Assembly: GCF_029215995.1 (NCBI RefSeq)
Contig: NZ_JAEMVB010000002.1
Location: forward strand, 1-64,000
Reading direction: 5' to 3'
From: Sulfurimonas sp. SAG-AH-194-L11
Lineage (GTDB): Bacteria; Campylobacterota; Campylobacteria; Campylobacterales; Sulfurimonadaceae
Length of the DNA: 64,000 nucleotides
Position 1 is the stretch's first letter. The number at the start of each line of letters is the position of its first letter. This document shows positions 1 through 64,000 of the stretch, piece by piece. A model generated the notes under the pieces. It was not told the origin of the DNA and made no database searches. It saw only the letters and a list, made by a program, of their open reading frames with translations. A program made the position numbers and the translations under genes.

Positions 1-47
1 ACCTTCTACGTGCAAGGCAGACGCTCTCCCAGCTGAGCTAATCCCCC
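1..47 (-). tRNA. tRNA-Ala (TGC), 3' part cut off by window start
   Basis: Reverse complement reads GGGGGATTAGCTCAGCTGGGAGAGCGTCTGCCTTGCACGTAGAAGGT: acceptor, D-arm and TGC anticodon arm, placed in the 16S-23S spacer. Confidence 0.93.
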
Positions 48-77
48 ACTTTTTTGTAATCATAAGTAAAATAACTT

Positions 78-111
78 AGATCACTGAAAACTAAGCAAGA
101 AGAAGAACTAA
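78..111. repeat. Left arm of pre-16S processing stem (pairs with 1955-1988)
   Basis: agatcactgaaaactaagcaag... is the reverse complement of cttgcttagttttcaatgatct at 1967-1988 with one G-U-type difference. Confidence 0.75.
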
Positions 112-179
112 TATAAAACGGTATCTCTCGTGAGATTTTCTTTGTAAGATAAACAAACGAATGTTTTCTCTTTACTCTA

Positions 180-1694
<1,515 letters not shown>

Positions 1695-1954
1695 TAATAT
1701 GAAAAGAAAAAGTAAATTTATTACTGATCTTTCTGCCCAAGAATTAAAATTCATTGGCTTTGTTTTTACTCGTATCAAAACTGCTTAAAGTCCTTGATCA
1801 GAGCTTCCTAATATTTATTGCTAAATACTAGAAGTATAGTTATCTATACTATCTTAGGGAACTAAAAAGATAAATCTTCTTAGAATTCAAAATAGAATAG
1901 ACGGTTGTTGTTTTATTAGTTATTTCTAAATAATTAAACTAGTGTTGTTAAACA

Positions 1955-1988
1955 TTAGTCTTCTTACTTGCTTAGTTTTCAATGATCT
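1955..1988. repeat. Right arm of pre-16S processing stem (pairs with 78-111)
   Basis: See left arm; the two arms flank the 16S gene exactly as RNase III processing stems do. Confidence 0.75.
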
Positions 1989-2066
1989 CAAACTGACCTC
2001 TTAACTCTTCAACATGAAGGGCTCGTAACCTCGTTTTAAACAAGGTGTCTCTGTTTGTGGATGGGA

Positions 2067-2072
2067 ATTATA
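2067..2072 (-). promoter_or_regulatory. Putative rrn promoter -10 box (TATAAT)
   Basis: Minus strand reads gaccctataattccc about 370 nt upstream of 16S; no good -35 hexamer at 17 nt spacing. Confidence 0.55.
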
Positions 2073-2283
2073 GGGTCATAGTACTTAGAGTTTGCTTAAG
2101 CGGAGAGGAAGATTGTAAAGACTTTTTTCGTTTGTTTTTGTTAGGGGTTTAGATGTCTAGATTAGTCTAATAGTAAGATCGGTATTAGTGATTCTAATTG
2201 AGAACTTATTTGTTTTGTATAGAAAAATGGGTGTTAATGAAAAGGAGGGTAGATCTTAGAAGGTGGGGAGAGCTAAGTAGTAG

Positions 2284-3312
2284 CTAGGATTTACAAATCC
2301 AGCCACCACCAATAAGCTTATCATCATCATAAAATACAGCTGCTTGTCCAACTGCCACACCAAATACACCATCATGTAAGGTAACTGATGCTTTACCGTC
2401 TTTTATTACTACAGTACAGTTAACTGCTGTTGTTCTATATCTAAGTTTGACTGTTGTATCAAACTCTGTTTTGTCATTAAACATATTAAGATTATCTAGT
2501 TCTACATAATTACACTCTAACTCTTCTTTTTTACCAACAACAATCTGATTCTTTTTTGGGTCAATACTAAGAACAAAGTGAGGATCATGTGCACCACGAA
2601 CAGTAAAACCTTTACGCTTTCCAATCGTATAGTGCATATAACCTTTATGCTCGCCTACAACATTACCCTCTTTATCAAGTACTTCACCTGGTTGATCAAC
2701 ATTTACATGCTTTTTTAGGACATCCGTATAAGTTGTCTCTACAAAACATATCTCGCTTGACTCGGCCTGAGATGAAAAAGATTCTAGACCTTCTATAGAA
2801 GCAGCTTGTGCTTTTATATCTTTCTTATGTAATTCACCTAATGGAAATTTCAAACGTGGAAGCATCTCTTTTTTTACATAAAATAAAAAGTAACTTTGAT
2901 CTTTAGTATCATCTTCTGCTTGATAAAAGTATTCTCCATCCGTCTTAATATAATGACCAGTAGCTAAATACTGTGCACCAACTTCATCTGCAAAATCTAT
3001 CATCTCACCAAACTTCATAGTACGATTACAAAGTGCGCATGGATTTGGTGTTTTACCCTCTGCATAAGTATCAATGAAAGGTTGATAAACATTTTTTCTA
3101 AATTTCTCTTGTAAATCTAATACATGTAGTTTTACACCTATCTTATCAGCAGCTTTTTGTGCACGAGCTTGGTGAATCTCATGGTATCCAGGTTTAGAAT
3201 GAAGTTTCATATATAAACCCTCTACCTCATAGCCTTGCTCTTTTAACATTAATGTCGTGATAGTAGAATCAACACCACCACTCATTCCAACTAGTACTTT
3301 TTCTTTCATCAT
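2284..3312 (-). CDS. mnmA: tRNA-specific 2-thiouridylase MnmA
   Basis: GMSGGVDST P-loop, TPNPCALCNR, ATGHY, YTIGKRKG and CFV motifs. Confidence 0.95.
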   Translation of the reverse strand: MMKEKVLVGMSGGVDSTITTLMLKEQGYEVEGLYMKLHSKPGYHEIHQARAQKAADKIGVKLHVLDLQEKFRKNVYQPFIDTYAEGKTPNPCALCNRTMKFGEMIDFADEVGAQYLATGHYIKTDGEYFYQAEDDTKDQSYFLFYVKKEMLPRLKFPLGELHKKDIKAQAASIEGLESFSSQAESSEICFVETTYTDVLKKHVNVDQPGEVLDKEGNVVGEHKGYMHYTIGKRKGFTVRGAHDPHFVLSIDPKKNQIVVGKKEELECNYVELDNLNMFNDKTEFDTTVKLRYRTTAVNCTVVIKDGKASVTLHDGVFGVAVGQAAVFYDDDKLIGGGWICKS

Positions 3313-4046
3313 TTCCTCAAACTTGATAAAGACTTATAGTATGTAGTATTTTTCAATCCTGCATCCTCAAGAACTTCTATTTGTTTTTCTAAAGATATAT
3401 CAATCTCATCTGCAACACTTTGGCAATCATCTGTTAAGTGCACCATATCTAAATCCTCTTTTTCAATCATACCTTCTGCTAAAAGCTTATCTTGGATAAA
3501 CTCTATTAATGGTTGATAAAAGGCCGTTCCAATTATAAATATTTTAACACCTGTCACTTTTCGTGTTTGAACTAAGGTTAAAGCTTCAAAAAGCTCATCT
3601 AAGGTCCCAAATCCACCTGGAAAAATCACATAAGCCATAGAGTACTTCACCAACATAACTTTTCTTGAAAAGAAATAGTCAAATGTCAATTCTTTACTTG
3701 TATAAGGGTTTTTTGCTTGTTCATGTTCTAAGTCAATGTTCAAACCAATGGACTCAACCGGCTCTGATGAAGCACCTTTATTAGCAGCTTCCATAATACC
3801 TGGACCGCCACCTGTCATGATATTATAACCATGAGAAGCTAAAAGTTTTGCTAAATTAGTAGCCTGCTTATAATATCGGTTCTCTTTATCAGTTCTTGCA
3901 CTACCAAAAATAGTTACAGTTGGACCTAAATCTCCTAGCTCATCAAAACCCTTTACAAAATCAGCAAGAATTTTAAAAACACTCCATACATCAGCAGACT
4001 TAATATCTCTTATATACTTTTTGGTTAATTCATTATTTTTATTCAT
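3309..4046 (-). CDS. LOG family protein (TIGR00730-like Rossmann fold)
   Basis: MTGGGPGIMEAANKGA and PGGFGTLDE motifs typical of LOG family. Confidence 0.92.
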   Translation of the reverse strand: MNKNNELTKKYIRDIKSADVWSVFKILADFVKGFDELGDLGPTVTIFGSARTDKENRYYKQATNLAKLLASHGYNIMTGGGPGIMEAANKGASSEPVESIGLNIDLEHEQAKNPYTSKELTFDYFFSRKVMLVKYSMAYVIFPGGFGTLDELFEALTLVQTRKVTGVKIFIIGTAFYQPLIEFIQDKLLAEGMIEKEDLDMVHLTDDCQSVADEIDISLEKQIEVLEDAGLKNTTYYKSLSSLRK

Positions 4047-4050
4047 ATTA

Positions 4051-4926
4051 TTATGACTTTAACTGTGTCAATCTCTCTTTTTTACTTCCAATAGTTGTAA
4101 TTTGTACACCAAAATTTCCATCTACAATTACAACTTCACCCTCGGCTATCACATGGTTATCTACTAAAATTTCCAATGGATCATTAGCTAATTGATTTAA
4201 TTCAATTACAGAGCCTATATCCATATTTAGAACATCTTTTAACAACATTCTTTTTTTACCAATACGCACTCGTACAGGAAGTTTTACATCCATAATTAAA
4301 GCTATATTATTAAGCTCATCATTACTCAGTTTTACATCACCATTGCATTCACTCGAAGTAGAATCTATAGTCTCACTGCTTTCTACATCTATACTTGGCT
4401 CTGTTGGTGCTTTACCCTCAAGTGCATCACTCAATTTTTCATCAACTATAAACATTAGAAGAGAGTTTACTGACTCTAAAGAAAACTTATAAACATACAT
4501 TTTAGTAAAATCTTCTAAACTCACTTCCCCATCATCGCTTATATTTTCAACACTAGAAACACTAAAGGAGAGAACTGGTAACTCTTTTTGTGCAGAGAGT
4601 GAATTTGAAATTGCACCAAAAATATTTGAGACTATCTCTTTGGTTGCATCTATATCATCATCATTCACATCTTCTCTATCACTAGCCTCTTCACCCATCA
4701 TCATATCAGATAAAGATGCGGCTAAGTTGGGAGGAAGAGCAATCATTACATTTGCTTCGACATCACCACTCACACTTAACTTAACAAGAACAATAGGAGG
4801 AACAATATTTGATATGATACTTAACTCTTGTTCTTCTTTCAGTTCTAAAGATGGAGCCACCCCAACAAGAGCTTCAATTGTTGCAACTGTTTCATCTTCA
4901 AATAGTTTCATAAACTCACTCATCAT
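4051..4926 (-). CDS. fliY: Flagellar motor switch protein FliY/FliN
   Basis: C-terminal FliN/SpoA domain (VKLPVRVRIGKKRMLLKDVLNMDIGSVIELNQ...), directly downstream of fliM. Confidence 0.9.
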   Translation of the reverse strand: MMSEFMKLFEDETVATIEALVGVAPSLELKEEQELSIISNIVPPIVLVKLSVSGDVEANVMIALPPNLAASLSDMMMGEEASDREDVNDDDIDATKEIVSNIFGAISNSLSAQKELPVLSFSVSSVENISDDGEVSLEDFTKMYVYKFSLESVNSLLMFIVDEKLSDALEGKAPTEPSIDVESSETIDSTSSECNGDVKLSNDELNNIALIMDVKLPVRVRIGKKRMLLKDVLNMDIGSVIELNQLANDPLEILVDNHVIAEGEVVIVDGNFGVQITTIGSKKERLTQLKS

Positions 4927-6019
4927 TAAACTCCTTTAAATCATTTTCTTCTATATCATCTATAATTTCTCGTACACCTGATATCTTTTCTTGTCTTTGC
5001 TTCTCAAAGTTTTCTAGTGCACGCTTTACTGCATCTTTTTCTGTATCAATTACTTCAGTAATAGAGATAGACTTTCTAAAACGACGGAGTCCTATTTCAC
5101 CACGGAAACGTTCTTTACCATCGACACTCACAGTTACAATATCATCAGCAGCACTTGAGAGTCGTAAAACATCACCAACATGTATCTCTAAAATATCTGC
5201 TAATGTTAAATCTGCATTACCTAAGTTAGCTTCAATATCAACCTTTGCACCACCAAGAAGAACTTGAAGTTCAGTATTGCGACTTTTTTTAGAACTTGTT
5301 TCATTAAGCATCAAATCCCGAGATGCAAGTTTTGGGAGTATTGGTTCTAGAGCGATAACAGGATAACATATATTCATCATACCAGAACTATGTCCAATTA
5401 TGATTTCCATCACAACCATAACAACAATTTCATTTTGAGCAACGATTTGAACAACATTAGGACTTGACTCTTTAGACTCGATGGTAGGATAAATATCCAT
5501 AACTGGTCCCCAAGCTTCTTTAAGTGTACTCATCATAACACGTAAAATTGTTTCAAAAAGTGAAAGTTCTATGTCTGAAAATTCTCGTGAAGCATCAAAA
5601 GGTTCTCCTTTACCACCAAGTAAACGATCAAGCATTGGAAAAGCGATAGAGGGATTAATCTCAATAACACCACTTCCTTCAAGGGGTTTAACAGAAAAAA
5701 CATTAAATGAAGTTGGATTGGGTAAGCTCATTAAGAACTCACCATAGGTCATTTGGTCGACTGAATGAAGTTGTATCTCAACAATAGAACGCATAATAGC
5801 TGAAATTTGTGAAGCTAAACTTCTTGCCATCTTATCATGGACACCACGAAAGGCACGTAGCTGCTCTTTAGAGACTCTATTTGGGCGTTTAAAGTCATAC
5901 AGTGTAACTTGTCGCTGAGGGAGAAGTCCTTCATTCCCACTTTCTAAAAGTTCATCACCTTCATCGTCTACAACATCGAGTAGTGCATCAATCTCTTCTT
6001 GTGAAAGTATGTCTGCCAT
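4916..6019 (-). CDS. fliM: Flagellar motor switch protein FliM
   Basis: LSQEEIDALL N-terminal CheY-binding motif, FliM core and C-terminal SpoA domain. Confidence 0.95.
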   Translation of the reverse strand: MADILSQEEIDALLDVVDDEGDELLESGNEGLLPQRQVTLYDFKRPNRVSKEQLRAFRGVHDKMARSLASQISAIMRSIVEIQLHSVDQMTYGEFLMSLPNPTSFNVFSVKPLEGSGVIEINPSIAFPMLDRLLGGKGEPFDASREFSDIELSLFETILRVMMSTLKEAWGPVMDIYPTIESKESSPNVVQIVAQNEIVVMVVMEIIIGHSSGMMNICYPVIALEPILPKLASRDLMLNETSSKKSRNTELQVLLGGAKVDIEANLGNADLTLADILEIHVGDVLRLSSAADDIVTVSVDGKERFRGEIGLRRFRKSISITEVIDTEKDAVKRALENFEKQRQEKISGVREIIDDIEENDLKEFNDE

Positions 6020-6020
6020 T

Positions 6021-6707
6021 TTATGCTCCTATACTTTCTTTGATTTTTTGTATAACAGATTTATGAATCTGTGAAATACGAGACTCAGTTATATCTAAAA
6101 TATCACTAATCTCTTTAAGTGTCAACTCTTCAAAATAATAGAGTTGAATAATCATCTGTTCTCTCTCTTTATATGCACTTAGAATAGTTTTAATAACATC
6201 TACAAGCTGATCTTTTTCTACTTTAGCTAAAGATGCACCCTCATCACCAATATGTAGTTGATCATGCAGAGGCATTACGGTATAAATACTAGAGGCTATT
6301 CTAGCATCATGTACTTTTTCAACACTCTCTTCTAACTGCTCTGCTAATTGTGCATCAGTTGGTTCTTCATCATGAGTAAGGAGGTGCTCTTGGACTATGT
6401 AGTCAATTGCTTTAACAAGTTTACGACTCGCACGAGATAAGATATCTAAACTTCTTAAATAATCAAGCATAGCACCATAGACTCTTTTCTTTGCATATCC
6501 CCAAAAAGAGTCATTAAGTGCTTCATCATAACGTCGAGCTAGCTTTATAAGTTCTTCAGTTCCAATTGCAGAAAGGTCTGAAAAATCAACACTGCTTGGA
6601 AGTCTTTCTTTGAGTCTGTATGCCATTGCTTTAACTGCTGGAAGGTACTGAATAGCTAATTCATCTTCTTTGTGTTTCAACTCATTTGTGTAAGCATTAC
6701 TTGTCAT
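6021..6707 (-). CDS. fliA: RNA polymerase sigma factor FliA (sigma-28)
   Basis: Sigma-70 family regions 2-4 (FWGYAKKRVYGAMLDYLRSLD..., LTLKEISDILDITESRISQIHKS) in flagellar cluster. Confidence 0.94.
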   Translation of the reverse strand: MTSNAYTNELKHKEDELAIQYLPAVKAMAYRLKERLPSSVDFSDLSAIGTEELIKLARRYDEALNDSFWGYAKKRVYGAMLDYLRSLDILSRASRKLVKAIDYIVQEHLLTHDEEPTDAQLAEQLEESVEKVHDARIASSIYTVMPLHDQLHIGDEGASLAKVEKDQLVDVIKTILSAYKEREQMIIQLYYFEELTLKEISDILDITESRISQIHKSVIQKIKESIGA

Positions 6708-7039
6708 GCAGCTTTTCCATTATGTTCATCTGAGTTTATTTTAATAGCGGCATCAGTAATCTTAATAGCAGAGTCTATTAAACGTTCTCGCTTATTTATC
6801 TCTTTTACAAAAATATCTAAATCACTCTCATGTCTATCTCTTGGAAAGTTATATGCTCTTGCAGTTAATGTTTTATAGTAAAGTGCAATAATAATATGAG
6901 AAAACAGATAAAAGAAAATCGTGATTAATGCTGTGTATATAAACAGTCCACTAGCATCAAAAGATTTTAATATTCCAAAGATGATTCCTACGAAAAACCC
7001 TTGAACTGTAAAAAAATAGACATAATTTTCACCTAACAT
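6704..7039 (-). CDS. Conserved small membrane protein between flhG and fliA, function unknown
   Basis: 111-aa ORF with two predicted TM segments, overlapping fliA start; position matches my recollection of HP1033 in H. pylori. Confidence 0.75.
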   Translation of the reverse strand: MLGENYVYFFTVQGFFVGIIFGILKSFDASGLFIYTALITIFFYLFSHIIIALYYKTLTARAYNFPRDRHESDLDIFVKEINKRERLIDSAIKITDAAIKINSDEHNGKAA

Positions 7040-7058
7040 TTACTTACCCCAAACTCAA

Positions 7059-7943
7059 TTAAAAATGCTGTATAAGTCTCTTAAATAGACCAGAGAGACC
7101 ACTTTCATTGGAACTAACTAGCACATTTCGTTCCAGCTTCTTTAGTATTTTCATAACAATTGCTTCGATATCACGTGAGGGTTGAGATGCTGGGTACTGA
7201 ACACAAAAAAGTGCTCGTTGCTTTACTGAAGAGGATACTTTAATATCAGCATTTATTTTACCCATCAACTGTAGGTTGAGATTTGTTTTAATATTTGAAC
7301 CTGCAACTTTCTTAATCTTCTCAAACACACCAACAGCCTCCTTCTCATTTTTAACTTGATTCATAATCATACTCACATCATCACGAAGTGTAGCAATAGT
7401 CTTTATAGTAGCATAAGCATCTGTAATCGCTGCTGGGTCTGGTACCGTTACTACGATTACATCATCTGCTGCATTTAAAAACATCTGAATATGCTCTCCT
7501 ATCCCTGCACCGGTATCAATTATCATTACATCAAGTTTATCTAAAACTTTTGCCTCTTCCATAAAACGCTCAAACAAGACTAAATCAGAATATTTCAGTA
7601 TCTCATCGCCGCTCTCTCCTGGAATAAGAATTAAGTTTCGTGTAATTGGAATTAAAATATCACTTACGGTAGCTTCGCCTTTTAGTACATGTAAAATATT
7701 CTTTTTAATTTTTACATTAAACATAACATCAAGATTTGCAAGACCGATATCTGCATCAAAGATACCAACATTTAGTCCTTTTTGAGCAAGGGCATAGGCA
7801 AGGTTTGAACTAATTGTACTTTTTCCAACGCCACCCTTACCACTTGTTATAGCAATAAAACGTGTTTTTTTAGATGTTGCTTTTGCTCCATCACTATTTG
7901 ATGCTACTAATTCTTGGAGTTTTTGTGCTTGATGACCTATCAT
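7059..7943 (-). CDS. flhG: MinD/ParA-like ATPase FlhG (YlxH)
   Basis: SGKGGVGKSTISSNLAYALAQKG deviant Walker A, next to flhF. Confidence 0.94.
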   Translation of the reverse strand: MIGHQAQKLQELVASNSDGAKATSKKTRFIAITSGKGGVGKSTISSNLAYALAQKGLNVGIFDADIGLANLDVMFNVKIKKNILHVLKGEATVSDILIPITRNLILIPGESGDEILKYSDLVLFERFMEEAKVLDKLDVMIIDTGAGIGEHIQMFLNAADDVIVVTVPDPAAITDAYATIKTIATLRDDVSMIMNQVKNEKEAVGVFEKIKKVAGSNIKTNLNLQLMGKINADIKVSSSVKQRALFCVQYPASQPSRDIEAIVMKILKKLERNVLVSSNESGLSGLFKRLIQHF

Positions 7944-9229
7944 GCCTTGCTCCTATTAAAACCATTAAGTAAACACTCAACTAAAAAGTCGCTACTAGCA
8001 CATACTAAATCTTCTGGAACTTCTTGCCCCACAGAAAAATAAGATATAGGTTTTTTAGTCTCATACGAAAGTGAAAATATATTTCCAAAGCCCATAGTTT
8101 CATCCAGTTTAGTAAACATCAAAGTATCAACACCTAAAGTGGCAAAATTATCATAGGTGACTTTTAAATCTTCGTATTTAATCGAACTAGGCATAACAAG
8201 CACTACTTCAACTTCATACTCTGTACTATTTGCATCTAAGCATTCATGAATCTTCTCTATTTTTCCCTTGTCATAAGGTGAAGAACCCATAGTATCAATA
8301 AGTATGTAGTCACAATAACGAAGTGAATCAAGTGCACTTGAAAACTCAGGAGGATCAACAACAGTCTCTATTCCAAGTTTCATCATTCTAGCATACTGCA
8401 TAAGCTGTTCAACTGCACCAATACGGTAAGTATCAAGAACTACTAAACCCACCTTATACTTCTTTTGCAATAAAAATGAATAGCGTGCTGCGAGTTTAGC
8501 AATACTTGTAGTTTTCCCAACACCGGTAGGTCCAACAAGCATGATGACCTTTTTGGTTCCCATACTTAGAACAGGCTCTCTTCGTATTGGAACCATTTTA
8601 CGTAGTATAGTTTGAAAATAACGTTTTACTGTTACAGAGTTTTCACGCATTTTAAAGGGCATATGCTCTAAGGTAATTTTCATCAACTCATCTAAATGCT
8701 TTTTATTCATACCACTTTGAGAAGCTAGGCGATAAATTTCTGCAAATTCTGATGGAATTTGACTCTCAATATCTGGTCCTTTTTCATCCCAAAACATATT
8801 TTGAATAATTTTCACTTTATCTGTAAGTTTATTTATCTCTGACTTTATCTCTTTGAGCTCTTTTGGTTCAGCTACAGGTGCTACTGGTGTATGAACAGTT
8901 CTTTGAGGTTTCATATACTCAGCTATTGGATCATCTGCTACTCGCGATACTTTTGCTATCTGTTCCGCTGCATTTGAGAGATCGAAAAGAACATCTTGAC
9001 TCTCTTGTTTTACCGGTTGCTGCTGAGAAAGTGGTCTTGTGGCTTTTTTATAACTTGATGGAAGCATATCTTCTTCTATTCCGATTATTATCTCATAGAG
9101 GGCATCTTTGCCAAAAGCTTTTTTACGAACTTCTTTGGTTTCGATGAGCATGCCCTCATCACCGATTTCAAGTTTTGCTTTTTTAAGTGCAGCAGAGGGA
9201 GTAGAACCTGTAAAAGTTAATATCTTCAT
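7940..9229 (-). CDS. flhF: Flagellar biosynthesis GTPase FlhF
   Basis: SRP-type GTPase (GPTGVGKTTSIAKLAARY, DTYRIGAVEQL, DTMGSSPYD, TKLDE). Start taken at MKILTFTGS (ORF track starts at 9277). Confidence 0.93.
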   Translation of the reverse strand: MKILTFTGSTPSAALKKAKLEIGDEGMLIETKEVRKKAFGKDALYEIIIGIEEDMLPSSYKKATRPLSQQQPVKQESQDVLFDLSNAAEQIAKVSRVADDPIAEYMKPQRTVHTPVAPVAEPKELKEIKSEINKLTDKVKIIQNMFWDEKGPDIESQIPSEFAEIYRLASQSGMNKKHLDELMKITLEHMPFKMRENSVTVKRYFQTILRKMVPIRREPVLSMGTKKVIMLVGPTGVGKTTSIAKLAARYSFLLQKKYKVGLVVLDTYRIGAVEQLMQYARMMKLGIETVVDPPEFSSALDSLRYCDYILIDTMGSSPYDKGKIEKIHECLDANSTEYEVEVVLVMPSSIKYEDLKVTYDNFATLGVDTLMFTKLDETMGFGNIFSLSYETKKPISYFSVGQEVPEDLVCASSDFLVECLLNGFNRSKA

Positions 9230-9714
9230 AAACGTAAACCAGAAAGGGGAATAAGTACACTCTCTCGCTCCATCCATGCAGGGTGTGGAAGTGTTAACTT
9301 ATCTGTATTCATTACTAAATCATCAAAAAATATTATATCCAAATCTAAGGTCCTTGGTGCATTTGCGAAACTTCTTTTTCTGCCAAATTTTTTTTCTAGT
9401 CTCATTAAGTACTCTAAAAAAACCTTAGCATTCATAGATGTTTTTATAACTATAATTGTGTTTAAAAAATCCTCTTGTTCACTAAAACCAAAAGGAGGGT
9501 TTTTCAAAATCAACGATGTTTGTGTAAGTGTAACTCTTTTATCTCTATGTAGCTCAAAAAAAAGATGCTCGAAACGCCGCTTAACATCTCCAATATTTCC
9601 ACCAACACCGACAACAGCTTGATGTCTATGTTTAGAACTTTTTCTACTCAACCATGGGAAACGCTCTGAAGAGTAAATACTCAGAGTCTTACTTAAAGAG
9701 CGTTTTAAAGGCAT
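9226..9714 (-). CDS. folK: 2-amino-4-hydroxy-6-hydroxymethyldihydropteridine pyrophosphokinase
   Basis: GVGGNIGD...NPPFGFSEQEDFLNTI...RTLDLDIIFFDD...LPHPAWMERESVLIPL motifs. Confidence 0.93.
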   Translation of the reverse strand: MPLKRSLSKTLSIYSSERFPWLSRKSSKHRHQAVVGVGGNIGDVKRRFEHLFFELHRDKRVTLTQTSLILKNPPFGFSEQEDFLNTIIVIKTSMNAKVFLEYLMRLEKKFGRKRSFANAPRTLDLDIIFFDDLVMNTDKLTLPHPAWMERESVLIPLSGLRL

Positions 9715-9717
9715 AAA

Positions 9718-10197
9718 CTAGGCTTGTGTTGCCTGCGCATTTTGTGCGTCTTGTGCTGCTTTCATCTCATTCATGATTTGAAGCATACCCATCATCGCTA
9801 AGTGGTAACCAAAAGGACCAAAACCAATAACAGACGAAGCACATACTGGAGCAAGCATATTTACTTTTCTAAAATCTTCACGTCTGTGAATATTTGAGAT
9901 ATGAACTTCGATAGTTGGAATACTTACAGCAGAAATTGCATCACGAATTGCAATAGAAGTATGAGTATATGCAGCTGCATTAATGATAATTCCCTGAGCT
10001 TCACCATAACACTCTTGAATCTTGTCAACAAGTTCACCTTCTAAATTACTTTGAAAAAATTCAATTTCAGCACCATTTTGGCTTGCAACTTCTTTCATTT
10101 GAGCATGGATTTGCTCTAGTTTCATTGGACCATAAATATTCGTCTCTCTTACACCTAGCATATTTAAGTTAGGACCTTGAATAACTACTATTTTCAT
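9718..10197 (-). CDS. aroQ: 3-dehydroquinate dehydratase, type II
   Basis: [56 protein letters not shown]. Confidence 0.96.
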
Positions 10198-10295
10198 TAA
10201 TTAACCTTTGTATAATCTTATTTAAAGCCATTTTATCGAAATTAATATTAAAAGTGTATAATCAAACTTATAGATTACATACAAAGATGAGACAA

Positions 10296-11516
10296 ATGCA
10301 AATAATCACTCCCCACTTTATATATTTTAAAGACAAAATTAGTACAAATTTATCTATCGCTTACGATAAAACGATAGAAAAAATAGCCCCTATAGAAGAA
10401 CTCCGTGCTCTATTTCCAGATGCACAAGTTACAACACTTAGAGAAAACTCTCTTTTAATGCCTGGACTTATAAATGCACATGTACACATAGAGTTTTCAG
10501 CAAATAAAACACACCTATCTTATGGTGATTTTATGACTTGGTTATATAGTGTAATACAAAATCGTGAAGAACTTATTGGGGGATGTAATGAAGAGTGTAT
10601 GAGCAAAGCAATTGACTCAATGCTACAAAATGGTATCACTACATTTGGTGCGATTAGTTCGCACGGTATGGATTTAGAAGCATGTGCAAATGCAAAACAA
10701 AATGTTATCTACTTTAATGAACTTATCGGTTCTCAAGCAACAATGGCAGACACCCTTTTTACAGATTTTTCTGCACGCCTAGAGGCGAGTAAAACGGTGA
10801 AACGCGATGGCTTTAAGGCCGGAGTTGCCATTCACTCTCCTTATGCAGTACACCCTGTGCTTATTAAAAAAGCACTCGGTATTGTAAAGAGTCAAAAACT
10901 ACCACTTACTGCACACTTTATGGAAAGTCAAGCTGAACGCGATTGGCTCGATAAGAGTGATGGAGAGTTTAAAAAGTTTTTTACCGAACTTCTTAAACAA
11001 GAAAAAAATGTTAGTAATGCTTCAGAGTTTTTAGAACACTTTGAGGGAACACCTACTCTACTTGCACATGGCGTTCAAGCATCAGATGAGGAGTTAGATA
11101 TCATTAAAACAAGTAGGCATACTATCATTCATTGTCCTATTTCAAACCGTTTACTTGGCAATCCAACACTCAATATAAAAACATTAAATGATAAAAATAT
11201 CAGATGGGTAGTAGCTACTGATGGTTTAAGTTCAAACTATAAACTTGACCTTTTTGAAGAGATGAAGATGTCTCTTTTTATGCACCCAGATGCTCCACTT
11301 TTAGGTTTCGCACAGGAACTTATAAATGGTGTTACTATAAATGCAGCAGAGGCCCTTGGTATAAATGCTGGTGAGATAGCAGAGGGTAAAAATGCTGATA
11401 TGATTGTTTTAGATCTTGAGAGTGAGCCTACAGCGGAGTTAGCCATTCACTTAATACTACACCGTTATAATATCTCTAAAGTTTATATCAACGGTAAGTT
11501 AGAAAAGGGAAACTAA
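10296..11516 (+). CDS. COG0402 amidohydrolase, probable aminodeoxyfutalosine deaminase-type
   Basis: Metal-dependent amidohydrolase (HVHIEFS, HSPYAVHP, HFMES, HGV, HCPISNR, TDGLSSN). Start MQIITPHF preferred over ORF-track start 10254. Substrate is inferred. Confidence 0.8.
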   Translation: MQIITPHFIYFKDKISTNLSIAYDKTIEKIAPIEELRALFPDAQVTTLRENSLLMPGLINAHVHIEFSANKTHLSYGDFMTWLYSVIQNREELIGGCNEECMSKAIDSMLQNGITTFGAISSHGMDLEACANAKQNVIYFNELIGSQATMADTLFTDFSARLEASKTVKRDGFKAGVAIHSPYAVHPVLIKKALGIVKSQKLPLTAHFMESQAERDWLDKSDGEFKKFFTELLKQEKNVSNASEFLEHFEGTPTLLAHGVQASDEELDIIKTSRHTIIHCPISNRLLGNPTLNIKTLNDKNIRWVVATDGLSSNYKLDLFEEMKMSLFMHPDAPLLGFAQELINGVTINAAEALGINAGEIAEGKNADMIVLDLESEPTAELAIHLILHRYNISKVYINGKLEKGN

Positions 11517-11517
11517 G

Positions 11518-12387
11518 ATGAATACACTTAAAAAAATATTTTTACCAATAACACTACCGATGAAATTTATTCAAGACCATTTTAAAGCGATGCTTTTTTT
11601 ACTTTTACTCTTTTTACTCTTCGCACCTGAGGGTGAGCAGAGTTTAAAAACAAATAACCTACAAGAGATACAGTTAGTAGGCCCAATAATGGATGCTAGT
11701 GAAATTGTTGCTAAAATTGATGAAGCTGCTGATGATGAAACAATTAAAGGTGTTCTTATTAGTGTAAACTCACCTGGTGGAGCTGTCGCACCCTCAATCG
11801 AAATAGCCTATGCGATAAAACGCTTACAAGAGAAAAAACCAGTAGTCGCATATGCTAAAGGAACTATAGCAAGTGGCTCTTACTATGCAAGTATCTGGGC
11901 CGATGAAATCATCGCTAATCCAGGAAGTATGGTTGGAAGCATCGGTGTGATTATGAAAGGGGCTGATTTAAGCGAAATTATGCAAAAAATCGGTATCAAA
12001 ACTCAAGGTGTGCATGCTGGACGATATAAAGAGTTAGGTACAACGGATAGAGCATGGAATGACTATGAGGTAAATGAGTTAAATAAAGTCATCCAAGGAA
12101 CATACGATATGTTTACAGCAGATGTAGCACAAGCAAGGGACTTAAACCTCTCTAAACGCGACTTCTATGCAAATGCACATATCTTTACAGCTGCACAAGC
12201 GATGGAAGTAGGTTTAGTTGATTCTCTTGGTGTTGGCTATGATGCTAAAAAAAGAGTAGAAGAGCTCAGTGGTGTAAAAAATCCGGTATGGAATAGAGAA
12301 GATAAGTTTGATAAGTTGATGAAAAAGCTCTCAGCGTCTACAGCAGTTACACTCCACACTTACTTTCCAAGTATGGTGTTAAGATAA
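11518..12387 (+). CDS. sppA: Signal peptide peptidase SppA (S49 protease)
   Basis: SVNSPGGAVAPSIEIAYAI, KGTIASGSYYAS, GSIGVIM, GRYKELG. Confidence 0.93.
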   Translation: MNTLKKIFLPITLPMKFIQDHFKAMLFLLLLFLLFAPEGEQSLKTNNLQEIQLVGPIMDASEIVAKIDEAADDETIKGVLISVNSPGGAVAPSIEIAYAIKRLQEKKPVVAYAKGTIASGSYYASIWADEIIANPGSMVGSIGVIMKGADLSEIMQKIGIKTQGVHAGRYKELGTTDRAWNDYEVNELNKVIQGTYDMFTADVAQARDLNLSKRDFYANAHIFTAAQAMEVGLVDSLGVGYDAKKRVEELSGVKNPVWNREDKFDKLMKKLSASTAVTLHTYFPSMVLR

Positions 12388-12399
12388 GTCTTGTGAGGC

Positions 12400-12999
12400 T
12401 TATACCTCACTCGTCTCAACAACACTCTCTATGTTTTGGAAAATTCTTTTTACTCTATCTTGCCACATCTCACCAAACTCCTTTAGCTCTTCATCTGTAA
12501 CATCACCTGAACCTAACCTTTGCATCAGTTGCATCATTTTAGGATTTGGCTTTACAGGTTCTGGATTATAAGTTACATCAACACTTTGTCCATTGTCCAC
12601 TCTAGTAAACCTTGCAGAAGAGTTTATATCTGCATTAAAGTACATAAGTGAATGACGAGCAAACTGTCCTTTAAGACCTTTAAACCCACTCTTATCTGTC
12701 GCACCCGTAATTTGAGAAACAACATTTCCTATAACTCCAGCAACCCCATCTTCAAGAGACTCTTCAAACTCCACTTTAATATTACCACGAACTGCTCTTT
12801 GATTTGGGTAGAGCACTTTTAGTGCTTCATTTGTTATGATATATGCACCTGCAACAGTAGGACAAGAGTGTCCAGCAGACCTAACTACATCAAGGTATGA
12901 AAATTCATACTCACCTAGTGTAAAAGCTCCTAGAACTTGAGATAGTGGGTCTTTTACTTTAATAATTTCTATAGTATCGAAAAAGTCTGGATATATCAT
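12400..12999 (-). CDS. FmdE-like domain protein, function unknown
   Basis: SAGHSCPTVAGAY resembles the GHxCPG motif of FmdE; no methanogenesis genes nearby. Confidence 0.65.
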   Translation of the reverse strand: MIYPDFFDTIEIIKVKDPLSQVLGAFTLGEYEFSYLDVVRSAGHSCPTVAGAYIITNEALKVLYPNQRAVRGNIKVEFEESLEDGVAGVIGNVVSQITGATDKSGFKGLKGQFARHSLMYFNADINSSARFTRVDNGQSVDVTYNPEPVKPNPKMMQLMQRLGSGDVTDEELKEFGEMWQDRVKRIFQNIESVVETSEV

Positions 13000-14249
13000 T
13001 TTATACTCTCCTTGTTAATAACTTTTGCATGAATAAGTATTGTATCACTTTGAACTTCAAACTCACTTCCAATATTTAAAGTTGTTATATCTATTACCTT
13101 AGAATTTTGTGAGAGTTGCGCAAAACCTGTTTTAGATTTGAATTTTGGATTGTTAGCCTCTAGTGCTTTTTTTAAACTATCAACTTGTGTCTGTCCAATA
13201 TGAAGTTGATTGTTTATCGCTTGTGGGAGTTGCTGTTTGAGTCTATCAAGTTCTCTTTGGTACCCTTGAAGATTAAAACTCATCGCCTGAGAGAAATTTT
13301 CTTTCAGTTGTCTTATCTCTAGTTCACGTTGTTGCAATTTTTTATCTACAGAATGTTGTGCAAATGAAGTTTTCAAATGCTCAAGTTCTTGAGATTTACT
13401 ATGTATTTTCTGTTTGAGTACCTGTTCTAACTGTAAAGCGATAGAATCCATATACTGATAAAGCTCATTTGTATCTGGCAGACATATCTCCATCGCAGCA
13501 CTTGGAGTTGCCGCTCTTATATCTGAGACAAAGTCACTGATAAGCCAGTCTATCTCGTGTCCAACTGCTGAAATAATTGGAGTCGTCGCTTGAAAAATAG
13601 CATCAGCAACTATCTCTTCGTTAAAAGCCCATAAATCTTCCATACTCCCACCACCACGACCAACAACTAGGATGTCGTACTCTTTTGTATCAGCAAGTCT
13701 AATAGCATTACTAATAGCAGCAGCTGCACTCTCACCCTGTACTAAAACATCATATATATCTATCTCTATATTTTTGTAACGACTGTTTGCTACTCTTAAC
13801 ATATCTTGCAATGCTGCCCCTGTAGCTGAAGTAACAAGAGCAATACGAGATGGAAACTTTGGTAGTGATTTTTTTATCTCTGTGTTAAAATAGCCCTGTT
13901 GTGAGAGTTTCTGCTTTAACTGCTCATAAGCAAGTGCTAATGCACCCTGCCCTGATGGTTCTATACTAAAACAGTTAAGTTGATAGGAACCGCGGGGTTT
14001 ATAAAGTGTAAGTGCCGCATTTACAAGCACTTTCATCCCCTCTTCTAAACGAAACTTTAGTTTTGAAGCATTTCCCCTAAACATCACACAACTTAAGACT
14101 GAACTACTATCTTTAAGTGTAAAATATATATGCCCTGAATTGTGAAAGGTTATTCGAGAGAGTTCACCCTCTACTAAAACTTGTGTAAAACTACTTTCTA
14201 AAAGAGTTTTAATCTGTTCATTAAGTCCCGATACTGAGAGTTTGTACAT
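12996..14249 (-). CDS. xseA: Exodeoxyribonuclease VII large subunit
   Basis: OB-fold N-terminus (VEGELSRITFHNSGHIYFTLKD) and GRGGGSMEDLWAFNEE...SAVGHEID motif. Confidence 0.95.
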   Translation of the reverse strand: MYKLSVSGLNEQIKTLLESSFTQVLVEGELSRITFHNSGHIYFTLKDSSSVLSCVMFRGNASKLKFRLEEGMKVLVNAALTLYKPRGSYQLNCFSIEPSGQGALALAYEQLKQKLSQQGYFNTEIKKSLPKFPSRIALVTSATGAALQDMLRVANSRYKNIEIDIYDVLVQGESAAAAISNAIRLADTKEYDILVVGRGGGSMEDLWAFNEEIVADAIFQATTPIISAVGHEIDWLISDFVSDIRAATPSAAMEICLPDTNELYQYMDSIALQLEQVLKQKIHSKSQELEHLKTSFAQHSVDKKLQQRELEIRQLKENFSQAMSFNLQGYQRELDRLKQQLPQAINNQLHIGQTQVDSLKKALEANNPKFKSKTGFAQLSQNSKVIDITTLNIGSEFEVQSDTILIHAKVINKESIK

Positions 14250-14258
14250 GGCAAAAGC

Positions 14259-14993
14259 CTATTTCTTACGTGCAATAAGAAGTGTTGATATATCCATAGA
14301 AAAACTTTTTGTGTAGAGCATCTCAAAACCTGCATTTTCTAATTCATTTTGCATATTTTTTACTGTTGAGAAAGTCTCTATAGAGTTTGGTAGATACTCA
14401 TAAGCTTCTAAGTTTTTAGAAATAAATCCTCCAATTTTTGGAAGAATCTTATTTGTATAAAAGTTCATAATTTTTGCTATAAGAGATGGGTTCTCATTTT
14501 TCATAAACTCTAAAATCACAACAAGTCCATCTTTTTTTAGTACTCTATTGAACTCTAAAAGTGCTTCTTCTCTCTCCACTACATTTCTAATACCGTAAGT
14601 AATACTCAAGATATCAGCAGCTTCATCTTTTAGTGGAATTTTAGTAGCTTGTGCTATATGATAGTTGAATTTAGGATACTTTTTTCTTGCAACATCTACC
14701 ATACCATTTGAAGGATCAACACCTACTATCTCACCAATGGCAATACCAGATTTTTCAGCACGATCTCGCCAAAATTCCATCATATCCCCAGTTCCACAAG
14801 CAACATCTACTATCATATTCAGAGAGTCTTTTCCTGAAAATTCATACGATAAATCACAGGCTTTTCTTCTCCATGACTTATCAATACCCATGCTCATAAC
14901 ACGATTTGCCGTATCATATGTAGGGGCAATGTCATCAAACATCTCTACAATTTTTTCTTGTTTGGCATTATTCTTTTTACCTTGAGAACTCAT
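14259..14993 (-). CDS. ubiE: Demethylmenaquinone methyltransferase UbiE/MenG
   Basis: MFDDIAPTYDTANRVMSMGIDKSWRR, DVACGTGDM, SITYGIRNV, VILEF. Confidence 0.94.
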   Translation of the reverse strand: MSSQGKKNNAKQEKIVEMFDDIAPTYDTANRVMSMGIDKSWRRKACDLSYEFSGKDSLNMIVDVACGTGDMMEFWRDRAEKSGIAIGEIVGVDPSNGMVDVARKKYPKFNYHIAQATKIPLKDEAADILSITYGIRNVVEREEALLEFNRVLKKDGLVVILEFMKNENPSLIAKIMNFYTNKILPKIGGFISKNLEAYEYLPNSIETFSTVKNMQNELENAGFEMLYTKSFSMDISTLLIARKK

Positions 14994-16001
14994 TTATATC
15001 CTTTTCATCCACATAATTATATCTTTATCTTCTTGCCTGATATTTAAAATATCAAACTTCTCTTCACGCACATTAAAATTGTTAGAACCACCAAAACTAG
15101 GGGCTATATAACAGAGATAACAATCAACTATTTCACGAGTTAATTCATAAAGTGAATCAGTTCCCTCAATCATAATATTTTTATAATCTTGAAGTTTTTC
15201 AAAGTCACTCTCTATAAAAACTTTTCTCCCTTTAACATTAAAAAGAGGAATAGTTTTGTCAAACTCTTTTTCTCTCGAGTAGATTAAAATATCAGGAGCC
15301 TTTCCATTAACTAACCTAGCATCAAGAGTAGGTCTATCAATCCTAACAGTATTACCACCAATAACAAGCAGCTCACATACATCACGAAGGGCATGAACAT
15401 TTGTTCTTGAGTGAAGTGAGCTCACATTACCCTCATTAGTAGTGGCATTTAGTCTCTGTGCCCATTTAAAATAAACAAATCCTTTTTCTAAACTTTTTTT
15501 AAATGGTAAAAGTAAATCCTCACACTCTTCTAGTAGAACCTCATTATGTACTGTACATGAGTTTCTTTGTAAAATTGTATTTCCATTTTGTGCTATTTTA
15601 TTTGTGTCATAAGAACCAACATATACTTCTTTAATACCTAACTCACAAATCAGTGATGCACATGAGGGTGTTTTACCATAGTGTGAACAAGGTTCTAGCG
15701 TTGTAAAAAGTTTTATATTTATGAAAATGTCATCATGGTTAGAGAGCAAATAGTTGTGAATATCTATTGAAGAGTTAAGAGCTAAAATAGTTTCATCATT
15801 TGTAATTTTATAGTATGCAAATTTAAGGGCATTAACTTCAGCATGAGCTCCACCACAACGGTGATGTGCTTCAACAGCTAAGATTTCGCCATTTTGACCA
15901 ACAATAGTACAACCTACCGCTGGATTTGGATATGTTAAACCTTGATACTTCCAAGCCTCATTCAAGGCAAGACTCATATAAAAGGTATTATCTATTAGCA
16001 T
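14994..16001 (-). CDS. ribD: Riboflavin biosynthesis deaminase/reductase RibD
   Basis: HAEVNAL and TLEPCSHYGKTPSCASLI deaminase motifs, then a divergent reductase half. Confidence 0.9.
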   Translation of the reverse strand: MLIDNTFYMSLALNEAWKYQGLTYPNPAVGCTIVGQNGEILAVEAHHRCGGAHAEVNALKFAYYKITNDETILALNSSIDIHNYLLSNHDDIFINIKLFTTLEPCSHYGKTPSCASLICELGIKEVYVGSYDTNKIAQNGNTILQRNSCTVHNEVLLEECEDLLLPFKKSLEKGFVYFKWAQRLNATTNEGNVSSLHSRTNVHALRDVCELLVIGGNTVRIDRPTLDARLVNGKAPDILIYSREKEFDKTIPLFNVKGRKVFIESDFEKLQDYKNIMIEGTDSLYELTREIVDCYLCYIAPSFGGSNNFNVREEKFDILNIRQEDKDIIMWMKRI

Positions 16002-16012
16002 CTAAGAGTATC

Positions 16013-16462
16013 TTACCACTCAAAATATGTTTTTGCTTTAATGATGTCGTTAAATTCTACATCTACAGTCTCATCATCAGTTTGAACAAAGACTTTAGAA
16101 CCATCAACTTTAAGTAAAATCCCTCTAGTTTTTTCTTTCCCACTATGGAGTAAAGAAACTTTTTCTCCAACACTTTTTTTGAAGTGCCCAATGTTCATAA
16201 GTTTACGCTCGATTCCTGCAGTTCCAACCTCAAGTCTATAGTCACCTGAAACAGGAGGAGTAACATCTAAAAGAGGAGATATCATATGAGTGAGTTCAAC
16301 ACATGTATCGAGACTTACACCCTTGCGTTTAGCATCTTCAACTTCTGTTGACATGATACTTATACGATAAATAGTCTCATCATTTTCACTTACAATCACT
16401 GCATCATATAACTCTAAATCAACTGATTTAACTATTGATTCTATATCACTTTGTAGACTCAT
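16013..16462 (-). CDS. rimP: Ribosome maturation factor RimP
   Basis: YRLEVGTAGIERKL, position upstream-ordered with rbfA/infB. Confidence 0.92.
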   Translation of the reverse strand: MSLQSDIESIVKSVDLELYDAVIVSENDETIYRISIMSTEVEDAKRKGVSLDTCVELTHMISPLLDVTPPVSGDYRLEVGTAGIERKLMNIGHFKKSVGEKVSLLHSGKEKTRGILLKVDGSKVFVQTDDETVDVEFNDIIKAKTYFEW

Positions 16463-16830
16463 GATTCTTCCTCATTATTATTTCTTTTGGCTATCTTACT
16501 AAAAAGGTCATCTATATTTTTAGACTTTTCTAAAAGCTCATCAAACTCAAAAGTAAAAGTAGGACATCTATACCATCCCTGATCTTTTAAAACAAATGTC
16601 TCAACAATAGGACGTGCTTTTCTTAGAAGTTTAAGATAGTCGCGTTTTTCTTGTTCTTTAAATTGATGGGGGTTAATATATACTTTTGCATCACTTTTTC
16701 CACGAGAACATTTGACTTCAAGAATATCTAATTCGTGAAGTCTTTTATCATTCATCTGACCAAGTGCTTTGGGGATTAACTCTAAGAGAACTGATTCAGT
16801 TCTCTTGATTTTTATTTGTGCTTCTGTCAT
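16459..16830 (-). CDS. rbfA: Ribosome-binding factor A
   Basis: Small KH-like protein between infB and rimP; matches RbfA synteny. Confidence 0.88.
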   Translation of the reverse strand: MTEAQIKIKRTESVLLELIPKALGQMNDKRLHELDILEVKCSRGKSDAKVYINPHQFKEQEKRDYLKLLRKARPIVETFVLKDQGWYRCPTFTFEFDELLEKSKNIDDLFSKIAKRNNNEEES

Positions 16831-16834
16831 GAGT

Positions 16835-19444
16835 CTATAACTCTACTTTCTGCTCAACTTTTTTGAATGTTTCAAGAACATCTCCAGGTATAACATCATC
16901 ATAACCACTGATAACAACACCACATTCGTAACCGTTACCGATTTCATCAACATCATCTTTGAAACGTTTAAGTGAAGTAAGTTCACCTTCGTAATGAACA
17001 ACACCATCACGAATAACACGAACCATACCACCTCGAATAAGACGACCATCAACAACCATACAACCAGCAACAATACCCTTAGGTATTTTAAATACTTCTT
17101 TAACTTCTGCTTGACCAGTGTTCTCTTCAGTATATTTAGGTGACATCATACCAGTAAGCATACCAGTGATATCATCAATTAGTTGATAGATAATTGAGTA
17201 AGTCTTAATCTCAACACCTTTTTGTTTAGCCGCTGCTTTAACTGCACCAGTAGGACGAACATTAAATCCTAATAGAACACAGTTTTCAGAGTTGTTAACA
17301 AGTTCAACATCATTTTCTGTAATTCCACCAACTCCACTAGAGATGATGTTTACTTTTACTTCATCATTTCTCATAGAAAGAATAGAAGTACGGATAGCTT
17401 CAAGTGTACCGTGAACATCAGTTTTAAGTACAACTTTAAGAGATTTAAGTTTACCCTCTTTAATCATAGCTGTCATATCTTCTAATGAAGACTTAGTAGA
17501 GATTGAAAGCTCTTTATGTCTGTCATACTCGTGACGCTTCATTGCAAACTCTTTTGCAGCTTTTTCATCATCCATAGCGAGCATAACTTCACCAGATGCA
17601 GGAACTGCATTAAGACCAGCGATAATTGCCGTGTGAGATGGAGCAAGAGTTTTTATCTGTTTTTTGTTTTCATCAATCATCGCTTTAATACGACCATGAG
17701 CTGCACCACATACAACATAGTCTCCAACTTTAAGAGTACCATTTTGTACGATAACAGTTGCAACCGGTCCACGACCTTTTTCTAAAGAAGACTCTATAAC
17801 TGCAGCTTTTGCCGGAGCATTTACATTTGCTTTAAGTTCTAAGATCTCAGCTGTAGTAAGAATATTTTCAAGTAAATCATCAATACCCATACCTGATTTT
17901 GCAGAAACTGGAATAAACTCAACATCTCCACCCCAATCAACAGGATTAATACCATGCTCAGCCATCTGACCTTTAACCATATCTGGTTGTGCAGTCTCTT
18001 TATCCATTTTATTAAGTGCAACAATTATTGGAGCACCTGACTCTTTAGCTAACTTAATAACTTCAAGAGTTTGTGGTTTAACACCATCATCAGCAGCAAC
18101 AACAATTACAATAATATCTGTAATCTCTGTACCTTTTTGACGCATGTGACTAAATGCAGCATGTCCCGGTGTATCGATAAAAGTAATTGCTTTACCTTTT
18201 TGCTCGATTGTATAAGCACCGATATGTTGAGTGATACCACCCGCTTCGCCTTCAGTAACTTTTGCTTCACGAATAGCATCAAGTAGTGAAGTTTTACCAT
18301 GGTCAACATGACCCATTATAGTAATTACAGGAGCACGTTCTGTCGCATTTTCATCTTCTTCTATATCTTCTTCTTCATGAGTAAACTCATCTTTAGGATC
18401 GATAATAGTAACTTCAACTTCAAACTCTTCAGAAAGAATCTCAATTTCATCATTTCCAAGAAAATCATTTTTCGTCATCATCATACCAAGATCAAAAAGA
18501 ACTTTAATGATGTCAGAGATAGGACGATTTAGAGCTTCGGCAAACTCATAAACACGAATATCCTCAGGAATCTCTACATGAGTTACTATCTCATCTTCAA
18601 AAGTTGCTTTAGCATACTTCTTACGTTTATCTTTACGTACTTTTCGACCACGAGGAGCCGCTTTTTTATTACCATTACGTCCTGCTGGTTTAGGAGCACG
18701 TGGTTTTCTAGGCATTTCAGGAGGAAGTGGAGCTCTCTCTGTAGAGTTTAGGTCAAGAAGTGTTACTTGATCATCCATATCCATAGATACATCGCTCATA
18801 GCACCACCAAAGATATCCATACGTCTACCTTGGTCTTGTTTAGAAGCTGTTCTTGAACTCTGCTTAGATTTTTTTCTCAGTGCTAACTCTGCTAAAACTT
18901 CCGCACTCATTTTTCCATATGAAGATACAGAAGCTTGCTTTTGTGGAAGGTTATAACTCTCTTCTACTTTTGGTTTTTTCTTTTTAACAATTTTAAGACC
19001 ACTTTTTTTAAGACCAGTTCGAGGAGTTACAGTAACTAATCTTAATGTCGATGCTGGTTTTTTAACTTCTGCTACTTTTTTCACTTCTTCAACAGGAGTT
19101 GTAGTCTCTTTATCACTTGTCTCTTCTTTTTTAACTTCCACATCAGGAGTAGTCTTTTCCACAGGTTTTTCAGCTTCAACTGCTTCTACCACTTCTTCTT
19201 TTACTAGCTCTTCTTTTGGAGTATCATCTTTAACTTTTTTGACAACTGTAGGTTTTGGTATAGGAGTAGCTTTATCATCTTCACCATTCATAATATAGTT
19301 TGCAATCTTTTCTGCATCTTCCATACTTACTTTACTCAATGCTGCTTTTACTTCTATTCCCATGTTCTTAGCTTTTTCTAAGACATCTTTTGAAGCTATA
19401 CCTAATTCGTCTGCAATTTCTTTAACGCTAACTTTATCTGTCAT
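16835..19444 (-). CDS. infB: Translation initiation factor IF-2
   Basis: [36 protein letters not shown]2_N domain. Confidence 0.98.
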
Positions 19445-19691
19445 CAGTGATGATCTCCTTTAGTTTGTTCATAAGTTGTTCCCTCTTATTAGTACGACAC
19501 TGTCGCATAAGAGCCTTCGATAGTTTCTTGCCGTCATCTAAGCAAGAAAAACATAAGTAAAAACTTCTACCTATTCCATCGAATGAACTTAACTCTCCAT
19601 CAACACAACGTAGTCTAAATAAATTAGACTGAACAGCTCTCTCTCTACAAGAGATACACATTCTGATTGGTTGATGAAAATTTTGTGCCAT
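19434..19691 (-). CDS. YlxR family (DUF448) RNA-binding protein
   Basis: [18 protein letters not shown] and GRSFYLC motifs, immediately upstream of infB. Confidence 0.88.
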
Positions 19692-19722
19692 TATATCTAA
19701 ATATTGCTTTATTTAATAGGCT

Positions 19723-20604
19723 TTATCGCTCTATTATAAGCCCATTATTATCAAAATCTAAAACCTTCACATTAAAATCAGGAAATTTTTGACTAAATTT
19801 GTTTGCAATCATAGATGAGTCTTCATCATAAACAAGAGAGAAAAATGTACTTCCACTCCCAGAAAGTGTACTCATTAGGGCACCCGATTCATAAGCTACT
19901 TTTTGTACAGCAAAAAGTTCAGGTAGTGTTTTCATCCTAGCTTTTTGATGAAACCTATCTTGTGCAGCGAGTTTTAACATTTCCCAATCTTCATTAAAAA
20001 ATGCAGCAACTGTTAAAGCAGTATGAGAAAGATTGTAAACTGCGTTCTCTTTTGAATATGATTTTGGCAAAATTGTACGAGATTTTGATGTATTCATCTG
20101 TTTATTTGGTATTACAACAACAGCTTTTAAATAATCCGGTAGATGTTTTCGTTGAGAAAAAACTTTATTTTTTTCAATCGTTGCAGCATTAAATCCACCC
20201 ATCACTGCTGGAGTGATGTTATCGGGATGTGATTCATATACGAGTGCATGGTTTAGAATACGGCGTTTACTTACTCGTATGCCTGCTGCTTCATGAGCTG
20301 AAGCTATAGCAGAAACTATAACAGCAGAAGAGCTACCTAGTCCACGTGACATCGGAATAGAGTTATAAAATGTAAATTTAAAGTTCTGTTTTTTCTTTGT
20401 TAAACGCGAATAGTGCTCATTAAAGATAGAGATAAAAAGATTATTACCTTTTAATCGAGGATTGTTTTCTCCCTCACCTTTAATACTCACACTAAAAAAT
20501 TTAGAAGGGTGAAATTCGACCCTGTTACGTAGATCTACTGCGAGACCTAAAGAGTCAAAACCTGGCCCTAGGTTTGCTGATGTTGCGGGAACACTTATTA
20601 TCAA
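19723..20604 (-). CDS. thrB: Homoserine kinase
   Basis: GHMP kinase: [43 protein letters not shown]. Confidence 0.94.
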
Positions 20605-20612
20605 ATTACTTC

Positions 20613-21077
20613 CTATTGTCCAACAGCTCCTATCATATACAAGGGAGCTGCATCTGTACTAAACTCATTATAATCAAGCACATCAGGAAGTGAAAAAATC
20701 ACTTCTGGTGCTATTTCTAATTTTTGAGTTTTTATTTCTAATGCAACTTTAACAAAATGTAACTTACCAATGGCTTTTATTGGTCCATTTTCATTAAAAT
20801 AAAATGCATCTGTTGCAAAAAGTGGAATATTTTTTAAAATACTCAGTGATTTTAAAAAAACATAGGCTACTTTGATAGCCATAAAACTTCCAGGACCATT
20901 AGCATAAAACAGTTTTTTGATTTCATATTTTTTTTGTAAGTCACGAAAAAGAAGTGGTAAAATATCTGAACTTTTTTTCTCAGACTCTATAGTCTCGATA
21001 AGTTTTGAATTTTCATACACCCCAAGTTTTATCGGACTTGTAAGTGCTATTAAAAGTATATCTACCTCTTTAAGCAT
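20613..21077 (-). CDS. tsaB: Divergent TsaB (YeaZ)-like tRNA threonylcarbamoyladenosine protein
   Basis: [16 protein letters not shown]..., [22 protein letters not shown] resembles GPGSFTGLR; short (154 aa). Confidence 0.75.
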
Positions 21078-21954
21078 ATGCTTTTTCTAACTCTTTTGTT
21101 TTTTCGCCAACAAGCTCTACTACTTCATAGTTCTCAGTATCCGCTAGAAGGGCGAGGGTAAGCTTATGATTTAAATCATGACTTCCAGCCATCGCTTCAT
21201 AGTTTCCTATAAAATTCATGCCTATAAGAGACATATCACCAATAGCATCAAGAATTTTATGACGAACAAACTCATCTTTATAGCGAAGACCCTCAGGATT
21301 TAAAATCTTTTTTTCATCTAAAACGATAGCATTTTCTAAAGAGCCTCCAAGAGCTAAACCTTTGGAGCGAAGATACTGCACTTCATGTAAAAATCCAAAA
21401 GTACGCGCTCGTGAAATCTCTTTTTTATAAGTCTCTTTTGTAAACTTTAAAACATAATCCTGTGTTTTAATTGCCGGATGAGGGAACTTGATGGTGAAAT
21501 CATACTGCAAATCAGGTGAGGGAGAGAGTTTTACGTACTTATCACCCTCTTGAATTATCACATCTTTTTTAATTCGCATAATCTTTTTAGCAACATCTTG
21601 TTGTACTATCTCTGCCTCATCAAGAAGTATACAGTAACTAGCACTACTACCATCCATCACTGGCACCTCATCAGCATCAACAATTACACGAAGATTATCT
21701 ATTCCATAGGCATATACGGCAGAGAGTAGATGTTCTATTGTAGATATTACATGTCCATCTTTACCGATAACTGTTGCCATTTTTGTATCTACTACATTTT
21801 GAGGTATTAACGGAATAGAAACATCAACATCTGAACGATAAAAGACTATACCACTGTTTGACTCTAGAGGTTCTAAACGTAGCTTAACAGGAGAACCTTT
21901 ATGAAGCCCAATTCCTATTAACTCTACACTTTTTTTAATAGTTGTTTGATACAT
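21070..21954 (-). CDS. lpxC: UDP-3-O-acyl-N-acetylglucosamine deacetylase
   Basis: [53 protein letters not shown]. Confidence 0.97.
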
Positions 21955-21965
21955 AATCCCACCCT

Positions 21966-23330
21966 TTAGTTTCTATCTATAATCTTTTTAGCACTCTTAA
22001 TAACATCATGAATATTTAACTTAATCCACTGTTTATCCATCCACTCTTGTGGGCGAACTTCTATACCTTGCACTAAAACACCAAAATGTAAATGATCACC
22101 CATAGCATAACCACTTTTACCCGTATTTGCTATTACTTCTTTTTTTGTAACCTCATCACCAGTGTTTACTTTAATACTAGAACAGTGTCCATATAGAGTA
22201 TAAAGTCCTAGTCCATGATGAATTAAAGGCATATTTCCATACAAGCCATTATACTCGCTAAAAACAACTTCTCCGCCATTTTGCGGTTTAATTTTCGCCA
22301 TCGCATTTGAAGCAAGATCTAAACCTAAATGGTATGATTCACTAATATACTCACCCTTATATAAGTACTTTCTATGATCTCCAAATGTAGCAACAACTTG
22401 TGCATTTTTAAGTGGGTACATTTTATTTATCTTAAAATTTGTTATTTTTTTTGTTTGTACTTTGGATGATATTTCATGAATAAGAGCTTCATTTTTAGCT
22501 CTTACATCTTCATTTATTATTTTAAATTGCTCTATTGAGTCATCTATGCCTTGTGTCTCCACAAACTCTTCGGCTAAATCTGCAATTTTTCCTTTTAAGA
22601 ACCTATCACTCAGTTTTATATGCGATACTTTATAATTTTTTTGTTTTAGATAGAGAGGAATATATGCTTTTGCAATATTACCCGCACTATCTTTAGCTAC
22701 TATAGTTGCTTTAAAACCACTCTCAACAACAGGCCAAGCTAAAAGTGAGATAAAATAACCCTCTTTATAAAAAGCTTGTGGAATAAAGTGTTTATCATTA
22801 TCACCCTGTATGTAAAGGGTGTCAAGGTTTTCATCTTCAACTTTAAATATTACAAGTGCTGAGCCACCACGAGAAATTTTATACGAGTTACTTACTATAC
22901 TTAGACGAGGTCTTTTTTTATCTATCTTAAATATAAAAACCTTCTTTATAGCATTTCCACTAAGAAAGTTCCACTTACTCACATCATTTGCTTCAACTAT
23001 AATTTGTATCTCTTTGTCTTTCATAGCATATGTACTGCGTGGTGGTTCTATCTCTAGGTTTAAAAGCTGTTGAGGATTTATTAACTGCTCATACTGTAGT
23101 GTTTTTTCTTCGTTTGCACTTTTTAGAGTGATTTTATATGACTTTACCCCACTCTCATCTTCAATCTTGACATGTAGTGCCTCTTTTAAATTCCAAAAGC
23201 CATGTTCTTTCATTGTAACAATAGGTGTATTCCTCTCAAACATTGATGAAAAATACACAAAAAGTGCTCCAGCTACGACTAACACCATTACAAAAAGTGT
23301 ACCAAATGAAGAGTTATTTCTTTTTCTCAA
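21966..23330 (-). CDS. M23 family metallopeptidase (cell-shape/peptidoglycan)
   Basis: N-terminal TM, C-terminal LytM domain YHLGLDLAS...[11 protein letters not shown]...GDHLHFGV. Confidence 0.93.
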
Positions 23331-23331
23331 A

Positions 23332-23994
23332 TTATATTTCCTTAATTATTTTACTATTTTCATCACTCTTTATGAGTGTGACTTTTTCTACATGTACTAT
23401 TGTTAAAAATTCTCTCATGATATTAAAAGCATCAAGCATCTTAGTATTTGTGCTCCTTAAGTCATCATCACATATACTTACAACTGCAAGTCTCGCATCA
23501 TCTTTTAGGAGAAGACTTTTTAAGAGTCTCTCTTTTAAACGCATAAGACCTAGTGGAACACGATGAAGTAAATACTCATGACATAAAGGTTTGTTTGCAT
23601 TGAGCTTTAGTAGTTCACTCACTAGAGCAAAAACTTTGCCATCACACTGGTTACTCATAAAATTATCATAACGCATTAATAAGCCCGTATAGAGTGCTGT
23701 CGCCATCTTTTGATTTATTTTAAAGTTATTTTCGAGTAAGAACGCATAGAGTCCTAAAGTCTCAGTATCAACTTCAATAATATAATCAGCAGTAGATGGT
23801 CGATTTTGACGACTTTTATCAAACCATGGCAAAAAAGACAGATTTGTATTCAAAGCTTCTCTATTTTGCAAAGAAACTTTTTTGTGTAAACTTAACATAC
23901 AAGAGTACAACACAGATGCATTCGCGAACGATACACGATCAGTTACTATTAAAATGTGTTGTGCATCTTTAATTTTTTCAATATCTATTTGCAT
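23332..23994 (-). CDS. Degenerate DHH-phosphoesterase-like protein
   Basis: KINQKMATALYTGLLMRYDNF resembles NrnA-like EIATALYTGILTDTGSF, but HxNPDGD and DHH motifs absent. Confidence 0.6.
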   Translation of the reverse strand: MQIDIEKIKDAQHILIVTDRVSFANASVLYSCMLSLHKKVSLQNREALNTNLSFLPWFDKSRQNRPSTADYIIEVDTETLGLYAFLLENNFKINQKMATALYTGLLMRYDNFMSNQCDGKVFALVSELLKLNANKPLCHEYLLHRVPLGLMRLKERLLKSLLLKDDARLAVVSICDDDLRSTNTKMLDAFNIMREFLTIVHVEKVTLIKSDENSKIIKEI

Positions 23995-24021
23995 ATTTTT
24001 TCATACTAATTATATACTATT

Positions 24022-24396
24022 TTAGTTAAGCTTTTGTATATACTTCTCATTAATCTCAGTAATAAAAGCTTGTGTAAACATACTAATGAGTGCTTCGTCT
24101 GGATGCTCTTCATCATAATGATACTCTATAAATCCAAAAAAGTCTTCAGGTGTAATCTCATACTCTATTAGCTTTGATATACCCTCTTCTATCTTATCAT
24201 TAAAAAAGAGAGTAGCTATCTCTTCTCCTTGTAATGAACCCTGTTTTACCTTACTCGCTATAAAAGAGTTTTGTTTAAACAGTTCATCTTCTAAAGTGTT
24301 TATCGCTACACCCTCTTCTTCTGTCACTGATCCATTTTTTAAAATTTTCATAACTAGTTCTTGTATCTTTTCTAGTAATTGTGCTTGTACACTCAT
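24022..24396 (-). CDS. Hypothetical protein
   Basis: 124-aa ORF, no recognised domain; co-oriented with neighbours. Confidence 0.65.
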   Translation of the reverse strand: MSVQAQLLEKIQELVMKILKNGSVTEEEGVAINTLEDELFKQNSFIASKVKQGSLQGEEIATLFFNDKIEEGISKLIEYEITPEDFFGFIEYHYDEEHPDEALISMFTQAFITEINEKYIQKLN

Positions 24397-24467
24397 TATC
24401 TTTCCTTATTAATCATTTATTATTTGTGTAATCCTACCCAAAACTACTTTAATTCAAAGATTAATTT

Positions 24468-26033
24468 TTATAACTTTTTTTCTATCTTCATAGGTATCTC
24501 CACGATAAAACAAGCACCTATAAGGTTTTGTGTATCAAGTTTCATCACCCCTCCAAGCTGTTGTGTCACCAGGTTATATGTAATATTTAGACCTAAGCCT
24601 GTACCACCATTATTACGCTTAGTAGTAATAAATGGTTCAAATATTTTACTCTCTATCGTCTCATCTACACCCTTTCCATCATCACAGAACCTAAGTTCAA
24701 CTCGCTCTCCTTTTTGTGTTAAACTAATAGTTATAGTTCCCTTTTCATCTATATCAAATGCATGTAGAAGAGTATTTTGTAACATATTTATTATAACTTG
24801 AGAAATTGCACCAGGATATGAGTACATTTTAATATCTTCTTCACTAAGATTAAGTTTTATTGTAATGAATCTCTTTTTTAATTCTGTTTGAAAAGTAAAA
24901 AGTACTTCTTGTAGATACTCATTTAATTCAAAAGATTGAAGCTCTTCAACAGACTGATCTATAGATATTTTTTTAAAACTTCGTATTAAGTGTGCCGCTC
25001 TCTCGAGATTCTTTTCTAAAATTGCATCAGTTTGTTTCATTATTCTAAAAAATTCTGCAAGAGAACCTTCTGTCAAAGTGTCTCTTTCTATCATTGTTTC
25101 AAGATTTTTTATATGGTGCTTAAAAACTGAAGCTGATGTAATAGCCACTCCTAATGGTGTGTTTACCTCATGTGCTACACCTGCTACTAAACTACCAAGA
25201 GCAGACATTTTCTCAGACTCAATAAGTTGATCTTGCATCCGTACTAAGAGCTCATTTTGTTCTTGTAAATTTTGTGTTCTTAGCTCCACTTTGTGTTGTA
25301 GATCTTGTTCACTCTCTTTTAAATTTTTATATGCAACATAAAGAGATTCAGTCATTCTTTGAAACTTATTCGCCAAAAGTCCTACTTCATCATGACGGTG
25401 TCTTAAATCTTTATTGAGCACACTCTTTGTATTCTCAAAGGAAAACTCACTAATAGCCTCTGTCAAAGTAACTATTGGTTTAGTATAGTGTCTAATTATC
25501 ACTAAAGTAACCCATAATATAATTATTAGAAAAAAAAGCATAGAGCCTAATATAGTAATAAAATCCTCTTTATCAAATACTGATAACACATCTTCATCTG
25601 TATAGTATGCAAGGTGTGTATATGCCAAAACATCATCATCAAATACACAAGGATACACAAGTTCTTGCACCTTCTTATTTTTATATGTTAAAAGTTTAGT
25701 TCCTGATTTTTTTGTAGAACCAATATTTTTTGTATCTGAATGTACTAAAATCTTACCATTTACATCGGATATGTAAGCATATGCATACATGTCTTGTAAA
25801 ACAACAACTTCTACCCATTTTTCTAAGACTTCATAGTCCCCTGATATAATAGAATCTATACTTGCATCTGCTAAAGTTTTTACACTTAGTTGTGCTTGTT
25901 TTATTTTCTCTTGTTTCATATTATTTTGCTGATGTATAACGATAAGGTACCCTGTAGTCAACATCGCTGTCACAAAAAGAACCACTAAACTAACTGCAAT
26001 TTTAGAAAATAAGCTTAAATAAAATTTAACCAT
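24468..26033 (-). CDS. Membrane sensor histidine kinase (HAMP, HisKA, HATPase)
   Basis: Two TMs, VAGVAHEVNTPLGVAITSAS H-box, GGTGLGLNITYNL G2 box. Confidence 0.92.
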   Translation of the reverse strand: MVKFYLSLFSKIAVSLVVLFVTAMLTTGYLIVIHQQNNMKQEKIKQAQLSVKTLADASIDSIISGDYEVLEKWVEVVVLQDMYAYAYISDVNGKILVHSDTKNIGSTKKSGTKLLTYKNKKVQELVYPCVFDDDVLAYTHLAYYTDEDVLSVFDKEDFITILGSMLFFLIIILWVTLVIIRHYTKPIVTLTEAISEFSFENTKSVLNKDLRHRHDEVGLLANKFQRMTESLYVAYKNLKESEQDLQHKVELRTQNLQEQNELLVRMQDQLIESEKMSALGSLVAGVAHEVNTPLGVAITSASVFKHHIKNLETMIERDTLTEGSLAEFFRIMKQTDAILEKNLERAAHLIRSFKKISIDQSVEELQSFELNEYLQEVLFTFQTELKKRFITIKLNLSEEDIKMYSYPGAISQVIINMLQNTLLHAFDIDEKGTITISLTQKGERVELRFCDDGKGVDETIESKIFEPFITTKRNNGGTGLGLNITYNLVTQQLGGVMKLDTQNLIGACFIVEIPMKIEKKL

Positions 26034-26882
26034 CTATTCTCCTACCAATAACAACTCTTTAGTTAAATTTTCTATCCTCTCATCATAAAGAATGAACTCT
26101 TTTATTTTCATACTCTGCATCTTATTAAGGACAGTCTTTCCCTCTTTGCTTTGTGGCATACCTATTACTATTTTTTTTATCTTATCAACAAAGGCTAAAG
26201 AGAGTCCGCTTCTAGCCGCCAAAACATTTTCAGGATATTTTGTACTTGAAGCAATGATTTTGAGCTCACCTGTTTGGAGTTTTTGGCTCATTAGTTTATA
26301 GTTAACACCACACATTGTTGCTGCATCCACTTTACCTAAAAGAACATTATAGATAGAGTTAGTTAAGTTTTTTGTAAAAATTTCTTTTGGTTGCAAACCT
26401 TCATTTATTAAGTAGGCTTTTGGTGCTAGATAACCACCTGCACCCATTGGACTCACATAAGCAACTGTTTTACCTTTGAGCTGAGAGACACTATCTATTT
26501 TTGAATCTCTTCTTACAAAAATATCACTACGTGATGTAATTTCATTAGCGATGTTTTTCATTTGGGCAATAGCAACAGCTTGTTTAGCAATTTTAAGTTT
26601 ATAAAAAATAAGAGAATTTATATAAAAAATATCTACTTTTTTATCTACTGCCATTGTTTTGAGTTTTTTAAACCCCTTTGGAGCAATAATATTGACTTTA
26701 AGCCCTGTTTTCTTTGATAAATACTTTGCAAAAGGCTTCCAACTTTTGTATGTTGTAGTAGGTGGAGCTAAAGACAAGATACCGAGGTTTATCTCTTTAA
26801 TACTTTCTCCATATAAAAATGATGTTGATAGTGCAAAGAGTAAGAGAGTACGAACAAGTAAAAACAAGTCTTTAATTTTCAT
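26034..26882 (-). CDS. PhnD-like (phosphate/phosphonate-type) periplasmic substrate-binding protein
   Basis: Signal peptide, LGILSLAPPTTTYKSWKPFAKYLSKKTGLKV, VDIFYINS, GKTVAYVSPMGAGGYLAPK. Confidence 0.88.
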   Translation of the reverse strand: MKIKDLFLLVRTLLLFALSTSFLYGESIKEINLGILSLAPPTTTYKSWKPFAKYLSKKTGLKVNIIAPKGFKKLKTMAVDKKVDIFYINSLIFYKLKIAKQAVAIAQMKNIANEITSRSDIFVRRDSKIDSVSQLKGKTVAYVSPMGAGGYLAPKAYLINEGLQPKEIFTKNLTNSIYNVLLGKVDAATMCGVNYKLMSQKLQTGELKIIASSTKYPENVLAARSGLSLAFVDKIKKIVIGMPQSKEGKTVLNKMQSMKIKEFILYDERIENLTKELLLVGE

Positions 26883-28573
26883 TCTATATCCTTTAATGGT
26901 TCTGAGATGTAATATCCCTGAATATAGTCAATGCCAAGAGGAAGAATATACTCATATATATCTTTGTTACAGACAAATTCTGCTAAAAGCTTTATTTTTT
27001 TTGCTTTGGCATACAGTAAAATTGTTTGAACAATAATTTGACTGTTTTCATTTGTTGTAATATCTTTTATAAATGAGCCATCTATCTTTAAAATCTCTAT
27101 GGGTAAACCCTCAAGTTGAGCAAAGTTAGAGCACTGAATACCAAAATCATCAATTAATATTTTAACGCCTAATTTATGTATATCACATATAATATCTTTA
27201 ATCTCTGGAGTAATAGATTTGTATTCTAAAATTTCTAAGGAGATTTTTTGTGCACTTAATGGGTGTTTGTTAAGAGTTTCACGAACAAAAGAGAGAAAAT
27301 TATTTTGTAATATATCTGTATCAGAAACATTTACACTAAACATTTGAGATGTTTCTTCTGCTTTTTGACATGATTTAGTAAACATTACTTTAAATATATC
27401 ATAAAGCTGACCACTATATAAAGCTGCACCTAAAAAGTGCTCGGGAGAATAAATAGTACCATCAAAATCAAGTCTAACTAAGGCTTCATACTTTACAAGT
27501 TTTTGACTTTTTATATCAATTATAGGTTGGTAATAGGCCAGTAGTTTACCTTGAGAAATCGCATCTTTTATACGTCCTGACCATAAATTTGTATTTTGGA
27601 TTCTTTGTATAATTTTCAAGTCATCTGAATAAAATTGTATCTGGTTTTTTCCTTTATCCCTAGCTTCTTGGAGAGCTAGTTCAGCTTTCCTTATTAAGTT
27701 TTCCCCATCTTGATATGCTACACCTATCGTTGTATCTATCGTCTTATTAAAATTATTAGTTACTATGTGAAGATTAGAAATATCATCTTTAATTTTTATA
27801 ATTTCATCGGTTAAATGAGCAAAGTCTTCATCTTTTGTCACAAGTGCAAAGATATCCCTATCTAAATGATACACACAGTATTTACTAGAGTACATACTTT
27901 GTAAAAAAGCACCTAATTCTTTTAGAACGACATCTCCTACTTCAAAACCATTACTATCATTTATCAAACTAAAACCAACTATATCTATAAGAATGAGTGT
28001 TTGATTTTTTTTCTTCTCACAGTCTGTATTAAGTTGAATTCTATTTGGTAGTTTTGTTAACTGGTTATGTGTCATTTGATAGTAAGAATCTTCATACTTT
28101 TTATTTAAATTCTGAAGTTGAATGTACTGTGTCACACTATTTCTTATCGTACTATAAAGTTTATCAACAGTAAGCTCTGTTTTTTCTTTAAAGTCATTAA
28201 TGTCATACTCTTCAATCACTTCCATTTTTGGAATCACATCAGCTTGACCCGTACGTATCACAAGACGGATAAAGTCATTTTTATGCTCATTTCGGATAAT
28301 ATTTACAAGATCTAAACCAGCTGTCGGTGTTTCCATTACAACATCAATAAGAGCTAGTGCAATATCACTATTTTCTAGTAAAACCTTTTGTGCATCTTTG
28401 GCACTATTTGCATGTAAAAGTTCTATTTCAAATTTTTTAAAGGTCATACTCGAGAGTACTATTTTAGTTATATCATGAATAGACTCTTCATCATCAATTA
28501 TCAACACTTTATAAATAGGTTTTTGTATTTTTGAAGAATTTTCATCCTTATTACTAGGTTTTATATTGAGCAT
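26879..28573 (-). CDS. Response regulator with degenerate GGDEF and EAL domains
   Basis: Receiver (IIDDEESIHDI...ALIDVVMETP), GGDEF site replaced by LDRDIF, EAL motifs YEALVRL, IDDFG, ILKIDGSFI, QGYYIS. Confidence 0.9.
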   Translation of the reverse strand: MLNIKPSNKDENSSKIQKPIYKVLIIDDEESIHDITKIVLSSMTFKKFEIELLHANSAKDAQKVLLENSDIALALIDVVMETPTAGLDLVNIIRNEHKNDFIRLVIRTGQADVIPKMEVIEEYDINDFKEKTELTVDKLYSTIRNSVTQYIQLQNLNKKYEDSYYQMTHNQLTKLPNRIQLNTDCEKKKNQTLILIDIVGFSLINDSNGFEVGDVVLKELGAFLQSMYSSKYCVYHLDRDIFALVTKDEDFAHLTDEIIKIKDDISNLHIVTNNFNKTIDTTIGVAYQDGENLIRKAELALQEARDKGKNQIQFYSDDLKIIQRIQNTNLWSGRIKDAISQGKLLAYYQPIIDIKSQKLVKYEALVRLDFDGTIYSPEHFLGAALYSGQLYDIFKVMFTKSCQKAEETSQMFSVNVSDTDILQNNFLSFVRETLNKHPLSAQKISLEILEYKSITPEIKDIICDIHKLGVKILIDDFGIQCSNFAQLEGLPIEILKIDGSFIKDITTNENSQIIVQTILLYAKAKKIKLLAEFVCNKDIYEYILPLGIDYIQGYYISEPLKDIE

Positions 28574-28656
28574 ATATCCCTTCTCCTACTTTTATTCTAA
28601 TATACTATCTCTATATATCTTAAGATAAGATTTTACGATACATCATTCCAAAAACT

Positions 28657-29697
28657 CTACTTCGGTATAGTTGATAAAATTCGCTCTATCAATCTAGGAG
28701 GTACACCCTCACCTATCACTTTTCTTATGAGGTGTTCACTAGCCCACTCAGGAGGAGTCCAGTTATCAGGTAGTCCTGTTAGTATAAAAATCTCTTTAAG
28801 TGTTAAAACTCTGGCATCACTATATGTACCATCCTCCTTTAATCGTCCGGGGTGTACATTATTTTGCGAAGAGATTGAGCCATTTGCCATAGTAATAGTT
28901 GGTGCTGGTTTATCCCACTCAATACGTTTGTATGTAGTGTCATAGCCTTTTATTCTTGTGCCATCTGCTTTTTTAGGATAGTGTACTTTGTTATGTAGTG
29001 CAGTTTTACCCGTTGGCGTTTGCTTTAAAAAAGATATATGTCTATCGTTATGTACTTTAGCCTTATGAAATGCCACCGATGATGTCTCTCCACTCTCTAA
29101 ACTTGGAAGATGCTCTATCATCTCTCTTACAGTGATTTTCTCTTGCTTAGGTGGTAGCTCCCACTTGTGGACTTTTGAAATAAGATAAATAGCCCGTTTA
29201 CGACTTTGCGGTGTGCCATAGTCTGAGGCATCAACAACTACTGGATTTATTACATAACCTAGGGGCTCTAACTTCTGTTTTATATAGTCCGTAATTTTAA
29301 TCTTTTTTCCATTGTCTACTAGGTATGTTTGTAAAACCTTTGGTACATTTTCTATTAAAATATTCTTTGGTTGTAGCTGAGTTGCTAATTTTATGACATA
29401 TTTTATAAGAGAATTTCGGGGATCATTTTCTTGCATTCGACCTGCAATACTCATACCTTGACAAGGTGGCGTTGCAATTAAAAAATCGCACTTTTTTTTC
29501 TTTGCGAGGGCTAGTACTTTGTTAAACACTTCATCATTTGTGATGTCCCCTTGAATCATCTTACACTTAGGGTGCATCTCTTTATGAAACTTTGCTCTAT
29601 TTTCTAAGAGTTCATTTGCGACTACGATATTAATCTTATGTTTTTTAATATATGTTTCCGCAATACCTACATTTGCAAATAGTGATACACCTTTCAA
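28657..29697 (-). CDS. C5-cytosine DNA methyltransferase (orphan)
   Basis: SLFANVGIAE, ATPPCQGMS, ENVPKV, GTPQSRKRAI motifs. Confidence 0.93.
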   Translation of the reverse strand: MKGVSLFANVGIAETYIKKHKINIVVANELLENRAKFHKEMHPKCKMIQGDITNDEVFNKVLALAKKKKCDFLIATPPCQGMSIAGRMQENDPRNSLIKYVIKLATQLQPKNILIENVPKVLQTYLVDNGKKIKITDYIKQKLEPLGYVINPVVVDASDYGTPQSRKRAIYLISKVHKWELPPKQEKITVREMIEHLPSLESGETSSVAFHKAKVHNDRHISFLKQTPTGKTALHNKVHYPKKADGTRIKGYDTTYKRIEWDKPAPTITMANGSISSQNNVHPGRLKEDGTYSDARVLTLKEIFILTGLPDNWTPPEWASEHLIRKVIGEGVPPRLIERILSTIPK

Positions 29698-29739
29698 TAA
29701 TACATCCTCATTTTTTTACAAATTATATCCTAATAGATT

Positions 29740-30795
29740 CTATTTTTTATTCATTTTATAGACATATGCAAGAACTTCAGCAACTGCACCAAAAAGTGCT
29801 TCTGGAATTGGTTTATCTATCTCTACCTCAGCATAAAGCGAACGAGCAAGCGGAGGATTTTGGACGATATGAACATCATTTTCTCGCCCGATTTTTTTAA
29901 TCTGCTGTGCCATATTGTCCATACCTTTAGCTACAACTACAGGAGCCCTAGTTTTTTCTTCATCATATTTAATAGCAACAGCATAGTGGGTTGGATTTGT
30001 AATGATGACATCTGCATTTGGTACTTCTGCCATCATACGTTGACGAGATATTTCCATCTGTTTTTGTTTGATTTTTGACTTTATTAGAGGATCCCCCTCC
30101 ATGTTTTTCATCTCATCTTTTATCTCTTGTTTCGTCATTTTTAGTCCATCAAAGTACTGTTTACGAACGATTACAATATCTATAAGTGCAAAAACGAATA
30201 TTACAAGTAGCATTACAAATGCAATAATTATCATCTTATCTTTTAACCAATCAAGCTGATCATGTAAATTAAACAGTGCCACAGTAGGTAACTCTTCAAT
30301 AAATAAAAAGAAAAATATAAACCCCACTCCTAAAGTAATATGTGACTTAAAGGTAATTTTCACACCTTCTATCACTTTTTTCATACTAAAAAGATTTTTA
30401 GTACCCTTAATAGGATCTATCTTTTTGAAATCTGGAACAAGTGACTTGGTAGTAAAAAGAAAACCAAACTGTGCTACAGCAGCTATAATACCGGCAATAG
30501 CAACTGCTGTTGCTAAAGGTAATACCATCAAAAGAATTTCTTTAAAAGTAACTAGAGCGATATCAATCATAAAAGATTTATCAAGAGGAGTACCAATAAG
30601 TGAAAAATAATACTTAAAAAGATTAGTCATATGCTCAGCGATGAAAGGAAAGAGCATCAAAACTGCTAAAATAGCAACAAAAAGAGTTATAACACCTGAT
30701 GTATCTTGAGACTTTGGAACATTCCCCTCTTTTCGGGCATCCTCTATCTTTTTATCAGTGGGGTCTTCTGTCTTTTCTCCTGAATCATCAGCCAT
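29740..30795 (-). CDS. flhB: Flagellar export protein FlhB
   Basis: EKTEDPTDKKIEDARKEGNVPKS N-terminus and NPTHYAVA autocleavage site. Confidence 0.97.
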   Translation of the reverse strand: MADDSGEKTEDPTDKKIEDARKEGNVPKSQDTSGVITLFVAILAVLMLFPFIAEHMTNLFKYYFSLIGTPLDKSFMIDIALVTFKEILLMVLPLATAVAIAGIIAAVAQFGFLFTTKSLVPDFKKIDPIKGTKNLFSMKKVIEGVKITFKSHITLGVGFIFFFLFIEELPTVALFNLHDQLDWLKDKMIIIAFVMLLVIFVFALIDIVIVRKQYFDGLKMTKQEIKDEMKNMEGDPLIKSKIKQKQMEISRQRMMAEVPNADVIITNPTHYAVAIKYDEEKTRAPVVVAKGMDNMAQQIKKIGRENDVHIVQNPPLARSLYAEVEIDKPIPEALFGAVAEVLAYVYKMNKK

Positions 30796-30810
30796 CTATT
30801 ATGACCGCCT

Positions 30811-31626
30811 TTAATCCATCTTCATTGATAAATCAATCCAGTTAGCTTGATGGATGAGAGAACCTGAACTGATGGCATCTACTCCACTTTTTGCATATGA
30901 TTCTATTGTTTCTAAAGAGATATTTCCACTTGCTTCGAGTAAGATATGAGGGTATTTTTCATCCCTTAACGCGACTATCTTTTTTATCTGCAAAGGTGTC
31001 ATGTTATCACACATAACTATGTCACACTCAGCCTCAAACGCCATCTGTGCTATTTCAAATGTTTCTGCTTCGACTTCTATTTTCGCAGTAAAAGGGATTT
31101 TTGTTCTTGCTTGCACTATATAGGCTTTTAAATCTTTTATAGTCTTAAGGTGTGTATCTTTGATCATAAGTGAATCATCAAGCCCCATTCTATGATTTAC
31201 AGCACCACCAGTACGAGTGGCATACTTTTCAAACACACGTAAAAGTGGTCTCGTTTTTCTTGTATCTAGTAGTTTTACACCATATGGTTCTATCAATTTA
31301 ACGTACCTATTAGTTAGTGTTGCTATTGAACTTGCATGCAGTAACATATCTAAAATAGTACGCTCACAACGGAGCAGTGTATGAGAATCAGCGTTTAAAG
31401 TTGCGAGTAAATCACCTGTAACAAAGCACTCACCATCATTTTTAAGCCAAGAAATCTCTATCTGCTCCATATCGGCTAAAACATCTATATACTTCACACC
31501 TGCAACTACACCATCACTTTTAGCTATGATTTTTGCAGATGCAGGTGTAGCGGCTTCTACTAAAGCATATAAATCTCCACGACCGACATCTTCAGCGAGT
31601 GCTTCACGAACAAATGCAGCTATCAT
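30811..31626 (-). CDS. nadC: Nicotinate-nucleotide pyrophosphorylase
   Basis: AEDVGRGDLYA, DTRKTRPLLRVFEKYA, GGAVNHRMGLDD, VEAETFE. Start MIAAFVREAL preferred over ORF-track 31662. Confidence 0.95.
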   Translation of the reverse strand: MIAAFVREALAEDVGRGDLYALVEAATPASAKIIAKSDGVVAGVKYIDVLADMEQIEISWLKNDGECFVTGDLLATLNADSHTLLRCERTILDMLLHASSIATLTNRYVKLIEPYGVKLLDTRKTRPLLRVFEKYATRTGGAVNHRMGLDDSLMIKDTHLKTIKDLKAYIVQARTKIPFTAKIEVEAETFEIAQMAFEAECDIVMCDNMTPLQIKKIVALRDEKYPHILLEASGNISLETIESYAKSGVDAISSGSLIHQANWIDLSMKMD

Positions 31627-32621
31627 AATGCTAGCATTCTCTCTAGTGCTATTTTCGCCCATTTCTGAGTTTTCTCTTCTACTTCTATCTCATTTATCGG
31701 CTCACCATCTTCTATAGCTTTAAGTGTTAGATAAACATCTTCTAAAGTAGTCTCATTCATCGTAGGACACTCTGGTTTTGTTGAGCTGAGAACATACGTA
31801 TTTTTTTGACGCAGACGGTTTACAAGGTTAAACTCTGTTCCAACGGCTACTTTTTGCTCCTCTGGTAAATCTGCAATATACTTGATTAACTGAGAGGTCG
31901 AACCGACAAAATCACTTGCATCGCAAATACTAGGATCACACTCAGGGTGTGTCGCTATCAAAATACCTGGGAATTTTTTTCTATAAAACGCGATGTCATC
32001 AACTGTAAAGAGCTGATGCACCGAACAAAAGCCATCGTAACATAAAATGTCACACTCTTTTGGGTCACCCTCTTGCCCTATTATCATAGACTTTAGACCC
32101 ATTTGGTTTGCTATGTTTTGACCTAAACATCTGTCTGGAACAAAAAGGATTTTTTTACCCTCTTCAAGAGCTTTAGTTATGATAACCTTGGCGTTTGAAG
32201 ATGTACAGACCATACCACCCATCTCACCAACCTTAGCTTTTACATCTGCGTTTGAGTTGATGTATGTTATAGGTAAGATATCTTCACTTTTAATACCATT
32301 ATCATTTAAAAACTTCACACTATCATCAAAGTAGAGTGAGTCTATCATACGAGCCATCGCACAACATGCGATTTTTGGCATTACTACTCTTTTTTCTGGG
32401 CTAAGTACTTTTACACTTTGACCCATAAAACCAACACCACAAAAGAGTACAAATTCACTCTTGTCGGCTTGCGTTCTCATAGCTAATTCTAGTGAATCAC
32501 CTGTAATATCAGCAACCTCAAAAACTTCATCACGTTGATAGAAGTGAGCAACAACTGTTACATCTAACTTCTTTTTTAACTCATCTATTTTTATTTTTAA
32601 TTCTTCATTTGTAAATTGCAA
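31623..32621 (-). CDS. nadA: Quinolinate synthase
   Basis: VAHFYQRDEV, CGVGFMGQSVK, HPECDP, VGTEFNLVNRL, CPTMNETTLEDV. Confidence 0.95.
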   Translation of the reverse strand: MQFTNEELKIKIDELKKKLDVTVVAHFYQRDEVFEVADITGDSLELAMRTQADKSEFVLFCGVGFMGQSVKVLSPEKRVVMPKIACCAMARMIDSLYFDDSVKFLNDNGIKSEDILPITYINSNADVKAKVGEMGGMVCTSSNAKVIITKALEEGKKILFVPDRCLGQNIANQMGLKSMIIGQEGDPKECDILCYDGFCSVHQLFTVDDIAFYRKKFPGILIATHPECDPSICDASDFVGSTSQLIKYIADLPEEQKVAVGTEFNLVNRLRQKNTYVLSSTKPECPTMNETTLEDVYLTLKAIEDGEPINEIEVEEKTQKWAKIALERMLAL

Positions 32622-32727
32622 AAAATATCCTAATAGTTATAATTGATGTAATTATATCGAAATAATTTAGCTTCATATTAATATTATAAGAGTAGAATGT
32701 CATCATATAATTTAATTAAGGTTAAGA

Positions 32728-33342
32728 ATGGATTTTTTATTTAATACAAATGTACAGTTTTTTATAGCAGCATATTTAGTGGGTGGAATCCCCTTTGGCT
32801 TACTTTTAGCAAAACAGTTTGCTGGTGTAGATATTAAAGCAAGTGGTAGTGGTAGTATAGGAGCAACAAATGTTCTTAGAGTTGTAAAGGAGAAGAATCC
32901 TTCTCTCGCTAAAAAGCTCGGTATCGCGACACTAGCACTTGATGCACTAAAAGGTGTAGCAGTTATAACTGTAGCTTACATTATGGGTATGAGCGAGTCT
33001 ACACTATGGGCTATTGCTGTTTTAGCAGTCGTTGGTCACTGTTTTTCTCCTTATCTTGGACTTGAGGGTGGAAAAGGAATCGCTACAGGTATGGGTGTGA
33101 TGATGTTTATGCTCCCACAAGAGACACTTCTTGCTTTAGTAGTTTGGGGAGTTTTAGCAAAAACAGTTAAAATTTCTTCAGTATCTTCACTTACAGGTGT
33201 TGCAGTTCTTTTAATCTCAAGCTTTTTTATACATCCCCAAATGGCCCATGCTCCTGTCGTTTTTATAGTATTTATACTTTACTATAAACATATTCCAAAT
33301 ATCATTCGTCTTTTTAGTGGTCAAGAAAAAGCCGTAGTCTAA
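32728..33342 (+). CDS. plsY: Glycerol-3-phosphate acyltransferase PlsY
   Basis: GGIPFGLLLAK, GSGSIGATNVLRV, LDALKGV, GHCFSPYLGLEGGKGIATGMG. Confidence 0.96.
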   Translation: MDFLFNTNVQFFIAAYLVGGIPFGLLLAKQFAGVDIKASGSGSIGATNVLRVVKEKNPSLAKKLGIATLALDALKGVAVITVAYIMGMSESTLWAIAVLAVVGHCFSPYLGLEGGKGIATGMGVMMFMLPQETLLALVVWGVLAKTVKISSVSSLTGVAVLLISSFFIHPQMAHAPVVFIVFILYYKHIPNIIRLFSGQEKAVV

Positions 33343-33671
33343 TGAAGGTCTATATTGAAGATTTAAAATTTCTAACTATTATTGGAATTTTAGACTTTGA
33401 GAGAACTACACCCCAAGAAATTATAGTTAAGCTCTCTTTAGAGTATCATTATGAAGAGCAATTTATCAATTATGCTGATGTCAGTCAGCACATTAAAGAG
33501 ACTCTTCAAACACAACAATTTTTACTTATTGAAGATGCTCTCCTTTTTTTACAAGATTCTCTCAAAAAAGAATTTAGTACAATAACTACTCTTGAACTAA
33601 AAATCACAAAACCATCGATTATGCCCGACTGCATGGTTAGTGTTGGTATCTTTAAAGATTTCAATTCTTAA
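33342..33671 (+). CDS. folB: Dihydroneopterin aldolase
   Basis: IEDLKFLTIIGILDFERTTPQEIIVKLSL; small FolB domain. Confidence 0.85.
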   Translation: MKVYIEDLKFLTIIGILDFERTTPQEIIVKLSLEYHYEEQFINYADVSQHIKETLQTQQFLLIEDALLFLQDSLKKEFSTITTLELKITKPSIMPDCMVSVGIFKDFNS

Positions 33672-33733
33672 TCCAAACTTCATTTTTTTTTAAAGAAAAT
33701 TGAAAAAAACTTTAAGGTAAGCTAAAAGTACGC

Positions 33734-33739
33734 TATAAT
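33734..33739 (+). promoter_or_regulatory. Putative sigma-70 promoter -10 (TATAAT) for the CosR/HsrA-type regulator
   Basis: TATAAT 33 nt before the ATG, preceded by phased A/T tracts, as is usual in Campylobacterota promoters. Confidence 0.6.
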
Positions 33740-33772
33740 TTCGCCAAAATATTCACATACAGGAAATTATTA

Positions 33773-34447
33773 ATGCGCATTCTTATCATTGAAGATGAAG
33801 TTACATTAAACAAAATGCTCGCAGAGGGACTAAAAGAATTTGGTTACCAAAGTGATGTTGTTGAAACACTTAAAGATGGCGAGTACTATCTTGATATTCG
33901 TAACTACGATTTAGTTCTTATGGACTGGATGTTACCTGATGGTAATTCAGTAGATATTATTGGTGATATCAAATCAAACACTCCTAAAACAGCAGTTGTT
34001 GTTATCTCTGCTAGAGATGATAATGAAAGTGAAATCGAAGCACTTCGTGCTGGTGCAGATGACTATATCAGAAAACCTTTTGATTTTGATGTTCTTATCG
34101 CTCGTATTGAAGCTAGACTTCGTTTTGGTGGATCTAATATTATCGAGATAGAAGATTTAACTATCAACCCTGAAGAAGAAAAAATCACTTATAAAGAGCA
34201 AGAGATAGAACTTAAAGGTAAACCTTTTGAAGTACTTACTCACCTTGCTCGCCACCGTGACCAAATCGTTTCTAAAGAACAACTTCTTGATGCTATTTGG
34301 GAAGAACCAGAACTTGTTACTCCAAATGTAATCGAAGTTGCAATTAATCAAATTAGACAAAAAATGGATAAACCATTACAAATCACAACTATCGAGACTG
34401 TACGTCGTCGTGGTTATAGATTTTGTTTTCCTAAAGAGCTTAACTAA
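33773..34447 (+). CDS. OmpR-family response regulator, CosR/HsrA (HP1043)-type
   Basis: C-terminus (KGKPFEVLTHLARHRDQIVSKEQLLDAIWEEPELVTPNVIEVAINQIRQKMDKPL...ETVRRRGYRFC) nearly identical to remembered HsrA/CosR; receiver has canonical LMDWMLPDG. Confidence 0.93.
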   Translation: MRILIIEDEVTLNKMLAEGLKEFGYQSDVVETLKDGEYYLDIRNYDLVLMDWMLPDGNSVDIIGDIKSNTPKTAVVVISARDDNESEIEALRAGADDYIRKPFDFDVLIARIEARLRFGGSNIIEIEDLTINPEEEKITYKEQEIELKGKPFEVLTHLARHRDQIVSKEQLLDAIWEEPELVTPNVIEVAINQIRQKMDKPLQITTIETVRRRGYRFCFPKELN

Positions 34448-34508
34448 TCCTTCTCTTTTAAAACTTTAATGATATAATCTCAAATCTATAATATTTGAGG
34501 TTGTACTC

Positions 34509-35810
34509 ATGTTCTCTAAACGCAGTATCCGTAAAGATTTTTTAATTCAAATCATCATATCTACCATAGCTCTTATTTTTGCATTCTCATCAATTTTATA
34601 CTTTTTTATTGAAAAATCGATTTATGATGAAAAACATGAAGAACTCCTTATATTCGCACAAAATATATCCAATTCGCAATCCCTTTACAATGAAGATGAA
34701 GCTTATAATGAAAACTTTTTTTCTCTTAATATTGAAATAATTCATCTCAAAGGTGAAGAAGTTGATATATCGCAATATGAAAAGACACAAAGAGAACATA
34801 CATACCTAACACTGATTTACCCTTTTAATCTCAAAGAGAATGCCTACCTTAAAATCACAAAAGATATCTCAACAACAAAACATCTTCTCAATAGAATACT
34901 CAAGTACATATTTTTCATTAATATAGTCGGCTTTTTACTTGTAGTTATCTATGCTATCACTTTATCAAAAATGCTTGTAAGGCCAATACAACAATTGAGT
35001 GCTAAGCTCTCTAACATGAATGAGCATCTCATGCAGCCTATTGATACAAATACTCTTCCTAAAGAGTTTGAGCCCTTAGGAGAGATGCTAAACCACCTAA
35101 TAGCAAGAATACAAAACTTTATTAAGTACCAAAAAGAACTTTTTATTGGTACTGCACATGAGCTTAAAACACCATTAGCAGTTATAAAATTAAAAAATCA
35201 GGTCACACTCATAAAAGAGCGTTCTGCATCAGAATATATAGAAGCATTAAAACGTACCAATACTACTATTGATGAGATGAATATCATTGTTTCAAATATT
35301 CTAAATATAGGAAGACAAGAGGGTGCACAGCTTGAAAAACCTAAGCATGTAGATATTATTGCTATCTTAAAACAAAAAGCTGATGACTTCAAACTCCTTG
35401 CTGCAAATGAGGGAAAAGAGCTAGAGATGAGTTTTGAGCCAAATGCTTTTATGGCTATGTTACAAGTGAGCCTTTTAAATCAAATCATACAAAATTTTCT
35501 GCAAAATGCTCTGAAATTTACACCAAAAGAGAAAAAAGTTATTCTCAGAAGCTCTCAAGATGATTATGGTTTACTTATTGAAGTCATTGATGAGGGCTGT
35601 GGTATTGATGATAGTGTTGATTTATTTGCTCCTTTTGTGAGACAAGGCAATAGACCAGGCGTAGGACTGGGTCTTTTTCTCGCACAAAGTGCAGCTGATG
35701 CTTTAGGTGCAAAAATAAAAATAAGAAATAGAGAAGATGGAATTGACGGAACTATTGCCTCTTTACAGCTCAATTCTAAGTTGTCTTGCATAATTCCACG
35801 ATATAACTAA
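34509..35810 (+). CDS. Sensor histidine kinase, likely partner of the upstream regulator
   Basis: Two TMs, GTAHELKTPLAVIKLK H-box, GVGLGLFLAQSAA. Confidence 0.92.
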   Translation: MFSKRSIRKDFLIQIIISTIALIFAFSSILYFFIEKSIYDEKHEELLIFAQNISNSQSLYNEDEAYNENFFSLNIEIIHLKGEEVDISQYEKTQREHTYLTLIYPFNLKENAYLKITKDISTTKHLLNRILKYIFFINIVGFLLVVIYAITLSKMLVRPIQQLSAKLSNMNEHLMQPIDTNTLPKEFEPLGEMLNHLIARIQNFIKYQKELFIGTAHELKTPLAVIKLKNQVTLIKERSASEYIEALKRTNTTIDEMNIIVSNILNIGRQEGAQLEKPKHVDIIAILKQKADDFKLLAANEGKELEMSFEPNAFMAMLQVSLLNQIIQNFLQNALKFTPKEKKVILRSSQDDYGLLIEVIDEGCGIDDSVDLFAPFVRQGNRPGVGLGLFLAQSAADALGAKIKIRNREDGIDGTIASLQLNSKLSCIIPRYN

Positions 35811-35889
35811 AGTATTTAAATCTTACTGAAGCTTTATTTAGTTATAAATCGGCATAGAAATAAATAAGTATAAAATATAAGGTTTTCCA

Positions 35890-36141
35890 ATGGCTCTATT
35901 AATTAATGACGAATGTATAGCATGTGATGCTTGTCGAGAAGAATGTCCTACTATGGCTATCGAAGAGGGCGACCCAATTTACTATGTTGACCCAGACCGT
36001 TGTACAGAATGTGTTGGTGTATATGATGAACCAGCATGTATCTCTGTATGCCCAGTTGATTGTTTTGTACCAGATAAAGATAATGTAGAGTCTATAGCAG
36101 AACTTCTTTTTAAAGCAAAACATTTAGACTTAGAAGAGTAA
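35890..36141 (+). CDS. 2[4Fe-4S] ferredoxin (YfhL/Alvin-type)
   Basis: CIACDACREECP and CTECVGVYDEPACISVCPVDC. Confidence 0.93.
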   Translation: MALLINDECIACDACREECPTMAIEEGDPIYYVDPDRCTECVGVYDEPACISVCPVDCFVPDKDNVESIAELLFKAKHLDLEE

Positions 36142-36145
36142 AACT

Positions 36146-37618
36146 TTGGCAAAGAGAGTTGGCGTTATCGACATAGGTTCTAATTCTATTAGAATAGCTG
36201 TTTATGAAAGAACCTCTCGATATGCTTTTCATCTCTTACATGAAGAAAAAAGTAAGGTTCGCATATCTGAAAATGCCTACAAGTTTGATGGGGAGCTTCA
36301 AAAAGTTCCTATGCAACGTACTTTTGATGCCTTGCATGACTTTATAAAAATAACCCAATCTTTTAAAACAAGAAAACTCCTCTGTGTTGCCACTTCAGCC
36401 CTACGCGATGCTCCAAACTCTAAAGATTTTCTTAAAAAAGTAAAAGAAAAACTTGGTCTAAATATTAAAATTATTAGTGGAGAAAAAGAGGCTTACTATG
36501 GTGCTCTTGCTTGTGCTGCCCTCCTTCCGAAACAGACAGATGCTCTAAGTATTGACATTGGTGGGGGCTCAACAGAATTTAGCACAATTAATGATGATAG
36601 TGTTACAGATACTCTATCATTGGATTTAGGTACTATACGTCTTAAAGAGCTTTATTTTGATGCTGAGGACATAGATGGAGCTATCAAGTATATAGATAAA
36701 GAGCTCCAAAAGCTTCATAGTATTAATTATAAAACTCTCATCGGTATTGGTGGAACTTTTCGAGCACTCTCTAGTGCTATAATGAAAGAAGAGTGTTATC
36801 AACTCTCTAAGATACATGCATATACTTACTCTTATAATACACTCAGTTCATTTACAGATAAAATACTCAATGCTACAACAGACTCTGATCTTCAAAAACT
36901 TCATATAAAACCCAATCGTTATGATGTAATAAAACCTGGAACACTGATACTCCAAAGACTACTCAAAAAGATAGCCTTTAAAAATGTAGTTACTAGTGGC
37001 GTTGGAGTAAGAGAGGGTCTCTTTTTAGCAGACTTACTTCGAAACTCTCAACATAAGTTTCCACATAACTATAACACCTGTGTAAAGTACCTTTTAGATA
37101 CTCAAGTCAGTGAGACAACTTTTTCAACACAAGTGAACCTTGTAAGTAAAAAACTTTTTGATTTAACAGCCCAATATTTTGGTATAGATAAAAAATACAG
37201 ATATGAGTTAGGACTTGGAGCGAAGTTATACCCAGCAGGTAGTAAAACACATTTTTACTCTCAAAATAAGCATGCTTACTATCTTATACAAAATGCTTTA
37301 GAGTATGGTTTTACACATGAAAGCAACACTCTCATTGCAACACTCTGCAAGTATGCTAATAGTAAGCTTCCAACGAAAAGTCATCTTCAAAAGTATAGTG
37401 ATTTACTACCTCATGAAGAGACTACTAAAACCTTAAGTTATATACTTTCACTGAGTTTAGTTTTACTAAGTCATAGGCCTAAAAATATCGACTTCACTTT
37501 AAGTTTTAAGGATAAGACCCTAGAAATATCAAGTAAAAAGAACCTTTACCTTGTTCAAGAGAATCTAAAGAAATTAGAATCCTTAGAGAAGAGCTTTAAG
37601 ATTATTTTCAACTCTTAA
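36146..37618 (+). CDS. ppx: Ppx/GppA family phosphatase
   Basis: VIDIGSNSIRIAVY, SGEKEAYYGALA, IDIGGGSTEFS, GIGGTFRALS. Confidence 0.92.
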   Translation: MAKRVGVIDIGSNSIRIAVYERTSRYAFHLLHEEKSKVRISENAYKFDGELQKVPMQRTFDALHDFIKITQSFKTRKLLCVATSALRDAPNSKDFLKKVKEKLGLNIKIISGEKEAYYGALACAALLPKQTDALSIDIGGGSTEFSTINDDSVTDTLSLDLGTIRLKELYFDAEDIDGAIKYIDKELQKLHSINYKTLIGIGGTFRALSSAIMKEECYQLSKIHAYTYSYNTLSSFTDKILNATTDSDLQKLHIKPNRYDVIKPGTLILQRLLKKIAFKNVVTSGVGVREGLFLADLLRNSQHKFPHNYNTCVKYLLDTQVSETTFSTQVNLVSKKLFDLTAQYFGIDKKYRYELGLGAKLYPAGSKTHFYSQNKHAYYLIQNALEYGFTHESNTLIATLCKYANSKLPTKSHLQKYSDLLPHEETTKTLSYILSLSLVLLSHRPKNIDFTLSFKDKTLEISSKKNLYLVQENLKKLESLEKSFKIIFNS

Positions 37619-39876
37619 AATCTCTGTCCCATTGTAAACTCAAAGCTATTTACTATATCCTTTTGTCCAGCTATGTTACCATCATCTACATTTAATGGTG
37701 AAGAGAACATAAGTTGAATTGGCCCAACAGGTGAGAACCACTCTAGCCCTGCACCATAACCACCACGTGAGATATCAGTAATAGAGTCATCTCCAATAAA
37801 TCCCCAGTCTGCAAAAACAACAATACGCATCTTTGCTTTAGGAATCAAAGGCATACTTAGCTCTAGAGAATTTGAAAATGTTTTTTCACCACCAACTCGT
37901 CTTATAGCACCATTATCATCTGTAATAACTGGAGACAAAGAGAAAGCCTGATACCCTCTCACACTACCAATTCCACCCATATAAAATCTCTCAGCTAAAG
38001 GAATATAACCATTGTCAATTAGAATATTCATTCTTGCCTTATATCGAAATATAGCATCAAAACCTATATACTCTTCTAATCCTATATACTTACCAAAGTT
38101 ACTTCTTGATTTCATATAGTCAGCCTGTGCACCAAGCCCTGTTTTTTCAAAACTTTGTGAGATATTAAATCCATGACGAGGGAGATAAAAGTCATCTGTA
38201 TTATCCCATTTCACACTAACCGTAATACCACTTTTTGTAAAATCTTCAAAGAAAAAAGTATCAATTACAGTAGTATTTTGATCTAGAACATTATTAAACT
38301 TATAAGAGTTACTTGAAAATCCATAACCGATATAACCTGTAATATAACGAGAAAACCTATGTCCTGTACCGATACTAATACCATCTGAGAACACTGAGTA
38401 GTCATTATAATCAAATGAAGATGTATATATTGAAAAGTTTCCACTAAAGTCACTATCATTGAGTCTATTGTTTGAGACATTAAATGAGTAAGACTCTGTT
38501 GTTTGAGACTTTTCAGCTTTTACACCCATGTTAATTCCAGAGCCCCAAATATTTCTATCATTAATTCCTATACTAATTAAAAGACCACCAAAAGAGCCAT
38601 ATCCACCACCTAGTTGTACATTACCAGTTGGTGTTTCTTTGAGTTTGACTACAAGATCCATAGTCTGATTGTCTACACGTTTTTCTTCTATGGTAGTACC
38701 TTCAAAGTAACCTAAACGCCCCAAAGAGTTACGAGAATCTTTTAAATCTGTCAAAGAGTACATATCACCCGGTCCAAGATAGAGTTCACGTCTGATGATC
38801 CTATCTAGGGTTCTTGTATTACCAGAGATAACTACATTTCTTATTTTGACCCTATTTCCCGGTGTTATTTTAAAAATAACTTCTACTGTGTTCTTCTCTG
38901 GGTCTTTTTTTAAATCAGGTACAACTTGAACAAAAGCATAACTTTTATCTGCTACAAGTGTTTTAATTTTTTCAGCATCTTCACGAAAATCTTTAATATT
39001 AAATACTTCACCCTCTTTAAGTGAAATAATACTTCTTAGCAACTCTTCATCGACAACTTCTTTAGCTTGAGCAAGTGTTACTTTTTTTATCGTATAAACA
39101 TCACCTTCTTTAATTTGATAACTCATATTTGCTGTATAGTGGTTAAAATTTACACGAACAAAAGGTTCATCTACTTTTGCATCTAAGTAGCCATTTTGCA
39201 TATATAAGTCACGTATTCGTAAATTATCATATGCTAAATCAGCTACCTTCATTTTTCCGTCATTTTGACCCCAAAACCATCCCATAAAGTCATGCTCTTT
39301 ATTTGCGATAACTGCATCGAAATCATCAGGATCTAAACCATTAACACCACTGTAGATTAAAGTGTCAATTATGATTTCTTCACCCTCACTCACTATAAAA
39401 GTAACTTTAATACTTCCATTTTCTAAGTACTCTTTTTTAATCTCTACAACGGAATCAAGTTTTCCCTCTTGAGAAATTGCTTCAATTATGCGCTTCTTAG
39501 CAGCTTGAAGGATTTTTTCATTATAAAGAGTACCTTTTTTAATCTGAATAACAGCATCTTGAATCTCTTCATCATTCTCTTTCCAGCCCTTAAGTTCAAT
39601 CTTAGAAATAATTGCTTTTTCTTTAAAAAAGAATGTTAAATCTCCATTATCAAACTCAGCCCAGATGTCATTAAAGTAACCCTGTTCAAAGTACTTTTTA
39701 ATAGCATCATCTACCATTTTAACATCTACATCATCCCCTTTTTCAAATGGGAGCATACGAAGAGCAACTGGTTTAGATATATGAACCATTCCTTCAAATT
39801 TAATAGAATTGAGTGTTTGAGCAGAGAGGTTAAACGTAAAAAGTAATATAAGGAGAGGTAAAAATATCTTCATCAA
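37615..39876 (-). CDS. bamA: Outer membrane protein assembly factor BamA
   Basis: Signal peptide, repeated POTRA domains, C-terminal beta-barrel with RFYMGGIGSVRGY and terminal FEFTMGQRF. Confidence 0.96.
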   Translation of the reverse strand: MMKIFLPLLILLFTFNLSAQTLNSIKFEGMVHISKPVALRMLPFEKGDDVDVKMVDDAIKKYFEQGYFNDIWAEFDNGDLTFFFKEKAIISKIELKGWKENDEEIQDAVIQIKKGTLYNEKILQAAKKRIIEAISQEGKLDSVVEIKKEYLENGSIKVTFIVSEGEEIIIDTLIYSGVNGLDPDDFDAVIANKEHDFMGWFWGQNDGKMKVADLAYDNLRIRDLYMQNGYLDAKVDEPFVRVNFNHYTANMSYQIKEGDVYTIKKVTLAQAKEVVDEELLRSIISLKEGEVFNIKDFREDAEKIKTLVADKSYAFVQVVPDLKKDPEKNTVEVIFKITPGNRVKIRNVVISGNTRTLDRIIRRELYLGPGDMYSLTDLKDSRNSLGRLGYFEGTTIEEKRVDNQTMDLVVKLKETPTGNVQLGGGYGSFGGLLISIGINDRNIWGSGINMGVKAEKSQTTESYSFNVSNNRLNDSDFSGNFSIYTSSFDYNDYSVFSDGISIGTGHRFSRYITGYIGYGFSSNSYKFNNVLDQNTTVIDTFFFEDFTKSGITVSVKWDNTDDFYLPRHGFNISQSFEKTGLGAQADYMKSRSNFGKYIGLEEYIGFDAIFRYKARMNILIDNGYIPLAERFYMGGIGSVRGYQAFSLSPVITDDNGAIRRVGGEKTFSNSLELSMPLIPKAKMRIVVFADWGFIGDDSITDISRGGYGAGLEWFSPVGPIQLMFSSPLNVDDGNIAGQKDIVNSFEFTMGQRF

Positions 39877-39984
39877 AGTTCCATAGTTAAAATTAATAGT
39901 GATTTTACCCTTAATGTGATTAATAGATTGTTAACTTTAAATTAAAATGTGTATAATTGGACAAATAAATATAAAAGATATAAA

Positions 39985-40815
39985 ATGAAAATAGCAATAA
40001 TTGGACTTGGTCTTATGGGTGGATCCCTTGCCATGAGCCTTCAAAAAGAAAAATATGTTACACAAATTGTAGGGTATGATCATAACGAAATACATACTAA
40101 ACAGGCTATAGAGTTAGGTCTAGTTAACAGCATTGCAAGTTTCTCTGAGGTAAAAAAATGTGATGTTATTTTCTTAGCTATTCCAGTTGATGGCTTAATA
40201 GCAACTTTGCACAACTTAACTGATATAAGTAAAAATACTACTATCATTGACCTTGGGAGTACTAAAGAAAAAATCGTACAGAGTGTTCCATCTAAGATTC
40301 GTAAAAACTTTGTTGCAGCACACCCAATGACAGGTACTGAAAACTTTGGTCCTCTTGCAGCAGTTAAAGGTCTTTATGAAGATAAGGTTGTAGTCTTATG
40401 TAATTTAGAAGATAGTGGAAAACATCAAGCAGACACAGCCAAAATGATCTTCTCATCTTTAAATATGAGACTCACTTTTATGCGAGCTGATGAGCATGAC
40501 CGACATGCTGCATTTATCTCTCATATGCCCCATGCTGTCTCATATGCTATAGCCAACACTGTTATGAGACAAGAGAACAAACATAATATATTGGCTCTCG
40601 CTGCTGGTGGATATCGTTCTATGAGTCGCTTAGCGAAAAGTTCACCTTATATGTGGGAGGACATCTTTCGACAAAATAAAACGAACCTTTTAGAGTCTAT
40701 CACTATCTTTGAGGATGAGTTAGCACACCTAAAGAGTGCTATAGAAAATGATGACTGGGAGAGAGTACATCAAGAGATGCTTGATGCAAATAAGTTACAC
40801 GATATTTTAGACTAA
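39985..40815 (+). CDS. tyrA: Prephenate dehydrogenase
   Basis: IAIIGLGLMGGSLAMSL, DLGSTK, AAHPMTGTENFGP, ISHMPHAVSYA. Start at MKIAII preferred over ORF-track 39949. Confidence 0.94.
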   Translation: MKIAIIGLGLMGGSLAMSLQKEKYVTQIVGYDHNEIHTKQAIELGLVNSIASFSEVKKCDVIFLAIPVDGLIATLHNLTDISKNTTIIDLGSTKEKIVQSVPSKIRKNFVAAHPMTGTENFGPLAAVKGLYEDKVVVLCNLEDSGKHQADTAKMIFSSLNMRLTFMRADEHDRHAAFISHMPHAVSYAIANTVMRQENKHNILALAAGGYRSMSRLAKSSPYMWEDIFRQNKTNLLESITIFEDELAHLKSAIENDDWERVHQEMLDANKLHDILD

Positions 40816-42242
40816 GAAATATCGTACTTTTTAAGAACCTCTTTTAACTTCTTCTTATTCAATGCAATTTTTTCTTTAGAGTAAATATTATTTTCTAAAA
40901 TTCGCACTAACTCTTCTACATCTTTATCACTATCTTTAAATGCTAAAAGTTTAATCAAAAGTACTTTTTCATCTTTTATATCAAATGTTTTAGACTTTTT
41001 AGAAAATTTAATTCCTCTTAAAAGCATGAGTGCTATACCTATACTAAGTCCTAAAATAAATGCCAAAGAGAGATAAAGATAATTGTTTTTCTCGACTACT
41101 TCTCGCTTAGCTTCCTCTACTGTTTTTGGTACAACAGCTTCGCCGCGAGTGATACTGAGCTCTTTTTTTGCCATATTTCCTTGTACTTTTATCTCTATTG
41201 GTTCTGTTTTTATAGTTTTAACTTCTTTCGTATTTATATCAAAATATTTTAATTCAAATGTAGGAATAGTAAAATCTCGCTCACTCACAAAAACAATTTT
41301 TTGACTTAATGAATTGCTTGTAAGTTGTATCTTTTCATCAAAAATATTTACATCAGATATAAAAGGTTTAAAACTCTCTATATCTTCAAGGTTTCCTACA
41401 CCAGTAATCTTTATCTTTAAATTCACTGCTTCATTTGGATTTATTTCTCTTTTATCAACATCTGCTTCAATTGTAAAATCACCAATTATTTTCACATTCT
41501 CAGGAAGAGCTTTAACACTAATATCTAATGTGTTTGAGTAGTATGTTCGCCATCTAACTTGTGCAAAACCTCCCATCCAATCAGTTGAAGCAACTCTTGA
41601 TGCAACTTTAAGTTCTGCTGCTTCTATACTAAGCTTACCCTCTCTTTGTGGTGCTAACTCATATACAACTTTAGTTGTCATATACTTACTATCTTGTGTT
41701 CTTTGTGGCTGAGACTCAGACTTAATCCAAAAACCTTTAAACTCAGGAGCTATAAACTTGCTATCAGCAACTTGTATTCCCCTTTTTTGCTTGAGTAGTA
41801 GTGTTAACTTAAAAGGTTCTCCAACATAGAGCTCTTGAACTGAACTCTTAAACTCAAGTACAAAGTCCGCACTTAAGTCCTGTGTTCTTGGTAAAACATT
41901 TACATCTACACTATTTGAGTACTCTATTTTTCCATCTATCTCAACTCCAACAGCAGCTATAGTACAACTTTTTTTAGGTGTAAACTGATAGGATAAAGTA
42001 TAACTCTTTTTATACTCTCCATTTGTAGCCTGTATACTTGTCTGGGAGCCAGTCGCTGTGATTTGATTTCCACAGATATCACTCATAACAGGTTTTTTCA
42101 CCCCTGAACCAGTGATAGTTAGCATATAAGTTGTAGTATCTCCTACAAACACATCATTAGGTGATACACTCGCTGTTACTCCTGCACTAAGTGAACTTAA
42201 AAATAGTATTAAAAGTGTTAGTATTTTACCAAGGTTTTTCAT
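40812..42242 (-). CDS. BatD-family protein (copy 1)
   Basis: Signal peptide, BatD-type beta domains, C-terminal TM. Start MKNLGKIL preferred; its start overlaps the KPW* end of the upstream gene. Confidence 0.88.
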   Translation of the reverse strand: MKNLGKILTLLILFLSSLSAGVTASVSPNDVFVGDTTTYMLTITGSGVKKPVMSDICGNQITATGSQTSIQATNGEYKKSYTLSYQFTPKKSCTIAAVGVEIDGKIEYSNSVDVNVLPRTQDLSADFVLEFKSSVQELYVGEPFKLTLLLKQKRGIQVADSKFIAPEFKGFWIKSESQPQRTQDSKYMTTKVVYELAPQREGKLSIEAAELKVASRVASTDWMGGFAQVRWRTYYSNTLDISVKALPENVKIIGDFTIEADVDKREINPNEAVNLKIKITGVGNLEDIESFKPFISDVNIFDEKIQLTSNSLSQKIVFVSERDFTIPTFELKYFDINTKEVKTIKTEPIEIKVQGNMAKKELSITRGEAVVPKTVEEAKREVVEKNNYLYLSLAFILGLSIGIALMLLRGIKFSKKSKTFDIKDEKVLLIKLLAFKDSDKDVEELVRILENNIYSKEKIALNKKKLKEVLKKYDIS

Positions 42243-44097
42243 CTGTCTTATCCTCAAATTTATTATCATCATTTAGTCTATAAAGAAAAGTACTCTGCTG
42301 TTTTGAGAGTTGTTTTAACCATTTTTTCTCTTCTTCATCACTCATCATATCTTTCATATCTTTTACTTGAGACTGCTTTTGCTCTGTACTCTTTTCATCT
42401 TTTATCTCTTTGGTTTTATCTTCTTTCTTCTGCTCTTCATCTTTCTTTTTTTCATCTCTCTTTTCTTGAGATTTTTCTTGCTCTTTTTTCTTCTCATCTT
42501 CACTTTTTTTATCAGACTTTTTATCATTTTTAGACTTGTCATCTTTACTTTGAGACTTATCTTTTTTATCTGACTTATCTTTCTTATCTTTCTTATCTGA
42601 CTTATCTTTCTTATCATCTTTATCAGATTTATCTTTTTTATCTTGCTTCTCTTTTTTGTCTTTCTTATCCTTGTTGTCTTTCTTATTCTCTTTTTTCTTT
42701 TGCTCTTGTATCGCTTTTTTTACAGCTTCTAAATTTTCTCTTACATCTTTATCTTCTTGTAGTGTTAGAGAATTTTCATATGCCTCTACTGCCTTGTCAA
42801 GCCCATCTTTTGTTTTAGCTTTTACATAAGAATTTCCAAGATTCGCATAATTTTTTGCCTGTTTCTCAGGTTCATCAAAATGTAGCTTTTCATATGCAGC
42901 TTGTGCCTCTTTATACTTTTTACGCTTATAAAGTGTATTTGCAATATTATAATCAGCATCTGCATTTTTACTTATACTTGAGTACTGCTCATATAACTTT
43001 TGTGCCTTGTTATACTCCCCTCTTTCATAGGCAGTTTTTGCCTTATCTAAAAGCATAAAGTCAGTTACTCCAGCCTTAGCATCTTGTGAAAAACCGAGTG
43101 CAAACACAAGGACAAAGAGTGGTGCCACACTTTTTGTTGTTTTTGTACCCCATGATGATGTCGCAAAAAGTAAAATGAAGAGAGCTAAACCTAAGGGGAA
43201 GTAAAAGAGTGGGATAAAGCGTTTAATCTCTTGAGACTTTAACTCTTTTTTCTCGCTATGTGCTTCTATCTCTCGGAGCATCGCCTGAATGTCTGCATTT
43301 GAGTTTACACTCTCTATATAAACACCACCTGTTTTAGTTGCAAGGGCACTTATGTTTTTATTGAGTTTTGAGATTAAAACTTTTCCATTAAGTTTTAAAA
43401 ATGAGCCATCTTCTCTTTTTATAGGAGCTCCTTTAGAAGTTCCAAGTGCTAAAACAAAAACGACTATATTTTTCTCTTTTGCATACTCTATTTCTTTAGA
43501 AAAGCTCTCACTATCGCCACCATCAGTTAGTATAAGTAAGTACTTTTTTGACTCTTTTTTTATACTCTTATCTACTACTTCTAACATTGAGAGAAAGTTT
43601 GTTCCCTTTTCAGTAATGGAGTTAGTTCTAAGTTCTCTTAGTAAAAATGCTACTGCATTACTATCAAAACTAAGAGGTGAAACGAGATAAGAATTCTTTG
43701 CAAAAGCTATCACACCTATTCTCTCACTAGGTGCTAGTTTTAACAACTCTAGTGCTTTTTGTTTGGCAAGTTTTAAACGGTTTGGGTAGACATCCTCAGC
43801 GAGCATCGAATCAGAGATATCGAGTGCCACCATAATGTCAGCACTTTTTGCTTTTACTTCTATAGTACCCTCATCGATGATAGGTCCACTTAGTGCGATA
43901 AGGAGTAAAATAGCTATGATTAAGAAAAGGATATTTCTCATTTTTAGACTTAAAGTATTGGCAGTTACTCTGAGTTTATCCATAACTTCACTACTAAAGT
44001 AACTCTCTTGTGATGATTTTTTTCTAAGCACAAAAGCAAACACTATAAGAAGTGGAACTAAGCCATAGTATAAAAATTCAGGATGTAAAAAGCTCAT
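42226..44097 (-). CDS. BatB/BatC fusion: VWA domain plus TPR (copy 1)
   Basis: MIDAS ALDISDSM, TDGGDSES; TPR region; Lys/Asp-rich tail ending EKPW. Confidence 0.92.
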   Translation of the reverse strand: MSFLHPEFLYYGLVPLLIVFAFVLRKKSSQESYFSSEVMDKLRVTANTLSLKMRNILFLIIAILLLIALSGPIIDEGTIEVKAKSADIMVALDISDSMLAEDVYPNRLKLAKQKALELLKLAPSERIGVIAFAKNSYLVSPLSFDSNAVAFLLRELRTNSITEKGTNFLSMLEVVDKSIKKESKKYLLILTDGGDSESFSKEIEYAKEKNIVVFVLALGTSKGAPIKREDGSFLKLNGKVLISKLNKNISALATKTGGVYIESVNSNADIQAMLREIEAHSEKKELKSQEIKRFIPLFYFPLGLALFILLFATSSWGTKTTKSVAPLFVLVFALGFSQDAKAGVTDFMLLDKAKTAYERGEYNKAQKLYEQYSSISKNADADYNIANTLYKRKKYKEAQAAYEKLHFDEPEKQAKNYANLGNSYVKAKTKDGLDKAVEAYENSLTLQEDKDVRENLEAVKKAIQEQKKKENKKDNKDKKDKKEKQDKKDKSDKDDKKDKSDKKDKKDKSDKKDKSQSKDDKSKNDKKSDKKSEDEKKKEQEKSQEKRDEKKKDEEQKKEDKTKEIKDEKSTEQKQSQVKDMKDMMSDEEEKKWLKQLSKQQSTFLYRLNDDNKFEDKTDEKPW

Positions 44098-45029
44098 TAA
44101 TTTTTCCTCCCATTTTTGTTTCGTACAAATACATATAGCATTAAAAAGAGTAGTGCTAAAGAGAGTGGATATATATAATAGTAACTAAGATATGTATAAG
44201 ACTCATTTTTTATATCTACTTTCTCAAGCTCATCTATCTTTTTATAAACCGCTTCTAACTCATCTCCAGTAGAGGCTCCAAACGCAACACCACCTGTCTC
44301 TTTTGCAATTTTGAGCAGTACGGCTGCGTTATACTCATTTTGATTACCTATGCCTATTGGATAGACTTTAACACCCTCTTTTTTTGCCATGTCAATCGCC
44401 ACATCAAGCGGAATCTTATCTACATTTGGTGAGGAGTAACCATCGGTAAGTAAAATCGCTATTTTCGACTTTGACTCACTCATTTTAAGTAGATTAACAC
44501 CTTGTGCGAGTGACTCATAAAGTGCTGTATATTTACCAGCCATACCAATTTGGAGTTGACTCACTATGCGAGCTAAAATATTTTCATCATATGTTAAAGG
44601 TGAAGCGATAAAAGAGTAAGCACCAAAGACTACAAGTCCCATGTTGTCACTCTTACGTTTTTTGATAAAGTCTCCAACTATAAGTTTAACTACATCAAAA
44701 CGGTTTTTAGCAGGATTACTTCTATCAAAACCACGTGCTTGCATCGACTGTGATGCATCTATTATAATAGCTATTTCATGCCCTTTTTTAGGTTCTAACT
44801 CATACGGTTCATCCTTTACAGGAGAACTCAAAGCAAGTATCATCAAAAAAATAGCTAAGTACTTTAAGATGAGAGGAAGATTAGAACTACTCACTCCCTT
44901 TTGCATAAACTTTGTTGCATGAGGAAAATAAAACGAAGGAAGTCTCATTTTGCAAAAAAACTCACAAAAGATAAACAGAGCTAGTAAAAGAAAAAAGTAA
45001 GGATACTCAAAGTAGATACCATTAAACAT
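44097..45029 (-). CDS. BatA-like VWA protein (copy 1)
   Basis: TMs at both ends, MIDAS IIDASQSM and LTDGYSS. Confidence 0.92.
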   Translation of the reverse strand: MFNGIYFEYPYFFLLLALFIFCEFFCKMRLPSFYFPHATKFMQKGVSSSNLPLILKYLAIFLMILALSSPVKDEPYELEPKKGHEIAIIIDASQSMQARGFDRSNPAKNRFDVVKLIVGDFIKKRKSDNMGLVVFGAYSFIASPLTYDENILARIVSQLQIGMAGKYTALYESLAQGVNLLKMSESKSKIAILLTDGYSSPNVDKIPLDVAIDMAKKEGVKVYPIGIGNQNEYNAAVLLKIAKETGGVAFGASTGDELEAVYKKIDELEKVDIKNESYTYLSYYYIYPLSLALLFLMLYVFVRNKNGRKN

Positions 45030-45435
45030 TTAAAATTCCTACATAGTTTTTTATGCTGTGTTTTGTCTCCTCACTAAAACTATCAACATCTTTTTTATAT
45101 TTATAAGTCTCTAACTCTTTTACTAAAGCAGAGTAGAGTTTTTTATGCTCCTCACTATCAGCCTCAAATAGAGCTCCATAAAGTGTGATTTCATATGCAG
45201 CTCTCTTTGGATTACTTAAATCAACTGCTTTTAACTGTTTTAAATACTCTGCACGAATATTAAAACTGTTTTTATTTTTAATATACTTATAGAGTAAATA
45301 AACAAGCACTAAAACTACTACAGATGCTATAAAAACAAGAGCACTAAAGTAGTATAAAGAGTACTCTTGTATCTCTATAAGAGGTTTAATATCATGTAGT
45401 GGTATATCTTTTGTTTGCATCTTATTTTCCCTCAA
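45022..45435 (-). CDS. Small membrane protein (DUF4381-like position)
   Basis: One TM, located between DUF58 and BatA genes as in MoxR-Bat operons. Confidence 0.7.
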   Translation of the reverse strand: MRENKMQTKDIPLHDIKPLIEIQEYSLYYFSALVFIASVVVLVLVYLLYKYIKNKNSFNIRAEYLKQLKAVDLSNPKRAAYEITLYGALFEADSEEHKKLYSALVKELETYKYKKDVDSFSEETKHSIKNYVGILNV

Positions 45436-46252
45436 AAAGTCTACGAAGTGCTACACTTGCATTTGTATCTGTATAAATTTTACTAAATCGTATCTGGTCT
45501 TTTCTGAGCTGTTTATAGAGAGCTCTATCATGTGCATGTACTTTTTTTGCATAAGCAACAACACTTGAAGCATTAAAGTCACCCTCTAATGTAGCTCCAC
45601 TTTCGGGGTCTACTAAAGATGAAAAACCCATTTTAGGTGGTTTTTCTTCTAGGTGGTCACGTACTATAAGAGCCACTACCTCATGTTTTTTTGCTAAAAG
45701 CTTAAAATCAGGTATCTCAAAAAAATCACCTATAACTAAGATGAGCGACTTGCGCTTGAGTCTCTTAAAAAGTGTGTCAGAGATTGCTTTAAAGTCTAGT
45801 TTCTCACCTATAGCATCAAAATTCAAAATCTCATCTACATTTTTTTGAATTTGATAGAGTTTTTTACTTGGTCTTGTGTTACTTATCATTCTGTCTGTGA
45901 AGATATATGAACTCAGTAAATCACCATTTTTAAGTGTTGAAAAACTCAGTAGTGCTGAAACTTCTGCTATAACTTCTTGTTTAAACTTTTTAGATCCAAA
46001 ATGTACACTTCCATTTAAAATAGAGACAATCACTACATTTAACTCTCTCTCTTCACGAAAGACTTTTATGTAGGGTTTTTGAAGTTTTGCTGTGATATTC
46101 CAGTCGATATGACGGATATCATCTCCAGGCATATACTCTCTAAGCTCGATAAAGTCATAGCCTTCACCTTGAAATATAGAAGGGTTGTTTCCCACCATTT
46201 CAGAAAATACTTGGCGTCTGGCTCTCACTAGAATTTTTTGTAGTTTGCTCAA
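45422..46252 (-). CDS. DUF58 domain protein
   Basis: GEGYDFIELREYMPGDDIRHIDWNITAKLQKPYIKVFREERE. Confidence 0.94.
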   Translation of the reverse strand: MSKLQKILVRARRQVFSEMVGNNPSIFQGEGYDFIELREYMPGDDIRHIDWNITAKLQKPYIKVFREERELNVVIVSILNGSVHFGSKKFKQEVIAEVSALLSFSTLKNGDLLSSYIFTDRMISNTRPSKKLYQIQKNVDEILNFDAIGEKLDFKAISDTLFKRLKRKSLILVIGDFFEIPDFKLLAKKHEVVALIVRDHLEEKPPKMGFSSLVDPESGATLEGDFNASSVVAYAKKVHAHDRALYKQLRKDQIRFSKIYTDTNASVALRRLFEGK

Positions 46253-46262
46253 AAGAAAAACC

Positions 46263-47210
46263 TTATGGAATTGCTACAGTTTCTAGCACTTTTTGAATGA
46301 TTTCATCACTTGTAATACCCTCAGCTTCTGCCTCATAAGTAAGTACAATACGATGTCTCATCAACTCTTTTGCAATGTATGCAACATCAATAGGTGTTAC
46401 AAAATCTTTACCTCGCATAAATGCCATCGCTTTAACTGCTTTAAACATATCTATACTCACACGCGGAGATGCCCCAAACTGTATAAACTCAGCAATATCT
46501 TCAAGTCCATACTCATTTGGATTTCTTGTCGCGTTTACAAGCTCTATCATATATTCTTCGACCTCAACATCCACATGTATCTTTGCTATACTAGCCTTAA
46601 GCTCATCTAAGTCCTCCGCACTAAGTACTGCATTTATCTCTTGAAAATTTCCACTAGAGATACGACGGGCTATTTCAAGCTCTTCACTTTTTGTGTTATA
46701 GTCAACTATGAGCTTTAGCATAAAACGGTCTAGCTGTGCTTCTGGGAGTTGATAAACACCCTCTTGTTCAACGGGATTTTGTGTAGCCATAACAAAAAAT
46801 GGTGGATCGAGTTTAAAAGTTGTATCACCTAATGTTACTTGTTTTTCTTGCATAACTTCAAGTAGTGCAGATTGAACTTTTGCAGGAGCACGGTTAATCT
46901 CATCTGCGAGTAAAAGGTTTGTAAAGATTGGACCTTTTTTGATTTTAAACTGATTGTTTTGGGGGTCATATATTTCAGCACCTAAGATATCTGATGGGAG
47001 TAAATCAGGAGTAAACTGAGCACGCTTAAAGTTAAGCCCTAGTGCTTTAGAAAGTGCATTTACAGTAGTCGTTTTTGCAAGACCTGGCACACCTTCTATA
47101 AGGATATGTCCCTCACACAAAAGTGCGATGAGAAGAGAGTCTATCATCTTCTCCTGACCAACAACTACTTTTGCAACTTCTTCTTTAACTTTTTGAATCT
47201 TACTTATCAT
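46263..47210 (-). CDS. MoxR-family AAA+ ATPase
   Basis: EGVPGLAKTTTVNALSKAL, FTPDLLPSDILGAEIYDP, ADEINRAPAKVQSALLEVMQEKQVTLG, ATQNPVEQEGVYQLPEAQLDRF. Confidence 0.97.
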   Translation of the reverse strand: MISKIQKVKEEVAKVVVGQEKMIDSLLIALLCEGHILIEGVPGLAKTTTVNALSKALGLNFKRAQFTPDLLPSDILGAEIYDPQNNQFKIKKGPIFTNLLLADEINRAPAKVQSALLEVMQEKQVTLGDTTFKLDPPFFVMATQNPVEQEGVYQLPEAQLDRFMLKLIVDYNTKSEELEIARRISSGNFQEINAVLSAEDLDELKASIAKIHVDVEVEEYMIELVNATRNPNEYGLEDIAEFIQFGASPRVSIDMFKAVKAMAFMRGKDFVTPIDVAYIAKELMRHRIVLTYEAEAEGITSDEIIQKVLETVAIP

Positions 47211-47301
47211 TACACTACACCTCTATTAATTTATGATGTAAGTATAATCCTTTGAGGTAAATACTTATGAAACACTTGGTTAATGAATGTTAAATATAAA
47301 C

Positions 47302-48306
47302 CTAATCTACCTTTGGTACTATATTTAAATTAATACCAAGAACTTTATTTATTCCTTGTTTAAGAATGTTTTGTTCAAAATGAATAGCTGCATTTTTATA
47401 CACATTGTTTATGGAGGAGTTATATCGTTCCTTAATAATATTTATTTTTCCACCAATTCGTTGATTATCTTCTTTAACACTAATCTTCATTGTTAAAACT
47501 GCTATCTCGATAACACTTTTGTTAATATTATCTTGAGTAGTAACTGTAATATCAATTGCATCATCTTCTTTTTTTACAACTGAAAAATTATTTTGAGCAA
47601 GGTTATTTTTTATTTTATCAACAAATAGAGAAGATTTTTTATCTCCATGTACATAAAATTTTAAACTACTAGAGACATGTAAAAACTTATCTTCGATATT
47701 AAAAATAAAATCTTGATCAATTTTTGAATTGTATAACTCGTCAATTGTCGATAATATTAAAACAGTTGGAAGTAGAGCTTTGGCTTTTTTAGACATTTTT
47801 TTAGCTAGGTTATACTGAGATACTTTATCTTTAAAAGTAAGTGTCTGCATTTGTTGTACTATCAATTTTTTCTTAACTTCTAGTTCTTCTTTTAAACCTT
47901 TTATAAATTTTTGCTTATCTGTTACTATCATTACAGCAAATTCTCTATAGCTTATTCTATATGATTTAATAACTTTATAGTTATTAATTTTAACCTTTTC
48001 CACTTTAGCTTTAATATCACTTTGTGTGATGGTATTTGAGTAATAATTATTAATCACTTTTTGCTTACTTTGAAAAGTAGACTCTATTTTTACACTTAAA
48101 CGTGAAATCATATCATTTAGGGCCGCTTTTATTGCTGCTTCTCGAGTTTTTGCAATTGCTAAACCATACATTGAAGTTGCAGTATCATTTGGAAGGACAG
48201 AGTATACCCAAGCAGGAGGAGGAGTTTTTTTTGGTACTGGTGCAGGGCTCGCCCCGCAACCATGAAGAAATATAAGTAAAGTGAGAGTAATACTAAATAT
48301 ATTCAT
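47302..48306 (-). CDS. LPP20-family lipoprotein (copy 1)
   Basis: Lipobox LHGC; PAWVYSVLPNDTATSMYGLAIAKTREAAIKAALNDMISRLSVKI. Confidence 0.78.
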   Translation of the reverse strand: MNIFSITLTLLIFLHGCGASPAPVPKKTPPPAWVYSVLPNDTATSMYGLAIAKTREAAIKAALNDMISRLSVKIESTFQSKQKVINNYYSNTITQSDIKAKVEKVKINNYKVIKSYRISYREFAVMIVTDKQKFIKGLKEELEVKKKLIVQQMQTLTFKDKVSQYNLAKKMSKKAKALLPTVLILSTIDELYNSKIDQDFIFNIEDKFLHVSSSLKFYVHGDKKSSLFVDKIKNNLAQNNFSVVKKEDDAIDITVTTQDNINKSVIEIAVLTMKISVKEDNQRIGGKINIIKERYNSSINNVYKNAAIHFEQNILKQGINKVLGINLNIVPKVD

Positions 48307-48308
48307 TA

Positions 48309-49370
48309 TTACTCAGTATTCATCTGCTTTTTCGCTTCATCTCTTTTTGCTATAAGTCTGTCTATTCTATTCATTGCTAAATCTATTTCTTCAATAGGTG
48401 AAACAGTTAATTCATCAGCTATAGTATATAGCTCTTTTGCTTTTGCAAAAGAACCTGTCGCTTCATTTACAACTCCAAAGTCATAAGCAACGGCATAACT
48501 TTTCCCATCTAGTTCATCCATTTGTTTTTGTAAAATCTTCTTTGCTTTAGTATAGCGAGCAACCTTAATATACTCTAATGCATTAGCAAAGTTTTCTTTT
48601 TGTGCATCCGTAACTGCATCTAGTTCAATAGACTTTAATAGAGTCACATTAAAGTATATGTAATTGGGTGTAAGCTTATAAACAAACTCTGTTGCGATTG
48701 AAGATGCAAGTCTATTAAGTGCTTGAGCCTTAGAAAGAATTTGTTTTGGAGCACTAGTTAATGTTAACAGCCCTAAACTAGTTTTTCCAGCTTTACATGA
48801 ATCACCACTATACTCTTTAGTAATCGTATCTGCATATATGATAGAACCACTCTCAACATTTATAATATTAATATTAGCAGATACTGCTGCTTGTGTTGTA
48901 TTACATGTTACTTTATAGTATCTATACTGTGCACATCCACCACCATCTTTGTAGTATCTAAGACATTTTTCTCGATCTTCTTTATAATGACCACTCTCTG
49001 CATTTGATGATACAACTTCACCACCGATTATTGCTTGAGCACCAATTATTTTACCTACTCTTGCACTTGTTGCTTCATCCATTAGCTCTGATGATTGTAA
49101 TTTTTGTTCTGCAATTACTTTTTGCATATCCTTACGACTTAAAACAGTAAAGTATCTTTTTTTATCAAGTTTTTGTTTTGCAATCTCTGCTTCAATTTTT
49201 CCAGAAAGCCCAACTGAGTCAGTTCTAAAGTTACTTACTGCAACTTTTTTCTTAGATGCCATTTCTCCAACTTCTGCAGGGTTTAGTGCCTTTATTCTAA
49301 CTTTTTGTGCACAACCTGACATTATTGCTATCGATACAAGAGCCACTGTTCCAATCTTAATTATATTCAT
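48309..49370 (-). CDS. CsgG-like lipoprotein with TPR-like C-terminus
   Basis: Lipobox MSGC; KKVAVSNFRTDSVGLSGKIEAEIAKQKLDKKRYFTVLSRKDMQKVIAEQ...GAQAIIGGEV. Confidence 0.78.
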   Translation of the reverse strand: MNIIKIGTVALVSIAIMSGCAQKVRIKALNPAEVGEMASKKKVAVSNFRTDSVGLSGKIEAEIAKQKLDKKRYFTVLSRKDMQKVIAEQKLQSSELMDEATSARVGKIIGAQAIIGGEVVSSNAESGHYKEDREKCLRYYKDGGGCAQYRYYKVTCNTTQAAVSANINIINVESGSIIYADTITKEYSGDSCKAGKTSLGLLTLTSAPKQILSKAQALNRLASSIATEFVYKLTPNYIYFNVTLLKSIELDAVTDAQKENFANALEYIKVARYTKAKKILQKQMDELDGKSYAVAYDFGVVNEATGSFAKAKELYTIADELTVSPIEEIDLAMNRIDRLIAKRDEAKKQMNTE

Positions 49371-49453
49371 TTATTTTCCTTTTTTGATTAAAAGAAGAAT
49401 ACACTTTTAAATATTAATATAACATTAAATACTTTAAAAAATGTTAGAATAAG

Positions 49454-50569
49454 TTATCTTATCTTCGCTAAGTTGCATATTAACTTTTTTACTTCTTTTA
49501 ATGATGTTAGTTCTTTTATCTCTATTTTATAAATAATTTCTTTATACTTTTGTATATCTTTTGCCACTAAAATAAAACTCAATTTTTCTAATGAATTGAT
49601 TTTGTGAATTCTTTTACAAAATAAATCTTCTTGAGCAACTCGATGCTTCAATCTAGGAAACTCAATTTTAGCAAGTATAAATCCTACTATAAATACTAGA
49701 ATATAATAAATATAATGTATATCTACTATATAATCCTCTTGAGAATCTAAGAGTTTTTCCTTTACAAAGTCTGGAGAGGATAATACTGCATTCACTCGAT
49801 GAAAATCTAAAGTTACTATTTTTTTCACTTTTAAATCAAAATACTCTAATTTAAAAGAGGGAATGGTAAAATTTTTATCACTCACAAAAGCAAACTTCTG
49901 ACTCCAAACACCTTTTTCTCCATCTTGAGTTAAGTCACTCTTTACAACTGCATTTTGTGTAAAAGTTTTAACACCATCTATACTAAAATCTATTGCAGCT
50001 AGACTAGAGAAGTTCCCAACTCCCTCTATCTGTATCTCTAAATTATAAGGTTCGTATGCTTTGTGCTTAGCTATGTCTTGTTTTACCCTAAGAGTAAACT
50101 CTCCAACAAGTTGTGCGGGAGTCTCTTTAATGATAAGAGATAGCGGTAACTGTTTCATAGGAGTGGAGATAAATGCTTCTACCTTTGAATCATCATAATG
50201 CCCATTAGTTGTTGAGTCTATAGACTCCTGTGTTGTCTTTTTCATAACTACATCAAAATCAAAAGAGATAGGACCCTCTTTTTTTACATAGGCTATATAC
50301 TTATAAGTGTTCACTCGTTTTGAGTTGTTTAGTCCTTGGCTCTCTTTTAGCAGTTGTATACTAAAGTGCTCATTATCTTGCACTGGCTTAAAGTCTATAG
50401 TGTAAAGCTCACTCGCATCACTAAACTCACACACATAAGTGAGTAAAATAGCCTCATTTACATATGCTGTTTTTTTATTTGCTTTGGCACTCCATTTATA
50501 TGTAGATGCACTTAAGTCAAATACTAAGACTACTAAAAGAACAACTATACTAGTAAGGCTTTTTTTCAT
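49454..50569 (-). CDS. BatD-like protein (copy 3)
   Basis: Close paralogue of 51701-52798 (LFCKRIH...SLEKLSFILV...IELKEL SLK VK LIC shared). Confidence 0.82.
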   Translation of the reverse strand: MKKSLTSIVVLLVVLVFDLSASTYKWSAKANKKTAYVNEAILLTYVCEFSDASELYTIDFKPVQDNEHFSIQLLKESQGLNNSKRVNTYKYIAYVKKEGPISFDFDVVMKKTTQESIDSTTNGHYDDSKVEAFISTPMKQLPLSLIIKETPAQLVGEFTLRVKQDIAKHKAYEPYNLEIQIEGVGNFSSLAAIDFSIDGVKTFTQNAVVKSDLTQDGEKGVWSQKFAFVSDKNFTIPSFKLEYFDLKVKKIVTLDFHRVNAVLSSPDFVKEKLLDSQEDYIVDIHYIYYILVFIVGFILAKIEFPRLKHRVAQEDLFCKRIHKINSLEKLSFILVAKDIQKYKEIIYKIEIKELTSLKEVKKLICNLAKIR

Positions 50570-50603
50570 TTAAACTATATCTTTATAAAATTCATAAATA
50601 AAC

Positions 50604-51605
50604 TTAAATATCAAGCCCTAAAACTTTAAAAATACCCTCTTTTTCTATAAGTGTGTTAAATTTAAAAGCTACATTTTGTTTAGCTATAGCAAAACTTTGT
50701 GAGGATTGACCTATGATTTGTAGGGTATTTGAACCAACGATAACACCTCTGTAATCTTTTGTTTTTATAGTTATCTCGCTACGAGCTAACCAAAAACCAT
50801 ATGCTTGTGCTTTTTCAATGTTGTTTGATACATAAATACTAAAGTCCATTGCACCTTTAGACATTTTGATCTTTAATCGTTTCTCACTAATACCTTTGGC
50901 AATAGCTGACTTAAGATTTGTAGCTAAGTCATTTGAAAATATAGAAAAACTAATGTTTTGTACTATATCTTGGTATGCTGTACTTATCCCCTGTGTTTTA
51001 CGTATATACTCATCTCCTTCAAAAGAGGGATTAAGTACATTCATAACGATAAGAGTGTTTGGAAGAGTTTGCAAATTTTTCTTTTGAGTTTTATAAAAAA
51101 ACAGTTTATCAAGAGCACTCGCATTTTTTAAAGAGTTTTGAGCACTTTTTATCAGTTTGAACTTTTGATCTAACTCATGGAGCATACTTTTAAAGAGTTT
51201 TTCCTTGTTTGACTTTATTAAAACTGCATAATGCTTAAAGCCCAGAGACTCTGCATTTAAAACTTCATAACTACTTATACGAAGTGCTTGTACTTGACTT
51301 GTAATATCACTTTTATAGACCCCATCAGAGCTATTAATTCGCCCCTCTCTAACCTCAGTCTTTGCACTATAATTTGAAGAGATAGAGAGACTCAATGTTG
51401 ATGCCATATAAGAGAGTGCTTCGGCTATTGCTTCTTTTTTATCTCTACCCTCTCCTAAGGCATACAACTCTGTTGCATTCGAAAGTGGAGGATTTGTATA
51501 CCATGAGGGAAGACTCTTCTCTTTAACTACAACTTGTGGTTTAGGAGTACCACAGCCCCCTAGTATAAATGTAATACTTACTAATACTAAAAATATATAC
51601 TTCAC
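50604..51605 (-). CDS. LPP20-family lipoprotein (copy 2)
   Basis: GTG start gives signal with lipobox LGGC; PSWYTNPPLSNATELYALGEGRDKKEAIAEALSYMASTLSLSI. Confidence 0.8.
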   Translation of the reverse strand: MKYIFLVLVSITFILGGCGTPKPQVVVKEKSLPSWYTNPPLSNATELYALGEGRDKKEAIAEALSYMASTLSLSISSNYSAKTEVREGRINSSDGVYKSDITSQVQALRISSYEVLNAESLGFKHYAVLIKSNKEKLFKSMLHELDQKFKLIKSAQNSLKNASALDKLFFYKTQKKNLQTLPNTLIVMNVLNPSFEGDEYIRKTQGISTAYQDIVQNISFSIFSNDLATNLKSAIAKGISEKRLKIKMSKGAMDFSIYVSNNIEKAQAYGFWLARSEITIKTKDYRGVIVGSNTLQIIGQSSQSFAIAKQNVAFKFNTLIEKEGIFKVLGLDI

Positions 51606-51700
51606 TTCACAAGCCTTATCTATTAATCTGTTCTCATGTTTGGGAGACTTCACCAAGGTTAAAACAAGTATTTTTAGTATCGATTATAGTTAAATACTAT

Positions 51701-52798
51701 TTAACCGCATATTAAGTTTTTAACTTTTTTTAAAGACTTGAGTTCTTTTAACTCTATTTGAGAGATAAGTGCTTCATACTTTTTCGCATCTTCATTTACT
51801 AAGATAAAACTCAGTTTTTCTAAAGAACTCGCCTCATGAATACGTTTACAGAAGAGTTCTTTTTGGGTCTCTTGAGTTTTTTGTTTAGTGAACTTTATTT
51901 TTGCTAGTAAAAAACCTGCTAAAAATGTAAAGATATAATAGATATAACTCCTATCAAATGTAAATGTTTCTGGTATAGGGTCTAAAAGTTGCTCTTTTGT
52001 AAACTTAACAGGTGTTACTTGTATATCCACACCCTTAAACTCTAATGTTTTCATCTTCTTCTCTTTTAGGTCAAAGTAGTGAGTTTTCCAAGGGGGAATT
52101 GTAAAACTTTTATCACTCACAAAAGCAAACTTCTTTTTCCATGTACCTTTATAGCCATCAGCAGTTAAGAGTATCTCCTCTTTTGCATCTTCACTAAAGA
52201 CTGTAACGCCATCTATCTTATACTCAACATCTTTAAAAACTTGAAAATCCCCTAAACCACTTACACTAAACTCTAAATGATAGGGTTCATAGGCTTCTAT
52301 CTCTGTTTTATCTTTTCGCACACTAAGAGTAAAGACACCTACTTTGTTACTACTTGTCTCTAAGATATTTACTTCTATATTTTCTTGTTTATACGGATAG
52401 AGAGAAAACTCTTCGTAGTTTGCATTATCACGACCAAGCATTCCATTTTCTATGGAGTCTTTATTTGTCTTTTTCATAAGTGTATCGAGTGCTAATGTAA
52501 ACTTACCACTTTTCTTCACAAAAAGAACAAAGTCATACTCATTTATCTTTTTTCCATCTACAATTTTTTCATCTTCTCTGAGGATTTCTATTTTATAGTC
52601 TTTATTATCAACACTTGGGTTAAACTCTATCACATACAACTCAGCACTATCACTATACTTACATACATAGTGCAGGTGTATCGCTTCATTTATGTGTGCC
52701 TCTTTTTTATTAACTTCTAAACTCCACTCATACTCAGAAGCTTGCAGTAAGTATGTAAGGAGAAAAAGTAGTATAAACTTACCAAGGTTTTTGTTCAT
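51701..52798 (-). CDS. BatD-like protein (copy 2)
   Basis: Signal peptide MNKNLGKFILLFLL, BatD-like domains, C-terminal TM; overlaps end of the BatBC gene. Confidence 0.83.
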   Translation of the reverse strand: MNKNLGKFILLFLLTYLLQASEYEWSLEVNKKEAHINEAIHLHYVCKYSDSAELYVIEFNPSVDNKDYKIEILREDEKIVDGKKINEYDFVLFVKKSGKFTLALDTLMKKTNKDSIENGMLGRDNANYEEFSLYPYKQENIEVNILETSSNKVGVFTLSVRKDKTEIEAYEPYHLEFSVSGLGDFQVFKDVEYKIDGVTVFSEDAKEEILLTADGYKGTWKKKFAFVSDKSFTIPPWKTHYFDLKEKKMKTLEFKGVDIQVTPVKFTKEQLLDPIPETFTFDRSYIYYIFTFLAGFLLAKIKFTKQKTQETQKELFCKRIHEASSLEKLSFILVNEDAKKYEALISQIELKELKSLKKVKNLICG

Positions 52799-54227
52799 TT
52801 ATTTTCCTTTTATTTATAAGTTCATACTGCTTAGAACTCAGTTTTGCCTTGCCTGTGTTTAGAGAGATACTTGTCTCTTGTTTACTCTTTTTTGCCTTTT
52901 CACTTGCTCCATTACTAGCAGCTGCACTCACTTTCATATTTGAACTTCCACCCTCTTTTTTTTTCTTCTGAGTGCTCTCATTTTTTTTCGCTAACTTGGA
53001 TTTTTTAGGACTTTTTTGTTGCCCCGTTGTCATCTGCTTCTCCTCAGCCACACCACGAATAAACTTCAAGTTTTCATCTGCTACTTTTGTATACTGTAGT
53101 GCTAAAGATTTTCTATAAGCGATGCGTGCTTTTGCATACTCTTTTAAACGGACTAAAGAGTTTGCACTATTATAATATACAACCGCTTTTATCTCTGCCT
53201 TGTTTGATTTAACATTTCTAAACGAAGATAAAGCTTTTTCATACTCTCCAGCTTTATAGAGGGAGACCCCCTTGTCAAAAGCTAGCCTATTTTCATTTTT
53301 TATAAAGTCCAGAATATCCGCTTCAACAGAGACCCCTAAGAACAACAATAGTACTACTATATAGCGTTTAAGAGTAGTTACACTCACTAAAAATACAATG
53401 AGAGCTAAAGTAACAAGATAGTAAAAGAGCTCTACATTTTGAACAACCGTAACATTGCTTTTATACTCACTATCTCTTTGAGAGTGCAGTGTCGAGATAA
53501 TCTCACTGAGCGAATGAGTATAAACTCCTCCACTCACTTGACTAATAATACTAATAGCACTATTTTCACGACTCACGACAATATCTTCCATCTCATCTTT
53601 AAGCAAATCTCCATTTGCTAATCTTAAGGTACCTCCACTTTGTGTTGCTATCATCAGTATGTTTACTTCTAAGTGATTTTGTTTTGCATACAAAGCTTCA
53701 TCTTCATAGTTTAACTCATCTCCCCCATCTGTAAAGATAACAACACTTACCCTTGGTGATTTTGACATCTTTCTTGCAAGAATTAAAGCGGGCATTATAC
53801 TACTCCCTTTTGTCATTATAAGTTTTTCATCAAGCATATTAAAAAGGTGTAAAAGAAGCTGTGTATCTTGTGTAAGTGGTGAGAGGATGATAGCATTTGT
53901 AGTAAAACCAAGCACTCCAAAGCGACTCTTTTGCTCTACTTTTACTAACTCTGCTAAGGTAGTTTTTGCAAACTTCAAACGCGAGGGGCTTATATCTTGT
54001 GCCTGCATAGAGTAAGAGAGGTCTATTGCTATAACTACATCATTAAGAAGCTCTTGTGTTTTAACAGGTTCTTGTTCTATGACAGGACGAGTTAAAGCCA
54101 AAACTATCAACATAAAGGTAGTGATATAGCCATACGATGTAAAACGCAGTACTCTAAAGTCTTTTTTCATAAATGCTACTAGTAAAAAGAGCAGTAGCCA
54201 AAGATACTCAGGGTTGAGTAGACTCAT
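52779..54227 (-). CDS. BatB/BatC fusion: VWA plus TPR (copy 2)
   Basis: MIDAS AIDLSYSM, TDGGDE; TPR; ends NEQKPW. Confidence 0.9.
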   Translation of the reverse strand: MSLLNPEYLWLLLFLLVAFMKKDFRVLRFTSYGYITTFMLIVLALTRPVIEQEPVKTQELLNDVVIAIDLSYSMQAQDISPSRLKFAKTTLAELVKVEQKSRFGVLGFTTNAIILSPLTQDTQLLLHLFNMLDEKLIMTKGSSIMPALILARKMSKSPRVSVVIFTDGGDELNYEDEALYAKQNHLEVNILMIATQSGGTLRLANGDLLKDEMEDIVVSRENSAISIISQVSGGVYTHSLSEIISTLHSQRDSEYKSNVTVVQNVELFYYLVTLALIVFLVSVTTLKRYIVVLLLFLGVSVEADILDFIKNENRLAFDKGVSLYKAGEYEKALSSFRNVKSNKAEIKAVVYYNSANSLVRLKEYAKARIAYRKSLALQYTKVADENLKFIRGVAEEKQMTTGQQKSPKKSKLAKKNESTQKKKKEGGSSNMKVSAAASNGASEKAKKSKQETSISLNTGKAKLSSKQYELINKRKINEQKPW

Positions 54228-55138
54228 CTCTTAATCTCCCTATAGAGTAAAAAAAGTAAAAGTCCACAGGCTAAAAGTAGTAAACTTTGAAAATAGTACT
54301 CTTTTAACTTATACTCTTTTGAGCTAATCTTTGATGATTCGAGTGCATCTATAGCATTGTAGACATTTTGTAACTCTTTTGCACTCACTGCACTATAGTA
54401 TACACCCCCGCTCTCTTTAGCAATTTTTTCCATTAAACTCGAGTCCGCTTCACCTATAGCGATAGTATAAATCTTTATAGCTGCATCTTTTGCAAGTGAC
54501 AGAGCGGCTTTTGGTGATATAGAGCCACTATTATGCTCTCCGTCACTTAGTAGTATCATAACCTTACTTTTTGCATGTGAGTGTTTAAATGCTCTTACAC
54601 CCATAGCAATGCCCTCTCCTATAGCTGTGTTTTGACCAGCCATTCCCTCATTTAGATAAGAGAGCATGTCAACGACTATCTCTTTCTCATATGTAATAGG
54701 TGAGGCAATAAATGCAAAGTCTCCATACAAAACTATCCCTACATTATCACTCTCTCTATTTTTTATAAACTTTTGTGCAACTATTTTAGTCAAAGCAAAT
54801 CGAGATAATCTTTTACCATTACTAAACTCATCTTCAACATCAAAACCCGAAGCATTCATAGAGCCACTAGCATCTATAACTAAGACTATATCTTTTCCAT
54901 TACGATTGAGAGGATTTGACTTATCAACGATGATAGGTGAAGCGAGTGCTATACACAGAAGTATAAAGATGAGAATTTTTACAATCCACTCTATCTTCAT
55001 AAAGTTGCGTTTAACAGGTAAAAACTGTAAGTGCACGAAGTATCGTTGCTGTAGGTACTCTCGACATCGGTATAAGCACCAGATGATAGGTATAAGCAAA
55101 AGAATAAGATATGGATATTCAAAACTATAGTAATTCAT
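54224..55138 (-). CDS. BatA-like VWA protein (copy 2)
   Basis: MIDAS VIDASGSM, LSDGEHNSG; TMs at both ends. Confidence 0.91.
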   Translation of the reverse strand: MNYYSFEYPYLILLLIPIIWCLYRCREYLQQRYFVHLQFLPVKRNFMKIEWIVKILIFILLCIALASPIIVDKSNPLNRNGKDIVLVIDASGSMNASGFDVEDEFSNGKRLSRFALTKIVAQKFIKNRESDNVGIVLYGDFAFIASPITYEKEIVVDMLSYLNEGMAGQNTAIGEGIAMGVRAFKHSHAKSKVMILLSDGEHNSGSISPKAALSLAKDAAIKIYTIAIGEADSSLMEKIAKESGGVYYSAVSAKELQNVYNAIDALESSKISSKEYKLKEYYFQSLLLLACGLLLFLLYREIKR

Positions 55139-55222
55139 TAAGTATATTTTATCAAAATTAATGCTTATTTATGTAAATATAGTAGCTCGTTTTACAAATA
55201 TCATAATTTCATTCTATTTTCC

Positions 55223-55251
55223 TTGACATACTTTATCTATTTGTCTATAAT
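55223..55251 (+). promoter_or_regulatory. Consensus sigma-70 promoter for tRNA-Lys (TTGACA-17-TATAAT)
   Basis: TTGACA 55223-55228, 17-nt spacer, TATAAT 55246-55251, 28 nt upstream of the tRNA. Confidence 0.85.
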
Positions 55252-55279
55252 TTCGACCTCTTAACATTAAGAGCAATAA

Positions 55280-55355
55280 GTCTTGTTAGCTCAGCTGGTA
55301 GAGCACGTCACTTTTAATGATGTGGCCGATGGTTCGAATCCATCACAGGACACCA
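55280..55355 (+). tRNA. tRNA-Lys (TTT), CCA encoded
   Basis: Full cloverleaf GTCTTGTTAGCTCAGCTGG...CACTTTTAATG...GGTTCGAATCC...ACAGGACACCA. Confidence 0.97.
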
Positions 55356-55451
55356 TTTTTTTTATTTGCACTTCAGTTTAAAGTTCACTTACTATATGTA
55401 AGCTTCACTTGAAACTTCAGCACAACTAAATTAAAAACCAACTACAAGAGT

Positions 55452-55526
55452 GGCCCCGTCGTCTAGCGGTTAGGATCCATGGTTTTCATCCATGTTACAG
55501 GAGTTCAATTCTCCTCGGGGTCACCA
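55452..55526 (+). tRNA. tRNA-Glu (TTC), CCA encoded
   Basis: GGCCCCGTCGTCTAGCGGTTAGGAT, CATGG-TTTTCAT-CCATG anticodon arm, CGGGGTCACCA. Confidence 0.97.
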
Positions 55527-55697
55527 CTCTTTTACACACTTCAACAAATATCATAATCACAAATAGATTATATTTTATCTACAACTATTCCTAGTTTTAC
55601 AATTTTTTTAATAAAGTCTTGAGAAAAATAATATCGGAGAAAATGCAGAAGTTCTCTAAAGGACAATTGCTTGCCCTTTTAAGCTATATAATAAGCT

Positions 55698-56126
55698 TTA
55701 TGCTACAGATGTAACATAAGTGAGTGCAAAAGCAAATACAGCAGCTCCTATATAACCTGCACCATACATAAATGATGAAATCAATTTAATCATAGGTTGG
55801 TATGTCCATTTCACTAGTAAAATTATCCATGATCCAACTAATGATGGCATAAAGACATATGCCATTACTTGAGACATTCCAAAATTATTTGGTAAAAATA
55901 CTGTCTGTGCAATGATTAAATCAAAAAAGAAAAGTGCACCAACATATGCTAACATATATTTTACAGTGCTAAACTGCCCAATGCATTCTGAGAGTTTAAG
56001 TTCCTCTGTAAAAAGACCTTTCATATCTGAGAAGTTAGCATTTGTTAATGACTTCTCCTCGCAAATAAAAAATATAACTAGTCCAAACACTAATGCTGAT
56101 GCTAGTGTAATAAGTAAGATACCCAT
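55698..56126 (-). CDS. Predicted integral membrane protein, unknown function
   Basis: 142-aa ORF with about four hydrophobic segments. Confidence 0.72.
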   Translation of the reverse strand: MGILLITLASALVFGLVIFFICEEKSLTNANFSDMKGLFTEELKLSECIGQFSTVKYMLAYVGALFFFDLIIAQTVFLPNNFGMSQVMAYVFMPSLVGSWIILLVKWTYQPMIKLISSFMYGAGYIGAAVFAFALTYVTSVA

Positions 56127-56248
56127 AGTAAATCCTTGAGATGTAAATTTTAAATCAAGAATATTGTATCATAAAAACTTATAAAGTAATCCTTTTTAAT
56201 AATAACTTTTATTTATACTTAAAGTATATTTCAGCTTCAACTATCTTC

Positions 56249-56986
56249 TTAATTAAGTCTGTATGAGATTGGTAGATTAAAAGTGATACTCTGTTTTGGT
56301 TTTGGAAGTTTACTATCTATGTTTTTTATCGTCTGGATAGCTCCACGACTCAGAACATCACTCTGTGAAGAGAGAACTTCTATGTTTGAGACCTTTGCAT
56401 CTGCAGAAAGGCTAAAACGTACTATAACTTCTCCTTGTATACCTCTTTTTCTTGCTCGGCGTGGATAGTATAAGTTCTCTTGTAGTAGTGCTATTATTTT
56501 AGCTATGTTTTCATCTATATACTCTTTTTGAGGTGCTACTTTTGCTTTAACAAGCTTTACATTCTCAACTTTTTTTACAGGTTCAGGTAATACTTTTTCA
56601 GCCCTACTTCGTTTTTTTACTTCTACTTCCTCGCTTTTTTTTACCTTTACTTCTTCTTCTACTTTTTCTTTTTCTTTAATGATACTTTTTTTTTCATCTT
56701 TATTTACTACAAGGACTTCATCTTTTACAGCAACTTTATCTACTACAGGGACTCTCTTCTTATATCTTTTTATCTCTTTTTTCTTTTGAAAGACTTTTGT
56801 TACTCGGGAGGTTTGCACCACTTTAACTTCTTCAGGTACATTACAAAGTTTTATACATAAAAGAGGAGCTTTTTCTTGCTCTGTCACACCTACACTAAAC
56901 TGCTTATATGAAAAAAAGAGCCCTATCAAAAGAGCAATATGAATAATTATGGAAAATATAAAAGAGTTAGAGTATCTTATCATCAT
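56249..56986 (-). CDS. tonB: TonB-family energy transducer
   Basis: N-terminal TM, Lys/Glu-rich spacer, C-terminal YYPRRARKRGIQGEVIVRFSLSADAKVSNIEVLSSS-type TonB domain. Confidence 0.88.
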   Translation of the reverse strand: MMIRYSNSFIFSIIIHIALLIGLFFSYKQFSVGVTEQEKAPLLCIKLCNVPEEVKVVQTSRVTKVFQKKKEIKRYKKRVPVVDKVAVKDEVLVVNKDEKKSIIKEKEKVEEEVKVKKSEEVEVKKRSRAEKVLPEPVKKVENVKLVKAKVAPQKEYIDENIAKIIALLQENLYYPRRARKRGIQGEVIVRFSLSADAKVSNIEVLSSQSDVLSRGAIQTIKNIDSKLPKPKQSITFNLPISYRLN

Positions 56987-57082
56987 GAAACAGTATCAAA
57001 ATAAGTGTTACAAAAGTGTTAAGAGATAAAGAGGGAGAAACTTGTGCATGCAAGAAGCATACACAAATGTAGAGGAGTAAAT

Positions 57083-57430
<348 letters not shown>

Positions 57431-57465
57431 TTAAATATAATTTAAAATTTTACACTTAACTCTGA

Positions 57466-58767
57466 TTAAGAGTTAATGTATCTCTCACCATGTATTGATT
57501 CGTCAAGACCGATAGTCTCACTCTCTTCATCAACACGTGAACCACCAGTTAATGCAGTAGCGATATAGTAAACAACAACTGTACCAATTAATGTAAATAG
57601 ACCTACAATTACTACTGATTCAACTTGAACCATAAATTGACCCATTCTATCTCCAGACTCTTTAAGTGGTCCGTCCCATAGTAAGTCGTTATCTTTTACA
57701 GCTAAGAGTGCAGTTGCAAGAGCACCAAATAGACCAGCTAAAAAGTGAATACCAAAAGCATCTAAAGAGTCATCATAACCAAGTTTCTTCTTAAGTACAG
57801 TAACACCCCAAAATGCAAACAGTGAACCAACAACACCAAGAATAAATGCACCAGTAACATCAACGAAACCAGCAGCAGGAGTAATAGCAACAAGACCTGC
57901 AACAGCACCTGAAGCAAGACCTAAAAGAGTTGGTTTTTTGTAAATTACCCACTCAGCAAGCATCCATGTAATAGCAGCCATTGCAGTTGCAATAGTTGTA
58001 GTTAAGAAAGCTAAACCAGCGATTCCATTTGCACCAAATGCAGAACCACCATTAAATCCATACCAACCAAACCATAGGATAGCAGCACCTAAAGCAGTAA
58101 GCATAACATTTGCAGGTTTCATCGCAATCTTAGGGTAACCAGCACGTTTACCAACTAAGTAAGCTAGAACTAAACCAGCTAAACCACCATTCATATGAAC
58201 AACTGTACCACCAGCAAAATCTAGGGCACCTATATCAAATAAGTATCCACCACCCCATACTAAGTGAACGATTGGAGAGTAGACAAGTAGTACCCATAAA
58301 GCGACAAATACTAACCAAGTTGAAAACTTAATACGCTCAATAACTGAACCAGATGCAATAGCAACAGTAATAGCAGCAAATGTACCTTGGAATACAACAA
58401 ATACGAAATCAGGGAATGCACCCATTGAACTTAAATCAGTCCATTTGATATTACTTAGCATTATATTGCCAAATCCACCAATAACTTTATTCATTGCACC
58501 ATCAGCAGTACCAAAGGCAATTGAATATCCTGCGATGATCCAAACAAGAAAACCTACTACAAATGCTCCAAAAACCATAGCATATGTATTTAATACATTT
58601 TTACTTCGTGTCATTCCACCATAAAATAGTGCAAGACCTGCTGGTGTCATAAGTAATACTAATGCAGTAGACATCATCATCCATGCAGTATCCCCCGTAT
58701 CTAGTGTGTCTCCAGCAAATGCCAAAGATGGTAAAGCAAGCGCTAATGCTACAAGCCATTTCTTCAT
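57466..58767 (-). CDS. amtB: Ammonium transporter AmtB
   Basis: DTAWMMMSTALVLLMTPAGLALFYGGM, FAGGTVVHMNGG, LWFGWYGFNGGSA, DDSLDAFGIHFLAG. Confidence 0.97.
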   Translation of the reverse strand: MKKWLVALALALPSLAFAGDTLDTGDTAWMMMSTALVLLMTPAGLALFYGGMTRSKNVLNTYAMVFGAFVVGFLVWIIAGYSIAFGTADGAMNKVIGGFGNIMLSNIKWTDLSSMGAFPDFVFVVFQGTFAAITVAIASGSVIERIKFSTWLVFVALWVLLVYSPIVHLVWGGGYLFDIGALDFAGGTVVHMNGGLAGLVLAYLVGKRAGYPKIAMKPANVMLTALGAAILWFGWYGFNGGSAFGANGIAGLAFLTTTIATAMAAITWMLAEWVIYKKPTLLGLASGAVAGLVAITPAAGFVDVTGAFILGVVGSLFAFWGVTVLKKKLGYDDSLDAFGIHFLAGLFGALATALLAVKDNDLLWDGPLKESGDRMGQFMVQVESVVIVGLFTLIGTVVVYYIATALTGGSRVDEESETIGLDESIHGERYINS

Positions 58768-58985
58768 GTGAATCCTTTTTGTATAATTTCAGCTTGTAGT
58801 ATGACATAAAAGCCCTAATAATGATTTTTTATATTGATTAATTTTTAATCATCACTAATCTATACTTTACAATACAAATATTTCTCTTTGAACTATTAAA
58901 TATTGGAGGTCTGAATATATATTTTCTTAAGACAATTTTAGCTATTATAGTCAAAATTTATTTTTAACTTAAATAGGGTGTATTA

Positions 58986-61466
58986 ATGAGCGACTTGCTA
59001 AATAATGACGACATACAACAGATAAATATAGAAACAACTCTTCAAAACTCTTACCTTGACTACTCAATGAGTGTTATTGTAGGGCGTGCCTTACCAGATG
59101 TAAGAGATGGACTAAAACCTGTACATAGACGTATACTATATGCGATGGATAAACTTAACCTTTCTCATGGGGCTAAATTTAAAAAGTCAGCACGTATCGT
59201 TGGTGATGTAATCGGTCAGTACCACCCACACGGTGATAACTCTGTTTATGATGCATTAGTACGTATGGCTCAAGACTTCTCAATGAGAATGGAGCTAGTA
59301 GATGGTCAAGGAAACTTCGGTTCTGTTGATGGTGACTCTGCAGCTGCTATGAGATATACTGAAGCTCGTATGACTAAGTATGCTGGTGAACTTCTAAAAG
59401 ACTTAGATAAAAACACAGTAAACATGACAGACAACTACGATGGAACAACTAAAGAGCCAGATGTAATGCCTACTCGCGTTCCAAACCTACTTATAAATGG
59501 TTCTTCAGGAATCGCTGTTGGTATGGCGACAAATATTCCTCCTCATAACCCTACTGAGATTATGAATGCACTTAAAGCACTGCTTGCAAATCCACAAATC
59601 ACACTCCCTGAGATTATGGAACATGTAAAAGCTCCTGACTTTCCAACGGGTGGAATTATTTTTGGTAAAAAAGGTATCACTGAAGCATATGAGTCTGGCC
59701 GTGGGCGTATTAAAGTTCGTGCAAAGACACATATTGAACAGACTGCTAAAAAAGAGATTATAGTTATTGATGAACTTCCTTATCAAGTAAACAAATCTCG
59801 CTTAATTGAAAATATTGCAAACCTTGTAAAAGAAAAAATGATAGATGGTGTTTCACTTATCCGTGATGAGTCTGACCGTGATGGTATGCGTGTAGTAATT
59901 GAGCTTAAACGCGATGCAATGAGTGAAATCGTTCTTAACAATTTATTTAAACAGACTAGCATGCAGACTACTTTTGGTATCATCATGCTATCTATATTAA
60001 ATCAAGAGCCTCGTATTTTTGGAATTATTGAAATTCTAAAGCAGTTTATCAATCACCGTAAAACTGTAATCATTCGTCGTACTATCTTTGACCTTGAGAA
60101 AGCAAAAGCTCGTGCGCATATTTTAGAGGGTCTTAGAAAAGCGATAGATATTATTGACAAAGTAATTAAAACTATTCGTGCTTCAGAAGATGAAGAGGAT
60201 GCTAAAGAAAATCTAGTGTCTGAGTATGATTTTTCTGAGATTCAAGCGGCAAGTATTGTTGCTATGAGACTCGGCCGCTTAACTGGTCTACAAATCAAAA
60301 AAATTGAAGAAGAGTTAGCTGAGTTAACAGAGCTTATCAATTACTTAGAGTCAATTCTTAAAAGTGAAGAGGTACTTAACGGTATCATCGCTGAAGAATT
60401 TGATGAAGTTTCTGCTACTTATACTGAAGGACGTCGTACTGAAGTTGAAGATGATTATGATGACATCGATATCGAAGACCTTATTCCAAATGAGCCAATG
60501 GTAGTTACAATTACTCACCGTGGTTACATCAAACGTGTTCCTCTTGCTTCTTATGAGAAGCAAAAACGTGGTGGTAAAGGTAAAACTGCTGTTACTACTT
60601 ATGAAGATGACTTTATAGAAAACTTCTTTACATGTAACACACATGATACACTACTTTTTGTAACTGACCGTGGTCAACTGCACTGGTTAAAAGTGTATCG
60701 AATTCCAGAAGGAAGTCGTATTGCTAAAGGTAAGGCTGTTGTAAATCTTATAAATCTTGTAGCAGATGAGAAGATTCGTTCTATCATTCCAACTACTGAT
60801 TTTAGTGAAGACAAAGGACTTGTTTTCTTTACTCAAAACGGTGTTGTCAAACGTACAAACCTAAGTGAATTCTCAAACATCAGAAGTAATGGTGTGCGAG
60901 CAATTGTTCTTGATGATGATGATGCTTTAATCACTGCAACAATTGCGAACCAAGATATTAGATACTTATTTATCGTAACTAAATTTGCTCAGTGTATTAA
61001 GTTTGAGATTGAAAAAACTCGTGAGCAAGGTCGCTCAACTCGTGGTGTCCGTGGTATCAAGTTCAAACACGAGGGTGATGTAGTAGTTGATGCTAACATC
61101 ATTGCAAATGATGAGCAAGAGATTCTTATGATTGCTGAAAAAGGTATAGGTAAACGTACTGATGCTGGTGAATATAGACTTACAAACCGTGGTGGTTCTG
61201 GTGTTATCGCTATGAAGATGACAACTAAAACTGGTAAAAATATCATCGGATGTCTTATGGTAGATGAAGAGATGGATATGATGGCACTTACAAAAAGTGG
61301 TAAAATGATTCGTGTTGACATGCAAACTATCTCAAAATCAAGTAGAAATACATCTGGTGTTTATATAGTCAAAGGTGATGATGTTGCATCGATTTCACGC
61401 TGTCCTAAAGAAGAAAAAGATGAAGATGAAACGCAAGAAGGGTCTGAGACATTAATACTGGAATAG
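58986..61466 (+). CDS. gyrA: DNA gyrase subunit A
   Basis: [51 protein letters not shown], GyrA box-like QKRGGKGK. Confidence 0.98.
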
Positions 61467-61528
61467 TATTTGCTTAATCTCTCTCAATTAAACAACGGGT
61501 CGCATTGTGCACCCTTTAAGGATATTGT

Positions 61529-62053
61529 ATGAAATACTTATTAGTCTTAGTAACAATTTTTAGTTCTCTCTCTTTGAGTGCAACTACAGCAAAAACCGAA
61601 GTAGTAAAAGTACCTACTGCATCTACAATCAATGTGAATTATCCAGCTTGTCCTAATCATAAAACAAGTAATACACCAATAAAAAAGACACCCCTAATGA
61701 GTGGAGTAAGTAATGTTGAATCACAAGAGGATGTACTTGCAGCAGAAGAAAAAATGCTTATCAGTGTAGTTGGTCAAGGTGTCGCACCGATGAATACATC
61801 TTCTCCGGCACAGGCGTATGCACTTGCTAAACGTGCAGCTGTAGCTGATGCTTATAGACTAATCGCTGAAAAAGTAAAAGGTGTACGTATTGATGGTCAA
61901 GACCTTATCAAAAACATGATGGTAAAACGTTCAACTGTTCGTACTTCAGTTGCTGCAATGGTAAGAAATGCCAACATCGTTGAGACTACATTTAAAGAAG
62001 GACTTTGCGAAGTTGAGATGGAGATTGTAATATCTCACGCTCAGTTCAAGTAA
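61529..62053 (+). CDS. flgP: LPP20-domain protein, FlgP-like
   Basis: ALAKRAAVADAYRLIAEKVKGVRIDGQ LPP20 core; gene order gyrA-flgP-flgQ-flgR-asd as I recall for C. jejuni. Confidence 0.8.
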   Translation: MKYLLVLVTIFSSLSLSATTAKTEVVKVPTASTINVNYPACPNHKTSNTPIKKTPLMSGVSNVESQEDVLAAEEKMLISVVGQGVAPMNTSSPAQAYALAKRAAVADAYRLIAEKVKGVRIDGQDLIKNMMVKRSTVRTSVAAMVRNANIVETTFKEGLCEVEMEIVISHAQFK

Positions 62054-62421
62054 GCCTTCTTTTTTCTTTTTTTTCACTTGCATTAAATGCAAGTGAATAC
62101 CTCATATCTTACAGATACCTTGTTAAAAATGCTATACTTTATAGTGAAAAACTTGAAGTTGCACATGCTATGCAAAAATGTGATGGACATCCATACAATC
62201 CCATTATATTTGAAACACGCGATGATAAAAATCTTAAAAAAATCCTCTCTAGTAATAATGAAGAGTTTATAGAGTACATACATAAACTAGGTCTCTCTTT
62301 AGAGCATACTGATAGTACAATAAATTTTGAGTACACATCAACAACTATACTCACACTCAAAACAAGATGCTTCAAAGTCGATTTTAATGATAATTTTGTT
62401 AGAATTTCACCATTAAAATAG
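62032..62421 (+). CDS. flgQ: FlgQ-like protein, start codon uncertain
   Basis: Open frame includes signal-like SLLFSFFSLALNA-SEYLISYRYLVKNAILYSEKLEVAHAMQKC...; first in-frame ATG is 62170, inside the mature region. 62032 (ATC) is only a candidate start. Confidence 0.55.
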   Translation: MSRSVQVSLLFSFFSLALNASEYLISYRYLVKNAILYSEKLEVAHAMQKCDGHPYNPIIFETRDDKNLKKILSSNNEEFIEYIHKLGLSLEHTDSTINFEYTSTTILTLKTRCFKVDFNDNFVRISPLK

Positions 62422-62440
62422 GCAAAAAGTAGGATATCAA

Positions 62441-63580
62441 TTGAAAATTGCAATCGTTGAAGATGATATTAATATGAGAAAATCTCTTGAACTCGCTATG
62501 GGCGATTATAAAGAGTTTGAGATTAAAACATTTAAACATGCAAAAGACGCACTCAAAGGTCTTGATGATAGCTTTGATTTAGTCATAACTGATATAAATA
62601 TGCCTGGTATGGATGGTATAGAGTTAGTAAAAGAGATAAATGGTCGCTATGAAGTCATCATCATGACCGGGAATGCTACACTCTCTAAGGCCATAGATTC
62701 TATACACCTTGGAGTGAAAGACTTTTTACTAAAACCTTTTGATGTAGATACACTTATCGGTGCAATACAACGCGAAAGTAAGGTACAACAAGTCCAAAAG
62801 GCTCTAAAGAAAATTAAAAAAAGCACTCACGGTTTCCTTGGAAAAAGTGATGCACTTACAAAAGTACTTCGTATCGCTGATAAAGCTTGTAAAACGGATG
62901 CAAGTATTTTACTCTTAGGTCAGAGTGGCGTTGGAAAAGAGGTTTTTGCTTCATATATCCATAAAAATTCGCCGAGGGCTAAAAAGCCATTTATAGCAAT
63001 TAATATGGCAGCTATTCCCGATAACCTTATAGAGAGTGAGCTCTTTGGTTTTGAAAAAGGTGCCTTTACTGATGCAAGTGAAGCCAAAGCCGGACAGTTT
63101 GAGTTAGCAAATGGTGGTACTCTTTTCTTAGATGAAATAGCTGAGATGCCTTTTGGTGTTCAAGCAAAACTTTTGCGTGCCTTACAAGAAAAAGAGGTAC
63201 GACGTTTAGGTGCTTCAAAAAGCATAAAGATAGATATAAGAGTAGTATCTGCTACAAATGCAAACCTTGATGAGAAGATAAAAAATGGAGAGTTTAGAGA
63301 GGATTTATACTACCGTTTAAACACCATCCCTCTTCATATCCCTCCTCTTTGTGAGAGAAAAGACGAGATACTACAAATTGCAGAGGCAACTTGTAAAAGT
63401 AACTGCGAGAAGTATGGATTTGAGTTAAAGAGCTTTTCAAATGAAGCAAAATCAGAGTTACTTGATTACAACTGGCCAGGAAATATACGAGAACTTATCT
63501 CTGTAGTAGAGCGTTCAGTAATTTTAAGTGAAACACAAGAGATACAAAAAGATGAACTCTTTTTAAATGTCAGAAAATAA
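62441..63580 (+). CDS. flgR: Sigma-54-dependent response regulator FlgR
   Basis: Receiver (VITDINMPGMDG), GQSGVGKEVFASYIH, ESELFGFEKGAFTDA, GGTLFLDEIAEMP; TTG start; no C-terminal Fis HTH. Confidence 0.92.
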   Translation: MKIAIVEDDINMRKSLELAMGDYKEFEIKTFKHAKDALKGLDDSFDLVITDINMPGMDGIELVKEINGRYEVIIMTGNATLSKAIDSIHLGVKDFLLKPFDVDTLIGAIQRESKVQQVQKALKKIKKSTHGFLGKSDALTKVLRIADKACKTDASILLLGQSGVGKEVFASYIHKNSPRAKKPFIAINMAAIPDNLIESELFGFEKGAFTDASEAKAGQFELANGGTLFLDEIAEMPFGVQAKLLRALQEKEVRRLGASKSIKIDIRVVSATNANLDEKIKNGEFREDLYYRLNTIPLHIPPLCERKDEILQIAEATCKSNCEKYGFELKSFSNEAKSELLDYNWPGNIRELISVVERSVILSETQEIQKDELFLNVRK

Positions 63581-63595
63581 AATATAGGAAATAAT

Positions 63596-64000
63596 ATGAG
63601 TAGAAAATATAATGTTGCAGTCGTTGGAGCAAATGGTGCAGTCGGAGAAGAGATACTTACACTTCTTGCACAAATCGATTTTCCATTAGAAAGATTAATC
63701 CCACTTGCGAGTTCTAGAAGTCTTGGTAAAAGTGTAGATTTTAATGGAGAGAGTTTACCTATAATCGAACTTACACATGATGTATTTACTGAGTATGGTA
63801 TTGAGATAGCTCTTTTTTCTGCTGGTGGCTCTGTAAGTGCTGAGTTTGCACCATCTGCTGTTAAAGCAGGAGCTGTAGTTATTGACAACACAAGTCACTT
63901 TAGAATGGATGAGAACACTCCTCTTGTTGTACCAGAAGTAAACCCAGAAGATATTAAAAAGTGGAGACAAACAGGAATAATTGCAAATCCTAACTGCTCT
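63596..64000 (+). CDS. asd: Aspartate-semialdehyde dehydrogenase, truncated by window end
   Basis: MSRKYNVAVVGANGAVGEEILTLLAQ...PLASSRSLGK...ALFSAGGSVS...VIDNTSHFRMDENTPLVVPEVNPED...IIANPNCS; absent from supplied ORF track. Confidence 0.96.
   Translation, partial: MSRKYNVAVVGANGAVGEEILTLLAQIDFPLERLIPLASSRSLGKSVDFNGESLPIIELTHDVFTEYGIEIALFSAGGSVSAEFAPSAVKAGAVVIDNTSHFRMDENTPLVVPEVNPEDIKKWRQTGIIANPNCS

Follow-up and report, generated by a model that had tools for sequence, protein, structure and literature searches.

MoxR/Bat operons (for Bacteroides aerotolerance), whose ATPases belong to the MRP subfamily of MoxR ATPases, occur for example in Bacteroides fragilis, Leptospira biflexa, Francisella tularensis and Riemerella anatipestifer. 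They are found widely, yet to our knowledge no function has been agreed for them. The RavA/ViaA system of Escherichia coli also comprises a MoxR ATPase and a VWA partner that are linked to membrane complexes. Deletion of batABD in L. biflexa left growth and morphology without defect (PMC3557215). In the NorQ/NorD system, a MoxR-type hexamer acts with a MIDAS-bearing VWA partner, and the C-terminus of NorD is one of the two ATPase contacts (PMC13036017, PMC9976466).

Here, we analyzed a stretch of 64,000 nucleotides (the window) from the genome of a deep-sea Sulfurimonas, which contains an operon-like block of 13 genes, all on the minus strand, at positions 40812 to 55138. All 13 co-oriented ORFs claimed in a preceding sequence-only reading are present, and the ends of the block match that reading exactly, with BatD1 stopping at 40812 and BatA2 starting at 55138. 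The features of the block and its upstream boundary are the following:

55280..55526, plus strand: divergent tRNA-Lys/tRNA-Glu pair, a conserved upstream boundary of the operon
54224..55138, minus strand: BatA2, inner-membrane VWA protein of cassette 2 and first gene of the array (Pfam VWA, 83 bits; DASGS/SDG)
52779..54227, minus strand: BatBC2, VWA-TPR fusion of cassette 2 (VWA_2, 56 bits; TPR_2, 33 bits; C-terminus ...NEQKPW)
51701..52798, minus strand: BatD3, BatD of cassette 2 (profile-profile match with BatD1 99.9%, E 1.4e-31)
50604..51656, minus strand: LPP20b, LPP20-family lipoprotein (PF02169, 34 bits; lipobox LGGC)
49454..50569, minus strand: BatD2, extra BatD that appears to stem from another cassette-2 lineage (47% identical to BatD3; lies beside cassette 2)
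48309..49370, minus strand: CsgG-like predicted outer-membrane lipoprotein with a C-terminal TPR region (PF03783, 49 bits; lipobox MSGC)
47302..48306, minus strand: LPP20a, second LPP20-family protein (PF02169, 31 bits; hydrophobic stretch at the N-terminus; Cys within LHGC, a non-standard context)
46263..47210, minus strand: MoxRa, MoxR-type AAA+ ATPase (Pfam AAA_3, 216 bits; AAA_lid_2, 65 bits)
45422..46252, minus strand: DUF58 protein adjoining moxR (PF01882, 147 bits; no TM segments predicted)
45022..45435, minus strand: DUF4381-like protein with one predicted TM segment (PF14316 match below cut-off)
44097..45029, minus strand: BatA1, VWA protein of the core cassette (Pfam VWA, 65 bits; DASQS/TDG)
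42226..44097, minus strand: BatBC1, VWA-TPR fusion of the core cassette (VWA_2, 59 bits; TPR below cut-off; C-terminus ...DEKPW)
40812..42272, minus strand: BatD1, BatD of the core cassette (PF13584, 93 bits)

Like a MoxR/Bat operon, the block combines MoxR, DUF58, a BatA-type VWA protein, VWA-TPR proteins and BatD; with MIDAS motifs in its VWA proteins, its predicted domain content places it among these operons. However, BatB and BatC are fused, and two complete ancient envelope modules accompany one MoxR, together with three BatD genes and putative outer-membrane lipoproteins. Like NorQ/NorD, the block pairs a MoxR-type ATPase with MIDAS-bearing VWA partners, but there are four VWA proteins, predicted to face the periplasm, instead of one VWA protein for one enzyme, and no metalloenzyme client is encoded. 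RavA/ViaA differs in that it is a single pair without BatD or TPR and belongs to a different subfamily; indeed, MoxRa scores only 23 bits against the RavA model (cut-off 681). Finally, domains of the CsgG-like and LPP20 proteins are shared with CsgG, FlgO-FlgP-FlgT and LpoB-type lipoproteins. In contrast to the CsgG and FlgO-FlgP-FlgT systems, the block carries no curli or flagellar genes (none of its 13 genes matched csgA, csgB, csgE or csgF in Pfam), and, unlike all of these lipoproteins, its CsgG-like protein combines a C-terminal TPR region with four invariant cysteines beyond the lipobox Cys.

Both VWA/VWA-TPR/BatD cassettes noted earlier are present, but the BatD genes number three rather than two. 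Pfam detected VWA in four proteins, TPR in both VWA-TPR fusions, LPP20 in two proteins and CsgG in one. As had been claimed, the DxSxS and [TS]DG elements of the MIDAS are kept in all four VWA proteins (DASQS/TDG in BatA1, DISDS/TDG in BatBC1, DASGS/SDG in BatA2 and DLSYS/TDG in BatBC2). The proposed MoxR-DUF58-DUF4381-like core was also found, with MoxR and DUF58 confirmed by Pfam and the DUF4381 assignment receiving weak support: the window protein reaches 13.7 bits against PF14316 (cut-off 27.2), and 17 of 17 homologues match at E≤1 (best E 8e-4). This canonical order, MoxR-DUF58-D4381-BatA-BatBC-BatD, is found again elsewhere in the genus and in most of the other families sampled. The lipoprotein block exists as well, its composition now being corrected to two LPP20 proteins and one CsgG-like protein. 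An AF2 model of the latter matched CsgG (E 9e-7), FlgT, LpoB and GNA1162 in Foldseek, at TM-scores of only about 0.4-0.5. Nearly all intact BatBC proteins end in PW, whether of the core type or of the tandem and stand-alone types described below. Neither BatD3 nor BatD2 is recognized on its own by Pfam (no matches for BatD3, a score below cut-off for BatD2), but BatD matches occur in 18 of 25 members of the BatD3 family, and BatD2 likewise has 99.9% profile-profile support with BatD1. The predicted fold of BatD3 is a beta-sandwich region followed by one TM helix, for which Foldseek returned no more than generic Ig-like sandwiches, at low TM-scores, and thus no indication of function.

To place this layout in the genus, 135 Sulfurimonas genomes were surveyed, 15 of which are near-closed (10 with the tandem layout, 5 with a stand-alone cassette). 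A tandem-type BatA2 is present in 73 of the 135 genomes, and in 52 of these it lies on the contig of BatA1 at a distance of 5.3-15.2 kb. The tandem layout is therefore common in Sulfurimonas but not universal, and its presence in dozens of genomes shows that the arrangement of the block is not due to chance. Another 35 genomes contain a different, stand-alone cassette 2 that adjoins tlpA, dnaK or fdh and lacks MoxR and DUF58; the tlpA site of the tandem genomes inspected holds no Bat genes. The two cassette-2 types were found together in none of the 135 genomes, and each of the 15 near-closed genomes carries just one of them. On the BatA1 tree, the tandem and stand-alone states require five switches, at least three of them forced, which suggests that the two types behave as alternatives. 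The distances of BatA1 and BatA2 are correlated (Mantel r 0.69; reached in 0 of 2000 shuffles). The interval that separates cassette 2 from MoxR has a mosaic make-up that varies from one close relative to another, and in one of the closest relatives (G010) BatBC2 and BatD3 have been lost while BatA2 and BatD2 are kept, so that module 2 looks dispensable in that genome. We found no description of the layout in the literature on Bat genes in Campylobacterota or on MoxR with CsgG, LPP20 or LpoB, in a search that left subscription papers mostly outside its reach. With a layout that is neither universal nor, as far as this search reached, already described, the outcomes that the sequence-only reading had named as refuting it were not observed.

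The sequence-only reading had regarded the locus as tandem duplicated. The adjacent, co-oriented position of two copies with the same BatA-BatBC-BatD order would fit a recent local duplication of a single Bat cassette, but such an origin is extremely improbable on three grounds. The identity between cassettes 1 and 2 is low (41% for BatA, 29% for BatBC, 27-28% for BatD); BatA2 clusters with BatA2-like proteins from other families, apart from BatA1 (support 99); and the tRNA pair, which precedes BatA2 in tandem loci, precedes CsgG or MoxR in non-tandem loci and thus marks an operon head that lacks cassette 2 in other genomes. The paralogues are ancient, the split of BatA1 and BatA2 being older, as judged from the tree, than the taxonomic family of the host, and cassette 2 occupies the head of a MoxR operon that existed before it. 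Relocation of the stand-alone cassette of the genus was also rejected as a source of the tandem cassette, since tandem BatA2, including that of the window (support 100 in the BatA tree), and stand-alone BatA form separate clades. By their phylogeny, the two cassette-2 types are two old, mutually excluding lineages and not one gene set that has moved. Nor does BatD2 appear to be a fresh copy of BatD3: it clusters with BatDs of other Sulfurimonas (support 96 in a quick tree) and is thus probably what remains of a different cassette-2 lineage. The view that neither copy is decayed holds: each cassette is intact, and purifying selection acts on both (the BatA, BatBC, BatD1 and BatD3 genes have dN/dS values of about 0.05-0.24); dN/dS of MoxRa is 0.03-0.06.

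The claim of a single MoxR is true of the locus, but the genome of the window encodes a second, intact MoxR on another contig (C34), together with a third complete cassette (MoxRb-DUF58b-BatA3-BatBC3-BatD4). Two VWA sets with one MoxR are nonetheless what we observed in the ten near-closed tandem genomes, each of which has one MoxR (E≤1e-30) and at least two Bat modules. The second MoxR of the window's genome could serve module 2, which is a point against a shared motor. All five near-closed stand-alone genomes contain some second MoxR; a rule that a stand-alone cassette requires one was rejected because drafts such as G020 and G026 show a single MoxR. In family f5, MoxR and the Bat modules are located on different contigs, which fits action of MoxR in trans.

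We consider it slightly more probable than otherwise that the locus as a whole encodes one cytoplasmic motor and two envelope modules, the second probably acting on outer-membrane lipoproteins. The motor unit would consist of the MoxR AAA+ ATPase, the soluble DUF58 protein and the membrane-anchored DUF4381-like protein, and the envelope modules of BatA1-BatBC1-BatD1 and of BatA2-BatBC2-BatD3 plus the extra BatD2. In either module, inner-membrane anchors would hold the VWA and TPR domains on the periplasmic side, with BatD contributing periplasmic beta-sandwich domains; this predicted topology, like the TM assignments of the DUF58 and DUF4381-like proteins, comes from simple hydropathy and a charge count. 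ATP-driven remodelling by MoxR would be transmitted across the membrane to the envelope module engaged at the time, much as NorQ acts on NorD, its VWA partner. In this reading, module 1 is the ancestral partner of the core; module 2 is an ancient paralogue at the operon head beside tRNA-Lys, in place of which other Sulfurimonas have a stand-alone version at another chromosomal site. The genomes suggest, with good support, that the motor is shared by both modules, and the divergence and long co-inheritance of the cassettes fit specialisation. Module 2 may allow the shared motor to act on the outer-membrane lipoprotein assemblies (CsgG-like, LPP20 or LpoB-type) encoded beside it. Gene order points to lipoproteins as its most likely clients, which is the weakest step of the model. 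Lipoprotein genes (CsgG-like, LPP20, LpoB, COG3014-type or similar) lie between cassette 2 and MoxR in 23 of the 26 tandem loci examined and are absent from three (G010, G095 and G002). Genomes in which this site lacks cassette 2 also have the CsgG-LPP20 pair ahead of MoxR, and the lipoproteins therefore appear tied to the core no less than to module 2.

Other readings of the two modules place the motor or the clients differently. The modules could be redundant or serve dosage with the same clients, as might be expected from the same motifs being kept in both and from the survival of G010 with most of module 2 gone; we regard this as possible but rather unlikely, given that both modules have diverged deeply and yet remain under purifying selection, and that each near-closed genome holds the core plus exactly one cassette-2 type. 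That cassette 2 is a MoxR-independent periplasmic VWA/TPR/BatD adhesion or scaffold complex, placed near MoxR by the accident of a permissive operon head close to tRNA genes, seems unlikely: at least 52 of the 73 genomes retain linkage to MoxR, with co-inheritance, and G053 has a module of the cassette-2 type with a MoxR-DUF58 of its own directly after it, a link between this kind of module and a MoxR. The stand-alone cassettes that lack MoxR and DUF58 would nevertheless agree with such independence, as would the mosaic interval, which is what an insertion-prone spot should look like. We also doubt strongly that cassette 2 in the window's genome is driven by MoxRb instead of the adjacent MoxR. 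MoxRb is intact there, and all five near-closed stand-alone genomes have some second MoxR, but MoxRb already adjoins its own DUF58-BatA3-BatBC3-BatD4, no second MoxR is present in the ten near-closed tandem genomes, and the MoxRb gene of G010 contains an in-frame stop.

The preferred reading, a motor shared by two modules, could extend to a broader proposal, which we put forward tentatively and consider doubtful: in Sulfurimonas, a single MoxR may be a shared cytoplasmic motor for interchangeable ancient envelope adaptors (the core Bat module and, beside it, exactly one type of cassette 2), and one of these adaptors would energise, from the cytoplasm, the assembly or remodelling of outer-membrane lipoprotein complexes of the CsgG/LPP20/LpoB type. 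The gene order described here is, as a lead and not a demonstration, the first that we found from a MoxR/Bat system to such outer-membrane lipoproteins. With two diverged modules, one MoxR, two exclusive cassette-2 types and lipoprotein genes within the block, Sulfurimonas offers a natural experiment in which the two modules may be compared, in their partners and clients, against one motor.

All 13 open reading frames named in the sequence-only reading of positions 40812-55138 are present on the minus strand with exact ends, and the overall observation of 13 genes with two cassettes was confirmed with corrections. With identities taken from Pfam, the order of transcription is BatA2, BatBC2, BatD3, LPP20b, BatD2, CsgG-like, LPP20a, MoxRa (the MoxR of this locus), DUF58, DUF4381-like, BatA1, BatBC1 and BatD1. 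BatA1-BatBC1-BatD1 form the core cassette and BatA2-BatBC2-BatD3 cassette 2; the earlier inventory overlooked the third BatD. Individually, BatD2 and BatD3 are poor matches to the Pfam BatD family, but a profile-profile alignment of their family with BatD1 gave 99.9% probability (E 1.4e-31). Genes overlap both in cassette 2 (BatA2/BatBC2, BatBC2/BatD3) and in the core (DUF58/DUF4381-like, DUF4381-like/BatA1, BatA1/BatBC1, BatBC1/BatD1), the largest intergenic gap within the block is about 91 bases, and its sole minus-strand terminator-like site lies within the LPP20b gene, with such sites about as numerous as in shuffled sequence. Taken together, these features make a single transcript for the block plausible.

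The locus had been regarded as a tandem duplication. However, a recent duplication is ruled out by the low identities between the cassettes (BatA 41%, BatBC 29%, BatD 27-28%) and by their placement in trees. Among 109 BatA proteins, 32/32 tandem-type BatA2 proteins (the type encoded near MoxR and BatA1) fall in a single clade (support 100*, as marked in the tree), which joins BatA2-like proteins from other Campylobacterota families, apart from the BatA1 clade. The BatBC and BatD trees are concordant. The cassettes are ancient paralogues brought together, and their split predates the family.

A tRNA-Lys/tRNA-Glu pair encoded on the other strand marks the head of the operon and lies directly upstream of BatA2 in tandem loci. 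In genomes with cassette 2 elsewhere, the same pair lies directly upstream of CsgG-LPP20-MoxR (loci L061, L067, L071, L163 and L164) or of MoxR (L090). Cassette 2 therefore occupies the head of an operon that other genomes have without it. The interval between cassette 2 and MoxR is mosaic across tandem loci and carries one of three sets: CsgG with LPP20; LPP20c with LpoB, a COG3014-type and a DUF1425 protein; or LPP20 with a second CsgG-like and a GNA1162-like protein (the names COG3014, GNA1162 and second CsgG-like are our own reading, made without a Pfam match). At least one lipoprotein gene of these kinds was found there in 23 of the 26 loci examined. Even the closest relatives differ, with BatD3-BatD2-CsgG-LPP20b in G147 and LPP20b-CsgG-LPP20a in G153. 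In genome G010, losses of BatBC2, BatD3 and the lipoproteins have left BatA2 and BatD2 of cassette 2, and a DsbA-like reading frame with a CAWC motif lies in the gap. Where the LpoB/DUF1425/LPP20 set is present (L036:5612-12316, L108, L109, L114), LpoB links a predicted peptidoglycan-synthase activator to MoxR/Bat. In G002 (L043:8774-11749) the interval holds no lipoproteins, but a large sensor- or chemoreceptor-like reading frame and a second one; in two related genomes (L105, L106) MoxR and DUF58 are about 3-4 kb apart, with other DNA between them.

A single MoxR, as previously noted, holds for the locus but not genome-wide. The assembly, 72 contigs totalling 1.8 Mb at 79% completeness, contains a further locus on contig C34 (L004:7862-13168), in which a second MoxR (MoxRb, 62% identical to MoxRa) is followed by DUF58b, BatA3, BatBC3 and BatD4. 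This third cassette is complete and has a MoxR and a DUF58 of its own, bringing the totals for the genome to three for Bat cassettes and two for MoxR. The C34 locus is without a DUF4381-like gene, and BatBC3 is without [TS]DG and the C-terminal PW. In G010, MoxRb has an in-frame stop and the third locus appears to be decaying; this close relative is apparently losing both extra Bat systems (L091 on contig C8; L035:306-3418).

When the genes of the window were compared with those of three close relatives, dN/dS values, approximate because synonymous change is high, were 0.03-0.06 for MoxR and DUF58, 0.05-0.08 for BatA1 and BatA2, 0.10-0.16 for BatBC1 and BatBC2, 0.13-0.15 for BatD3, 0.19-0.24 for BatD1 and 0.34-0.38 for BatD2. 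Across 29 genomes, BatA1 distances are correlated with BatA2 distances (r 0.69; 0/2000 shuffles as high). Nearly all intact BatBC proteins of every module type end in PW, the tails being mostly EKPW in the core, mostly INKR...EKxPW in cassette 2 and INKGY...PW in stand-alone cassettes (those located elsewhere without MoxR). This Pro-Trp end, seen in BatBC1 (42226-44097), BatBC2 (52779-54227) and about 80 core, tandem and stand-alone homologues, suggests a docking tail.

By simple hydropathy and charge counts, the loop joining transmembrane segments one and two is positively charged in both BatA and BatBC; the VWA and TPR domains are accordingly predicted to be periplasmic. For BatD, a beta-sandwich region is predicted, with one transmembrane helix and a short helical tail; DUF58 has no transmembrane segment by hydropathy count, and MoxR, whose lone hydrophobic stretch is probably the Walker A region, is taken to be cytoplasmic. 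In the favoured model a cytoplasmic motor would be coupled to membrane modules with periplasmic working parts; NorQ/NorD illustrates how a MoxR-type ring can pass force to a VWA partner (PMC13036017). From the CsgG/FlgT/LpoB/GNA1162 fold group of the CsgG-like protein and the gene order, we infer outer-membrane lipoprotein complexes as clients, the weakest step of this proposal. The CsgG-like family (48309-49370) has, besides the lipobox cysteine, four invariant cysteines (136, 146, 156, 192) that could form disulphides.

Each of 10/10 near-closed tandem genomes has one MoxR match (E<=1e-30) and two or three Bat modules; the suggestion that two VWA sets may share one MoxR is supported by these genomes. 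In family f5 the MoxR gene and the Bat modules lie on separate contigs, and the cassette-2-type module of G053 has its own MoxR-DUF58 downstream. These observations tie cassette-2-type modules to MoxR and would fit a MoxR serving envelope modules in trans. Mutation of bat lowers aerotolerance in B. fragilis, and its deletion in L. biflexa causes no growth or morphology defect (PMC3557215); in R. anatipestifer, MoxR influences survival under stress (PMC11834572). No description of a two-module MoxR/Bat layout was found in the literature searched.

Named matches assign the window to Sulfurimonas. Tandem-type BatA2 (59-100% identity) was found in 73 of the 135 Sulfurimonas genomes searched, and BatA1 (E<=1e-90) in 122. 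Among the 73, both genes share a contig in 52, at a distance of 5.3-15.2 kb, and are on different contigs of drafts, some probably broken assemblies, in 17; BatA1 is missing from 4. Another 35 genomes carry the stand-alone BatA-BatBC-BatD set instead, its BatA 38-44% identical to BatA2. In the loci inspected this set adjoins tlpA, dnaK and mostly a formate dehydrogenase cluster; several Sulfurimonas (L092:5068-8679, L157, L158) have it flanked by a TlpA-like thioredoxin gene on one side and that cluster on the other, a possible tie to periplasmic redox enzymes. Both types together were found in 0/135 genomes. Of the 15 genomes assembled into no more than two contigs, ten are tandem and five stand-alone, none with both or neither (chance of no overlap given these margins 1 in 3003, ignoring relatedness). 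A stand-alone BatA query recovered no recognisable stand-alone copy from 19 tandem genomes; in the tandem genome G081 it recovered a third BatA copy (39%) of uncertain type. On the BatA1 tree the two states require 5 switches, at least 3 of them forced by well-supported branches. The lack of overlap and these switches indicate that the two types repeatedly replace one another. Such exchange suggests a requirement for a second module that can be filled by either type.
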